From Chloroflexota bacterium (GTDB lineage: Bacteria > Chloroflexota > Anaerolineae > Anaerolineales > VGOW01): 64,000 nt of DNA. The notes below the pieces were generated by a model that worked only from the letters and a program-made list of their open reading frames with translations, did not search any database and had not been told where the DNA came from. The translations under genes were made by a program, and so were the position numbers. Positions 1 through 64,000 of the stretch are shown piece by piece; the first letter of the stretch is position 1, and each line of letters begins with the position of its first letter. The stretch is from NCBI GenBank assembly GCA_016875735.1, contig VGOW01000002.1, forward strand, positions 1 to 64,000, written 5' to 3'.

Positions 1-187
1 TGCTGTCTCCTTGTGGGAGCCAGCATGGACTAAATTTTGCGAAGGGGGTTACTCTCTGATTTTGTTTACGATGTCGTGAGACTCCGCCGTTTTATTCTGT
101 TCACGATGTCATGAGACACGACAACTAGTCCTTTTTCACGGAGCGTTGACGTGGGATCACACTTGACAACGAAACAGAAACAAAAGA

Positions 188-213
188 GCCTGCCCAAAAG
201 GGGCAGGCTCAAA
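188..213 (-). terminator. Rho-independent terminator for the minus-strand oxidoreductase gene
   Basis: Minus-strand hairpin gagcctgcc-ccttttg-ggcaggctc followed by TTTTGTTT. Confidence 0.75.
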
Positions 214-235
214 GGGAAAGCGAGGCTGCTTGCGG

Positions 236-2278
236 CTACAAGTCTTTGCACAAACGCCGCGCGTCATAAATGGCGGCGTGGATGTTGCGGCTCGACACCG
301 CGTCGCCGATGCGGAAGAGTTGATACTTGCCAGCGGAGTTGTTGACGAGCGCTTGCCGACGACCGGCGATCAATGCTTCGATGTCAACTTCCCCATCGTT
401 GGAAGAGTCAGCTTTGAGATCGGCGTACAGATCCGCCACCGGCAACGTGCCGTTTTCGATCACGACCTGATCGATCACGCGCTCCATCGCCGATTTGTTG
501 TACTCGTTGAACAACGTCGCCCGCAGTTGGCGGCCCTGCGGCGAAATTTTCGTCAGGCGATAATGCAACGTCAGTGTGATGCCGTGCTCGTAAAATGATT
601 TCAGATACGCCGGGTAACTCGTGCCACCGATCTCCTGCGCCACCGTTCGATCCGGCGTCACCAATTCCACCCGCGACCCGGCGGCAAGCAAATACTCCAC
701 GCACGAATAGCCTTCGTGATTGCCATGATCGTCGAAGAACAAAACATTTTCGGCGGGTTTCACGCCGCCATTCAGAATATCCCAAGTGGAGGCGGCCAAC
801 TGCCCGCCCTCGACGAGAAAACTGGCGTCGGGCATTCCGCCGGTAGCGACGATCACCACATCGGGATTCTCTGCCATCACATCGGCGGCTTCCGCGTAGC
901 GGTTGAAACGAGCATCAACTCCCAATCGCCTAACTTGATGGTACAGCCAATCGGTGATGCCGATAATATCGGCCCGGCGCGGGGCGCGCGCGGCGATTTG
1001 CACTTGCCCGCCCGGTTTGCTGTTGGCCTCGAACAGAATCACTCGATGCCCGCGCTCGGCGCACACGCGCGCCGCCTCCAGCCCGGCCGGGCCGGCGCCC
1101 ACCACCACCACCCGGCGCGGCGGCTCGGTTGATTTGGCGATGAGGTGAGGGATCGTTTCTTCGCGCCCCGTCGCCGGGTTGTGAACGCACAGCGCCTCGC
1201 GCCCAACGTAGATCCGATCGATGCAATAGCCCATGCCCACGCACGGGCGAATTTGATCCTCTTCGCCGCGCTCGACCTTTGCCACAAGATGGGGATCGGC
1301 CATGAGCGCGCGAGTCATGCCCACCATATCCACGATCCCGGCGCGGAGGGCGTGGCGAGCCGTGGCCACATCGGCGATGCGCGCGGCATGGAACAGAGGT
1401 ATTTCCACCTCTTCGCGGATGGCGGCGACGAGCGGCAGGTGCGGCGCGCTGGGCGTGCCCATGTTTGGAATCACATGCGAGAGCGCCTCATCGGTGGCGA
1501 TATACCCCTTGACGATGTTCAGGAAATCGAGCATCCCGGTGGATACGAGTCGCCGCACGATGACGAGGCAATCCTTATACGTCAGCCCGCCTTCCACACT
1601 TTCATCTCCCGACATGCGGATGCCGACGATGAACTCATCGCCGACTTGTTTGCGAATCTCGGCCAGCGCATCCAAACTGAAGCGCATCCGATTCTCGAAA
1701 CTGCCGCCATACTCGTCCGTGCGGCGGTTGACCAACGGAGTCCAAAAACTGTCGAAGAGATGGCCGTAGGCTTCGATCTCGACTCCGTCCAATCCCCCTT
1801 CTTTGCATCGCCGCGCCGCCGCGCCGTAGGTTTTGATCACACGCTTGATGTCGGCGTGTTCCATCTCTTTAGGAATGGAGCGATGAGCCGGTTCGCGCAC
1901 CGGAGACGGCGCAATGACCGGCAGCCAGTTCTCAGTGTCCCAATAGGTGCGCCGCCCCATGTGCGTGATCTGGCACATGGCCGCCGCGCCGTGTCGGTGA
2001 AGACGCTCGGCCATTTGTTGAAAGTAGGGGATGATCGAATCATCGCCCACATAGATTTGGCCGAAGGCCGCCGGGGAATCAGGCGCAATGTTGGCGGAGC
2101 CGCCGAACATGGTGAGCGCCACGCCGCCCTTGGCTTTTTCTTCTTGATACAGTTGATAGCGCAGTTTCGGTTTTGCGTCCTCGGCGTACGACGGCTCGTG
2201 GCTGGTGCTCATCACCCGATTCTTGAGCCGGAGGTGTTTGAGTTGGAAGGGTTGCAAAAGGGGATCGGTCTGACTCAT
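236..2278 (-). CDS. NADH:flavin oxidoreductase / dienoyl-CoA reductase-like (OYE-type TIM barrel plus FAD/NAD(P) domain)
   Basis: Translation MSQTDPLLQPFQLKHLRLKNRVMSTSHEPSY..., EAYGHLFDSFWTPLVNRRTDEYGGSFENR, C-terminal VVVVGAGPAGLEAARVCAERGH; start chosen at internal Met (2278). Confidence 0.9.
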   Translation of the reverse strand: MSQTDPLLQPFQLKHLRLKNRVMSTSHEPSYAEDAKPKLRYQLYQEEKAKGGVALTMFGGSANIAPDSPAAFGQIYVGDDSIIPYFQQMAERLHRHGAAAMCQITHMGRRTYWDTENWLPVIAPSPVREPAHRSIPKEMEHADIKRVIKTYGAAARRCKEGGLDGVEIEAYGHLFDSFWTPLVNRRTDEYGGSFENRMRFSLDALAEIRKQVGDEFIVGIRMSGDESVEGGLTYKDCLVIVRRLVSTGMLDFLNIVKGYIATDEALSHVIPNMGTPSAPHLPLVAAIREEVEIPLFHAARIADVATARHALRAGIVDMVGMTRALMADPHLVAKVERGEEDQIRPCVGMGYCIDRIYVGREALCVHNPATGREETIPHLIAKSTEPPRRVVVVGAGPAGLEAARVCAERGHRVILFEANSKPGGQVQIAARAPRRADIIGITDWLYHQVRRLGVDARFNRYAEAADVMAENPDVVIVATGGMPDASFLVEGGQLAASTWDILNGGVKPAENVLFFDDHGNHEGYSCVEYLLAAGSRVELVTPDRTVAQEIGGTSYPAYLKSFYEHGITLTLHYRLTKISPQGRQLRATLFNEYNKSAMERVIDQVVIENGTLPVADLYADLKADSSNDGEVDIEALIAGRRQALVNNSAGKYQLFRIGDAVSSRNIHAAIYDARRLCKDL

Positions 2279-2327
2279 AGCAGGCTGCTCGACAAAACTG
2301 GGCAGACGCAAGGCCTGCCCCTACACA

Positions 2328-3707
2328 TCAACGAAAGACGAACAATTTATCCACCGCATCGGCCAACTGCCTCAAATTTGCCACCTGATACACTGCATCG
2401 ACGATGGGCGCATAACGCAGCATGTCGCTGTCGCCGGTGCCCCACTCGTATTTGTCTTCGGGGTTGAACCACACCGCGCGGCGCGCGCGCCTCTGCAACT
2501 GCTGAAGCAGATCGAGCCGCGGATCGTTGTAATTGTTTCGGCCATCGCCGCAAATGATCAGCGTCGTGCGGTTGTCCACCGCGTCGCCGAACTCTTTGAC
2601 GAATTGAGTCAGGCTCGCGCCGAGATCAGTGTTGTAGTGTCCCGATGGCAGGCGGCGCAACACCACCGGCACAGCAACTTCCGGGCGATGCGCGGCAAAC
2701 TCGTCGGTCACTTCTTCGATGTGATCGATGAAAGCGAACGACCGCGCCCGCCCCACCTGATCCTGCATCTCGTACACCAACCGCAAAAGGAAATCGACGA
2801 CGGGACGCATCGAAGTGGACACGTCGCAGATGAGGGCGAACTTGGGTTTGAGCCGTCTCTTCTTCCATCGTAGATCGAACGGGATGCCGCCGTGCCGGAC
2901 GTTGGCGCGCAGTGTGCTCTTGGCGTCGAACGTGGGGCCGCGTCCTTTTCGCTGGCGCAAGGCGGCCCGCGAACGCAGTTTTGCCGCCAGCCGAGTCATC
3001 TCTCGCCGTAACTCGCGCGCTTCCGATTCGCTGAGCGAGTTGAAGGGCCGATCCATCAATTCATCCACGGCGGCTTTGTCGGGCGGCTGTTCGGAGAGGC
3101 GGCGGGCCAGCGACTCGCCGACGTATTGCTCGGCCTGCTCGGCAATAGCCTGCGCGTTCTGTTCCAGCAGTTCGCGCAATTGCGCCAGCGCTTCAAGGCT
3201 CATTCCGAGTTGCGCCAACTGCGCCAGCAGTTTTTCTATCTCTGCGGCGAGATCATCCAGCCCCATCTCGCGCAGCATTTGCCGGGTGAGGTAGCGGATA
3301 TTTTCGGGCCGGGTATTGCGGTCGGCTCCCACGCGGCGGGCGAGCCGTTCGAGTTCTTCGGGCGAGAGGTCTTGGCCTTTCACCAATCGGCGGATCAAAT
3401 CTTTGAGTTCACCTGCGAGGCCGCGCATGGCATCGCGCAGCATGGCTTGCTCGTCGGGAGTCAGAACGTCGGAGGGGGGAATCAGCGGCGGCCCGCCCGC
3501 TGAAAAGTAGAGCGGGAAGAGTTTGTCGAAGATCGCGCCGTCGGAATGATCTTTGATGAGTGTGGCTTTGAGCGCCGACCGAAACAGATCGCGGTTAGCG
3601 ATGCCGATGTGCGCGGTGGCGCGAACGGCGTCTTGCGACTCGGCCAACGAAATGCGCACGCCAGCGGCGCGCAGTCCGGCGATGAATTGAATGATGCGAT
3701 CTTCCAT
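2328..3707 (-). CDS. VWA domain-containing (CoxE-like) protein
   Basis: KPKFALICDVSTSMRPVVDFLLRLVYEMQDQ; adjacent to MoxR ATPase. Confidence 0.85.
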   Translation of the reverse strand: MEDRIIQFIAGLRAAGVRISLAESQDAVRATAHIGIANRDLFRSALKATLIKDHSDGAIFDKLFPLYFSAGGPPLIPPSDVLTPDEQAMLRDAMRGLAGELKDLIRRLVKGQDLSPEELERLARRVGADRNTRPENIRYLTRQMLREMGLDDLAAEIEKLLAQLAQLGMSLEALAQLRELLEQNAQAIAEQAEQYVGESLARRLSEQPPDKAAVDELMDRPFNSLSESEARELRREMTRLAAKLRSRAALRQRKGRGPTFDAKSTLRANVRHGGIPFDLRWKKRRLKPKFALICDVSTSMRPVVDFLLRLVYEMQDQVGRARSFAFIDHIEEVTDEFAAHRPEVAVPVVLRRLPSGHYNTDLGASLTQFVKEFGDAVDNRTTLIICGDGRNNYNDPRLDLLQQLQRRARRAVWFNPEDKYEWGTGDSDMLRYAPIVDAVYQVANLRQLADAVDKLFVFR

Positions 3708-3763
3708 AGCACAGCGGTGAGCGATCAGCGTTCAGCCATCAGCCGAGTGCTGATCGCTGAAGA

Positions 3764-4747
3764 CTAAATCCGCTTTAGAGGGCGAATGTTGCCATCGAAC
3801 GTACTGCCCGAATCGGGATCGGTGGGGCGGCTGCTCCGGCGTGGGGAGTCCTCGCGGTGGATGGTGGCGCGGGCGCGCTGCACGTCGGCTTCGTGCTTGA
3901 GAAGAATCGTGAGAGTCGTCTCCAGCGTCTCTTTATCGAGGTTCTTGGCATTGAGGAGAACGAGCGCCTTCGCCCAATCGAGCGTTTCGCTGACGCTGGG
4001 GCTTTTCTTGAGATCGAGCCGGCGCAGACGTTGAACGAACTCCACCGCTTGCCGGGCGAGCGCGGGCGAAAGATCGGGCACTTTGAGTCGGACGACACGC
4101 AGTTCCGCTTCGGGGGTGGGGTAGTCGATGAAGAGATAAACACACCGCCGCTTGAGGGCCTCGGACAGTTCGCGGGTGTTGTTGGAGGTGAGCAGAACGA
4201 GCGGCTGATGTTTGGCTTTGAGCGTGCCAATCTCCGGGACGCTCACCTGAAAATCGGAGAGCACTTCGAGCAGAAAGGCTTCGAACTCGGCGTCGGTGCG
4301 GTCGATTTCGTCGATGAGCAGAGTGATGGGCGTGTCGGAGAGGACAGCTTTGAGCAGAGGGCGCGGCAAAAGAAAACGTTGAGAAAAAAAGATGTCCTCT
4401 TCTTTCGCCAATCGGTCGGCGGCGGAGGCGAGGCTTTGCGAATCGGCCAACAGCGTTTGCAGTTTGTCGCGCAACAACTGCGTGTACAGCATCTGTTTCG
4501 CGTATTCCCATTCGTAGAGGGCTTTGGTTTCGTCCAGCCCTTCGTAGCATTGCAGGCGCACCAGTTCGCGTCCGGCGGCGGCGGCCCACGCTTTTGCCAA
4601 TTCCGTTTTGCCCACGCCTGCCGGGCCCTCCGCCAGCACCGGCTTGCCCAGCCGCTCGGCGAGGTAAAGCACGGTGGAGATTTCACTGGAAGCAATGTAC
4701 TGCTGTTTGCCGAGCGCGTCGGCGACTTCGGTGGTTGTGTTGAACAT
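3764..4747 (-). CDS. MoxR-family AAA ATPase
   Basis: Walker A AEGPAGVGKTELAKAWA, Walker B LLIDEIDRTDAEFEAFLLEVLSD. Confidence 0.9.
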   Translation of the reverse strand: MFNTTTEVADALGKQQYIASSEISTVLYLAERLGKPVLAEGPAGVGKTELAKAWAAAAGRELVRLQCYEGLDETKALYEWEYAKQMLYTQLLRDKLQTLLADSQSLASAADRLAKEEDIFFSQRFLLPRPLLKAVLSDTPITLLIDEIDRTDAEFEAFLLEVLSDFQVSVPEIGTLKAKHQPLVLLTSNNTRELSEALKRRCVYLFIDYPTPEAELRVVRLKVPDLSPALARQAVEFVQRLRRLDLKKSPSVSETLDWAKALVLLNAKNLDKETLETTLTILLKHEADVQRARATIHREDSPRRSSRPTDPDSGSTFDGNIRPLKRI

Positions 4748-4773
4748 ATACGGCCTCTCCTTTTCAAAATCGA

Positions 4774-5016
4774 TCAGGCAACTTGAAAGGATTGGCCCAA
4801 CGGCTGAAACTCTCCAACTTCATGGCGTTCAAGTTTCGCGCGAATTTGCTCAAACTTCCTGACCGTCTCCTGAGAATACAAACGCTCACCACACTTCAAA
4901 CAGACTTCTGCGCGCACCATCAGAACCGCTGTATCGGCCCCACCACGCAGGATCTTCTCAACATCCTTTTCAATCAGATCGCCCCCACACACCGGACATT
5001 TACTGAACGGCATCAT
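4774..5016 (-). CDS. YgiT-type zinc finger protein (MqsA-like antitoxin N-domain)
   Basis: CPVCGGDLIEKDVEKILRGGADTAVLMVRAEVCLKCGERLYSQETVRKFEQIRAKL; CxxC...CxxC. Confidence 0.8.
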   Translation of the reverse strand: MMPFSKCPVCGGDLIEKDVEKILRGGADTAVLMVRAEVCLKCGERLYSQETVRKFEQIRAKLERHEVGEFQPLGQSFQVA

Positions 5017-5100
5017 CTTTCGGTTTCCTTATCTATGGTCATTCGCTCTCATCTTCTCGCACAACACGCCAATGCAGACTCCGTCTCAACATCGCATCTA

Positions 5101-5227
5101 AATACTCACCTTACGCACTCGATGTCATTGCGAGCGATTTGTGCGAAGCAATCCCCCGAGCAAACCGAGATTGCTTCGGGCGAAAACCACTGCCCTCGCA
5201 ATGACACTGCGTAAGGTGAGTGTATTG
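5101..5227. repeat. Palindromic MITE-like element
   Basis: Outer arms aatactcaccttacgca / tgcgtaaggtgagtgtatt and inner arms gtcattgcgag / ctcgcaatgac. Confidence 0.8.
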
Positions 5228-5229
5228 AG

Positions 5230-6333
5230 TTATCCCGCAACGGGCTTGCCGTTCTTGTAGAACAGTTCCCCGTCCACGTGGATTTCGCTCTCGGCCATAT
5301 CGCACAGCATATCCCAATGCAAACCGGATTCGTTTTTGCCGCCGGTCTCGGGGTAACTCGCGCCAGCGGCCAAATGAATCGTGCCGCCAATCTTTTCGTC
5401 GAACAACATATTTTTGGTGAAGCGCTGGATGCCGTAGTTCGTGCCAATGCCCAACTCGCCCAAATAGCGCGCGCCCGCATCGGTATTGAGCAGTGAGGTG
5501 AGAAGCTCCTGGCCTTTCGTCGCTTTCTCCTTCACCACTTTGCCGTTCTCGAACCACAATTCGATGTCGGTGACCTCTTGCCCGCCGTAAATGGCCGGGT
5601 AACGGAATCGGATCCATCCGTTGGCCGACTCTTCGACCGGGCCGGTGAAAATTTCGCCGTCGGGGAAATTGTACTTGCCGTCGGCTTCTTTGAATTTGCG
5701 ATCTTTGATTGACAGAGCGAGATCGACATTCGCGCCCTTCAGAGTCACGCGATCTTTCCCGGCCAGCCAGCCGATCAGTTTTTGCTGGCGCGCGCCCTCT
5801 TCGCGCCACCGCGCCACCGGGTCCGGATCGTCGAGCAAGCCCGCGCCGTACACAAAATCTCGATAGTCGTCGAGACTCATATCGGCCTCTTGCGCCATCG
5901 CATGCGTGGGATAGACCGTGACACACCAGCGCAGTTCGTTGCGGGCGGCGCGCTCCATCAACAGTTTGCTGAGCGGAGCGCCGGCTTTGCGGGCGCGCGC
6001 CTGCCGCGCCGGGTCGATGGCGCTCAGTTCGCGCGTGTTGTGCTGGGCGTCAATGAACAACACAGCATCGAAGGTTTCGGTGACCAGTTTTCGCACCGGC
6101 GACACAAAATCGAGTTGGGCTTCGGAAGCGTATTTGTAAAACGCTTCGTCTGCGCCGGGCAATGCGTTTTGCGCGAACACGTGCGCTCCGGCGCGAATCG
6201 CTTCGGCGTAGATTGCCAGCGAGAGTTCTTCGGCCTGCGGCGAGGTGCGCAGGTTGAACTGCTGGCCGGGTTTGAGTTCGAGCGAATAACGGACGAGCAC
6301 TTGAGCAAGCTTGACGGCGCGCGGCTCGGGCAT
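5230..6333 (-). CDS. Aminopeptidase, M29 family
   Basis: MPEPRAVKLAQVLVRYSLELKPGQQFNLRTSPQAEELSLAIYAEAIRAGAHVF...; GELGIGTNYGIQRFTKNMLFDEKIGGTIHLAAGASYPETGGKNESGLHWDML. Confidence 0.9.
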   Translation of the reverse strand: MPEPRAVKLAQVLVRYSLELKPGQQFNLRTSPQAEELSLAIYAEAIRAGAHVFAQNALPGADEAFYKYASEAQLDFVSPVRKLVTETFDAVLFIDAQHNTRELSAIDPARQARARKAGAPLSKLLMERAARNELRWCVTVYPTHAMAQEADMSLDDYRDFVYGAGLLDDPDPVARWREEGARQQKLIGWLAGKDRVTLKGANVDLALSIKDRKFKEADGKYNFPDGEIFTGPVEESANGWIRFRYPAIYGGQEVTDIELWFENGKVVKEKATKGQELLTSLLNTDAGARYLGELGIGTNYGIQRFTKNMLFDEKIGGTIHLAAGASYPETGGKNESGLHWDMLCDMAESEIHVDGELFYKNGKPVAG

Positions 6334-6393
6334 GGATAACAGGCTCCTTCGGAAATCTGATGACAAGAGGCTTAAGCCCCTTGCCCGGCGATT

Positions 6394-6903
6394 CTACTTT
6401 CCTTCTTTCAGTTCCCGCAAATACCACAGCAGATCATCTTCGGGATGGTCAACGCCGAATGAGGATAGCATGGCGGCCAATTCCCCGCGGTGGTGCGTGG
6501 CGTGATTGGCGACGTGCAACATGAGTTGGCCGAGCGGGAAGGTGCGCGTTTCACCTTTGGTGTTGGTGTAGGCCACCTCGCGTTTCAGCGCCTTCTCATC
6601 ACACCCGGCGATGAACAATTCCGTCTCCGCGTTGAGCCCTTCCCACGCGCGCACCAAATCGCCATAGGTGGGGAAGTCGGCGGCCTGCCGCAATGCTTTG
6701 GGCGATGTCCCCATCCAACGGGCCAGCCACACCGTCTCGGCGGCGAACATGTGGGTGAGCAGTTTGTGCACACTGCCCCACGATTGGTTCACTTCGCGTG
6801 ACCATTCCTCTACCGTCAATCCGGCGCACGCCGCGAGCATTCGACGATTAGCCCAGCAGTTGTACTCGAATAGGGTTTTGATGGTGGAGAGGGAGGACAT
6901 CAT
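6394..6903 (-). CDS. DinB family protein
   Basis: FEYNCWANRRMLAACAGL..., LMLHVANHATHHRGELAAMLSSFG. Confidence 0.85.
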   Translation of the reverse strand: MMSSLSTIKTLFEYNCWANRRMLAACAGLTVEEWSREVNQSWGSVHKLLTHMFAAETVWLARWMGTSPKALRQAADFPTYGDLVRAWEGLNAETELFIAGCDEKALKREVAYTNTKGETRTFPLGQLMLHVANHATHHRGELAAMLSSFGVDHPEDDLLWYLRELKEGK

Positions 6904-6940
6904 TCACCTGTGAAATGGATTTGGCGCAAGAGGCGGCCTG

Positions 6941-9900
6941 TCAATGGCTCGTCGGCGTTGCCTCAGCGGCGGGTGAATTGTAACCCATTGCGAACTCTAT
7001 CGCCTGATCCATTGTCATCGCCCGGCCTTCATCCCGCGCAGCATTGAATGTGGATTCGTCCAGTTGGGCGCGCGCAGCAACGGCCTCCCGTTCCCATGCC
7101 GCGTGGTCGGCGGGCGCGGGTCGGGCGCCGATCCCATCCCACAGCGCCTCCACCGCTCCCAACAACCGCGCCGCGCGATCCGGTTGCTTCAGCGCCGCCG
7201 CCAAACAAGCACAGCCGCGTAGAAGTGAGGAGATACAGCGCATGTCTTTGAGGTCGTACTGCAACATCAGCCCATCATGGAATTGCTGTTGCGCCGCGGC
7301 CGCATCGCCCTGCGCCAACGCAATACTCCCCAACGTTTCCAGCGCCGCAGATGCCGAGTGCTTGTGCCCGATTTCGCGCGCAATGCGCACCGCCTCTCCG
7401 GCCAATGCGCTCGCGCGTTGAAGATCGCCGCTCTGCTGAATCTGCCGTGCCAGCACACACAGAGTGGTTCCTAAACAGCCGCGATCATTCAGTTGGCTAA
7501 AGATGCCCACGCTTTGCTCACTGGCACTGATTGCCTGTTCGAGACGGCCCTGATTCTGCATGGCTTCGCTGAGAGCGCGCAGAGCCGTGGCGATGCCGTG
7601 CTTATCATCCAACTCTCGATAGAGGGCGAAGCTATCGTCGGCGCGGGTTCGGGCCAATTCATAGTCGCCGCGCAGGTTGGCCACTTCCGCCAGATTCCAC
7701 AACGCTCCGGCAATCTCCCTTTCATCTTCCACTTCGCGAAACAACGACAGGCTTTCGGCAAATAGTTTCTCGGCCTCCGCATACTTGTAGTGTCTGAGCG
7801 CGCGCGAAGCGAGAGGCCCGAGTGCTTGCCCAATCCGTCTTCTGTCGCCGAGCGCGCGCCACGATTCGAGCGCCTGATCATAGAAAGCATTGGCGCGGGT
7901 CATGTCGTTTTCAAAATGTTCTGTCACCATCCCCTGCAAGGCGAAGCCGTCGGCAATGCCGGGCTTGTAATCAAGGGTCTGCGCCAGAGCAAAACCTTCG
8001 GCAGAGAGCGCAAGGCCGCTGGCAACATCCGTCTGCCGGATGGCAAGCCCCATTGCTCCATAGAGCGCCTTCACCCTCGTAGGTGTGGGCGGCAAGTTGC
8101 TCCTCGCCTTCAATGCGGCTTCCAACCACTTGCGCCCCTCGGTGAGATGGCCGTGCGTGTCCCAAAACTCCGACAGGGCCGCGGCCAATCGCAAGCCGTA
8201 TTCTGGTTGCGCCTTCACCGCCCAACCCAGTGCAACACGCAGATTGTCGTGCTCCAATTCCAAACGCGACATCCATTGCGCCTGATTGCGTTGATGCAAC
8301 TCGGCCTCAGCCGACTCGGCCAATTGCAGGTAATACGTGAGGTGCCGAAGGAATAACGGGCATCGGCTCCCTGCTCCCGCTCGGCCATCACCAGTGATTT
8401 GTTCGCCAATTGAGTCAACAAATCCAAGAGGTCGCGCTCGTCAACGCCGTTCCCCCCACACACCGACTCGGCGGCTTCCAGAGTCCAGCCGCCTGCAAAC
8501 ACGGAGAGTCGGCGCAGCACCTTCCGCTCTGTTTCGGAAAGCAGGCTGTAACTCCAATCAATGGTGGCGCGCAATGTTTGCTGGCACGGGAGGGCGGTGC
8601 GACTGCCGCCAGTGAGCAGACGAAAAGCGTCGTCCAACCGCGCGGCGATCTGCTCCACCTTCAACATCTTTACCCGCGAGGCCGCCAACTCAATCGCCAA
8701 CGCCACGCCATCCAACCGTTGGCACACTTGCGCCACCGCCGGGGCGTTGGCCGCGGTGAGCGTGAAATCGGGCAGAGCGGCAACCGCGCGATCTACAAAC
8801 AACTGCACGGCTTCCGAATATTTCTCTGCCGCATCGAAATCACCCTGCCGTGCGGCCAATCGGCCGGCGGCGCGAAATGTTCGCGCCAGCAGAGCCTTTG
8901 GCAAAGTCTCCCGCCGAGTCAGAGCGGCTTCCAGCCATGTGCGTCCCTCTCGAAACCCGTGATGCAGCCAAAACATCAAAAGGCTGGCGGCCAGCCGCGA
9001 CTCGGCTTCGAACCGTTCCGTCATCAATGACCAGTCGAGGGCGGCGCGCACATTGTCGAGTTCAACATCCAACCGATTGAGCCAATACTCTTGTTTGCCT
9101 CCCTGCATCAATTCTAGGTCGGCGCGTTCAGCCACACTCAAGAACCATTGGTACTGCCGTTCGCGCACTCTATCTTCCTCGTCGCTCTCCGCCAACTTCT
9201 CACGCGCATACTGGCGAACGGTTTCGAGCAAATGATAGCGCGCTTCCCGGCCTTGTTTGCGTTCGGCAACCACCAGAGACTTGTTCACCAACAGTGTGAG
9301 CAGCTCCAGCACATCTGCATCAATCAACGACGATTGCCCGCCAGCCACTGCTTCTGCCGCCTCCAACGTCCAACCGCCAGCGAAAACCGACAACCGCCTC
9401 AGCAACGTTTGCTCTTCCTCGCCGAGCAAGTCATAGCTCCAATCCATTGTCGCTCGCAGAGTCCGGTGGCGCGGGAGGGCGGCGCGGCTTCCCCCGCCGA
9501 GCAAACGAAAACTATCATTCAGCCGCGCCGCAATCTGCTCCACCCGCAGCACACTCACTTTGGCCGCCGCCAACTCGATGGCGAGCGGGATACCGTCCAA
9601 GTGCCGGCACACATCAACGAGGGCGGGCGCGTTATCGTCCGCCACGATAAAGTCCGGCATGATCGCCGTGGCGCGTTCGACGAACAACCGGACGGCTTCG
9701 CATTGAACAAGAGTCTCGATGGGCATAGGGCGGTTGGCATCCGGCACGGCGAGAGAAGGCACATGAAACACAGCCTCGCCCGCTATGCCAAACGCCTCGC
9801 GGCTGGTGGCGAGGATGCGCAGGTCGGGGCAAGCGCACAGCAACGGCTCAATCAAATACGCACAAGCGTCCGCCAAATGTTCACAGTTGTCGAGCAACAA

Positions 9901-10569
9901 GAGCAAACGTCTCTCACGCAGAGAATCAACCAACGCCGCGAGGGTGGAGCCGCCCTGTCGTTCGCGCACATCCAATATGGCGGCGACGGTTTGAGGCACG
10001 AGGCTGGGATCGAAGAGTGGGGCGAAATCCACCATCCATACGCCCTGAGGATATGAGCGTAACAGGAGGGCGGCGACTTGCAGTGAGAGTCGCGTCTTGC
10101 CCGTGCCGCCGGGGCCGATAAGCGTAACCAATCGGTGGCCGGAGAGCAACTGCCCAATGTGTTCAGTCTCCTTCTCGCGCCCAATGAAACTGGTGAGTTG
10201 AATCGGCAGGTTGTTCGGCGGCGGGGTTTCGTCACCCTGCCTTTCCGATTCGCCTTCGGCGCGTGGCGCCGCCAACTCAAACAAACGCGCGACCCACTCC
10301 GGTTCATGCTCAATTTGCAGGGCAGGCACGAAGCGAGCGGCCAGTGTCGCCTCGTCGGGCGCGCGCTGGTTCTGTTCAAGGCGGCTGATGAGCGACTCGC
10401 TGTATCCGACGGCTATGGACAGTTCACGTTGGGTGAGGCCCGCCCGACGGCGCAGATACTTCAGCAGATCGCCGAAGGTGGCAAATGTTTCGGGGGTGAC
10501 GGCTGGGGTTCGGCTCAAGGCTGTGCCACTGTGAAAAGGGCATGGCGGAGTGATCCGAGTATATCGCAA
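6941..10569 (-). pseudogene. Chimeric, frameshifted XRE-HTH / NB-ARC ATPase / TPR regulator
   Basis: ORF 8215-10569 has HTH (LLKYLRRRAGLTQRELSIAVGYSESLISRLEQ) and P-loop (TLIGPGGTGKTRLSLQ), then a second partial NB-ARC segment; ORF 6941-8323 continues the TPR domain in another frame. Confidence 0.85.
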
Positions 10570-10678
10570 CTGTCAAGTTTCCGGAGCAGTTTTGTCAAGA
10601 AAGATCAAGTTTGGCAAGGGGGTGGGTGCTATGGTATGAGCAACAATAATCCTTCGAACACACAAACAGGAGACGGCA

Positions 10679-10870
10679 ATGAACACACACGATATGTACA
10701 CCCTGGCGAAACTCGCTCAAATCAAACAAGAAGAAATCATCGACGAGGCGCGGAACGCCCGGCTGTATCCATTTGACCTCAAGGCGGCGTTGGCGAACCG
10801 CAAATTGGCAGTGGCCGCAAGCACCGTAATCGTGCTGGCAACTCTGATTCTGTTTGCCAGCACGATGTGA
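10679..10870 (+). CDS. Small membrane protein, 63 aa
   Basis: Hydrophobic C-terminus KLAVAASTVIVLATLILFASTM; divergent from the regulator; RBS-like caggaga. Confidence 0.65.
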   Translation: MNTHDMYTLAKLAQIKQEEIIDEARNARLYPFDLKAALANRKLAVAASTVIVLATLILFASTM

Positions 10871-10884
10871 TCGCGAGGTGAGTC

Positions 10885-11202
10885 ATGCGCGCAGCGGTGT
10901 TGGGAATAGTCGTCGCCCTCTCGGTGACAAACATAGCGTTGACAGTCTACCGCGTTAGAGACGCCGGCCCCGTGTTCGATATGCAGGGTGCGCTATTCGA
11001 GTCGCCGACTCTCGTCTTTCGCCTGCGCAATCCGCAGGTCGAGATCAAAGGGGGTATCACTATTCTGTTCTCGATGCGCGACCGGTGCGTCTTCGTCGCG
11101 GCGGGGCGTTTCCAGCAAGGTATCGCATTGCTTGCGCCCATCCCCGAAATGGAAACGAACGCCTGCACGCCCGAGTATCCGCCGGGCAGTCCGCGCCGGT
11201 AA
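10885..11202 (+). CDS. Hypothetical small secreted/anchored protein
   Basis: N-terminal hydrophobic MRAAVLGIVVALSVTNIALTVY; immediately downstream of the 63-aa ORF, RBS-like gaggtg. Confidence 0.55.
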   Translation: MRAAVLGIVVALSVTNIALTVYRVRDAGPVFDMQGALFESPTLVFRLRNPQVEIKGGITILFSMRDRCVFVAAGRFQQGIALLAPIPEMETNACTPEYPPGSPRR

Positions 11203-11280
11203 CGGGCGAGCGCTCCGGCTATTCGGAAGGTCGCTTTCGCAATTCGAACAAAGCGATGAGGCGTTGGAAGTTTGTGGTGC

Positions 11281-11499
11281 TCATGTTGACTGCGCTTGTC
11301 GGGACCGCCACGCCTGAATTTCCGTTTGCAGTGCAACAACCGAATCAAGCATGGCCTGGCCGCGTTTCACCCTCTCCGTCGGCGTCAACCGCAAATTCTC
11401 GATCAGCAATGTCATGTCGATGCCGAAAGCAATCGCCCGCTCGACCGCCGACTCAGCCGGAGGGGTTGCGTCGGAGAGCGGCTCAGGGTTGACCATCAT
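11281..11499 (-). CDS. Hypothetical protein, 72 aa
   Basis: ERAIAFGIDMTLLIENLRLTPTERVKRGQAMLDSVVALQ; overlaps the ftsK stop. Confidence 0.55.
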   Translation of the reverse strand: MMVNPEPLSDATPPAESAVERAIAFGIDMTLLIENLRLTPTERVKRGQAMLDSVVALQTEIQAWRSRQAQST

Positions 11500-13835
11500 T
11501 CATCCTCCTCATCCCCGATAATCCTCGCCCGCCGCCCGATGGGATCGTCGTCTTTGCCGATCAGCAGCTCGCGCGTTTTGCCTCCAGCCTGCTCGCGGCC
11601 CACAATGCCCATCTCTTTCAGTTCATCCATCAGCCGCGCCGCGCGCGGATAACCGATGCGCATCTTGCGCTGAAGCAAACTGGCCGAAGCCGTTCCATAT
11701 TGTTTGACGATGGCGATGGCCTCTTCGATTTGCGAATCTTTGTCGCTCACCACCGCCTCACGCGCCAGCATATCATCCCACGGGGCAGCCGTCTTCTTCT
11801 CCGCCTCTTCCATGCTCCCCTTCTCCTCTTCTTCTTCCGGCTCCTCGTCCAACATTTGCTCTTTCCAAAAAGTCACCACTCGCTCCACTTCGCGGTCGCC
11901 CACGAAGCAACCCTGCAAGCGGGCCGGGCCGGCCGCCTCCGGCGCAAGGAAGAGCATATCGCCCCGCCCCAGCAACGACTCCGCGCCGGGCGTGTCGAGA
12001 ATCACGCGGCTGTCGATGCCCGAAGCGACGGCAAACGACACGCGCGCCGGAAAGTTGGCCTTGATGAGTCCAGTCACAATGTCGGTGCTGGGGCGTTGGG
12101 TGGCGACGACCAAGTGGATTCCGGTGGCTCGCGCCATTTGCGCCAAGCGCACCAGAGTCTTTTCCGTTTCGTCGGGGGACATCATCATCAAGTCGGCCAG
12201 CTCGTCGATCAACACCACGATGCGCGGCAAACGCTCGCCGCTCCGCTTCACCTTTTGATTGTAGTTGGCAATGTCGCGCGCTTGCAGCGACTCGAACAAC
12301 TTGTAGCGGCGATCCATCTCGCGCGTGGCCCAACGCAGTGTGCCGATGATTCGCTCCAGTTCCACCTCCACTTTGCCGAAGAGATGCGGCAAACCGTTGA
12401 AGCGCGCCAACTCCACCATCTTCGGGTCGATCATCACCAGCCGCAAATCTTCGGGCGTGTTGTTCATCACCAAACACGAAATGATCGACGTGATGCACAC
12501 CGACTTGCCCGACCCCGTTGTTCCGGCGATGAGCAGATGCGGCATCTTCCCCAAGTCTGCCGAGATGGGCGAGCCGGACACATCGCGCCCCAGCGCAATC
12601 GCCAGCGGCGAATTGAGTCGGGCGAAGCCGTCGGACTCTATCACCCCGCGCAGCCCCACGTTCGACGTTTTGCGGTTGGGCACTTCGATGCCCACATACG
12701 AATGGCCCGGCACGGGCGCTTCGATGCGAATGGTGCTGGCCGACAGCGCCAACGCCAGATCGTTCGCCAGCGTCGAGATCTGCGACACACGAACTTTGTA
12801 TCGTTTCGGCGACCCGTCGGGGCCGGGCCGCTCCACGTATCCCGGCTCCACCGCGTATTGCGTCACCGACGGCCCGGACTTGAAATCGATCACTTTAGCC
12901 GGGATGCCGAAATCGCCCAGCGTCTTTTCGATGATGGCCGCATTGCGATTGATGTCCGCTTCCGACACTTTGCTCGCGCCGCCATCCTCCAACATCTCCA
13001 GCGGCGGCAGTCGCGTGTCGCGCTTCTTCGGTTTCGCCGGTTTGGAGTCTTTGATCGGCTCCACCGTGAATCGTTTGGCGTATTTGATCTTCTCTCGCGG
13101 GCGGTCGTCGAGTTTGATCGTGCGCGACGAATCGATTTTGCCAATGGGCGCCGTCACCACCGTGGTAGACACCGACTCTTCTTCCGCCCATTCTTCGCCC
13201 CTCAACCGCGCCTGCGCGCGCATCAGCCAACGCAGAGCGGCGCCGGGAGTGAGCCCGGCGGCGAATGCCACGCAGACCAAAAAGATCAGCGTGAGCGCCA
13301 GCGCCGCCCACGACTTCAATCCGTCGCTCATCATCATCGCCACCGACCAGCCCACAATGCCCCCCGCCCGTCCGGCAACGGCTTCGGCCAGTGTGGCTTT
13401 CATCATCATTTGCAGGAGCCCCAGCCCGCAGAACACGGCCACCTCGGCGGCAATGACGCGCGGCCAATGGATGATCACTCGCTTGCGAAAGAGGGGCGCA
13501 ATGAGCGCGGCGCCGATCCCCATTGCCGTGAGCGGGACGAGCCACGCGCCGACCCCCAGCCAGCTGAGCAGGGTGTCGGCCAATGCATTGGTGAGGGTGC
13601 CGGCGCTGAGGTTGAGCAAAGCCAGCAGAGCGATGAGCGCAAAGGCCAACAGAAGCACCGCCGCTATCTCTTGCCCATGATCAGCAATACCCTGCCCCAA
13701 CTGCACCAACAGCATCGCCGCTCTCTGCAACGGCGAGGCTTTGGGCAGGGGCAGCTGCTCGCCGGGCGCATCGTCATGATAACGATGCCCGCCTAATTGT
13801 GAATCTGTTTTTGTTGAGCTCTGTTTTCGCTCCAT
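11496..13835 (-). CDS. ftsK: DNA translocase FtsK/SpoIIIE
   Basis: PHLLIAGTTGSGKSVCITSIISCLVMNN, IVVLIDELADLMMMSPDETEKTLVRLAQMARATGIHLVVATQRPSTDIVTGLIKANFPARVSFAV; C-terminal gamma-like winged helix. Confidence 0.95.
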   Translation of the reverse strand: MERKQSSTKTDSQLGGHRYHDDAPGEQLPLPKASPLQRAAMLLVQLGQGIADHGQEIAAVLLLAFALIALLALLNLSAGTLTNALADTLLSWLGVGAWLVPLTAMGIGAALIAPLFRKRVIIHWPRVIAAEVAVFCGLGLLQMMMKATLAEAVAGRAGGIVGWSVAMMMSDGLKSWAALALTLIFLVCVAFAAGLTPGAALRWLMRAQARLRGEEWAEEESVSTTVVTAPIGKIDSSRTIKLDDRPREKIKYAKRFTVEPIKDSKPAKPKKRDTRLPPLEMLEDGGASKVSEADINRNAAIIEKTLGDFGIPAKVIDFKSGPSVTQYAVEPGYVERPGPDGSPKRYKVRVSQISTLANDLALALSASTIRIEAPVPGHSYVGIEVPNRKTSNVGLRGVIESDGFARLNSPLAIALGRDVSGSPISADLGKMPHLLIAGTTGSGKSVCITSIISCLVMNNTPEDLRLVMIDPKMVELARFNGLPHLFGKVEVELERIIGTLRWATREMDRRYKLFESLQARDIANYNQKVKRSGERLPRIVVLIDELADLMMMSPDETEKTLVRLAQMARATGIHLVVATQRPSTDIVTGLIKANFPARVSFAVASGIDSRVILDTPGAESLLGRGDMLFLAPEAAGPARLQGCFVGDREVERVVTFWKEQMLDEEPEEEEEKGSMEEAEKKTAAPWDDMLAREAVVSDKDSQIEEAIAIVKQYGTASASLLQRKMRIGYPRAARLMDELKEMGIVGREQAGGKTRELLIGKDDDPIGRRARIIGDEEDE

Positions 13836-13841
13836 AGAACA

Positions 13842-13868
13842 AAAAGCCGCCGAGTGAATCGGCGGCTG
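13842..13868 (-). terminator. Rho-independent terminator downstream of cytochrome c gene
   Basis: Minus strand agccgccgattcactcggcggct followed by TTTTTG. Confidence 0.75.
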
Positions 13869-13913
13869 GTATTGTACAACCGGAAGAGTCAATCGCCAAA
13901 CTTCGGCGAAAGA

Positions 13914-14384
13914 TCAGCGCAGGGTCAGCATGAACTCGGTGAGGTCGGCGAGTTCTTGCGGCGTCAGCTCGGCGGCATAGTTTGGGTACATACTGCCAAC
14001 CGTGAATCCCACGGCGATTACTGCGTCCGGCGCAATGATCGACTCGCGCACATAGTCGGCAGTGGCATCGGGGCGCGCGCCGATGCTGGCCAGCGAGGGC
14101 CCCACCAGCGTCACGCCGGGCGCGAGCGAATGGCAGTTGATACAGCCGGGCGCGGCGTTCTTCCCCATCACGGTGCGGTTGAACAACGTTTCGCCGCGCG
14201 CCGCGTCGCCCGGAACGACGGCGACGGCAACCGCGCGGGGTGTAGTGCGATGCGATTGAGGCTTGGAGCAAACTGCACTTATGGCGGTCGGGGTCAGAGT
14301 CGGCGCCCCGCCACAAGATGCAAGCAAGACGAGCAGGATCAAGATCACAATCGGATGTGGTTTCATAGCACTGGCCTGCGCCAT
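13914..14384 (-). CDS. Cytochrome c-like lipoprotein
   Basis: Lipobox-like LVLLASCGG and single CINCH heme motif; DLTEFMLTLR C-terminus. Confidence 0.85.
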   Translation of the reverse strand: MAQASAMKPHPIVILILLVLLASCGGAPTLTPTAISAVCSKPQSHRTTPRAVAVAVVPGDAARGETLFNRTVMGKNAAPGCINCHSLAPGVTLVGPSLASIGARPDATADYVRESIIAPDAVIAVGFTVGSMYPNYAAELTPQELADLTEFMLTLR

Positions 14385-14419
14385 CGCCTTGGCAATGGCG
14401 CAGGCAACTCCAATTGATT

Positions 14420-15307
14420 CTACTGATCGCGCACTTCGGCCTCAACCATCACTTCGCCAGCGTGCTCAAAGTTGAGGGTGAGCATGATCTTTGCGCCCAC
14501 AGCAAAGTCGGCCTTCTTCTGCAAACACATGATGTGCAGGCCACCGGGCTCCAGCGCAACGGCCTCGTCGGCCGGGATTTCGATTCCGCCTTCTACCGGG
14601 CGCATGCCCATTGTGCCATCGCCTTTGTCGTAGGTTTCGTGCAGTTCCACTACGCCGCAGGCGCCGGTCGCCGCGCTGATCAGCGTGTCGGCGTCATGGC
14701 CGCTGTTGTGGATATTCATGTAAAACGCTCCGGCGTCGGCCATCATTGGCGAAGCGCGGCCCCAGGCCTCTTCGATGGCAATGGGCGACATGGGCATCAT
14801 GCCTTCTTCCATCTCGCGCACTTCGGCCTCCACTGTCACTTCGCCGAATTTCTCGAAGGTGAGGGTGAGGGCCACGGTTGCGCCCACAGCAAAGTCGGCC
14901 TTCTTCTGCAAACACATGATGTGCAGGCCGCCGGGCTCCAGCGCAACGGCCTCGTCGGCCGGGATTTCGATTCCGCCTTCTACCGGGCGCATGCCCATTG
15001 TGCCATCGCCTTTGTCGTAGGTTTCGTGCAGTTCCACTACGCCGCAGGCGTCGGTCGCCGCGCTGATCAGCGTATCTGCGGCGTCACCCTCGTTGTGAAT
15101 GTGCATGTAGATCGCTCCGGCATCGGCCATCATTGGCGAAGCGCGCCCCCACGCTTCTTCGACGACGATCTCAGGGGCGGGCGGCACGGGCGTTGAAGTG
15201 GGCGGCGGTGGCGGTTCGGGTGTGGGGGTCGCTGTGGGCGCGGCGCCGCCGCAAGCCGCCAACGTCAATGTCAGAATCAGGAGTGATATGAAAGTCAACT
15301 TTTTCAT
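14420..15307 (-). CDS. Copper chaperone PCu(A)C, two tandem domains
   Basis: Two copies of AWGRASPMMADAGA...HNxGxxADTLISAAT-ACGVVELHETY...GGLHIMCLQKK; lipobox LTLAACGG. Confidence 0.92.
   Translation of the reverse strand: MKKLTFISLLILTLTLAACGGAAPTATPTPEPPPPPTSTPVPPAPEIVVEEAWGRASPMMADAGAIYMHIHNEGDAADTLISAATDACGVVELHETYDKGDGTMGMRPVEGGIEIPADEAVALEPGGLHIMCLQKKADFAVGATVALTLTFEKFGEVTVEAEVREMEEGMMPMSPIAIEEAWGRASPMMADAGAFYMNIHNSGHDADTLISAATGACGVVELHETYDKGDGTMGMRPVEGGIEIPADEAVALEPGGLHIMCLQKKADFAVGAKIMLTLNFEHAGEVMVEAEVRDQ
14491..15077. repeat. Near-identical tandem intragenic duplication, period 387 bp
   Basis: 14491-14690 and 14878-15077 are nearly identical, differing at only a few positions by eye. 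Confidence 0.85.
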
Positions 15308-15331
15308 GAGAGTGTCCTCGCGGGTGTGTGA

Positions 15332-15938
15332 TCAGTGAGTGAGAAAGTAGGTGAGGTCGGCGGCGATCTCGTCGGGAGTCGCTCCGAAGGGGATGCTGAG
15401 AGAGAGGTATCCCTGCCGGTCGATGACGAAGACGCGGGCGGTGTGATCGACGAGGTAGCCGGTGGCCGCCGTGCCTTCGTGCTTCTCGAACTTGGCGCCG
15501 AACGAATCGGCGACGCGCCGAATCTCGTCTACCGTGCCGGTGAGGCCGACAAACGAAGGGTGGAAGTAGCGCAGATACTCGCCCAGTTTTTTGGGCGTGT
15601 CGCGTTCGGGGTCAACGGTAACCATGAGCAGTTGAACGTCTTCGGCTTGGGGGCCGAGCCGCTCGAAGGCCCGCTTCACGTCCACTAATGTGGTAGGGCA
15701 AACATCGGGGCAGAAGGTGTATCCAAAGTAGAGCAGGACAACTTTGCCGCGATAGTCGCTGAGCTTCGCCGGTTGGCCGGTAGTGGCCATGAGTGAGAAG
15801 TCGGCGGCGAGCAGGCGCGGTTCGATGGCCGCGCCGTGGAATGTTGGGCGTTGGGCGAGGCGGATGAGCCAAGCGGCGGCGGCGATTGTCGCCAGGCCGA
15901 ACAACACGCTCAACGCAAGGAGGAAATATCGTCTCATA
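15332..15938 (-). CDS. SCO1/SenC family protein
   Basis: GKVVLLYFGYTFCPDVCPTTLVDVKRAF, VTVDPERDTPKKLGEYLRYFHPSFVGLTG; start chosen at MRRYFLLAL. Confidence 0.92.
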
Positions 15939-16094
15939 CAGCATCCTTGTGTGACGTGCCCAACCGGGTCAGGCGTGACACAGCCACATGCGGCACATGC
16001 GGCGCATGTTTCGCCGTGCCCGAATTGGGATCGTTCCAGTGTTCGATTGTTTGTGGGGTGAGCGATGGCGCTCACGAAGAAGGGTGAGAGGGAG

Positions 16095-16415
16095 TTAGCG
16101 AGGGGGAGGCGGCTCCACGGCCGCTTGCCATTCACGGGCGGCGGGCTCGTCGTGGCTAATCTGCCGATAGAGACTGCGCGCATCAAGGGCGGCGATGATT
16201 TCGCTCACCGGGATCACTGCGATTTGAGAATCGGGCGGGACATCGGCCTGATAGTAGCCCTGCAAATCATTGTGGCTGATGGGTTTGCCGGGGTGGCCGG
16301 CGTGGTGCGGATGGTGAGGGGTGCCGGCCAATAGCCAGTAAGGGCACTGGCCGGGCTGCACCAGCGACATGAAGCTGGCGAAAAATACAATAAGGGCGGC
16401 ATGGAATCGCTTCAT
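16095..16415 (-). CDS. Hypothetical exported protein
   Basis: Signal-like MKRFHAALIVFFASFMSLVQPGQC; HHPHHAGH segment; between copper genes. Confidence 0.55.
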   Translation of the reverse strand: MKRFHAALIVFFASFMSLVQPGQCPYWLLAGTPHHPHHAGHPGKPISHNDLQGYYQADVPPDSQIAVIPVSEIIAALDARSLYRQISHDEPAAREWQAAVEPPPPR

Positions 16416-16484
16416 GGGTCCGGCGATATTTTACCGCACACTGTGAGGCAGGCTCTATGATTGGCATCATACGCCGGGCCGCCC

Positions 16485-18446
16485 TCAACCGGCCACCGGG
16501 TAATCCATCTCCCTCGCCGAGTCTCGCAGATCGCGTTCCATCTCGGCAATGGCGTGCGCCACTTGCTCGATGGCAACCTTCTGTTTGCGATAGAGATCGG
16601 CTTCGCTCACCGCCAGCCGCATGGCCACCTCGCGCACACTGCGGCCCTGCATGAACTTCATTTCGAGAATGTTGTACAGAATCCATTCGGCGATGAACTT
16701 GCGCTGGCCTTCGGGCCTCACTCGCTCGATGGCGTCGTGCAGAACCGCCCTCAGCGCATTGGCCGCATTGCCGTTGTGATCGCGCAAGGCCTGCTCCACC
16801 ACCTTCAATCGCAACAGCGGGCTGTTCGCCAATTTGGGGCCGCCCCAATACTGCTTGAGCGCATCGCGAACGTATTGGGTGAGATCGGATTCGGCGACGG
16901 CATCGGGCATGAGCACTTGCGCCGACGAGTAACGCGCCGCCGCTCTCAACCTCTGCAAGCGATCCACTTGCGAGAGGAGCGAATCGAGCGCGGCGAACAC
17001 GTTGCGCTGCAACCGCCGATCTTCGAGCGCGGCGGCGGCGCGTTCGGCCAACGTTTCGAGCGTTTGCGTTTCGTCGGGAGTCAAATCGGGTTGCGGCGCG
17101 CGCGCGCGTAGAGCCATGAGCCCCAGCACCTCGTTGGGGCGAGCGAGGCCATCGGCCTCACTTTGAGCGTGAAGCGGCATCACCCAGTATCGATCCCAAA
17201 CGAATAATGAGTCGGGGTGAGGCGACGGCGCCCCATTTTGAATCACAGACAGACTCAGGTTGGCCGCCTCTTCCGGTGGAGCATCGGGTCCCACTTTGGC
17301 TTCGATCCGCGCGCCCTCAGGGGACACCGAAGCCACGAACGCCGACGGCACGCGAAGCAGATCGCACACGGCGGCCACCACCGATTCCAAGAACTGTTCG
17401 GCGTCGTTGGCGGTGAGCAAACGCTCTTCGAGCAATTGCAATCGGCGCACGTCGCCGCGATCGGCGCTGCCGCCGTAAAACAGCCAGCGCTCCAGCGGCA
17501 CGCGCACCAGCGTGATGACGAACTGCAAAAGCAGCAGTGCGCCGATGGCCGCGATGGACACCAACGGCACGCCTTCGAGCGCCAAGCCGCGCGCCACGCG
17601 GCCGGCCAACACCATCACCATCAACACCATCGAGGCCACGAACGGGCCGCGAAGCAGCCATTGAAAGAGTCGGCTTTTGATCACACGGTCGGCTTGCGCC
17701 GTGCCGAAGAAAGCCACCGTGTAGGCCATCACCGTGAGCATGGCGCCCACAAACATGTTGCCGCTGACGGAGAAGAACCAAAAGATGAGCGGGTGCAGAA
17801 TGGCGCTCTGCCCGCCGACGAGCAGAAGGTAAGGGAATACGCTGAAGGGCAAAGTAATGGAGGCGATGAGCAGATAGCTCATGCGGCGGCGAGTGGCCGA
17901 CGTGAGACAGCGGTTGTAGGCGCGATAGACGTTCATCCAGGCGATGAACGATCCGGCGGCAAACAGAAGTGAAAAGAGAGGAAACAGGGGGCCGGGCTGA
18001 AGATGTTGTGTGCCGCCTTCGATACGCGGATCGGTCACCAGCCATTCGGTGAAGGCCGCCACCGCGAAGCAGGCCGCCGCCAGAACGTACACGACACGGA
18101 TGGCCGCGCGCCGCCGCCCGCGCGAAGGCAGGCCGGTCGTTTCGAGCAATGCATCCGAAAAGTGAAAGTAGGCCGGGGGCAGAAAGGCGATGCCCAACCA
18201 CTGAAAGCGGAGCCAGGCTTCGGCGGCGCTGGCCTGCGTGGTGAGCGAGGCGACCACATCGCCCACGAACACTGCCGACACCGCGCCGAGCAAGCCGCTG
18301 TACGAGCGGGACACCCGGTCATGAAGATTGAAAGTGAGGCTATAGAGAAGGAGCGAGAGCGCCGTGACGACGACGGCCGCCGTGAGAATCTGATTGAAGG
18401 CGGCCAGCGATTCGGCGACGAACAGCAGAACGACGGCGATGGACAT
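16485..18446 (-). CDS. 7TM + GAF sensor with C-terminal helix-turn-helix-like region
   Basis: Multiple N-terminal TM segments, GAF-like centre, C-terminal KFIAEWILYNILEMKFMQGRSVREVAMRLAVSEADLYRKQKVAIEQVA. Confidence 0.75.
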   Translation of the reverse strand: MSIAVVLLFVAESLAAFNQILTAAVVVTALSLLLYSLTFNLHDRVSRSYSGLLGAVSAVFVGDVVASLTTQASAAEAWLRFQWLGIAFLPPAYFHFSDALLETTGLPSRGRRRAAIRVVYVLAAACFAVAAFTEWLVTDPRIEGGTQHLQPGPLFPLFSLLFAAGSFIAWMNVYRAYNRCLTSATRRRMSYLLIASITLPFSVFPYLLLVGGQSAILHPLIFWFFSVSGNMFVGAMLTVMAYTVAFFGTAQADRVIKSRLFQWLLRGPFVASMVLMVMVLAGRVARGLALEGVPLVSIAAIGALLLLQFVITLVRVPLERWLFYGGSADRGDVRRLQLLEERLLTANDAEQFLESVVAAVCDLLRVPSAFVASVSPEGARIEAKVGPDAPPEEAANLSLSVIQNGAPSPHPDSLFVWDRYWVMPLHAQSEADGLARPNEVLGLMALRARAPQPDLTPDETQTLETLAERAAAALEDRRLQRNVFAALDSLLSQVDRLQRLRAAARYSSAQVLMPDAVAESDLTQYVRDALKQYWGGPKLANSPLLRLKVVEQALRDHNGNAANALRAVLHDAIERVRPEGQRKFIAEWILYNILEMKFMQGRSVREVAMRLAVSEADLYRKQKVAIEQVAHAIAEMERDLRDSAREMDYPVAG

Positions 18447-18479
18447 GCGAGGGGCTCAACTTAGAGACTATCCGTCAAC

Positions 18480-18548
18480 CCGTTGGGGCAGGGCTTGCCC
18501 CTGCCCATTGCAGGCGACCGCAAGGGTCGCCCCTACGTTTATGGACAG
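18480..18548. repeat. Double-hairpin intergenic repeat
   Basis: gggcaggg-cttg-ccctgccc and ggcgacc-gcaag-ggtcgcc in tandem. Confidence 0.7.
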
Positions 18549-18559
18549 GTCTTTTTCCC

Positions 18560-19090
18560 TCAGCGGGGGAGCGTAAACCAAAACGTTGCGCCGCGGCCCG
18601 GCTCCGAGTCCACGCCGATCTCGCCGCCGTGCGCTTGCACACTGCCGGGCGGCGAATACTTCACGCCGTTCGAGATCAAATTGTCCATCACTTGCCGCAA
18701 GCGCAACGGATCAGCCACAACCTCGCCGCTGGCACATTCGTCGAGAGTGACGGTTGTTCCTTTGGGCTTGGCCAAATTGTTGTGGCGGCCAACAATCTCG
18801 GCGATGAAATCACGCACGACAAACGTTCTGAGGCGGTACACGTGCTCAAGAATATCGTCGAGCAGGAGGCCTTCGTTGATTTGCGAGGTGATCGAATCAA
18901 GGAGAGAAACTTCGTGGTAGCGCGTTTCGAGCGCGCGGCCCAAATTGCCCAACGCCTGCCCCAACAACCGCCCCACCTCGTCGGGCGGCGCGGTAGGAAC
19001 TTCGAGCTCGAAGTCTCCCTTTTGGAAACGCTCCGCCGCTTTAATATAGGCCGGTATGCGCTTGTCGCCGCGTGTTGGTTGTGGGCTCAT
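18560..19090 (-). pseudogene. Truncated/internally deleted histidine kinase
   Basis: HAMP-like N-terminus, N-box DPLRLRQVMDNLISNGVKYSPPGS directly joined to G2-like AHGGEIGVDSEPGRGATFWFTLPR; no H-box, no DxGxG box. Confidence 0.75.
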
Positions 19091-19114
19091 GGGACCGCCT
19101 TTCTGATCAGCGAC

Positions 19115-19684
19115 TCACAACGATATGCCAAAGAACAAGGCAATGTCCTGATTGGCGAAGTATCGGTCGTTGTAGCCGCAGAATGTGAATCCATGCTTCT
19201 GACAAAAACAGATGGCCGGATAGTTTTTCGATTGCACTTCCACCAACAGCCGCCGCAGGTCCACTGCGCGCGCCCAATCGACTGCCGAAGCAACGAGCAC
19301 TGCGCCAATGCCCTGCCGCCGCACTTTGCGCTCCACCGCAAACTCGGCTACCCAGCCGGTGTCGTTCACCGTCGCTTCCATCACACTGAGATAGCCGCGC
19401 ACTTGATCTTCGATCTCGGCCACGATGAACAGTCGGCGCTGAGTCCACACGGCGGCCAACGTCTCGGCGTCGCGCGGATACAGCACACGCACCGAGCGCG
19501 GCAACCGCGCTTGCCTAAACCCGGCGGTGATCTGCCCCTGCTCTTCGCGCACTTCCACTTGCCACACGTAATCGGTGCTGTAACTGTGATCGAAGGTGGC
19601 GAGGGTGCGAATGTCGTCGGCGCGGGCCGGGCGGACGACGACGGGGATTCGGTTCGCGGAGGGCATAGCCAGAGTATACCTCAC
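19115..19684 (-). CDS. GNAT family N-acetyltransferase
   Basis: VAEFAVERKVRRQGIGAVLVASAVDWARAVDLRRLLVEVQSKNYPAICFCQKHGFTFCGYND. Confidence 0.9.
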   Translation of the reverse strand: MRYTLAMPSANRIPVVVRPARADDIRTLATFDHSYSTDYVWQVEVREEQGQITAGFRQARLPRSVRVLYPRDAETLAAVWTQRRLFIVAEIEDQVRGYLSVMEATVNDTGWVAEFAVERKVRRQGIGAVLVASAVDWARAVDLRRLLVEVQSKNYPAICFCQKHGFTFCGYNDRYFANQDIALFFGISL

Positions 19685-20451
19685 GGAAACGGCGTATCGG
19701 TGGGCTCAATCAACGGCGCGATGGTGATGGGGATAGTGCAGGGCACGGGATGGTTACCGGCGGCGTCGTACACCACCAGCCGCAAAGCGTAATCGCCCGG
19801 CTCCTGCAAACGAGTGTCCCATTTGCCGAGCACGCCGTCAATGACGGGGAGCATATGCCCTTCCGAGTCGGGTTGAGAGGTGATGACGGTGAGCCAGTTT
19901 TCGCCGAGCGTGGAGATTTCGACAACATAAAAGGCGAAGTTCTCGATGTTGGCCGCGCCGCGCACTTCCACTTCACCGGCGAGTATTGCGCCGGGGATGG
20001 GGCTGGTGATGGTCGCCAATGGGAAGAGGCAGCCCGCGCCCCCGGCGGGCACCGGCGTGCGCGAGGGCGTGGGGCCGAGCGCCGCCTCGGGGGTGGGCGA
20101 TTCGAGGCCGGGCAAAACGAGTTCGGGGGTGACGGTGGGCGCGGGCGTGCTCGTGGGGAGAGGGATGGTGGGCGTGGGCGCGGCGCCGAAGAGATCGGTG
20201 AGGTTGGGCGCGAGGAAAGTGTTGGAAAGGAGGGCGGCGGCCATGAGCGCGGCCCACAGAACAGCCAGCGTCAGGCTTCGGTTGCGGGCGGCAACAATGT
20301 TCTCGCGTTCGATGCTGAAGGCCGTATAGCGCAGATGCGTTTGCGCCCGCCAAAATAGAAACAATTGCAGAACGCAGAGCGCCAGCAAAACGACAAACAC
20401 CCACCGCTGATGATCGTAGAGCCAGAGGATTGCATCAGATATCCACGCCAA
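19681..20451 (-). CDS. Membrane-anchored hypothetical protein with Pro/Thr-rich linker
   Basis: TM segments, then TPTIPLPTSTPAPTVTPELVLPGLESPTPEAALGPTPSRTPVP, then a beta-rich extracellular-like domain. Confidence 0.7.
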   Translation of the reverse strand: MAWISDAILWLYDHQRWVFVVLLALCVLQLFLFWRAQTHLRYTAFSIERENIVAARNRSLTLAVLWAALMAAALLSNTFLAPNLTDLFGAAPTPTIPLPTSTPAPTVTPELVLPGLESPTPEAALGPTPSRTPVPAGGAGCLFPLATITSPIPGAILAGEVEVRGAANIENFAFYVVEISTLGENWLTVITSQPDSEGHMLPVIDGVLGKWDTRLQEPGDYALRLVVYDAAGNHPVPCTIPITIAPLIEPTDTPFP

Positions 20452-21295
20452 TGCCTTGCTCCGCCAATTTGCTCAAGACCCCTGTGATGATGGCTGCCAG
20501 TTTCGGGCCGATGGCTTTGCCCGTTTCGAGCACTTCTTCGTGCGTGGTGGGGGAGCCGTCGAGGCGGTGAACGTTGCTGATGCCGGAGAAGCCCAGCACT
20601 TTCATTCCACAGTGCCGCGCCACTGTGGTTTCGGGCACGGTGGACATGCCCACCGCGTCGGCCCCGATGGCTTTCAAGAAACGAATGTCGGCAGGGGTCT
20701 CGAAGGAGGGCCCGGCGAGTTGGCAGTACACGCCCTGCCGAAGGGTGATGCCAGAGTCGGCGGCGGCGCGCATGGCGACTCCCCGCAGATCGCGATCGTA
20801 GGCGTTGCTCATGTCGGGGAAGCGGGGGCCGAGGTCGGAATCGTTGGGGCCGATCAGCGGGTTGAATCCGGCCATGCCCACGAGGTTGATGTGATCTTCG
20901 ATCAGCATGACATCGCCCGGATTGAAAGTGGGGTTGATGCCGCCTGCGGCGTTGGTGACGATGAGATAGCGGACTCCGAGTTCGAACATGACACGAACGG
21001 GGAGCGTGATGTGCTGCATGGGCAGGCCTTCGTAAAAATGGACGCGGCCTTGCTGAGCCAACACGGTTTGCCCGCGCAGTTTGCCGATAACGAGTTGGCC
21101 GGCGTGGCCCTCGACAGTGGAGTGCGGCCAATGGGGAATGTCGGTGGAGGGGATGCGGTTGGCATTTTCGATGGAGTCGGCCAGCCCGCCGAGTCCGGAG
21201 CCGAGGATGAGTCCGAATTTGGGTGTATGCTGTGTGCGGTGTCGGATGAAGTCGGCAGATTGTTGGTAGTGGGCGCGGGTGAAGTAAGTTGTCAT
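20435..21295 (-). CDS. Purine nucleoside phosphorylase
   Basis: GLILGSGLGGLAD, VTNAAGGINPTFNPGDVMLIEDHIN, GPSFETPADIRFLKAIGADAVGMSTVPETTVARH. Confidence 0.95.
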   Translation of the reverse strand: MTTYFTRAHYQQSADFIRHRTQHTPKFGLILGSGLGGLADSIENANRIPSTDIPHWPHSTVEGHAGQLVIGKLRGQTVLAQQGRVHFYEGLPMQHITLPVRVMFELGVRYLIVTNAAGGINPTFNPGDVMLIEDHINLVGMAGFNPLIGPNDSDLGPRFPDMSNAYDRDLRGVAMRAAADSGITLRQGVYCQLAGPSFETPADIRFLKAIGADAVGMSTVPETTVARHCGMKVLGFSGISNVHRLDGSPTTHEEVLETGKAIGPKLAAIITGVLSKLAEQGIGVDI

Positions 21296-22161
21296 TCCGA
21301 GTCTTTGTCCATTTGTCCGTAAATGAGAGTGGTGGAAAGGTTGGCGTGGCCGAGCAGTTCTTGCAGTTGGCGCAGTTCTGCGCCTTGACTGAGCAGATGT
21401 TTGGCGAAGGAGTGCCGCAAGGTGTGCGGGGTGACTTCGGCGGAGATGCCGGCGGCTTCGGCGTGCGATTTGATGATGAGCCACAGGCCCTGCCGGGTGA
21501 GTTTTTCGCCGCGATGGTTGAGGAAGAGCGCGCGCTGTTCCGAGTCGCGGGCGAGGCCGGGCCGCGAGCGCAAGAGGTATTCGCGGAGGGCGGTGAGCGT
21601 GGATGGGTTTTGGATGGGAATGGCGCGGCGGCGGCCTTGTTTGCCCCGACACATCACGAGGCCTTTGTCGAGATCAAGATCGTCCACTTCGAGCGTCACC
21701 AACTCGGTGACACGCATACCGCTGGCGCAGAGCAGTTCGAGCAGGGCGCGGTCGCGCAGGGCTTTGGGGCCGATAGATTGCTGGGGAGCGATGAGCAATC
21801 GCTCGACTTCGTCGGGCGAGAGAACGCGGGGCGCGCGCTTTTCGATTCGCGGCGACTCGAGCCCGGCGGTGGGGTCCGAGGTGACGACGCCCTGCGCGGC
21901 GAGGAAGTGAAAGAAGGATTTGACGGCGGCGACTTTGCGGGCAACGGTGGACGAGGCGTATCCTCGCGTTTGCAGATCGGCCAAAAAGTCGCGCAGCACT
22001 TGCGGGGAGCATTCGGAGGGATCCGACACGGGGGCGTTTGGGTGCGAGCGCAGATACTCGACGAACTGGTTGAGGTCGTTGAGGTACGCGGCGATGGTGT
22101 TGTCGGAATATCCCTTGTCGCCGGTGAGTGACTCGACAAAGCGGTTGAGAAACTGCTCCAT
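21292..22161 (-). CDS. Tyrosine recombinase XerC/XerD-like
   Basis: RDRALLELLCASGMRVTELVTLEVDDLDLDKGLVMCRGKQGRRRAIPI; TPHTLRHSFAKHLLSQGAELRQLQELLGHANLSTTLIYGQM. Confidence 0.93.
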   Translation of the reverse strand: MEQFLNRFVESLTGDKGYSDNTIAAYLNDLNQFVEYLRSHPNAPVSDPSECSPQVLRDFLADLQTRGYASSTVARKVAAVKSFFHFLAAQGVVTSDPTAGLESPRIEKRAPRVLSPDEVERLLIAPQQSIGPKALRDRALLELLCASGMRVTELVTLEVDDLDLDKGLVMCRGKQGRRRAIPIQNPSTLTALREYLLRSRPGLARDSEQRALFLNHRGEKLTRQGLWLIIKSHAEAAGISAEVTPHTLRHSFAKHLLSQGAELRQLQELLGHANLSTTLIYGQMDKDSE

Positions 22162-22356
22162 AGAATTCACGGTTCGTGAGGCCGGGTATGAGGAACGATT
22201 ATAGTCACAGTTTGCTTTAAGACAAATCGTCTGGGAGGGGCGCATGGCGCCGAATGAGCGCAGAATCGGGGCGCTTTGCTTGACATCCCTATAGCGTTAT
22301 GCTACATTACACGCCGCTGTTCCCTGAGCAACTTTATAGGGGAAGGAGTCCCTGCC

Positions 22357-22728
22357 TTGTCGAAATCTCGCAATGAAATGATGGCGGATCGCTTGCGCGA
22401 CCTGCAAGTCAGTTCGCCCGACGTGGAGGCCGCCGCGGTTGTGAGCGTGGACGGCTTGACCATGGCCTCGGCCCTGCCCCGCGAGGTGGAAGAGGATCGG
22501 GTGTCGGCCATGTCGGCGGCCATGCTGTCGTTGGGCGAGCGCATCGCCAGCGAATTGGGCCGCGGCACGCTGGATCAGGTGTACATCAAAGGCGAGAATG
22601 GCTACGTCTTTCTTATGGCTGTCGGTTCCGAAGCAGTGCTCACGGTGTTGGCGCGCAAAGACGCCAAACTGGGCTTGTTGCTGCTCGATATGCGTCGGGC
22701 GGCCAGCGATCTGTCGAAGATGATCTGA
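22357..22728 (+). CDS. Roadblock/LC7 domain protein
   Basis: MMADRLRDLQVSSPDVEAAAVVSVDGLTMASALP...; probable TTG start after aaggag. Confidence 0.85.
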   Translation: MSKSRNEMMADRLRDLQVSSPDVEAAAVVSVDGLTMASALPREVEEDRVSAMSAAMLSLGERIASELGRGTLDQVYIKGENGYVFLMAVGSEAVLTVLARKDAKLGLLLLDMRRAASDLSKMI

Positions 22729-22751
22729 GGCAAGGTTCTTCGGAGGCGACT

Positions 22752-23387
22752 GTGGCTATATCCATTCCAAAGGCTGACTTGTATTACCCGAACAAATTTG
22801 CCCGGATCACTATCAAGGCAATGGAAGATGTGATGGGCAAGAACGGATTGAACGCGATCCTCAACCTCGCCGGACTCCCCCAACTCATCGACAATTACCC
22901 GCTCGACAACCTGGAAAAGGAGTTTGATTTTGCCGATTACTCCTCCCTCCACGCGGCGCTGGAGGAGATGTACGGCCCGCGCGGCGGGCGCGGGTTGGCC
23001 CTGCGCGCCGGCCGCGCCGTCTTCGCCGATGCGCTGAAAAACTTCGGCGCGTTGGTCGGCGTGGGCGATATGGCCTTCAAGGTTCTGCCTCTGCCGGTCA
23101 AAATCAAAGTCGGCCTGCCCTCGGTCGCCAAAGTCTTCAGCCAGTTATCCGATCAATACTCCACCGTCGAAGAGCACGAGAACGAATACCTCTACATCAT
23201 TCACAAGTGCCCGGTGTGCTGGGGCCGCACCACCGACAAGCCCGCCTGCTACACGGCCACCGGCCTCCTTCAAGAATGCTTCAAATGGGTGTCGGGCGGC
23301 CACGAGTTCCGGGTCAATCAAGACAAAGGCAAATCGGCGGGCGACGAGCTCTGCACCTTCGTCATCCAAAAAGAGCCGATCAGCTAA
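22752..23387 (+). CDS. 4-vinyl reductase (4VR)/hydrocarbon-binding-like sensor domain protein
   Basis: GLALRAGRAVFADALKNFG..., YIIHKCPVCWGRTTDKPACYTATGLLQECFKWVSGGHEFRV; GTG start. Confidence 0.7.
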   Translation: MAISIPKADLYYPNKFARITIKAMEDVMGKNGLNAILNLAGLPQLIDNYPLDNLEKEFDFADYSSLHAALEEMYGPRGGRGLALRAGRAVFADALKNFGALVGVGDMAFKVLPLPVKIKVGLPSVAKVFSQLSDQYSTVEEHENEYLYIIHKCPVCWGRTTDKPACYTATGLLQECFKWVSGGHEFRVNQDKGKSAGDELCTFVIQKEPIS

Positions 23388-23412
23388 TTGAATCGACGGC
23401 GGAGATTGTCTC

Positions 23413-24223
23413 GTGGCCGATAAACAGTCCATCCTCATCGTGGAGGACGATCTCGACTTGGCCGAGATGCGGAACGCATACTTCCGCGTTCAGGGCTACG
23501 ACGTTCTGACCGCCGCATGGGGCGAAGATGCCGTTCGCATTTCGCAAGAGAACACCCCTCACATCGTTTTGCTCGACATCCGCCTGCCCGACATCGACGG
23601 CTACGAGGTGTGCCTACAATGCGTTTTCAAAGGAGCCAGGCTGTGGAAGAATCCGCCTGCCCGACATCGACGGCTACGAGGTGTGCCGCCGAATCCGATC
23701 CCAGCGCCGCACCGAAAGCCTGCCCATCATCTTCCTCACCGAGCGGCGCGACCGGATCGACAAACTGCAAGGCCTCGAATTGGGAGTCGTCGATTACATC
23801 ACCAAACCGTTCGATATTCAAGAACTGCGATTGCGGGTGCGCAACGCCTTGCGCCGGGCCAGCCTCGAATCGCTGGTGAACCCGGTGACCGGTTTGCCCG
23901 AAGGCAAATTGGTGGATGAGCAGCTCGACAAATTGCTGAGGAGCAACAAAGAGATCGGCGGCGATGAGGACTTCGTCGGCCACCTTTCGGCGGAAGATTT
24001 CATCATCGTCACCTCGGGCGCGCGAGCCAAAGAGATCAGCGAACGAGTGAACTCGCGGCTTTCTCAAAGCATGGATTATTTTTACCCGCTCAAAGATCGG
24101 CAAGCCGAGACCAATGGCCGGGCGCGGTTGTCGCTGACGCTGAAGACACTCAATGCGGCGAGCGGCCCCTACGCCGACATCGGCGCGATCAAATCAGCCG
24201 TGATCAGGACACGCGGGCAATAG
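23413..24223 (+). pseudogene. Response regulator (REC + degenerate GGDEF-like), frameshifted by a 73 bp partial duplication
   Basis: Frame A: [61 protein letters not shown]; frame B resumes [53 protein letters not shown]. Confidence 0.9.
23578..23686. repeat. 36 bp direct repeat (73 bp spacing) within response regulator
   Basis: atccgcctgcccgacatcgacggctacgaggtgtgc at 23578-23613 and 23651-23686. Confidence 0.95.
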
Positions 24224-24247
24224 CCCTTCGATCTCCGAGTGAGGCCG

Positions 24248-24278
24248 CCACCGCCCGCACGGCTCGCGGCCTTTTTTT
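24248..24278 (+). terminator. Possible terminator after response regulator
   Basis: aggccgc ... gcggcct followed by TTTTTTT. Confidence 0.5.
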
Positions 24279-24294
24279 GCGCCTGCCGCCTCGC

Positions 24295-25038
24295 ATGAAA
24301 ACCGTCGTCGTCATCCCCACTTACAATGAAGCCGACAACTTGCCGCAGATGACCGCCGCCCTTTTGGCCCTGCCCCTGCCCGGCCTCTCGGCGCTCATCA
24401 TCGACGACAATTCGCCTGACGGCACGGGCCGTGTGGCAGATGAACTGTGCGCCGAGCACCCATCGCGCATTGGCGTCATCCATCGCCCCGGCAAAAGTGG
24501 ATTGGGCACGGCTTACATCGAAGGCTTCACCCGCGCCATCGCCGACGGCGCCGAAACCATCATTCAAATGGACGCCGACTTTTCCCATTCGCCCAACTAC
24601 ATCCCGCAAATGCTCGAGGGGTTGAAAGAACACGATGTCGTCGTCGGCTCGCGATACGTCTCCGGCGGAAAACTCGACGAGCGCTGGGAGTATGGCCGCT
24701 ACCTTCTCAGCTGGTTCGCCAACAGCGTGTACACGCGGCTCCTGCTCAATGTTCACGTCCACGATGCCACTGCCGGATTCAAAGCGTGGCGGCGCGAAAC
24801 TCTGCTCGGTCTCGGCCTCGACCGCGTCCGCTCCAACGGGTACATCTTTCAAGTTGAGATGGCGTATCTGACGGAACGGTTGGGCTATCGCGTCCTCGAA
24901 ATCCCCATTTACTTTGAGGATCGACGCATCGGCAAATCCAAAATGAGCGTGCCGGTGAAGATCGAAGCCGCCCTGCACACATGGCAGGTGCGCGCCCGGC
25001 ACAGCCGCCTCACCTCGAAAGATCGCCGCAACTTCTGA
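24295..25038 (+). CDS. Polyprenol monophosphomannose synthase-like GT2
   Basis: [51 protein letters not shown]. Confidence 0.9.
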
Positions 25039-25117
25039 CAAGATGAGAGGATGACAAGATGAAGGGATGAGATTGATCATTTTGTCATTTTGTCATCGGG
25101 CCATCTTGTCATTCTCT
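25036..25117. repeat. Degenerate short tandem repeat (gacaagatg / ttttgtcat type)
   Basis: ctgacaagatgagaggatgacaagatgaagggatgag...cattttgtcattttgtcatcgggccatcttgtcatt. Confidence 0.65.
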
Positions 25118-28100
25118 GTGCCCCGCTACCGCGACGACCTCCTCGCCGCACTCGGCTTCCTCCTTCTGCCCTTCGTCTTGTTTTGGCCGGTCGCGCTCGG
25201 CGGCCGCACCCTCATCCCCGCAGACAACCTTTTCTTTTTCGAGCCGTGGGCTTCGGCGCGCGAACAATTCAACGCCCTCCCGCCCGACATTCCGCACAAC
25301 GACCTCCCGCTCGATCTGCTCCTCGAAAACTACGCCTGGAAACGGTTCATCGCCGACTCACTGCGCGAGGGCGAACTGCCGTTGTGGAATCCGCACCTCT
25401 TTGCTGGAGCGCCCTTCCTCGCCGCCGGGCAACACTCCGCCCTCTATCCTTTCAGCCTCCTCTTCTACATTCTCCCCATCCCGCGCGCTTTCGGTTGGTT
25501 CATCGTTTCGCAATTTTTTCTCGCCGGGTTGTTTGCATACATTTTTCTGCGAGCCATCGGGCAGAGTCGCGTCGCCGCCTTTCTCGGCGGGCTGGTGTAC
25601 GAATTCAGCCTGTTCATGATCGTCAGCGTCACTTTCCCGATGATCATCGCCGGGGCTGTGTGGCTTCCATTGGTGCTCGCCTCTGCCCACTGGATCATCG
25701 AGCAACGCCCCGCGCTCGGCGGTCGCCCGGCCTCCCTCCCATGGGTCATCATCGGCGGCATTGCCCTCGGCTGCCAAATCCTCGCCGGCCACCCCGAAGT
25801 CATCTATTACACACTCCTCATCGCTGGCGCTTACTCTGCCTTCAATCTCAAATCTCAAATCTCAAATCTCAAATCCCTTCTGCGCCCCGCACTCTATCTT
25901 CTCGCTATGGTCACGCTCGGCCTCGCGCTTGGCGCGGCGCAATTGATTCCGCTGATCGATGTCCTGCGCGACAACTTCCGAGTCGGATCAGCTACGCTGG
26001 AACAAGTGCGCGGCTGGGGGTATCCGCCTCGGCACCTTCTCGCTTTCCTCATCCCCAACGTCTTCGGCAACCCGGCTCATCACCGCTACCTCGATCTATT
26101 CACGTGGCAGTGGACGCCCGTCACCGTCAACGCGCTCGGTCAGCCCATCGTCAAAATTGATTGGGGCCCGCCGATCACTAATTACGTCGAAGGCGGCGCA
26201 TACGTTGGCATCCTGTCGCTCATCCTTTCCACGTTTGGCATTCTCTCCATCTTCCAACGCTCATCTACCCAACCACCTAGCCACCCCGCGACAGCGCCCC
26301 GAAGCGACAGCGGAGCGGGAACCACCCAACCACCCCGCGACAGCGCCCCGAAGCGAAAGCGAAGTGGGAACCACCTAGCCACCCAACCATCCAACCACCT
26401 AACCGCCAAACTCTTCTTCGCCATCCTCGCCGCCCTCTCTCTCGCCTTCGCCTTCGGCACGCCGCTCTATGCCCTCATCTATTATCTTCCCGGTCTCAAC
26501 CAACTGCACTCACCCTTCCGCTGGGTGTGGCCCTTCAGCCTTTGCATCGCCGCCCTCTCCGGCTTCGGCCTCGATCACCTTCGCCTCACACCCCACGCCC
26601 CACGCCCCACGCTTCACGCCTCACGCCTCGCGCTCCTCTCCGGCATCGCAACCCTCGCCGCCCTTCTCCTTGTTGGCCTCAACTTTGCCAATCTTGAGTC
26701 TTCAATCTCCGATCTTCTCAACTCTCTCGCCCTCGCCAACACCGCCTTCGCCGATGCGCGAATGTTTTTCTCATACGAAGCCGTGTGGGTCGCGCAGCTC
26801 GGCGGGCTGCTGATCGCATCGGGCATCGTGCTACGGCTCGCCGCCCGCAATCATCGCTGGTGGCAGCCGCTCGCCATTGCCCTCGTCGCTGTCGATCTCC
26901 TCAGCGCCAGCGCCGGTTTCAATTCCGCCGCCGACCCGTCGATCCTTTCATACACACCACCAGTCATCGACTTCCTCAAAAAAGACACCGGCTACTGGCG
27001 CTTCACCACCTTCGACCCCGACGGGCGCAAACCCTTCAACGCCAACGCCGGATGGTTCTTCACTCTTTACGATGTGCGCGGCTATGACTCGATCATCCCG
27101 AAACAGTACGCGCAATACATGAGTCTCATCGAGCCGCAGGGCGAACTGCAATTCAACCGCATCGCCCCCATCTCCAATCTCCAATCGCTCGATTCTCCCC
27201 TTCTCGATCTCCTCAACGTCAAATACGTCCTCTCGCTCGCCGAGATTCCACTCCCCAAATACAAACTCGTCTACGACGCCGAAGTGAAGGTGTATGAAAA
27301 TCTGGGCGTCTCGCCTCGTGCTTTCACCCTACCCGAAGAATGCTCCATCGCCGCCGACGACTTCGCCTCCACCGTCCAATCCAACGACCCTCGCCGCCTC
27401 GCCATCTTCGACCAGCCACCCAGCCACCCCGCGACAGCGCCCCGAAGCGACAGCGGAGCGGGAACCACCCAACCACCCAACCACCTAACTGCCTGCAACC
27501 CGATCCCCGCCGACATCATGGCCTACGGCATCAACGAAGTTACAATCAACGTCGGGCCTGTCGAGCCATCGTTCCTCGTCCTCGCCGACTCGTACGCGCG
27601 CGGCTGGCGCGCATTCATTCGCCCCGTCGGCGCTGATGAAAAAATGGAAACCGAAGTTCCCCTCTATCGCGTCAATGGAAACTTCCGGGCGGTGAAATTG
27701 GACAGCGCCACGAGCGGCTGGTCAATCCGATTCAAGTACAGCCCCAACTCGGTAAAACTCGGCGGCTTCACTTCGGCCATCGCCGCGCTCACCGTTCTGC
27801 TCACCGCAGGCATTTGGTTGTGGCGCTACTTCTATCGCGAAAGCGCCGAGGATTCCACCGCGCGCCGCGTCGCCAAGAACAGCCTTGCCCCCATGGCCCT
27901 CACCCTCATGAACCGCGCCATCGATCTCGTCTTCGCCGCGTTCATGTTGCGCATCCTCGGCCCCGGCGACGCAGGCAAATACTATTACGCCGGAGTGCTC
28001 ATCACCTGGTTCGAGATTTGGACGAACTTTGGCCTCAACACTTACCTCACCCGCGAAGTCTCGCGCGACCGTTCGCACGCTAATCGTTACCTCTCGAACA

Positions 28101-29323
28101 CCACGCTCCTGCGGCTCGGACTCGGCGCGGTCTCGTTCCCCGTGCTGGCCGTGATCATGCTCGGCCTCTCGGCCTCCGGCAACCTCGCCAACGACACCGC
28201 GCTCGCCATCGTGTTGCTCGCCATCGGCCTCGCCCCCTCGTCGGTGTCCACCGGCCTCACCGCCCTCTTCTACGCCTACGAAAAGGCCGAGTACCCGGCG
28301 GCGATCACCACCCTCACCACGCTCCTCAAAGTCACCTTCGGCGCAATCGCCCTCCTTCTCGGCTACGGCTTCATCGGCCTCGCCGCAGTCACGATCATCG
28401 TCAACACCGTCACAATGATCGTGCTGGCGATCCTCGTCGTCCGCCTCTTCTTCCGCCCGCGCCTCGAATTCGAGCGGCCACTGCAAAGCGCCATGATCCG
28501 CGAATCGTGGCCGCTCATGCTCAACCACCTTCTCGCCACCCTCTTCTTCAAAGTGGACGTGGCATTGCTCCAGCCCATTCGCGGCGACACCGAAGTGGGC
28601 TGGTACAGCACGGGCTACAAATTCATCGAAGCCTTCAACATCATCCCCTCGTTCTTCACTTTCGCCCTCTTTCCAATCATGAGTCGGCAAGCGAATGAAG
28701 ATCGCCCGGCTCTCACTCGCTCGTACACCCTCGCCGTCAAATTGCTCGTCGCCACCGCCCTGCCCCTCGCCGTCGTCACCACCTTTCTCGCGCCGACAAT
28801 GATCGGCCTCCTCGCCGGGCCGGAATTTCTGCCGCACGGCGCAGTCGCCCTCACCCTCATGGTCTGGTCGATCCCCGTCGGCTGGATCAACAGCGTGACC
28901 AATTATGTGCTCATCGCGCTCGGCCAACAACGATCCCTCACCCGCGCCTTCATCATCAGCCTGACCTTCAACGTGATCGCCAACCTGATCTTCCTCCCGA
29001 TCTACGGCTACCCGGCGGCGGCGATCATCACCATCCTCTCCGAGATCGTGGAAGGGACGCCGTTTTACATCACCCTTCACCGCACGCTCGCGCCCATCCC
29101 GTGGCCGCGCATTTTGTGGAAGCCGGCGCTCGCCACAACGATCATGTTCGGGCTAACGTGGATTGGATGGCAGATACATCCGCTCATCGGACTCGGTTTG
29201 GGCGGGGCCGCCTACCTTGGCCTCGCCGTCGCCCTGCGCCTCTTCGACGCCGACGAACGCGGGCAATTGATCGGTGTATTACCGAGGGGGACGAGAGACC
29301 GAATCAAGGTGGTGATAAAATAG
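25067..29323 (+). CDS. YfhO-like membrane protein fused to an oligosaccharide flippase-like (MATE/Wzx) domain
   Basis: N-terminal YfhO-like DNLFFFEPWASAREQFNALPPDIPHNDLPLDLLLENYAWKRFIADSLREGELPLWNPHLFAGAPF; C-terminal ~450 aa ARRVAKNSLAPMALTLMNRAIDLVFAAFMLRILGPGDAGKYYYAGVL... Confidence 0.8.
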   Translation: MRLIILSFCHRAILSFSVPRYRDDLLAALGFLLLPFVLFWPVALGGRTLIPADNLFFFEPWASAREQFNALPPDIPHNDLPLDLLLENYAWKRFIADSLREGELPLWNPHLFAGAPFLAAGQHSALYPFSLLFYILPIPRAFGWFIVSQFFLAGLFAYIFLRAIGQSRVAAFLGGLVYEFSLFMIVSVTFPMIIAGAVWLPLVLASAHWIIEQRPALGGRPASLPWVIIGGIALGCQILAGHPEVIYYTLLIAGAYSAFNLKSQISNLKSLLRPALYLLAMVTLGLALGAAQLIPLIDVLRDNFRVGSATLEQVRGWGYPPRHLLAFLIPNVFGNPAHHRYLDLFTWQWTPVTVNALGQPIVKIDWGPPITNYVEGGAYVGILSLILSTFGILSIFQRSSTQPPSHPATAPRSDSGAGTTQPPRDSAPKRKRSGNHLATQPSNHLTAKLFFAILAALSLAFAFGTPLYALIYYLPGLNQLHSPFRWVWPFSLCIAALSGFGLDHLRLTPHAPRPTLHASRLALLSGIATLAALLLVGLNFANLESSISDLLNSLALANTAFADARMFFSYEAVWVAQLGGLLIASGIVLRLAARNHRWWQPLAIALVAVDLLSASAGFNSAADPSILSYTPPVIDFLKKDTGYWRFTTFDPDGRKPFNANAGWFFTLYDVRGYDSIIPKQYAQYMSLIEPQGELQFNRIAPISNLQSLDSPLLDLLNVKYVLSLAEIPLPKYKLVYDAEVKVYENLGVSPRAFTLPEECSIAADDFASTVQSNDPRRLAIFDQPPSHPATAPRSDSGAGTTQPPNHLTACNPIPADIMAYGINEVTINVGPVEPSFLVLADSYARGWRAFIRPVGADEKMETEVPLYRVNGNFRAVKLDSATSGWSIRFKYSPNSVKLGGFTSAIAALTVLLTAGIWLWRYFYRESAEDSTARRVAKNSLAPMALTLMNRAIDLVFAAFMLRILGPGDAGKYYYAGVLITWFEIWTNFGLNTYLTREVSRDRSHANRYLSNTTLLRLGLGAVSFPVLAVIMLGLSASGNLANDTALAIVLLAIGLAPSSVSTGLTALFYAYEKAEYPAAITTLTTLLKVTFGAIALLLGYGFIGLAAVTIIVNTVTMIVLAILVVRLFFRPRLEFERPLQSAMIRESWPLMLNHLLATLFFKVDVALLQPIRGDTEVGWYSTGYKFIEAFNIIPSFFTFALFPIMSRQANEDRPALTRSYTLAVKLLVATALPLAVVTTFLAPTMIGLLAGPEFLPHGAVALTLMVWSIPVGWINSVTNYVLIALGQQRSLTRAFIISLTFNVIANLIFLPIYGYPAAAIITILSEIVEGTPFYITLHRTLAPIPWPRILWKPALATTIMFGLTWIGWQIHPLIGLGLGGAAYLGLAVALRLFDADERGQLIGVLPRGTRDRIKVVIK
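25842..25876. repeat. In-frame TCAAATC-type tandem repeat
   Basis: tcaatctcaaatctcaaatctcaaatctcaaatc encoding FNLKSQISNLKS. Confidence 0.85.
26265..26405. repeat. In-frame CCACCCAA-type repeat plus two ~50 bp units
   Basis: ccaccccgcgacagcgccccgaagcgacagcggagcgggaaccaccc repeated twice with divergence, flanked by ccaaccacct units. Confidence 0.9.
26585..26630. repeat. In-frame CACGCCC-type tandem repeat
   Basis: cacaccccacgccccacgccccacgcttcacgcctcacgcctcg. Confidence 0.85.
27413..27489. repeat. In-frame second copy of the CCACCCAA/50 bp repeat
   Basis: gccaccccgcgacagcgccccgaagcgacagcggagcgggaaccacccaaccacc, same as 26280-26334. Confidence 0.9.
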
Positions 29324-29365
29324 GGCCATACGGGGGAGTGCATTGCGACAAGCAGGAGGCCAGGC

Positions 29366-31186
29366 ATGTCAGAGATTCTATTACTTCAAGAGCGCGTCAA
29401 GAATACCATCCAACTCGGCGAAAGCCATATACGAGAGTTTAAGAGCGCATGGGAAGGAGCACCGGAGAACAAAAAGCCCCGGCCTGTCAAGGAAATTTGT
29501 CGCGACATAGCAGAGGCTCTAGTGTCGTTCGCAAATGCCGACGGAGGGGAATTAATAGTGGGTGTTGAAGATGACGGCACGATAACAGGGGTTCCTCACG
29601 ACGGACAAGCACTCAATCAGATGCTATTTGCTTATCAAACTTATGTACATTCGGAAAATCAACTTCCTCTGTCGATTGCTACAAAATTGGAATGTGAGAA
29701 TCAAACACTAGTATTCTTCTCCGTACTAAAAGGAACGACTGAAATATATCAACTTTCTGATGGAAGATGTGTGCGGCGCAAAGACAAAGTATCTATTCCT
29801 GTTGCAATCAAGCAAATTGTGTTCGAGCGGCAAGAAACCAGATCGCGAGAATGCGATCGCCAATTTGTTGATGGCGCAACGGTGAATGATTTGGATGTCG
29901 CTCTTATCCAGTCAATCGCAGACAATCATTTGCGAGGGCTGAGTGTTGAAAGGTATCTTCAACAAACTGGCTTGGCAGAGTATTCGTCCGGTGGGTTGAG
30001 GTTACGAATGGCAGCTTTGTTGCTCTTTGCTAAAGACATTCAGCGATGGCATCCCCGTTGCCAAGTACGAATACTCAAAGTTGTAGGCACGCAGCTAAAA
30101 TCTGGGGAGAATTACAATGTTAAATCGGATCAGATTGTGCGCGGGAATATTTTCGATCTTATCCCTAACGCATGGGAGCAACTTCGTCCATTTCTTGCTG
30201 ATAAAACAGAATTCGGAACCGATGCAAAATTCGAGCAAAAGTATCTATATCCTGAGGGTGCTTCTCGAGAAGCTTTGATCAACGCGCTCGCCCATAGAGA
30301 TTATAGTGTCCAAAACGGGATCGAAGTATTCATTTTCGATGACAGAATGGAAATAAAAAGCCCGGGCGCACTACTGTCAACCTTGACTATAGAGGACCTA
30401 CAAGGGCTTCAGGGAGCTCATGAATCCCGAAACGCCTTCGTCGCCAAAGTGCTTAGCGAGAATAAGTATATGCGGGAGCTGGGTGAGGGCATCAAGCGAA
30501 TGTTCGAGCTCATGGAACAGAGCGAATTGGACAAACCTGTTTTATATTCCAATTCAACCTCGTTTAGCGTAACTCTAAACCATAAGTCTGTCTTCTCTAC
30601 CCAACAAGAGCAATGGCTTCAATTGTACGATTCGCTAGATTTGTCGCCGCGGCAAAAGAAAATCATTGTCTTGGGCATGGACGGTAGAGACCTGTCGCCG
30701 AATGATATTTACCGCGCCATGAATACTGATGATCGAAACACGTATGATAGAGAGGTCACTGGACTACGCAAAGCCAATGTATTAATAGAAATCAGAACCA
30801 ACGTTCAAGCACAATCATATGCCCGCAATAATAAGATTAAGAAGGGGGAAGTCCCTCGCTTCAAGGTTGCTGTGCCAGAATCAACACACCCTGATAAACC
30901 AAAACCTCGTGGCAATGCTATGCTCAAGGATGCTCAACGTTGTGTCTTCATATACAATCTTCCGTTTTCATCTACGCCGGAAGACCTTAAGAAGGTATTT
31001 GAAAGATATGGTGAAGTGGAACAGGTAGTACTCCCTGTAGATCATCTCACCCAACGGCCAAGAGGTTTCGGATTTGTTTGGTATTACTCCCGCGACGCGG
31101 CGCAAAAAGCCCTGCGGGAGTTAAGTGGTGTGGATGTAAATGGTAGAACAGTCTTCGTGAGAGAGTATGAGGAAAGAAATCGTTAG
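29366..31186 (+). CDS. AlbA_2 (Schlafen-like) + HATPase-like protein with C-terminal RRM
   Basis: [15 protein letters not shown]...[43 protein letters not shown]-terminus [63 protein letters not shown] (RNP2/RNP1); RBS-like gcaggagg. Confidence 0.88.
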
Positions 31187-31205
31187 GCTACTTGGAGAAC
31201 AAAGA

Positions 31206-32540
<1,335 letters not shown>

Positions 32541-32545
32541 GAAAG

Positions 32546-32574
32546 AGAGACGGCCCGGAGCCGTCTCTCTTTTT
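32546..32574 (+). terminator. Terminator after asnS
   Basis: gagagacggc-ccgga-gccgtctctc followed by TTTTTA. Confidence 0.85.
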
Positions 32575-33007
32575 ATTCGTGGCGTTTGCCGTCAGGCATC
32601 ACCGCGCCCGCCAGTTTTGCGCCCGTCAGATTCGCGTCGTTCAGTTTTGCCCCGCTCAAATTGGCCTCGCGCAAATCGGCTTTGGCCAGGCTGGCCCCCG
32701 ATAGATCGGCGTCCACCAAATCGGCAAAGTTGAGGCGCGCGCCGCGCAGGTTTGCGCCAGTGAGGGTCGCATCGCGAAGAAACGCCCCGCGCATGTCGGC
32801 CAAACTGAGATCGGCCAGCCGCAAATCGGCCTTGCCCAAGTTTGCGCCGTTGAGATTCGCGCCGCTCAAATCCGCTTGGCACAACAGAGCGCCGCGCAGC
32901 TCGATGCCGGTGAGATTCAGCCCGCTGAGATCAGCGCCGCCGAGTCGCGGATGATCGCCCGCGCCGATCAGCCTGAGCAATAATTCTTTGCGAGAGATTT
33001 CGGCCAT
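32573..33007 (-). CDS. Pentapeptide repeat protein
   Basis: LSGLNLTGIELRGALLCQADLSGANLNGANLGKADLRLADLSLADMRGAFLRDATLTGANLRGARLNFADL. Confidence 0.92.
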   Translation of the reverse strand: MAEISRKELLLRLIGAGDHPRLGGADLSGLNLTGIELRGALLCQADLSGANLNGANLGKADLRLADLSLADMRGAFLRDATLTGANLRGARLNFADLVDADLSGASLAKADLREANLSGAKLNDANLTGAKLAGAVMPDGKRHE

Positions 33008-33011
33008 CGCT

Positions 33012-33731
33012 TCACTGCTCGGTGATGGCGACGCTTTGGATCACGTCGCCGCTGAACGTCGGCCCGGTGTTCGGGTCGCGCAGGGTGATGCTGTTCACCA
33101 CATCCATCCCGTCGGTCACTTGCCCGAAGATGGTGTAGCCGCCGTTGAGGTGTTCGGCGGCGGCAAAGGTGATGAAGAATTGGCTGCCGTTCGTGTCGCG
33201 CCCGGCATTGGCCATCGCCACCACCCCGGCTTTGTCGAACTTCAGATCGCTGTCCTCGTTGACGAACTCATAGCCCGGCCCGCCCGCGCCCGTTCCGGTG
33301 GGGTCGCCGCCTTGCGCCATGAACCCTTCCAGCACGCGATGAAAGGTGACACAGTCGAAGAAGCCTTCGCGGGCGAGAAAGACGAAACTGTTGACGGTGA
33401 TGGGCGCTTTGTCGGGGAACAGTTGAATGGTGAACTGGCCGCCCTTCGCCAATGTGACGGTAGCGGTGTATTGTTTCGATGTGTCAATCATCATCTCCGG
33501 CGGGGCGCTCCACTGCTTTGTCGTCGGCGCGCAGTCGTCGCCGCCCGAAGAGGCCACGCCCGTTGCCGCGGGCGCAGACTGTTGCGACTGTTGGATGGAG
33601 AAAAACGCCAGCGCACCCACGACGGCAATTGCTCCGGCGATGACAAACCAATTCACTCGCAGAGGCTCCGACTCATGGGCGTATTCACGCGCTGACTTGA
33701 CCGGCTTGCTTTGTTTTGATTTTTTGGACAT
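33012..33731 (-). CDS. Membrane-anchored cyclophilin-type peptidyl-prolyl isomerase
   Basis: N-terminal TM; FDCVTFHRVLEGFMAQGGDPTGTGAGGPGYEFVNE, NAGRDTNGSQFFITFAAAEHLNGGYTIFGQVTDGMDVV. Confidence 0.93.
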   Translation of the reverse strand: MSKKSKQSKPVKSAREYAHESEPLRVNWFVIAGAIAVVGALAFFSIQQSQQSAPAATGVASSGGDDCAPTTKQWSAPPEMMIDTSKQYTATVTLAKGGQFTIQLFPDKAPITVNSFVFLAREGFFDCVTFHRVLEGFMAQGGDPTGTGAGGPGYEFVNEDSDLKFDKAGVVAMANAGRDTNGSQFFITFAAAEHLNGGYTIFGQVTDGMDVVNSITLRDPNTGPTFSGDVIQSVAITEQ

Positions 33732-33778
33732 ATCCCTCTCTTGGCTCCGAATGTTGGGCGCAGATTATCAGCGAATCA

Positions 33779-33905
33779 TGACAGCATCCTGAGCGAAGCG
33801 CCGATGCTTTTCGGCGCAAAGTCGAAGGATGCGGCTTTGGCACGAGACCCGCACTCTTCGACTTCGCCGCTTCGCGGCTTTGCTCACCCATAGGCCCCCT
33901 TTGGG
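33779..33905. repeat. Intergenic hairpin-rich repeat (gcatcctgagcgaag.../cttcgacttcgc type)
   Basis: Contains cgcactcttcgacttcgccgcttcgcggctttgctca (33850-33886), also at 48011-48047. Confidence 0.75.
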
Positions 33906-33939
33906 GGAGTGCTTGTTTTACGATTTGCCGATTATACCT

Positions 33940-35100
33940 TCACCGCTTCAACCGACTCAACCGCTCCGCCGCGCGCTCCAGTGTTTCCATCCGCTTGCAA
34001 AAGGCAAAACGCGCATACGCCTTCCCCAACGATTTGTGCTCGTCGGAGTAAAACGCCGATGGGGGGATGGCGGCCACCCCGATCTCGGCGGTGAGGTATC
34101 GGCAGAAGGCCACGTCGTCGTCGAAACCGAATCGAGAAATGTCGCCCATGATGAAATACGTTCCACTGGGGGCGCCGACTTCTAATCCCGAACGGCGCAG
34201 AGCCTCCACAAGATAATCGCGGCGGCGCTGATAATCGGCGGCGAGAGTCGAATAGTATTCGTCGTCGAGGCCGAGCGCGTATGCGGCGGCGGCCTGCATG
34301 GGCGTGGCCGCGGCGAAGGTGATGAATTGATGGGCGCGGCGGATGCCTGTCGTGAGGTCGAGCGGCGCGATGGCCCAGCCGATCTTCCAACCGGTGAACG
34401 AAAACGTTTTGCCCTGACTGCTGATCGTCACCGTGCGCTCGGCCATGCCCGGCAGCTGCGCGAGGCGATGATGTTGCGCGCCGTCGAAGATGATGTGCTC
34501 GTACACCTCGTCGCTGATGGCGACGGCGTTCCACTTTTGGCACAGCGCGGCGATGGCTTCGAGTTCGGCGCGCGAATAGACTTTGCCGGTGGGGTTGTGC
34601 GGCGTGTTGACGACGATAGCGCGCGTGCGGTTGTTGAAGGCGGTGGCCAGTTCGTCCAAGTCGATGCGCCAATCGGGCGCGCGGAGGGGAACGAAACGCG
34701 GCGCGCCTCCGGCCATGATCACATCGGGCACATAGCCGTCGTAGAACGGCTCGAAGAGAATCACTTCATCGCCGGGATTGACGAGGCCGATGATGGCGGC
34801 GAAGAGGGCTTCGGTTGCGCCGCTGGTCACGGTCACTTCGGTATCGGGGTTGACGGCTTGGCCGTAGAATCGATGCGCGTGAGCGGCGATGGCTTGGCGC
34901 AGATCGATCTGTCCGTTGGAGAGGGCGTATTGATTCTGACCGGCGGCGATAGCGGCAGTGGCGGCGGCCTTCACGTCGTCGGGGCCGTCGAAATCGGGGA
35001 AACCCTGCGAGAGATTGATGGCTTTGTGCTGATTCGCCAGCAGAGTCATCTCGGCGAAGATGCTGGTGCCGAAAGTGGAAACGCGGTGGGCGATGGGCAT
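33940..35100 (-). CDS. PLP-dependent class I/II aminotransferase
   Basis: INLSQGFPDFDGPDDVK, VNTPHNPTGKVYSRAELEAIAALC, ISSQGKTFSFTGWKIGW. Confidence 0.93.
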   Translation of the reverse strand: MPIAHRVSTFGTSIFAEMTLLANQHKAINLSQGFPDFDGPDDVKAAATAAIAAGQNQYALSNGQIDLRQAIAAHAHRFYGQAVNPDTEVTVTSGATEALFAAIIGLVNPGDEVILFEPFYDGYVPDVIMAGGAPRFVPLRAPDWRIDLDELATAFNNRTRAIVVNTPHNPTGKVYSRAELEAIAALCQKWNAVAISDEVYEHIIFDGAQHHRLAQLPGMAERTVTISSQGKTFSFTGWKIGWAIAPLDLTTGIRRAHQFITFAAATPMQAAAAYALGLDDEYYSTLAADYQRRRDYLVEALRRSGLEVGAPSGTYFIMGDISRFGFDDDVAFCRYLTAEIGVAAIPPSAFYSDEHKSLGKAYARFAFCKRMETLERAAERLSRLKR

Positions 35101-35112
35101 TGTGGAAGAAGA

Positions 35113-35277
35113 CAGAAGTCAGTAGTGAGAAGTCAGTAATTGGTGATTGGTAATTAGTAATCGGTGATCGGGGGAGAGGAGAGGCGCCACGCGAAGCGGC
35201 CATCCGCCATTCGCCACCTGCTATCCGTCATCCGCTACCCGCCACTTTCCACCTGCCACTTTCCACCTGCCACCTGT
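35113..35277. repeat. Degenerate short tandem repeats
   Basis: ggtgattggtaattagtaatcggtgatcgg and ccacctgccactttccacctgccactttccacctgccacctg. Confidence 0.7.
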
Positions 35278-36122
35278 TACTTGATCTTTCCCCACGCCTT
35301 CATATACAACACCGCATCCTCTTCCATCAGCGGGCTTTCGCAGAGGAGGCGGCCAGCGCATTTGTTGTCGGCGAGGGCGCGGAAGAGGTCTTTGTATTTG
35401 AGATCGGCTTCGGCGGCAGGCAAATGTTTCTTCTCGCCTTTCGGCCCGTACTCGATGCCGGAAAGGTGAAGGTGCATTTTCTTCAGCGCCGATGCGCCGA
35501 GCGCCCGCTTGAGTTTTTTGATCAGCGCGCCCCACTCGCCGTACGAATTCACCGAGCCGTCGCCGGGCCGGGCGTGAAGGTGGGCGAAGTCAATGCACGG
35601 CAGCACCCCTTCGATCTCGCCGGACATTTCGAGTGTGTCCTCCAACGAGCCGAGCATCGCGCCCTTGCCCATTGTTTCGGGTCGCAGAGTCACCGGGTTG
35701 CCGGAGTCGCGCAGTTCTTTCACCACATCGCGCAGGCGCGGGATGGCGACTTTGAGCACCTCGGCCGGCGGCGCGCCGAAATACGATCCGGGATGGAAGA
35801 TGATGTCGGTGGCCCCGGCGAGGTGGCCGAAGTAGCAGGCATCCATCAATCGCTTGCGGCTCTTCGGCCATTCGTCGGCGGTGGCATTGAGGTTGAAAAA
35901 GTAGGTGGCGTGCACGCTGATCGCCACGTTCGATTCGACGCCCTGCGCTTTGATGGCCGCGCAGGTGGCTTCGGTGACGTTGATGCTCCGCACCCAGCCG
36001 AGTTCGAACGCGCGCAGAGAGAGCTCCGCCGAGCGGATGATCGCCCCGACCGAGCCGCCGGGCTTTTTGGGGGTGGAGATAGGCGAACCGACTGTGCCAA
36101 AAGCGAATGCTGGAGAGGTCAT
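35277..36122 (-). CDS. TIM-barrel protein, endonuclease IV/sugar phosphate isomerase-like
   Basis: ISVHATYFFNLNATADEWPKSRKRLMDACYFGHLAGATDIIFHPGSYFG; LRPETMGKGAMLGSLEDTLEM; CIDFAHLHARPGDG. Confidence 0.8.
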   Translation of the reverse strand: MTSPAFAFGTVGSPISTPKKPGGSVGAIIRSAELSLRAFELGWVRSINVTEATCAAIKAQGVESNVAISVHATYFFNLNATADEWPKSRKRLMDACYFGHLAGATDIIFHPGSYFGAPPAEVLKVAIPRLRDVVKELRDSGNPVTLRPETMGKGAMLGSLEDTLEMSGEIEGVLPCIDFAHLHARPGDGSVNSYGEWGALIKKLKRALGASALKKMHLHLSGIEYGPKGEKKHLPAAEADLKYKDLFRALADNKCAGRLLCESPLMEEDAVLYMKAWGKIK

Positions 36123-36168
36123 GCCCGTAATTCCGTGGGGGTTACGCCATTGCCGAAAAACGGCCCGC

Positions 36169-36220
36169 GAATTTCACGAATGTCACGAAGCTCGAGGTGA
36201 ATAATTCGAGAAATTCGTGG
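36169..36220. repeat. Intergenic imperfect repeat (gaatttcacgaa type)
   Basis: cgaatttcacgaatgtcacgaagctcgaggtgaataattcgagaaattcgtgg. Confidence 0.5.
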
Positions 36221-36261
36221 ACAAAAACGAGTTGAGCGGCGTAAGTCCCAATTCTATTCGA

Positions 36262-37255
36262 CTATTTCCCTTTCGTGTACCAGATCGATCCGGGCGTGTC
36301 GTAGTTGCGGCCTTCACCCCAAACGGCATGCGTGTTTCCATCACCGTCAATGTCCAGCTCGAAATAGTCGCCGAAGGGGAAACCGAACCCGGCGGGCTGA
36401 ATGTAATCGAATCCTTCGACGTAAGTTGAAAGATCAACTTCGGCAGACCACTTCGCGCCTCCGTCGGTCGAACTTCGATAATACGTGTTCCACAATCCGC
36501 CGCGCGCGTCCATCCAGGCAACACGGACACCAACCCAACTTCGCGTTAGCGTTAATGTTGACCGACGTGAACGACGCGCCGCTATCATGCGATGACGACA
36601 CCCACACCTTCTGCGCGTGGTTGTAAGCGACGTGCACATCCTGCCCGCGCACGGCCAAAATCGGCTTGTCGGTTCCGGCGTTGGTGCTGTTGGCAATCGC
36701 CACCGACCACGTCACTCCGAAATCGGTGGACTTGCCCACAGCGATTTTACTTTTGCCGTCTTGCAGCCATGCGGCATACACCGTGCTCCCATCCACCGGA
36801 TCAACAACAATCTGCGCATCCCACTGCCCGGCGCCCGATCCCGCCGCATGAATCAGCGTCGGCGGATTCCACGTTGCGCCGCCGTCGTTGCTGATCTGCA
36901 AAATCATCGTCGGGCTGTAACAGTCGGCGCAACCCGGCGCGCCGAGATACTGTGGATAGAGGATGTACACATGCCCGAAACGATCGGCGGCGATGGCCGG
37001 CTCCTATTGATCGCCGGATGTGAATCCCAATCGGGTCTGCGGCGCGAAGCCGGATGGGCGCGGCGGGGGAACCGTCACCGGGCCGAGCGGGGCCGCCGCC
37101 ACAACCTGATTGAAGATCACGCCACTGCGGCGCAGCTGCTTGGCTTTGCCCGGCGAGTCAAACGTTGAGGCGCTATAAATCACGAGCGAGGCCAGCGCGG
37201 CGATCAAAAGCGCGACGTGCGGCCACGAGCGCGTGAGGTGTGATGATGTGTTCAT
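36262..37255 (-). pseudogene. BNR/sialidase-like repeat protein, disrupted by nonsense codon and frameshift
   Basis: SGDQ*EPAIAADRFGHVYILYPQY in one frame (TAG at 37004-37006); ISNDGGATWNPP, STDFGVTWSVA, HDSGASFTS; continues in another frame VRVAWMDARGGLWNTYYRSSTDGGAKWSAEVDLS. Confidence 0.9.
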
Positions 37256-37306
37256 AGTCCTCAGTTTTGTGGTAAAGTTGCCCCACACTGGAGAAACCTA
37301 AGAACT

Positions 37307-37407
37307 TATCTCTAAACCACTCCAGGTGACTGCCACCTGTGCATCGCACATTCGGAAATCAGGCGCACCGTGCAGGTGACAGTCACCTTCTGGCAGGTTT
37401 AGAGATA
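37307..37407. repeat. Palindromic MITE-like element upstream of dedA-like gene
   Basis: Perfect 12 bp arms tatctctaaacc / ggtttagagata enclosing caggtgactgccacctg and caggtgacagtcacct. Confidence 0.85.
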
Positions 37408-37428
37408 GCCTCTAAGGAAACACCAATC

Positions 37429-38085
37429 ATGCATTTCGATCTTGTACAACTCATCACACAAGTCGGCTACGTGGGGCTGTTCCTCATCGTGTTCGCCGAA
37501 TCGGGGCTGTTCTTCGGCTTCTTTCTGCCGGGCGACAGCCTTCTGCTCACCGCCGGGCTGTTGGCCTCGCGGGACATTCTCAACATCTGGGTGCTGCTGC
37601 CCCTGCTCTTCATCGCCGCCGTGCTCGGCGACAATGTGGGCTATTGGTTCGGGGCGAAGACCGGCCCGCGAATCTTCAACCGCGAAAACTCGCTGCTGTT
37701 CCGCCGCAAGAATTTGCTGGCGGCCAAAGCCTTTTACGACAAGCACGGCGGCAAGACGATCATTCTCGCCCGGTTCATGCCGTTCATCCGCACCTTTGCG
37801 CCCATCGTGGCCGGCGCAGTGGAAATGAACTACCAGCGGTTCATGTTCTTCAACCTCGTCGGCGGCCTCGTCTGGGCCATCGGCGTCACGGCGATGGGCT
37901 ATCTCTTCGGTCTGCTCTTCGGCCAAATCGAAGGCGTCGATAAATACTTCACCATCATCGTGCTGGCCGTCATCTTCATCTCCGCGCTTCCGGCCATTAT
38001 TCATGTTTGGCGCGACAGCCGCCACGAGATCATGGCCCGACTCAAAACCATACTGACCCGCCGCCCGTCCAGAGACGCCGAGTAA
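37429..38085 (+). CDS. DedA family membrane protein
   Basis: FAESGLFFGFFLPGDSLLLTAGLLAS..., FARFMPFIRTFAPIVAGAVEMNYQRFMFFNLVGGLVWA-like DedA signature. Confidence 0.92.
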   Translation: MHFDLVQLITQVGYVGLFLIVFAESGLFFGFFLPGDSLLLTAGLLASRDILNIWVLLPLLFIAAVLGDNVGYWFGAKTGPRIFNRENSLLFRRKNLLAAKAFYDKHGGKTIILARFMPFIRTFAPIVAGAVEMNYQRFMFFNLVGGLVWAIGVTAMGYLFGLLFGQIEGVDKYFTIIVLAVIFISALPAIIHVWRDSRHEIMARLKTILTRRPSRDAE

Positions 38086-38110
38086 CTGCGCGGCAACGCA
38101 GGGCAAAACA

Positions 38111-38143
38111 AAACAGGGCTTCTGCTGGCAGAAGCCCTGTCCT
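38111..38143 (+). terminator. Terminator after dedA-like gene
   Basis: acagggcttctgctggcagaagccctgt followed by CCTTTT. Confidence 0.8.
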
Positions 38144-38162
38144 TTTAATCAACCGCCGCCGC

Positions 38163-39596
38163 TTAGGGCGCCGGATTCTTCCAAGTGACGAATTGACCCT
38201 CGGCCGTGGCCGAGAGTTGATCAAGTGAGGCCGTCGCCTCAAACAGCATGAAGCCGCCGTCAACAAACGACATGACGCCAAACGTGTATGAGGCAAAGCC
38301 CAGCGCATCGGTCGTGCTCACATGCTCCATGTCCCCATCGGGGGTGTGAACCACAAACGCCACCCTCGCTCCGGCCACCGGCATGCCCGCCTGATCCACC
38401 ACTTTGGCAGTGAGCGTTTGGTCGCCGCTGGCGGGCGCGTAGAGGGCAAAGAGCGGCTCGGCGGCGATGCGGATCATTTGCGGCGCGGCTTGTCCGCTAG
38501 CCGCCGCTTGAGATTGGGCCAGCAATGCCTGCCGCCCCAGATCGACTAGTTGCACGCCCTGATCCGGCGGAAGATCAAGGCGGTAGGTGAACACCGTATT
38601 CTCGAAGTATTGCTCGAAGTGATTGCCCACGATTCGCCATTCGGAGATGGGTTGGCCGAAGACGGCTTCGCCGCCATACTGGGTGAAGAAATCATACATC
38701 ACGAGCTTCACGTTGTGCCCATAATCCGAAAAGTAAATGGTGCTGGGGCCGCTGGCTGGCGGCGCGGGCGGTTCGGGCTGGGCCAAGACTTGTTTGCCCA
38801 ATGGCCGCAACCCCACCCCCTCCGGGGTGGAAGGGTCCAAATAGAGGATCGCCTTTTCGTACACCTGCTCCATCGCGCCATCACTGCCAACACGCGGGGC
38901 AGAAAGGGCGATGCCAAACACGCGCGGCCCGCCGTGTTTGGCATAGAAATCGCTGAGAGAGCCCACCGATCCCGGATGCGGAGTGGAAGTGGCAACTGGG
39001 GGAATGAGTCGGGCCGGACCGGGATCGGCGTTGCATTGGTTATCCCGGCAGGCCTGCAGGCCCAACGGCAGAATGCCAAACTGGTATTCGGCAGGCTTGG
39101 AGGCATCCCACACAATCACGGCCCGCTCAAAGTTCTGCACCAGCATGTTGTCGAAAATGTAACGCTCGGATGTGGGATAGCCAAAGAAACGCGGGCCGTC
39201 CATCGATTCAAAATAGGGCCGAAATTCCGGGCTGACCGAGTGGCAGTCGTCCAAATAGAGGGCGCCGGGTTCGACGGTTTCGGCGGGCACACAGGGCGAT
39301 CGTCCGTAATACCTATCGCCGAGATTGGCAAGAAGAACTCGGCTGCCTTCCGGGAACTGCGGGTAGTATTCTAAATTTGCGTTTTGGAAGTATTGGGCGA
39401 TGATCCCGTTCTCGTCCCTCTCGGGGCTGATGGGCTGGCCGAATGTCTTTTCGCCCCCATACCGGGTGTAGAACTCAAGAAACAACGGCGAGATTGTGAA
39501 CTGACCCGACTCTGAAATTTCATTCGGGGTTGGCGCGGCTGACGTGCACGCGACAAGGAAGACGACCAGTGCGACAAAGGTGGCGCGGCGCAACAT
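38163..39596 (-). CDS. Lipoprotein with LGFP-like repeats and Ig-like/carboxypeptidase-regulatory-like C-terminus
   Basis: Lipobox FLVACTS; repeats FYTRYGGEKTFGQPIS, YFESMDGPRFFGYPTSE, FYAKHGGPRVFGIALS, FFTQYGGEAVFGQPISE; LTAKVVDQAGMPVAGARVAFVVHTPDG. Confidence 0.75.
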   Translation of the reverse strand: MLRRATFVALVVFLVACTSAAPTPNEISESGQFTISPLFLEFYTRYGGEKTFGQPISPERDENGIIAQYFQNANLEYYPQFPEGSRVLLANLGDRYYGRSPCVPAETVEPGALYLDDCHSVSPEFRPYFESMDGPRFFGYPTSERYIFDNMLVQNFERAVIVWDASKPAEYQFGILPLGLQACRDNQCNADPGPARLIPPVATSTPHPGSVGSLSDFYAKHGGPRVFGIALSAPRVGSDGAMEQVYEKAILYLDPSTPEGVGLRPLGKQVLAQPEPPAPPASGPSTIYFSDYGHNVKLVMYDFFTQYGGEAVFGQPISEWRIVGNHFEQYFENTVFTYRLDLPPDQGVQLVDLGRQALLAQSQAAASGQAAPQMIRIAAEPLFALYAPASGDQTLTAKVVDQAGMPVAGARVAFVVHTPDGDMEHVSTTDALGFASYTFGVMSFVDGGFMLFEATASLDQLSATAEGQFVTWKNPAP

Positions 39597-39768
39597 TTCA
39601 GCCCTTCCTCCTATTCCTTGAATCCATTGTGAATGGCAAGCCATTGAGCATGTTTTGATTTGCAGTGATTGGGGCGGCCAACCACGATGTTTAAGATTTT
39701 TACAGGTTGCTATAGAATAGCAAATTATTGCGCTTCGCACAAGTCCGCAATTTCCGTGCCACCGCCCC

Positions 39769-40787
39769 TCACCCAATCGCCCACACTCGCGCAAATTCGC
39801 TGTGGCACGGGTTGCCCACCGCCGCATCGACCGTGCCATCGGTGAGATCGATGAGGGCCGAGAACACGGTTTTGTTTTTCTCGCCGTGCCGGCACAGCGC
39901 CACCGGCGAGGCGTCGTGATCGGCGAGGAACGTTTTGAGCATGGGCAGGGTGGCCGGGCCGGGCCGCGCGCGCATCAACTCGCTCGCCCGCTCGAAACGG
40001 CTGATCGACCCCGCAATTTTATCGGAGGCGCGTTCGTATTGTTTCATGCGCGGGTGCGAATAATGATTGGTGTGCACCAGCCAGCCCTCTTCGGGGAACA
40101 ACATTTCGTGGTCGGTGGCCGAAGCCTCCACGCTGGCGATCTCTCCCTCCGCCGTCGAGATCAGGTTGTTGTACGACGAGGCGCGATCGGGGTGCAGGGC
40201 AATGGCGGCGGCCTCCCCGAAGCTGCGGGCCGAGAGCAGAGCCCGGGCGATGAGCAATCGAGGGATGCCGGGCCGTTCGTCGTTCGGGGAGAGTTCGTTG
40301 CCGGTGAGACAGACTTTGGCCGCGTTGAGTCCGATGCTCAAAAATAACCCGCCGACTCCGATGGTGAACAGCGTTGGGTGATCGGGCAGCCGCCACTCCA
40401 CCCCGACGATCAACTCCTGCGTGGCCGGCGAGAGATCGTTGTTGTGAGCCAACAGCACATGCCCATCGCTGGCCGGAGGGCGCGCGGCGAAATCGGAACA
40501 GCGCCCCACCAGCGGCCCGGCGAAAATTTCCTCCACCGCCGTCGTGAACAAATCTTGGAAATCGATCCCCGCGCCCTCGGCCGCGCCGCGAATCTCATCC
40601 ACCACCCACGGAAACGCGCGCTCGGTGGCGGCCCAATAGGGCTGCGCCGCCGCGCGATAATCGTCCCACAGATTGCAGCCGTCGATCCACGCGCGGCTGT
40701 TGGCGAGCGAACGATGCAGGGCCTCGGCGCAAGCCATGCCAATTTGTTTGCCGCACTCGTAGTGCGAGCCGGAAACTTTGATGATCT

Positions 40788-40791
<4 letters not shown>
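39769..40791 (-). CDS. C45-family acyltransferase/peptidase-like protein
   Basis: [70 protein letters not shown]. Confidence 0.8.
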
Positions 40792-43379
<2,588 letters not shown>

Positions 43380-43483
43380 GTATCACCGAGGGGAGTTTGA
43401 GTTGGAGTTTGGGTTGGAGTTGGAGTTTGAGTTGAAGCAAGCGGATTTTATCACACGGCTTCGCAGAGCAAACGGAAACAAAA

Positions 43484-43520
43484 CAGACCGACGCGGTTTC
43501 GGAAACCGCGCCGGTCTGTT
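43484..43520 (-). terminator. Terminator downstream of SIMPL-domain gene (bidirectional hairpin)
   Basis: acagaccgacgcggtttcggaaaccgcgccggtctgt flanked by aaa / ttt. Confidence 0.75.
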
Positions 43521-43563
43521 TGACTACTCGACACTTCGACTACTCGGCTACTCGACCACCCGG

Positions 43564-44298
43564 CTACTTGATGACGTAGGTGACGCTCACTTGCAGGGTC
43601 ATCTGAATTTGCCCGGTGGACACCGGCGCCGGCCCGCCGCCGCCGCCCAACTCTTGGGCCACTGCGCGAACATCATAGTATGGCGCCGGGCCGCTGGTGT
43701 ATTCGCTGATGTTGAGCGGCGCATCCAGCGCCACACCGGCGGCGGCGGCCAATTGTTCGGCGCGGGCTTTGGCGTCGGCCATCGCTTTGTCGCGGGCTTC
43801 GGCCTCCAGCGCCGATTGATCGCTGACGCTGAACGACACGCCGTAAATGCTGTTCGCTCCGACAGACACGGCCTTGCCCAACGCATCGCCCACTTTCGAT
43901 AGATCACGAATGGTGACGGTCACGGTGTTGTCGGCCACGTAAGTGTAATCGGTGGGCACGCCGTTGGTGTCGTAGTTTTGTTGAGCGTACACCGAAAAGT
44001 TAGAAGTCTGAATATCTTTCTCTTCGATGCCCAACGCTTTGAGCGCGGTGATGACGGCGTTCATTTTGTCGGTGTTGTCGCTCACCGCCGTGCTCGGGTT
44101 CTCGTCGCGAGTCTGCACGCCGATTTGGGCGACGGCCACATCGGGCTTGCCGTAAGCAGTGCCGGCGCCGGTGACGCTGATGGTGTGGGGTTGTTCGGAA
44201 GTTCCACCACCGGTGGCCGGAGTCCCGCAGGCCGAAAGCATAAGCAGGCCAATGGTCGCGGCCAGAAATATCGAAGTCAGTTTGGATTGGGTAATCAT
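43564..44298 (-). CDS. SIMPL (DUF541) domain lipoprotein
   Basis: ISVTGAGTAYGKPDVAVAQIGVQTRDENPSTAVSDNTDKMNAVITALKALGIEEKDIQTSNFSVY; lipobox LMLSACG. Confidence 0.92.
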   Translation of the reverse strand: MITQSKLTSIFLAATIGLLMLSACGTPATGGGTSEQPHTISVTGAGTAYGKPDVAVAQIGVQTRDENPSTAVSDNTDKMNAVITALKALGIEEKDIQTSNFSVYAQQNYDTNGVPTDYTYVADNTVTVTIRDLSKVGDALGKAVSVGANSIYGVSFSVSDQSALEAEARDKAMADAKARAEQLAAAAGVALDAPLNISEYTSGPAPYYDVRAVAQELGGGGGPAPVSTGQIQMTLQVSVTYVIK

Positions 44299-44364
44299 TT
44301 TATATTGTCTCCTTTTGGCAATTCTATGTGGAAAGACGCCGATGAGGGAGAATCGGTTCCCGTG

Positions 44365-44424
44365 CCCTCACCCCCACCCTCACCCCCAACCCCTCTCCCA
44401 GTGGGAGAGGGCCGGGGTGAGGGT
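44365..44424. repeat. Palindromic ctcacccc...ctctccca-gtgggagagg...ggggtgaggg element
   Basis: cctcacccccaccctcacccccaacccctctcccagtgggagagggccggggtgaggg; related to 46317-46410. Confidence 0.85.
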
Positions 44425-44464
44425 ACAGTCGCCTTCGATCCTCTTCCACGCTATAATCGCGCGC

Positions 44465-44988
44465 ATGACCAAACCCACCGCCGAGTTCCTTCCTTTCCAT
44501 GCCCTCAACGAATTCATGCGCGACGACTATCGGCTGGCCGTCGTCCGCTCGGCGCTGGCCGCCCTGCCCAAACTGCCCGATCATTTCCGCGCGCCGATTG
44601 ACAAATGGACGAAACAAATCGTGCGCGTGCCGGGCTTCCGCAACAGCCTGCAAGCGCCCACGCCACTGCGAGCCGGGCCAACCGCCGAGGCCTTCCAAAA
44701 GAGCCCCGAACTGGTGGCCGCCATTCTCGCCGCGTGGGCCGAAGCGCACACCGATTTGCGATCCAAAGTGTTTGATCTGCTGACCGGGCGCGGCTGGGAA
44801 GTTCTGCCGCCCGACGCCGACCGAACCAAACTGCCGGGCTTTCTCCCGCAGTGGCCCAATGGCGAAGACTTCGACGTGATCAACAAAGCCTACGCCACAG
44901 CGCACCCTGCCGATGGCGCATCCACTGACGATGTGAGTTTGATGGTGGTGTGGCTGAGCGGGCGACTGCCGTATCACGGCGATGATGA

Positions 44989-44992
<4 letters not shown>
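44465..44992 (+). CDS. Conserved-looking hypothetical protein
   Basis: Full ORF MTKPTAEFLPFHALNEFMRDDYRLAVVRSALAALPKLPDHFRAPIDKWTK...; ATG just after the palindromic repeat. Confidence 0.7.
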
Positions 44993-46800
<1,808 letters not shown>

Positions 46801-46837
46801 TTGTTTTTCTCCGCGCTCTCAGCGGTGAGAAGAGCCT

Positions 46838-47863
46838 ATGCCACTGCGATTCAACAAACGCGTTTCACTGGGAAAGTTTCTGCGGCTGAACATCAGCAAA
46901 AGCGGAGTGGGGCTCACGGTGGGGCCGCGCGGCGCGAACGTCACCGTCGGGCCGCGAGGAACGCACGCCACCGTGGGCCTGCCCGGCACCGGCCTCAGTT
47001 ACACGCAGAAGATCGCCGATGCAAAAGTCGGCAGGTTCGATTCGATCTCCGCCCCACCCTCCACGCCCCACGCTCCACAGCACTTCCGTGATCCCGGCCC
47101 CTTCGCGCCCGACTACGAAAAAGAATTGGTGGCCGGACTCAACGACTTCTACAACGGGCAAGCCGACTCGGCTTTGGCGCATCTTCTCGCCGCCGCCCCG
47201 CACGAACCCGCCGCGGCCATCTTCGCCGCCTTCGTTCTCGCCGGGCGCAGTGAGGGCAGAGCGCGGGCCATCGAACTGCTCGAAGGCGTCGCGCAGTCCG
47301 ACGCGAAACTGCCCACCGTGCTCATGCAAAAATATCTGGCGTCGGCCACACTGCCCGTAGCCATCAGCCCCACCGTCAGCGCCGACGTTCCCGCCGACGG
47401 GTTGGCGGCCTCGCTGTTGTTAGCCGAGTTGTATCAGGCCGAAGGTCAAGTGGATGAGGCCATCGCCCTGCTCGACGAGATCAACGATCTCGCCCAAAGC
47501 CCGGCGCTCACGCTGTCGCTGTGCGAACTGTTGGCAAACAAAAACATGTGGGATGAGATCATCGCGCTGGCGAAAGACACTGCCGCAACCGACGATGTGA
47601 CTCTCGAAACGAAAGTGTGGTATGGGCGGGCGATGCTCGAAAAAGGGTTGCCCGAAGCGGCGGCGAGCGTGTTCGGCGAAGCGTTGAAAAAGAAGAAGGG
47701 CATCAGCCCGCCGCTGTTGAACGAAGCCCGCTATTGGCGGGCGGCGGCCTACGAACGGCTGGGCAAAACGGCGCAGGCCAGCAAAGAGTTTCAGAAGCTG
47801 TACGCCGACGATCCCGAATTCAGAGATGTTGCCCGGCGTGTTGGGGACGCAGATGAACGCTGA
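46838..47863 (+). CDS. DUF4236-type N-terminus plus TPR protein
   Basis: MPLRFNKRVSLGKFLRLNISKSGVGLTVGPRGANVTVGPRGTHATVGLPGTGLSYTQ; TPR-like C-terminus. Confidence 0.82.
   Translation: MPLRFNKRVSLGKFLRLNISKSGVGLTVGPRGANVTVGPRGTHATVGLPGTGLSYTQKIADAKVGRFDSISAPPSTPHAPQHFRDPGPFAPDYEKELVAGLNDFYNGQADSALAHLLAAAPHEPAAAIFAAFVLAGRSEGRARAIELLEGVAQSDAKLPTVLMQKYLASATLPVAISPTVSADVPADGLAASLLLAELYQAEGQVDEAIALLDEINDLAQSPALTLSLCELLANKNMWDEIIALAKDTAATDDVTLETKVWYGRAMLEKGLPEAAASVFGEALKKKKGISPPLLNEARYWRAAAYERLGKTAQASKEFQKLYADDPEFRDVARRVGDADER
47050..47083. repeat. In-frame CACGCCC-type short repeat
   Basis: cgccccaccctccacgccccacgctccacag between DUF4236-like and TPR parts. Confidence 0.65.
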
Positions 47864-47879
47864 TCATTTGATTGTCAGC

Positions 47880-48063
47880 AGATCACGAAAGCATCCTGCC
47901 CCAATGGGGCGCTCCGCGAGACGAAGCGGCGATGCTGCTGAGCGAAACGAAGTGAAGCCGAAGCATCGCCGCGAAGTCGAATGCTTCGCGCGCAAACTCG
48001 CGGCAGACACCGCACTCTTCGACTTCGCCGCTTCGCGGCTTCGCTCAGAGTGCTTGGCCCGTG
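47880..48063. repeat. Intergenic hairpin-rich repeat related to 33779-33905
   Basis: Shares cgcactcttcgacttcgccgcttcgcggctt(c/t)gctca (48011-48047) with 33850-33886. Confidence 0.75.
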
Positions 48064-48148
48064 GCAGGCGCGATCTGAAAAATCAGCGTTCATCCGCTTG
48101 GATCAGCATCATCCGCGTATCACCATTGCCTGTGAATAACACGAAACC

Positions 48149-49528
48149 ATGATCGAGATTCCCATCGCATACGTGCAACTTGGCGTCGGCCTGCTCAACT
48201 TGATCATGGCATTGATCACGTTGGGAGTGGCGGCGCGGTTCTGGTTTCGCCACCGGCGCGAGGGCCTCAGCATCGGCTGGTGGATGCTGGCCCTGTCGTT
48301 CGGCGCGTTCGCCATTTCGCAGACTCTCGAATTCCGCCGATTGGCGTTAGCGGCCGATCATTTTGAGCCGGGCAATCTCGAAATCACCGCGCGCTTTGTG
48401 TTCATGTGCATCATGGTCATGGGCATCTCGCGGCTGTTCGACGAGGCGCTGGCCGCGCACCGCAAATCGCTGGAGGATGCGCAGAGAACCATCCAACTGC
48501 AAGCCGACGCCATGCGGCAGTCGCACGAAATGCAGCTGCTCTACACAGTGTCGCACTCGCTCGCCAGCACGCTCGATCTCGAAACGGTGCTGAAAGAGTT
48601 GTGCGGATCGACGCGCAAGATGATGCGGGCCGACAGCGTGTCGGTGCGGCTGATCAAGCCGCTGGCCGGGGGCCTGCAGTATGCCGAAGACATCAGCGCG
48701 GCGGTCGAAGCGACGGGCGACACGCTCGACCCGCGCGTGGAGGCGCTGTGCCAAAGCGTGGCGCAGAGCGGCAAACCGGCGATCCTCAACGACGTCCACG
48801 CGCACCCGATGTTCGGGGCGCAGTGGCAGGGATGGGTGCAGTCGCTGGGCGCGTTCCCGCTCCGGCACGGCGCGGAAGTGATCGGCGTCCTCACAGTGGT
48901 GTACGGGGCGTCGTGCGCGCTCACCGCCGACGAAGGGCGGTTTGTGACCGCGCTGGCCGATCAGACGTCGGTGGCCGTGCGCAACGCGCAGCTGCACGAG
49001 CAAACCGAACAGCAGGCCGCCACCGACAGCCTCACCGGCTTGGCCAACCGCCGCCGCTTCAACGAAGCGCTCATCGACGAAATACGCCGCGCCCGCCGCT
49101 ATCAATCGCCCGCCTCGCTGGTTCTTTTCGATCTCGATAAGTTCAAACAGTTGAACGACGAGCGCGGCCACCTTGCCGGAGACGCTTACCTGCAGGGCTT
49201 TGCCCGCCTGCTCAAACAACAATCCCGTGAGACCGATGTGGTGGCGCGGCTCGGCGGCGATGAGTTCGCCATCATCATGCCCAACACGACGCCTGCGGCG
49301 GCTCAGCAATTTGCCGAGCGCATGAAAATAGTAGCCGCGCAATACGAGCTGGAGTGGGAAGGGATGGCGATTCGTTTGCAAACGAGTGTGGGCATTGCCG
49401 GTTGGGAGGCCGGAATTACCTCGTCGTTCGACGAACTGGTGGGCGCCGCCGATAAAGCCCTCTACACCGACAAAGGCGCATCGAAGACTCCGATCGTCGA
49501 TCATACGCCCGCCGCCGAGCGCAAATAG
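48149..49528 (+). CDS. Membrane GAF-GGDEF diguanylate cyclase
   Basis: DSLTGLANRRRFNEALIDEIRRARRYQSPASLVLFDLDKFKQLND...VVARLGGDEFAIIMP; N-terminal TM; GAF-like centre. Confidence 0.93.
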   Translation: MIEIPIAYVQLGVGLLNLIMALITLGVAARFWFRHRREGLSIGWWMLALSFGAFAISQTLEFRRLALAADHFEPGNLEITARFVFMCIMVMGISRLFDEALAAHRKSLEDAQRTIQLQADAMRQSHEMQLLYTVSHSLASTLDLETVLKELCGSTRKMMRADSVSVRLIKPLAGGLQYAEDISAAVEATGDTLDPRVEALCQSVAQSGKPAILNDVHAHPMFGAQWQGWVQSLGAFPLRHGAEVIGVLTVVYGASCALTADEGRFVTALADQTSVAVRNAQLHEQTEQQAATDSLTGLANRRRFNEALIDEIRRARRYQSPASLVLFDLDKFKQLNDERGHLAGDAYLQGFARLLKQQSRETDVVARLGGDEFAIIMPNTTPAAAQQFAERMKIVAAQYELEWEGMAIRLQTSVGIAGWEAGITSSFDELVGAADKALYTDKGASKTPIVDHTPAAERK

Positions 49529-49583
49529 ATTTCACTGCGATGAGGAGTCATGCGGTTGAGTCGAGAAGCAACTACGGATTGCG

Positions 49584-49633
49584 CAGATTTCACGGATGAA
49601 GGCATAGCAGTTTCGTGTAATCCGTGAAATCTG
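49584..49633. repeat. Palindromic element cagatttcacggat / atccgtgaaatctg
   Basis: Perfect 14 bp inverted arms. Confidence 0.85.
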
Positions 49634-49653
49634 TGGTTCCAAACGGAGGCTCT

Positions 49654-49773
49654 ATGATCACCACAGGCGGAGGCGGACTCCCCAACCTCCCGCCCGGAGT
49701 CGGCGGCCTGATCGTCGTCGCCATCATCGTCATCGTCGTCGTTGCCATCGTCAAATATATCCTCGACAATTGA
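49654..49773 (+). CDS. 39-aa transmembrane microprotein
   Basis: ATG...TGA: MITTGGGGLPNLPPGVGGLIVVAIIVIVVVAIVKYILDN; RBS-like cggaggc; ends 2 nt before the next ATG. Confidence 0.65.
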   Translation: MITTGGGGLPNLPPGVGGLIVVAIIVIVVVAIVKYILDN

Positions 49774-49775
49774 AC

Positions 49776-50660
49776 ATGTCCGACACTCACAGCCTCTGGG
49801 CCGACTTGCACCGGCCAAACAGCACGCCCGCCGAAACGACCTTCACCGTCATCGGCATCCCCTATGATCGCTCGGCCAGCGCGCGGCAGGGCGCGGCGCT
49901 CGGCCCCCAGCGCATCCGCCGCTGGACACATCACCTCACCCCGTTCACCGAAGACCGCACGCGGCTCGGCCAACTCAGCGTGTGCGATCTCGGCGACATC
50001 GCCATCGAAGATCAGCCGCGCGATTTCGAGCGCGCGCGGCAAGTCATCGCCGCCCTTCCGAACATTCCCATCATCCTCGGCGGCGATCATTCGATCAGCA
50101 TTCCGGTTTTGCGAGCGCAGCGCGAGCGCTTCGCCGGAAAGCGGCTCGGCCTGCTGTGGGTGGATGCTCACCCCGATCTGTGCGACGAATTCGACGGCTC
50201 GCGATTGAGCCATGCCTGCGTTCTGCGGCGCGGGTTGGAGTCCGGCATCGAGCAACGCGATGTGTGCCTCGTGGGCCTGCGCTCGTGGGAAGAGCCGGAG
50301 ATCGATCTGATCGAGAAGGGGCAGATGAACGTGTGCCCGATGCCGATGGTGGCCGAGCGCGGCATGGCGGCCATCGCCGCCGAAGTGAAACGGATTCTGT
50401 CGGCGTGCGACGCGGTGCATATCTCGTTGGACATCGACTGCCTCGACCCCGCCGCCGCGCCGGGCACGGGCATCCCCGAAGCCGGCGGCATGACCGCGCG
50501 CGAAGCGCTCACGCTGATCAAAGCCATGCAGGGCTTGCCGCTGGTGGGGCTGGATGTGGTGGAAGTCGCCCCCCCGCTCGACCCGTCGGAGTCCACCGTC
50601 TTCGCCGCGCTCAAGATCATCATGGAGTTCATGGGCGTGATCGCCAGAGGCGCGAAATAG
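49776..50660 (+). CDS. Ureohydrolase (arginase/agmatinase family)
   Basis: ILGGDHSISIPVLRAQ, LLWVDAHPDLCDEFDGSRLSHACVLRRGLE, VHISLDIDCLDPAAAPGTGIPEAGGMTAREAL. Confidence 0.93.
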   Translation: MSDTHSLWADLHRPNSTPAETTFTVIGIPYDRSASARQGAALGPQRIRRWTHHLTPFTEDRTRLGQLSVCDLGDIAIEDQPRDFERARQVIAALPNIPIILGGDHSISIPVLRAQRERFAGKRLGLLWVDAHPDLCDEFDGSRLSHACVLRRGLESGIEQRDVCLVGLRSWEEPEIDLIEKGQMNVCPMPMVAERGMAAIAAEVKRILSACDAVHISLDIDCLDPAAAPGTGIPEAGGMTAREALTLIKAMQGLPLVGLDVVEVAPPLDPSESTVFAALKIIMEFMGVIARGAK

Positions 50661-50669
50661 GGAAACGCC

Positions 50670-51035
50670 ATGCAAATCACCCTCCCCTGCGCCCAATGTG
50701 GCAGGCCCGCCGCCGCGTTCACCGTGCATGCCGCCGGAGAGGGCGACGGCTTGTGGCGCGATCACGATCGGATCGAGCGCGCGGGTTTCATGGGCGTGGT
50801 GATCAAATTCGGCTCGCTCGAATCGCTCGCTCAACTCTTCGAAACGCTCCGCCGACACGACTACGAAACGCTCCGGCGGCTCGACGCCGATTTCATCGCC
50901 TTCCATTGTTGGGAGTGCGGCAAAGATTATTGCGAGCAATGCTGGCGCATCGGCCCGCCGGAATTCGATGACGGCTTCTACGATTGCACGATGGGCATTT
51001 GCCCCGCCGGGCACGAGCAGATGGTGGACGATTAA
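50670..51035 (+). CDS. Cys-rich hypothetical (zinc-ribbon-like) protein
   Basis: LPCAQCGRPAAAF, FHCWECGKDYCEQCWRIGPPEFDDGFYDCTMGICPAGH. Confidence 0.7.
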   Translation: MQITLPCAQCGRPAAAFTVHAAGEGDGLWRDHDRIERAGFMGVVIKFGSLESLAQLFETLRRHDYETLRRLDADFIAFHCWECGKDYCEQCWRIGPPEFDDGFYDCTMGICPAGHEQMVDD

Positions 51036-51207
51036 CAGACTCGAAGCATCCCACAGGGTGAAGCAATCGTGATCGAAGACTGGCCGGTAAAGATTGCCAT
51101 CATCGAGCGGATGCGCCGGGAGATACCCAAGAATCTGTGGGGCCCATGAGAAACTCTGCGGCGGGAGAGCGCAACCCTGAGTGAGACTCAGCGCAATCTG
51201 TCAACAA

Positions 51208-51246
51208 AAACGCCCCCCGCAGAACTTCTCGCGAGGGGCGTTTTCG
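51208..51246 (-). terminator. Terminator downstream of rpoC
   Basis: aacgcc-cc...gg-ggcgtt hairpin with flanking A/T runs (aaaaacgccccccgcagaacttctcgcgaggggcgttttcg). Confidence 0.75.
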
Positions 51247-51257
51247 TTTCTCAATCG

Positions 51258-54200
51258 CTATTCGGCCAGCGGCAGGGTGTCGCCGTCCCCGCCGAGCAGT
51301 TGAACGAGATCGCTGCTGCCTTCGGACAATTCTTCCGGTTTATCTTTGTAAATCCAATAGCCCGTGCCCGCCGGGATCAACTTACCGATGATCACGTTCT
51401 CCTTCAACCCGAAGAGTCCGTCCCACTTGCCCTCGATAGCCGCGCCGGCCAGCACCTTGATTGTGTGCTGGAACGATGAGGCGGAGAGGAACGACTCGGT
51501 CGCCAGTGAAGCGCGCGTCACGCCCAACAACGAAGGCACCGCCGCCGCCGGAGTTCTCCCCTCGGCGATCAGCCGCTCGTTGGCTTGCTGGAAGTCGTAC
51601 CGATCCACCAATTCGCCCGGCAGCCATTCCGTGTCTCCGGCTTTCATCACCTGCACCCGGGTCAGCATCTTGCGCACGATCACCTCGAAGTGTTTATCGT
51701 TGATATTCTGGCCCTGCGCGCGATACACCTTCTGCATCTCTTGCAAGAAATACAGCTCGCACGCCTCGCGGCCCAAAATGCGCAGGATACGGTGCGGGTT
51801 CTGCGAGCCTTCGGTCAGCGCTTCACCGGCGCGCACCTCTTGCCCGTCCACCACCAGCAAACGCGAGTTGCTCGGAATCTCGTACTCGCACTCGTCGCGC
51901 AGTTCACGAGTGATGATGAGCGCAGTCTCTTTGCGCTTCACTTTGCCGCCGTGCTCGGCCAGCACCTGGCTGTCGCCGCGCTGGGCCAGCAACGCGCCGT
52001 CGGGAACGTGATCGCCGTCCTCGACTTTCACCGACCAGTTGCCCGGAACTTCGTATTCGTCGCGCAGAGTCGCGACGTTGATCACTTTCACATACTTCGC
52101 GCCGCCGACTTTTTCCGATCGTTCCACGTGAGCGATGCCATCGATCTCGGTGACGACCGCTTCACCTTTCGGCTTCTTCCGCGCCTCGAACAACTCCTCC
52201 ACGCGCGGCAGACCGCTGGTGATGTCGCCTCCGGCGGCGACGCCGCCGCTGTGGAACGTGCGCAGGGTGAGCTGCGTGCCCGGCTCGCCGATGGATTGCG
52301 CGGCCACGATGCCCACAGCCACGCCCACTTCCACTAACTTGCCGCGCCCCAGATCGCGCCCGTAGCACATCGCGCAAATTCCCCGCGCCAACTGGCACGA
52401 AAGCGGCGAGCGCACGAACACTTGCTCGATGCCCGACGACTGAATGCGCCCGGCCACATGCTCGTCAATCTCCTGATTGCGTTCGACGATCAACTCGCCC
52501 GATTTCGGATCGATCACATTGCCTGCGGCCATGCGCCCGATGATGCGGTCGTAAAGCGTCTGCCCGGCCACATCGTCGCGCCGCCGGATCCAGATGCCGG
52601 CCTCGGCGCCGCAATCGATCTCGTTGATGATCACATCCTGCGCCACATCCACGAGGCGGCGGGTGAGGTAACCGGCGTCGGCGGTGCGGAGCGCGGTGTC
52701 GGCCAAGCCTTTGCGCGCGCCGTGAGTCGAGATGAAGTATTCAAGCACCCGCAAACCTTCGCGGAAGTTCGATCGGATCGGCAGGGGGATGATGCGGCCC
52801 GACGGATCGGCCATGAGGCCGCGCATCCCGGCCAGCTGGGCGATGGGGCCGAAGCCGCCTTTCGTCGCGCCCGACTTCGCCATCACCGCCAGCGAGCCGA
52901 ACGGATCGAGATACGTTTTCACTTCGCTCGCCACTTCATCGCGCGCCTTCGTCCACAGTTCGATCACGCGATCGGTTTGCTCCTGCTCGGTGAGCAGGCC
53001 GCGCCGATACTGCTTCTCCACGTCGGCCACTTCTTCTTCCGTGCGGTTCACAATCGTGGTTTTGGCCGGAGGTACGGTGATGTCGGACACCGCGATGGTG
53101 ACGCCCGACTTGGTTGCGTACTTGAAACCAATTTCCTTGATTCGATCCACCACATCGGTGGTGATCTCACTGCCGACGACTTGATAGCACTTCTGCACCA
53201 ACTTCTGCAAGCCGCCCTTGTCGAGCACTTCGTTCACGAAGCGCATCTCGTCGGGCAGGATGCTGTTAAACAACACGCGGCCCACCGAGGTCTCGATCAT
53301 GCGGCGGCGCGGTTTGCCGTCGGCGAAACGCTGGCCGTGTTCGTTGACATGCGTCGGAACATAAATTTTGATCTTGGCATGAATATCAACCTGCCCGAGC
53401 ACATAAGCCGTCTCCACCTCGTCATAGTCGGCGAACGTGCGGCCCTGTCCTTTGCGATCATCACGGATCATCGTCAGATAATACACGCCCAAGACCATGT
53501 CTTTCGACGGCCCGACGATCGGCTCGCCATCGGCTGGCTTGAGCAGATTGTTTGTGGACAGCATGAGGGTGCGGGCTTCTTCGACGGCCTTGCGCGACAG
53601 GGGAACGTGAATCGCCATTTGGTCGCCGTCGAAATCGGCGTTGAAGGCCGAGCACACCAGCGGGTGCAAGTGGATGGCTTTGCCCTCGACGAGCACCGGC
53701 TCGAAGGCCTGGATGCCGAGTCGGTGCAGGGTCGGCGCGCGATTGAGCAGAACGGGGCGATCTTTGATCACCTCTTCCAGCACCTCCCACACTTCGGGGC
53801 GCTCCTTTTCGATGATGCGCTTTGCCCCTTTGACATTGGAAGCGAAACTGTATTGCACCAGTTTAGCGATCACGAACGGGCGATATAGCTCGAGGGCCAT
53901 GGTGCGCGGCAGGCCGCATTGATGCAGCTTGAGTTTGGGGCCGGTCACAATCACCGAGCGCCCCGAATAGTCCACGCGCTTGCCCAGTAGGTTGCGGCGG
54001 AAGCGGCCCTTTTTGCCTTTGAGCATATCGCTCAACGATTTCAGTTCGCGGCGGCCCCGGCGCGAGAGCGCCTTGCCGCGCTGGCTGTTGTCGATCAGCG
54101 AGTCCACGGCCTCCTGCAACATGCGCTTCTCATTGCGCACGATCACATCGGGGGCGCCGAGTTCAAGCAAACGCTTGAGACGGTTGTTGCGGTTGATCAC

Positions 54201-55514
54201 CCGGCGATAGAGGTCGTTGAGATCGGAGGTGGCGAACCGGCCTCCGTCGAGCTGCACCATCGGGCGCAGGTCGGGCGGGATCACCGGCAGGATGGTCAGG
54301 ATCATCCATTCGGGCCGGTTGGCCGAGCGGCGGAGCGATTCGACGACCTTCAACCGTTTGATAGCCTTCTTCTTGCGTTGTTTCGATTTGGTGCTGCGGA
54401 CTTCGTGCCACAGTTCTTTCGCCAGTTTGTCGAGATCGAGAGAATGCAGAATGTCGTAGAAAGCCTCCGCGCCCATGTCGGCTTTGAAGACCTGCCCGTA
54501 CTTCTGTTTGAGTTCACGATATTTGCTTTCGCCGAGAAACATCATCGGGTGGAGGTCGAGCAGTTCGTCCCGATCTTTGTCCACAGCTTTGCTGGAACCG
54601 GCGGTCACATCTTCGAGCGAATTGCGAAGCTGGACAATTTGCTCTTCGGCTTCCGCTTTGAGCTTCTCGATGTCCATCTTGAGGCCGTCAAGTTTGGCGT
54701 CGCGCTTCTCTTTCATGGACGATTCGATCTCGCCCAGTTTGCCCTGCACGGCTTTGTTGAGCGCCGTGAGGTGTTTGCGGGAAATGGTCTCCCCTTCTTC
54801 GGCAATGACTGTCCGCGCCGGCTCAAACTCAATGGCCTTGCGGATGGTGGTTTCCATTTTCTCTTCGAGCGCGCGTTGGAGTTTCTGCCCCTCTTTCACC
54901 AGCGGCTCGATCTTCTCGGCGAGATCGGCCTCATACTTCTCATTGACGGCGTCGATCTTGGCTTTGAGGTCGCCGATCTTTTTGTCGCGGCTCGTTTTCA
55001 CTGCGGCGATCTTCGCGTTCAAGTTGTCCACTTGGCGCTTTTCTTCGCGCTGAACTTCCTCGTCAATGCGTTTGAGGGCCTTCTGCCGCGCCTCTTCGTC
55101 CACGTGCGTGACGACGTACTGCGCGAAATACAGCACGCGGTCGAGGTTGCGGCGCGACACATCGAGCAAGACTCCGAGATAAGAGGGCACGCGGCGGGTG
55201 TACCACACATGCGCCACCGGGGCGGCCAATTCGATATGCCCCATCCGCTCGCGCCGCACCGATGAGCGCGTGACTTCCACCCCGCATTTATCGCAAACGG
55301 TGCCTTTGTATCGAACGTTTTTATATTTGCCGCAATAGCATTGCCAATCTTTCGTCGGCCCAAAGATGGCTTCGCAAAACAAGCCATCCTTCTCCGGGCG
55401 CAGCCGCCGATAGTTGATCGTCTCCGGTTTGAGCACTTCGCCATATGACCATGAAAGAATCTGTTCTGGCGATGCCAAACTAATTTTCAATGCGCGCAAA
55501 CTTCGTGGTTCCAC
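51258..55514 (-). CDS. rpoC: DNA-directed RNA polymerase subunit beta'
   Basis: [87 protein letters not shown]. Confidence 0.98.
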
Positions 55515-55578
55515 AGGCTTCCTCCTATCAATCTAGATTCACTCGAACACTCGTGCTAGGCGCTAGGCAAAGCAAAAT

Positions 55579-55611
55579 GAGCGCTTCAAGCTCTTTTCTC
55601 TTGAAGCGCTC
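55579..55611 (-). terminator. Strong hairpin between rimM and rpoC
   Basis: gagcgcttcaag / cttgaagcgctc perfect 12 bp stem, then minus-strand ATTTTG. Confidence 0.75.
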
Positions 55612-55687
55612 AACAATGTTGGATAGCAATGACGATTAGATTTTATCCAAAGATGTCCTTGTGTCAAGACTCAATTTTTCGGCCATC

Positions 55688-56242
55688 TCAGCGGAGGCCA
55701 TCGATGAGATGCACACGCATCTGCGACGGCTCAATTTTGAGTATCACCGATTTGATCGCCGGAAGGAGAATCTCACCCACCTGCCCTCTCACGACATACA
55801 CATCGTTAGCCCCCGTCTCAATGATCTCGACAACCGAGCCCAATTCCTCGCCGGTGTCCGTCACCACAGTGAGGCCGACGATTTGATGATGGTAATACTC
55901 GCCGGGCTTGAGAGGCGCGGCGTCGGTTGCTTTGATCGAAACGATCTCGCCGCGCAAAGTGTCGGCTTCGTTTCGATCATCGCAGCCCTCCACCGAAATC
56001 AACAGCATTGCTTTGTGGAGCCGGAACGACTTCAGCGGGTACGGCTTGTGGTCGTCGCCGATGTGCACCACATCCACTTCGCTCAAATGCGCGGGGAACG
56101 CAGTTTGCATTGCGAGGCGAAGTTCGCCGCGCACGCCGTGCGGGCGAAGGACGCGGCCAATCACCAGAAACGACGGCTCACCTTTGGGCCGTTGTGTTCG
56201 GCGGCGGCGCGGCTTTGCGGCTTGTGCTTCTCGCGCGCTCAC
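55688..56242 (-). CDS. rimM: Ribosome maturation factor RimM
   Basis: FLVIGRVLRPHGVRGELRLAMQTAFPAHL...; EYYHHQIVGLTVVTDTGEELGSVVEIIETGANDVYVV. Confidence 0.93.
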   Translation of the reverse strand: MSAREAQAAKPRRRRTQRPKGEPSFLVIGRVLRPHGVRGELRLAMQTAFPAHLSEVDVVHIGDDHKPYPLKSFRLHKAMLLISVEGCDDRNEADTLRGEIVSIKATDAAPLKPGEYYHHQIVGLTVVTDTGEELGSVVEIIETGANDVYVVRGQVGEILLPAIKSVILKIEPSQMRVHLIDGLR

Positions 56243-56466
56243 ACGATCTCAAGCTGGATGCGCTGGCCCTCGCGGGCGGCAACCACTCGTAGAAGAGTGC
56301 GAATAGCGTTGGCGACTTTGCCGTCCTTGCCGATCACGCGGCCCATATCTTCTTCGGCCACATGCAGCTCAATCACGGTTTGCCCGCCCTGATTGATCAC
56401 CTCCACCTTCACATCGCCGGGGTGATCAACCAACGAGCGAACGATATGCTCCACCAGCTCTTTCAT
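56239..56466 (-). CDS. khpA: KH-domain RNA-binding protein
   Basis: MKELVEHIVRSLVDHPGDVKVEV...VAEEDMGRVIGKDGKVANAIRTLLRVVA. Confidence 0.93.
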   Translation of the reverse strand: MKELVEHIVRSLVDHPGDVKVEVINQGGQTVIELHVAEEDMGRVIGKDGKVANAIRTLLRVVAAREGQRIQLEIV

Positions 56467-56468
56467 GG

Positions 56469-56876
56469 CTATCCGGCGGCGGCTTTGGCTTTGGCCTTCT
56501 TCGACTTGCCTTTCGAGGCCACGCCGATTTGATCGTCGCGGCGAGTCTTGAGAGTTGTGGCTTGGGCTTTCGCGGCGGCGGCGGCCTCGGCCACCAACGT
56601 TTCCACCGGCTCGCCCTTCTTCAGCCGGGCCAATCGATCCATCGTCCCCGATATTTTGAGGATGCGGGCGACCGGCTCCGAAGGTTGAGCGCCGTTCTTG
56701 AGATGATGCAGAGCGCGGGCCTCATCAACTTTGATATAAGCCGGGTGGGTGCGCGGGTTATATTCGCCCACCACTTCGAGAAACCGGCCATCGCGGGGGT
56801 GCTCACGCTCGGCGACGACGATGCGGTACACCGGTTGAGCTTTGGCGCCTTCGCGGCGCAAACGAATTCGAAGCAT
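56469..56876 (-). CDS. rpsP: 30S ribosomal protein S16
   Basis: MLRIRLRREGAKAQPVYRIVVAEREHPRDGRFLEVVGEYNPRT. Confidence 0.97.
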   Translation of the reverse strand: MLRIRLRREGAKAQPVYRIVVAEREHPRDGRFLEVVGEYNPRTHPAYIKVDEARALHHLKNGAQPSEPVARILKISGTMDRLARLKKGEPVETLVAEAAAAAKAQATTLKTRRDDQIGVASKGKSKKAKAKAAAG

Positions 56877-56908
56877 GGATTTGTGTTACTCCTCTTTAGA
56901 GAATCTTT

Positions 56909-58234
56909 TTACCGAAACCCTCTAAACATATCCGGCAGTCCTCTGCCTTTGGTTTTCCCGATCTGCTTCATCAACTTCTGCATATCACGGAACTGCTTGA
57001 CCAGCTGATTGATCTCCTGCACCGACGTTCCCGACCCGGCGGCCACTCGGCGTTTGCGGCCGGCATTGAGCACTTGCGGATTCACTCGCTCGTGCCGAGT
57101 CATCGAATTGATGATAGCCTCGACTCGCTTGAGGCTGTTGTCCAAATCTTGTTGATTCATTTGCCCGGCGATCTTGCCCATGCCGGGAACCATTTCCATT
57201 AACTGGCCGAGCGGCCCCATCTTTTTGATCTGCCGCATCTGATCGCGGAAGTCTTCGAGCGTGAACTCGCCCGAGACCAATTTCTCTTGCGCCTTCTGCG
57301 CTTCCTGCGCCGAGAAGGCCGACTCGGCTTTTTCGATCAGGCCGAGAATGTCGCCCATGCCGAGAATGCGGCCGCTCAATCGCTCGGGGGCGAAGGCTTC
57401 GATGCCGTCGATCTTTTCGCTCGTGCCCAGAAACTTGATCGGGACTCCGGTGACGGATCGCATGGAGATGGCCGCGCCGCCGCGCGCGTCGCCATCCACT
57501 TTGGTCAGAATGAGGCCGCTGAGTCCGACCTGTTTGTTAAACCCATCGGCGATACGCACCGCCTCTTGGCCGGTCATCGCGTCGGCAACCAACAGCACTT
57601 CGTTGGGCGTCGCGCGCTCTTTGATGGAGGCCACTTCGGCCATCATCGCCGGATCAATTTGCAGGCGCCCGGCGGTGTCGAGAATGACAACCGTGTGCCC
57701 GATGTCGGCGGCGTGCCGGACGGCGTTGGCGCACAAGTCGGGCGGGGACTCGGGGCCAGTGAACACCGGCACATCGATCTGCGCGCCGAGCGTCTTCAGT
57801 TGTTCGGCCGCCGCCGGGCGATACGGATCGGCGGCGACCAGCATAGGCTTTTGGCCCTGCGACCTCAGCCAGCGCGCGAGTTTGGCGGCCATCGTCGTTT
57901 TGCCCGCGCCCTGCAACCCCACGAGCATGATGGTGCGCGGCGGCTGGCCGCTCAGATTCAGTTTGCCCGGCTCGCCCAGCGTGGCGATCAATTCTTCGTG
58001 AACGATCTTGACCACCTGCTGGCCGGGGTTCAGCGCCCGCGATACTTCTGCGCCGACGGCGCGGGCTTTGACTCGCGCCAGAAAATCTTTGACGACGACG
58101 AAGTTGACATCGGCTTCGAGCAGGGCCATGCGCACTTCGCGCAGGGCAACATCCACATCGGCTTCGGTCAGTTTCCCGCGCCGCGTGAGCTCTTTGAAGA
58201 CGTTTTGTAGTTTATCGCTGAGGTTTCTGAACAC
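56909..58234 (-). CDS. ffh: Signal recognition particle protein Ffh
   Basis: MLVGLQGAGKTTMAAKLARWLRSQGQKPMLVAADPYRPAAAEQL; LILTKVDGDARGGAAISMRSVTGVPIKFLGTSEKIDGIEAF. Confidence 0.97.
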   Translation of the reverse strand: MFRNLSDKLQNVFKELTRRGKLTEADVDVALREVRMALLEADVNFVVVKDFLARVKARAVGAEVSRALNPGQQVVKIVHEELIATLGEPGKLNLSGQPPRTIMLVGLQGAGKTTMAAKLARWLRSQGQKPMLVAADPYRPAAAEQLKTLGAQIDVPVFTGPESPPDLCANAVRHAADIGHTVVILDTAGRLQIDPAMMAEVASIKERATPNEVLLVADAMTGQEAVRIADGFNKQVGLSGLILTKVDGDARGGAAISMRSVTGVPIKFLGTSEKIDGIEAFAPERLSGRILGMGDILGLIEKAESAFSAQEAQKAQEKLVSGEFTLEDFRDQMRQIKKMGPLGQLMEMVPGMGKIAGQMNQQDLDNSLKRVEAIINSMTRHERVNPQVLNAGRKRRVAAGSGTSVQEINQLVKQFRDMQKLMKQIGKTKGRGLPDMFRGFR

Positions 58235-58259
58235 GCAGGCAGTCCGGCAGACACAATAC

Positions 58260-58286
58260 GACGGGGCAGATGATGCCCCGTCAGCG
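58260..58286 (-). terminator. Possible hairpin between the GT2 gene and ffh
   Basis: gacggggca-gatga-tgccccgtc. Confidence 0.45.
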
Positions 58287-58326
58287 AACGGAGATTTTAA
58301 CGCGCCGCCGATGATCCGTCAAGGAA

Positions 58327-59043
58327 TCATTTCCGTTTGACGAAGCGCCGAAAGGAGAGGCGGGCCACCGTGTAGAGCGCGCGGAAGATTTCGTTGCGCG
58401 AGATTTTGGTTTGCCCGCGCATTCGATCTTCGTACACGATGGGCACTTCGGCCACGCGCCAGCCTTTGCGCTGAACGAGATACAGCATCTCGATCAGAAA
58501 CGAATAGCCCGAAGAGAAAATGCTGTCGAAGTGGATCGACTCGAGCACTTCGCGGCGATACAACCGAAACCCCGCCGTCGTGTCGCGGGCTTTGAGGCCG
58601 AGCGCCGTGTGAGCGATCATGTTCGCGCCGGCGCTCAAGGCTTTGCGATACCACGGGCAGTAGAGCATATCGCCGCCCGGAACGTACCGCGAGCCGATGA
58701 CCACATCGGCCTCTTCGCTTCTGGCGATCATGGCCGGGATGTATCGCGGGTTGTGCGAGAAGTCGGCGTCCATCGTGATCGCGCGTGTCGCGCCGAGATC
58801 GAAGGCGCGATGAAATCCGGCGATGTAGGCCGTGCCGAGCCCGAGTTTGCCCGCCCGGTGAACGGGAATCACTTTGCCCGGATGGGAGGCCGCCCACTCA
58901 TCGGCGATGCCCCCCGTTCCGTCGGGGGAGCCGTCGTCCACATTGATCACGGCCACATCGACCGGCAGTGCGAGTATCTCGCTCAAGAGTTTCGGCAAGT
59001 TCTCGGCTTCGTTGTATGTGGGAACGATGATGAAAGTTCGCAA
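58327..59043 (-). CDS. Polyprenol monophosphomannose synthase-like GT2 (paralog of 24295-25038)
   Basis: MRTFIIVPTYNEAENLPKLLSEILALPVDVAVINVDDGSPDGTGGIADEWAA; MDADFSHNPRYIPAMIARSEEADVVIGSRYVPGG; DTTAGFRLYRREVLESI. Confidence 0.92.
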   Translation of the reverse strand: MRTFIIVPTYNEAENLPKLLSEILALPVDVAVINVDDGSPDGTGGIADEWAASHPGKVIPVHRAGKLGLGTAYIAGFHRAFDLGATRAITMDADFSHNPRYIPAMIARSEEADVVIGSRYVPGGDMLYCPWYRKALSAGANMIAHTALGLKARDTTAGFRLYRREVLESIHFDSIFSSGYSFLIEMLYLVQRKGWRVAEVPIVYEDRMRGQTKISRNEIFRALYTVARLSFRRFVKRK

Positions 59044-59044
59044 T

Positions 59045-60139
59045 TCAGTCCTTCACCAAAAAGACAAGCATGGCTAACCACAGCCACGAGTAATTGAGAA
59101 CACGGCGCGATTTTACCAGACCGCCAAACAACAGAGTCGCCAACACAAGCCCGGTGCAGAAACGAAAGATAGCGACCGGCTCGCGAAAGGTGGAGTATGG
59201 CGTGAACGGGGTGATGGCGGCGTTTGCGCCGAGCGCCCAAACGTAGGGATGCCAATTCCGTTTGAGCGCCTCTCGCGCCGAAGCGATGATGCCCCATACT
59301 GATGGAAACGCAACCCATGGACCGAGAAACAAAATGAAGATGGCGAACACCGCGAGGCCGCGATCCGAAAGAATGCGCCACACGCCGTTGAAAGGAATGA
59401 TCTCGAACGGGGCGCCGAGGTATCCGCCCGAACCGATTCCGAAACTGCCGAACATCGCTTTCAGCGCGAACTGCCACGCGATGAACGGCGCAACGGCAAT
59501 GAGAGTCAATGAGAGCAGGCGGCGCGCATCGCGGGCGAAGAGAGCGTAGGCCATGTGCGCGGCGACGAACAGCATGGCCGTTTCTTTGGCGAAGAGGGCG
59601 AGGCCGAAGCACAGCGCTGAGAGCCACGCGCGTTCGCGCCCGTGAAAAAGATACGCGGCGGCGACGAGCGCATACGAAAGCGGCTCGGTGAGGTCGGCGC
59701 GGACGGCGACGGCGAGGCCCGGCCACAAACCGTACACCAGCGCGTACCATCGGCTGACGCCGAGCTCCGCGAGCAACTGCGCCACGAGCGCCGCGCCCAT
59801 CGTTTGAGCGGCGAGGTTGATCAGCGGAATGGCCCACGCAATCAGTGCGGGCTGGCCCAAACCGAACAGCCGGGCGAGGAATGGCAAAAGAATACGCTGA
59901 TAGCGATAGGCGGGAATGTCGGCGCGCGCTTCGGCAATTTCGCGCACGACTGCCGCCGGACTCGGATCGACGGCGATGAGATAGGTGAACTGCCCATCGT
60001 AGCCCTCGTTGGGGCCGTGGCCGATGCGGGCCAAGGCGAGCGGATCGCCGCCGTTGCGAGCGAGGATGAGGGTGAGGTAGAGGAGGTAGGCAACAAGAAG
60101 GATGAAGGATGAAGGGTGAAGGATGAAAGTGTTACGCAT
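59045..60139 (-). CDS. Polytopic membrane protein, glycosyltransferase-C/mannosyltransferase-like
   Basis: Multiple TM; start at MRNTFILHPSSFILLVAYLLYL; overlaps upstream YfhO stop (ATGCGTAA). Confidence 0.65.
   Translation of the reverse strand: MRNTFILHPSSFILLVAYLLYLTLILARNGGDPLALARIGHGPNEGYDGQFTYLIAVDPSPAAVVREIAEARADIPAYRYQRILLPFLARLFGLGQPALIAWAIPLINLAAQTMGAALVAQLLAELGVSRWYALVYGLWPGLAVAVRADLTEPLSYALVAAAYLFHGRERAWLSALCFGLALFAKETAMLFVAAHMAYALFARDARRLLSLTLIAVAPFIAWQFALKAMFGSFGIGSGGYLGAPFEIIPFNGVWRILSDRGLAVFAIFILFLGPWVAFPSVWGIIASAREALKRNWHPYVWALGANAAITPFTPYSTFREPVAIFRFCTGLVLATLLFGGLVKSRRVLNYSWLWLAMLVFLVKD
60087..60130. repeat. TTCATCC-type degenerate tandem repeat at start of membrane protein gene
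   Basis: caacaagaaggatgaaggatgaagggtgaaggatgaaag. Confidence 0.7.
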
Positions 60140-62465
60140 GAGGGTGAGAGCGAAGGGCGAAGAAGAGGGCGAGCCAAAGGGTTGATGCGCTGGCCGTGAT
60201 AATGAGGCCGAGGGTGACGGAGGGTGGAGTGTATTCGAAAAGGATGGCGTGCGTACCGGCGGGGACGGCGACGGCGCGAAAGTTGTAGTCGGCGCGGAGA
60301 ATGGGTTGGGGGCGGCCATCCACAAATGTGCGCCAGCCGGGATAATACGTGTCGGAGAGGACAACGTAGCCATCGCGGTCGAGGATGACGGAGGCAGTGA
60401 AGCGGTTGGGGTCGAGGGCGAGGGTTGGAAAGGCGGAGGCAGGTTCGGGCAGCTCGAGGATGGCTTCGGTTTCGGGATCGAAGTTCGGGCCGGTGATGGC
60501 GGCAAAGGCGGCGTCGCCGTTGGCAACGCTCCGGGCGTTGTAAACGATCCGCAGGCGCGATGTTTTCTCCGAACGCACGGTCACCGCGCCCATCGGTTTG
60601 ACGATGGCTCTCACGTCGGCCAGATTCATCAACAGGGGATTCGTCTCCATTGCTGTGAGGTATCGAGTGTGTCGGGCGGGCAGGAGCGGATCGAAGCTGT
60701 TGGCCGAGGCGATGTTGCTGAGGGCGGGAAGGTTGGGCAGAAGCGAGTTACGGAGAGCGCCGGGATCGAGGGGATCGAACGATTGAAAGCGAAAGTGCTC
60801 GCCAAACTTGGCGCGGTATTCATCGTCGGCAAATTGAAAGAGGCGGCCTTCGGCGAGGGCGAAGTTTGGGGTGAGATGGTAAAGCGCGCGGCCGGTGGCC
60901 GGGTTGAGGCGCGCGGCGGCGAGGCCGAGATCGATGGCGATGAAGGCGAGGGTGAGGAGATGCCAGAGGGTGGGTGGGTGGTTGGGTGGTTGGGTGGTTC
61001 GGTGGTTCGGTGGTTGGGTGGTTCGGTGGTTGGGTGGTTGGGTGAGGAGGAGGAGAAAGGCGAGGGAGGCGAAGGAGGCGGCGGAGGCGAGGGCGGCGCC
61101 AAAAGTTTGGGCGCGAGGGTCGGCGATGATGAAGTTGGCGGCGAGGCCGAAGACGATCACGGCGAGGCTTCCGGCAATGCCGAGTCGCGCCCAATACCGT
61201 TTGCGTTCGGATGCGCGCCAACGATCCGCGCCGATACCGGCGAGGAGGCTGAGGGCAGAGGTGTAGCCGATGAGCATCCGTGCCGGGGCTTGAAAGAGAT
61301 CGAAGCCGGGAACGAAACGATAGAAGAGTGGAAAGAGAGGGGTGTTCTTGCCAAGGGCAAGGAGGATGGAGATGGTGGCGAGGGCGAGAGAAAAGTTGAC
61401 CACAGAGCTCACAGAGAGGTTTGCCGGCGATGGTTTGTGTTCTCTGCGATAGGCAATGTAGATGGCGTAGGCGGCGAAGGCGAGAGGCAACAGCCCCATG
61501 TAGGCGTTGTCTTCCCAATATGCGCCATAGCCCCAATAGTTGCCATCGGCGGGGTGGCCGAAGAAGTTGGGGGCGACGAAGGTAAGCAATCGCCACGGCC
61601 AAAGCGAATAGGTCATGGCGAATTCGTATTCGGCGGCGTCGGCGCGGGGCGATTGCCGAAGAAGTTCGAGCGTGGGGATAAGTTGAACGGCGGTGAGGCC
61701 GAGGGCGAGGACGATGGCGAGGGAGAAGAAGGCAAGGTTGCGAAGTGTGGGGCGTGAAGCGTGGAGCGTGAAGCGTGGGGCGTGGGGCGTGAGCGTTGGA
61801 GAGACGGAATGCCACACGACCCACGCGCCCGCGATGAGCAGTGTGTAAAACGAGCTCTGCGCGTGGCCGGAGAGAAGTTGGAGAGAAATGAGGAGGGAGA
61901 GGGTGAGGAAGTGTTTGAGTTTGAGTTGGGGTTGGAGTCCGCCCCCACCTTCAGCCTTTTCCTCTTCCGGGGGATGGGAGAAAAGCACAATCCACGGCAA
62001 CCAAGCCATTGCGTTGTTGATGGTGATGAACCACAGCCGCCCGCTGAGGTAGCCGGAAAGGGCGAAGGCAAGACCGCACACAGCGGAGCCAAAGTGGCCC
62101 AGCCCAATGCGCCGCCCCAACCGAACCATGCCCACGCCGGCGAACGAAAGATGCAGAACGGCCAGCACACTGATCGCGGTTTCGGGCGGGAGGATGAGCG
62201 AAAGAAAATTCGGGGGATAGAGAACAGCGGATTGGTGATTCGCCATCAGCGGCGCGCCCATGCCGAGCAGCGGACTCCACAGGGGGAGCCGCCCCTGCCG
62301 CAGAGCCTCGTTCACCAAGACGCGCCACGGAACGAATTGCAGGGCGGGCAATCCCCAGTACAACACTTGCCCGCCGACGACCAGCCGCCAAAAAGTTACA
62401 AGCGGCGCAACGGCAACAACGGCCTCGGGCCAATATCGCCGCATGGCCGATTGTGGTTCATTCAT
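60132..62465 (-). CDS. YfhO family membrane protein
   Basis: YWGLPALQFVPWRVLVNEALRQGRLPLWSPLLGMGAPLMANHQSAVLYPPNFLSLILPP; C-terminal DGYVVLSDTYYPGWRTFVDGRPQPILRADYNFRAVAVPAGTHAILFEYTPPSV. Confidence 0.88.
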   Translation of the reverse strand: MNEPQSAMRRYWPEAVVAVAPLVTFWRLVVGGQVLYWGLPALQFVPWRVLVNEALRQGRLPLWSPLLGMGAPLMANHQSAVLYPPNFLSLILPPETAISVLAVLHLSFAGVGMVRLGRRIGLGHFGSAVCGLAFALSGYLSGRLWFITINNAMAWLPWIVLFSHPPEEEKAEGGGGLQPQLKLKHFLTLSLLISLQLLSGHAQSSFYTLLIAGAWVVWHSVSPTLTPHAPRFTLHASRPTLRNLAFFSLAIVLALGLTAVQLIPTLELLRQSPRADAAEYEFAMTYSLWPWRLLTFVAPNFFGHPADGNYWGYGAYWEDNAYMGLLPLAFAAYAIYIAYRREHKPSPANLSVSSVVNFSLALATISILLALGKNTPLFPLFYRFVPGFDLFQAPARMLIGYTSALSLLAGIGADRWRASERKRYWARLGIAGSLAVIVFGLAANFIIADPRAQTFGAALASAASFASLAFLLLLTQPPNHRTTQPPNHRTTQPPNHPPTLWHLLTLAFIAIDLGLAAARLNPATGRALYHLTPNFALAEGRLFQFADDEYRAKFGEHFRFQSFDPLDPGALRNSLLPNLPALSNIASANSFDPLLPARHTRYLTAMETNPLLMNLADVRAIVKPMGAVTVRSEKTSRLRIVYNARSVANGDAAFAAITGPNFDPETEAILELPEPASAFPTLALDPNRFTASVILDRDGYVVLSDTYYPGWRTFVDGRPQPILRADYNFRAVAVPAGTHAILFEYTPPSVTLGLIITASASTLWLALFFALRSHPHA
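60968..61044. repeat. In-frame CCACCCAA/CCACCGAA-type tandem repeat
   Basis: ggtgggtgggtggttgggtggttgggtggttcggtggttcggtggttgggtggttcggtggttgggtggttgggtga encoding TQPPNHRTTQPPNHRTTQPPNHRTTQPPNHPP. Confidence 0.92.
61744..61796. repeat. In-frame CACGCCC-type tandem repeat
   Basis: gtgtggggcgtgaagcgtggagcgtgaagcgtggggcgtggggcgtgagcg encoding LTPHAPRFTLHASRPT. Confidence 0.88.
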
Positions 62466-62482
62466 CCTTCATCGCTCATCCT

Positions 62483-64000
62483 TCATTTCAAAGCCCATAC
62501 CGAATACTCGCCCGACTGGAAAACCATATGCATGTAATCGGCGGCGTCCCGCGCAGGATTGAAACTGCCCAACGCTTTTTCGTGCGGGCCGATGATCAAA
62601 TACGGCGCTCCGGCGCCGTTGTATAAATCGCGCCGCTCATAAGTCGGCGTGGAGCCGCGATACAACTGTTGCACGACATCTTTCTTGTATGAAAGATATG
62701 GCGTTTCGGGGCCATGGCCGATATACGATACGAAGTAGCCGTAGGCCGGAGCGGCATTGCCGAATTCGTACGACGACATCACCACCGCGCGCGGCGGCAG
62801 ACTCTTTCCGAGAAACGCATACGTCGCCGCCTGATCGTGAGTGTGATACACCGGCTCTTGTGGGTTGAGCGCGGCGATGAGGCCGCCCGCCCACACCAGC
62901 GCCGTTCCCGGAAGAACGAGGGCGATGAGCGCCAGCGGCGCATACCGCGCCGCCCACCGCCGCGCTCGCCCTTTGCCGATGCCCACCGTGAGCCCGAGCA
63001 ATGCCATCGCCGCCAACGGAACTTGCGCGCCCTCCGCAAATCGCCTCTGCAAGTTGTAGGGCACATACAATAACAACGGCACGATCAACAGCCAGCCCGC
63101 AATGAATGCCCACGCAATCATGTGGCGGCGATACAGCGATCTCAGCCCAAACACTGCGCCGGCGATCAGCAACCCCCACGCCAAAAGGTAGTGCCATGGC
63201 GGCGGCGATACGATGATATTCTGCGCGCCCCACAACGAGTAAATGGGATCGACTTGAAACAGCAAAAACGTGTACAGGGTGATCGGCACACCGAACGATC
63301 CCGCAAAGGCCGACACCCACAACGCCCGCACCGCCACTGCGCCCAAATCCATCCCGCGAGTCAATTCATGTTCGCCCTGCCGAAAAGCCATCGCCGCAAG
63401 AACGGCGACGTGCAGTCCGAGCGCAGTGTAAACTATCAGCATGTAAAACGGTTGAAGGAGCGTGAGCAGAAACCACGAGCCGCCCGCCGCAAGTCCCCAC
63501 GCCCAATGGCCGCGCACGGCCCAAAGATAAAACAACATTCCGCCGAGCATGAGCGCGCGCGCCGCCGCCAAATGCGGCAGGCTATAGAGATGCAGAAACG
63601 TGAACGCTTCGGGCGAGTAAAACTCAAGCGGCGTGTCGGGCGATTGCAAAACGAGCAACAGCCAACCCAGCCCCCCGCCCAGCACAATCACGATGAGCGC
63701 CAGCCGTCTCTGCCGCACATGCGGAAGCAGTTCGGCGATGAAGCGATACGTCACCAACACCAGCGCGAAGCCAAACACAACGCGCGCCGCATGGTAGCCG
63801 AAAACCAGCGCATCATGCAATCGCAGAGCATCGCCTGTGCCCGCCATCCATCCAATCAACTTGCCGAGCAAAATAAAAAACGGGTACACCAACGACGGCG
63901 GATGTTCCTCGATGGCATATGATAACTGCAACAGCCATTGCCCGTGCGCGCCCAATTGCATCTTCGCCAAATAGGAATTGCCATCCTCGACAGCGATGAC
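62483..64000 (-). CDS. Polytopic membrane protein, partial (runs off right edge)
   Basis: Open to the window end (VIAVEDGNSYLAKMQLGAHGQWLLQLSYAIEEHPPSLVYPFFILLG...); many TM segments. Confidence 0.75.
   Translation of the reverse strand, partial: VIAVEDGNSYLAKMQLGAHGQWLLQLSYAIEEHPPSLVYPFFILLGKLIGWMAGTGDALRLHDALVFGYHAARVVFGFALVLVTYRFIAELLPHVRQRRLALIVIVLGGGLGWLLLVLQSPDTPLEFYSPEAFTFLHLYSLPHLAAARALMLGGMLFYLWAVRGHWAWGLAAGGSWFLLTLLQPFYMLIVYTALGLHVAVLAAMAFRQGEHELTRGMDLGAVAVRALWVSAFAGSFGVPITLYTFLLFQVDPIYSLWGAQNIIVSPPPWHYLLAWGLLIAGAVFGLRSLYRRHMIAWAFIAGWLLIVPLLLYVPYNLQRRFAEGAQVPLAAMALLGLTVGIGKGRARRWAARYAPLALIALVLPGTALVWAGGLIAALNPQEPVYHTHDQAATYAFLGKSLPPRAVVMSSYEFGNAAPAYGYFVSYIGHGPETPYLSYKKDVVQQLYRGSTPTYERRDLYNGAGAPYLIIGPHEKALGSFNPARDAADYMHMVFQSGEYSVWALK

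Follow-up and report, generated by a model that had tools for sequence, protein, structure and literature searches.

An RRM-tailed form of the BREX-linked Schlafen-minimal-kinase-wHTH proteins

The 64-kb stretch of Chloroflexota DNA analysed here (the window) contains one gene that represents a new, RRM-bearing form of the Schlafen-minimal-kinase-wHTH proteins, a group linked to BREX defence. Its roles in defence and in RNA targeting are predicted ones. The gene is probably a rare variant of a bacterial anti-virus enzyme. According to the reading preferred here, to which a probability of about 0.5 is given, it would encode a horizontally transferred, single-gene defence RNase of the abortive-infection type, with putative RNase activity, RNA binding and ATP-dependent switching. 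This reading is drawn from a conserved catalytic triad, a Schlafen-like fold, a toxin-antitoxin/abortive-infection slot that holds the gene, defence-type surroundings of relatives, BREX-linked kin and retention of the RRM. The gene is an open reading frame of 606 codons, uninterrupted and free of internal stops in the ORF analysis of the window. Its parts and its surroundings are as follows.

29366..31186, + strand: whole gene, 606 aa, in the order Schlafen/AlbA_2, HATPase_c_4, winged helix (probable), linker and RRM (single ORF; homologues)
29420..29791, + strand: SLFN_AlbA_2, aa 19-142, with candidate catalytic residues E19, E24 and D69 (Pfam 5e-13, alignments, Foldseek)
30317..30577, + strand: HATPase_c_4 (GHKL-like), aa 318-404 (Pfam 2e-23, invariant columns, PDB relative 3lmm)
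30593..30880, + strand: probable winged helix, about aa 410-505 (inferred from AF2 helices followed by a strand)
30881..30931, + strand: flexible linker, aa 506-522 (pLDDT <50; length differs among fused homologues)
30944..31153, + strand: RRM, aa 527-596, with RNP2 VFIYNL and RNP1 RGFGFVWY (Pfam 5e-18, AF2, Foldseek)
29324..31205, no strand: cargo slot, from the upstream gene (25067-29323) to asnS, which starts at about 31206 (synteny, Pfam)
31206..32540, + strand: asparaginyl-tRNA synthetase-like gene (asnS), the conserved downstream neighbour (sequence judgement; synteny)

The domains that the initial annotation had recognised from motifs are recovered by Pfam as AlbA_2 (5e-13), HATPase_c_4 (2e-23) and RRM_1 (5e-18). 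All three exceed the curated cut-offs, with 50.0 bits against 25.3 for SLFN_AlbA_2 (PF04326) and 65.2 bits against 20.7 for RRM_1 (PF00076). The motifs also lie where they had been described: the ES-x-x-REFK pattern of AlbA_2 is found as ESHIREFK at aa 19 and the second AlbA_2 motif at aa 57, the two HATPase-type motifs of the middle part begin at aa 295 and aa 372, and VFIYNL and RGFGFVWY begin at aa 527 and aa 566, aa 526 starting at nt 30941. An invariant N-box-like motif, E302xxxN306AxxH310R, immediately precedes HATPase_c_4 in the alignment columns. An AF2 model, computed from a 14-row alignment of the window protein and its homologues, adds to this architecture a winged-helix-like segment (about aa 410-505) and a disordered linker (aa 506-522) between HATPase and RRM. 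The segment is modelled as helices 412-424, 428-436, 445-452 and 457-469 with a strand after them; it has no Pfam match of its own and is a probable winged helix. The mean pLDDT of the whole model is 81, and at its pTM of 0.48 the mutual placement of domains is not to be read from it. Such a value is expected if the RRM is flexibly tethered.

The AlbA_2, HATPase and wHTH core has already been described, and the RRM tail is the new part. According to PMC12839542, BREX/BR loci of at least 1017 taxa are associated with Schlafen-minimal histidine kinase-wHTH proteins, which have been proposed as back-up suicidal RNases; a preprint of 2025 on the anti-phage role of bacterial Schlafens is also cited there. 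In the window protein Schlafen/AlbA_2, GHKL-like ATPase and wHTH (the last by predicted structure) follow one another in the same order, but no BREX gene is nearby and it has its own C-terminal RRM, which the part of PMC12839542 considered here does not report for such proteins. The same paper describes DUF499 ATPases of BREX-related systems, with a fast-evolving C-terminal RRM-like fold proposed to recognise invader nucleic acid. These are likewise prokaryotic defence ATPases with a C-terminal RRM-fold, although their ATPase is unrelated to that of the window protein and their fold is described there as a divergent ferredoxin/RRM, whereas the window protein has a canonical RRM_1. The best full-length structural relative is DIP2311 of Corynebacterium diphtheriae (3lmm), an AlbA_2-HATPase protein (Foldseek 3e-22 over 544 columns, sequence E 8e-17), which is uncharacterised and, unlike the window protein, is without an RRM. 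The mammalian tRNA/rRNA endoribonucleases SLFN13, SLFN11 and SLFN12 share the N-terminal fold and the positions of the E-(4 residues)-E...D triad; however, their nuclease domain is two-lobed and they have neither GHKL domain nor RRM, while the Schlafen domain of the window protein has one lobe. In C. elegans, PUCH, composed of three SLFN-like proteins, acts with PETISCO in piRNA precursor processing (PMC10567574), so that a Schlafen-type RNase works with an RNA-binding complex containing the RRM protein TOFU-6. This shows that a division of labour between a Schlafen nuclease and an RRM complex exists elsewhere. PUCH and PETISCO are separate eukaryotic proteins, and the likeness to the window protein is an analogy of working, not kinship. 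The solo bacterial RRMs (Rbp, NF058537; AB-Elavl, PMC9313427) are canonical RRM_1 domains like that of the window, but they are small stand-alone proteins, and the fused RRM has W, not E, in RNP1. Membership in Rbp_regulator (NF058537) was rejected at 67.6 bits against a curated cut-off of 100.

Because an SLFN13-type triad is conserved and the predicted fold is that of a Schlafen, sequence and model indicate that the N-terminal domain is more likely an RNase than merely a DNA binder. In HMMER alignments this region matches SLFN12, SLFN13 (5yd0), SLFN14 and SLFN11. Residues E19, E24 and D69 fall on chain residues 218, 223 and 261 of 5yd0, which, minus an offset of 13, are E205, E210 and D248 of SLFN13. 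In rat SLFN13, tRNA cleavage is abolished by mutation of E205 or E210 and diminished by mutation of D248 (PMC5862951). When the N-terminus is aligned alone, all three residues are invariant in 12/12 proteins; when the whole proteins are aligned, E24 is shifted in the three most divergent rows, and invariance beyond the close family is therefore alignment-dependent. The N-terminal AF2 model is of moderate confidence (pLDDT 70, pTM 0.63). Its Foldseek matches in the PDB are 3lmm, 2kyy (a RecG-related N-terminal domain), SLFN13 (5yd0, 7e-5), SLFN12 (1e-4), SLFN11, SLFN14, SLFN5 and the SAMD9 tRNase domain. The AlbA_2 domain named in the initial annotation is thus present, but its treatment there as a generic domain gives way to that of a candidate nuclease. 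A prokaryotic Argonaute, the best PADLOC match, was rejected, since the match is confined to the N-terminal AlbA_2/HATPase part (model positions 49-437 of 1121) and no MID or PIWI was found by Pfam.

The gene appears to be foreign to its genome. Its GC content is 45.3%, about nine standard deviations below other 1821-bp stretches of the 64-kb window, which is the baseline of this comparison (mean 60.6%, sd 1.7, minimum 54.6%; z about -9). The local counts from which horizontal acquisition was first suggested, 21/60 at 29641-29700 and 40/60 at 28441-28500, are correct. The GC step coincides with both ends of the gene, and the RRM part is as AT-rich as the remainder; the fusion therefore came in as one piece. 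Two congeners, G002 and G003, keep both flanking genes with 75-84% DNA identity to the window, and identity resumes at 31206 (83-84%) with asnS, named from its product sequence without a family search. According to synteny and Pfam, the slot between these genes contains an 87-aa antitoxin-like gene and a PIN toxin in G002, and an Abi_alpha protein (PF14337) and a PIN toxin in G003. Because the cargo differs in this way, the slot before asnS is interpreted as an exchange site for toxin-antitoxin and abortive-infection genes. The GC step, the differing cargo and a patchy distribution across phyla together support the horizontal acquisition proposed earlier. As separate observations on this slot, the Abi_alpha of G003 (L078:2487-3853) has a tail, EEVARKWDSDKSATETVAEMRR, nearly identical to that of the G002 antitoxin-like protein (L077), and each of the two stands before a PIN toxin; the Abi_alpha seems to be fused to the toxin-binding tail of an antitoxin. 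PIN toxins and Schlafen RNases are possible tRNA cutters and here adjoin a tRNA synthetase gene, which may be chance.

The core is rare and patchily distributed. A pattern-based, not exhaustive, scan of 85,462 species genomes yielded a close subfamily with 57-72% identity, which is present in 10 or more genomes from six phyla, extending beyond the source phylum to Bacillota, Bacteroidota, Cyanobacteriota, Desulfobacterota and Acidobacteriota. The hosts are Tumebacillus, Paenibacillus, Desulforapulum, Saprospiraceae, Pseudanabaena, Acidobacteriota, Cytophagales, Odoribacter and other Bacteroidia. Congener G004 carries a 63% homologue of the first 88 residues, the contig end cutting the gene. 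Random samples of 399 Chloroflexota, 299 Bacillota, 245 Cyanobacteriota and 197 Bacteroidota genomes contained no further close homologue at E <= 1e-60, and 395 genomes of the Paenibacillus order yielded, at E <= 1e-40, nothing besides the seeds and four relatives of 34-36% identity. Among the best plasmid and phage matches, just HATPase-region relatives of at most 32% identity were found, none covering 80% of the query.

The C-terminus is the variable part of the family. The protein ends after HATPase in L034, which has no winged helix, and in L038; it ends after the wHTH in L029-L031, L033 and L036; and wHTH plus RRM is found in the window, L027 and L028. The nearest relative, L032 (72%), has an internal wHTH deletion and no RRM following, and the 35% relatives apparently have two winged helices. 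Among the members found, the fused architecture with RRM occurs in three genomes only, those of the window, Tumebacillus and Paenibacillus, and the literature searched yielded no description of it; the initial impression that the AlbA_2, HATPase and RRM fusion is unusual is borne out. A separate RRM gene directly downstream of the RRM-less members was sought and none was found. Among the hosts of L027-L036, every one with an RRM-less homologue has a solo RRM gene and the two Bacillota hosts of fused genes have none, which is suggestive of a partner in trans but is confounded by phylogeny. Decaying copies were also observed, one frameshifted in a Saprospiraceae MAG (L037:1785-3033) and one with the internal wHTH deletion in an Acidobacteriota MAG (L032:2127-2330). 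Additionally, in Clostridia MAGs (L048, L050, L051 and L053) the AlbA_2-HATPase protein is split in two ORFs, several with an overlap of about 44 nt (for example L050, 1771-2721 and 2678-3295), representing either a conserved split gene or a programmed frameshift.

The three fused RRMs are mutually 27-31% identical, compared with 57-60% for their cores. Against 14 solo bacterial RRMs they form one group with support 96/90, to be read with caution given long branches and about 84 columns. All three share an unusual Trp in RNP1 (GFGFVWY, GYGFVWF and GFAFIWF) at a position occupied by E or D in 13 of the 14 solo RRMs (GFGFVEM type) and by T in the other. A profile search of the Tumebacillus and Paenibacillus genomes found no RRM besides the fused one, which supports transfer of a ready-made fusion. 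As judged from the sequences, the fusion is real and mobile between phyla and is not an assembly error. An assembly chimera or annotation artefact was rejected because the fusion recurs in two other independent genomes and neither GC nor frame is interrupted; an origin by fusion to an RRM gene of the host itself was rejected because the fused RRMs group apart from host solo RRMs and the Bacillota hosts are without one. In the best tree of the core the fused members do not group as one clade, although such a clade is not rejected (p-AU 0.256). The RRM may have been gained once, early, and then lost in some members, or it may have been swapped. The window protein keeps its RNP aromatics (F528 of RNP2; F568 and F570 of RNP1), and in Tumebacillus a His replaces the RNP2 aromatic. 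The modelled domain has the babbab order and a Foldseek TM of 0.92 to the RRM of hnRNP A18. RNA binding by this RRM is likely from its residues and its modelled fold.

Some of the relatives stand in defence-type surroundings. L034 adjoins a restriction-modification pair of a D12 methyltransferase and a SacI-like endonuclease, and on the G004 contig the 63% homologue has an MvaI/BcnI endonuclease and methyltransferase at a distance of about 3 kb. The L034 pair and family member (L034:5798-9233, Bacteroidia) form an apparent insertion between purL- and purC-like genes. The 35% relatives L054/L097 and L062/L101, to which HKD-SNF2 neighbours are confined, adjoin HKD and SNF2 helicase genes; one of these loci has a type II methyltransferase-like gene and the other a PDC-S14/DUF4357 gene. 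A DUF2281 gene is directly upstream in L031. L027-L030, L033 and L036 are alone among housekeeping genes, not in defence islands. Beside the window gene no BREX/BR core gene was found, the neighbours between 24 and 37 kb of the window being housekeeping-like as read from the ORF list. Context and conserved residues are what speak for the RNA-directed anti-phage or mobile-element factor suggested in the initial annotation, and that function stays a predicted one.

If the gene encodes a defence RNase, the N-terminal Schlafen/AlbA_2 domain would be the nuclease, and it may act as a dimer or a larger assembly, since its single lobe corresponds to the two of mammalian Schlafens. Switching and oligomerisation would fall to a core of GHKL-like ATPase domain and winged helix, which would keep the oligomer quiescent until infection turns it on. 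The Schlafen lobes of neighbouring subunits could then build an RNA groove. The tethered C-terminal RRM may bind single-stranded RNA, either sensing foreign transcripts or delivering a substrate, tRNA or mRNA, to the nuclease, and cleavage of tRNA or mRNA would halt translation. A more specific version is offered tentatively: a single-gene RNA-sensing immune protein in which the RRM, on recognising foreign or substrate RNA, would license the Schlafen RNase via the GHKL switch. The C-terminus of the family would then serve as an exchangeable sensor, which may be missing or consist of a single wHTH, a pair of wHTH, or wHTH and RRM.

The defence reading has evidence against it. Most of the close homologues stand alone among housekeeping genes and so do not point to defence, and most family members are without an RRM, which is dispensable for core function. 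The carboxylate triad may be common in AlbA_2 DNA-binding regulators, the Tumebacillus RRM has lost the RNP2 aromatic to His, and the pTM values of the whole and N-terminal models are low (0.48 and 0.63). A somewhat doubtful alternative is a COG2865-type transcription regulator, in which AlbA_2 and winged helix would bind DNA, GHKL would sense nucleotide, and RNA would modulate promoter binding via the RRM. AlbA_2 is traditionally described as DNA-binding (e.g. PMC6299218), a probable winged helix is predicted, the annotations of many distant relatives read ATP-binding or helix-turn-helix protein, and most members are genomically solitary. However, the nuclease triad is conserved and RNases are the nearest solved folds, toxins and Abi genes occupy the slot in congeners, and L034 and L038 dispense with the winged helix altogether.

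The nuclease and RRM evidence would also serve for a stress-type RNase controlled by the host and outside defence, which would process or degrade the cell's own RNA, with the RRM picking transcripts. The position directly before asnS and the lack of a defence island in the window, its neighbours judged from the ORF list, fit such an enzyme, but foreign GC, patchy cross-phylum spread and cargo swapping are typical of conflict genes and not of housekeeping RNA regulators, and this explanation is considered unlikely. It is least probable of all that the RRM does nothing for the protein or was attached by misassembly. The RRM-less majority and the low identity of the RRMs relative to the cores would agree with an idle tail; however, fold and RNP residues are retained in three independent genomes, the fused RRMs are one group (96/90), the Bacillota genomes have no other RRM, and GC and reading frame are continuous.

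Mammalian Schlafen RNases are interferon-induced antiviral factors, and their bacterial counterparts are emerging as defence enzymes. To our knowledge, the bacterial RRMs described so far are, with few exceptions, small stand-alone proteins whose role is unclear. For the question of how bacterial Schlafens choose their RNA or sense infection, the RRM fusion gives a direct handle: the bound RNA could be read by CLIP-type experiments, and the sensor could be removed with the nuclease untouched, because RRM-less homologues exist in nature. The window protein would give a bacterial example of an RRM with a defined enzymatic partner.
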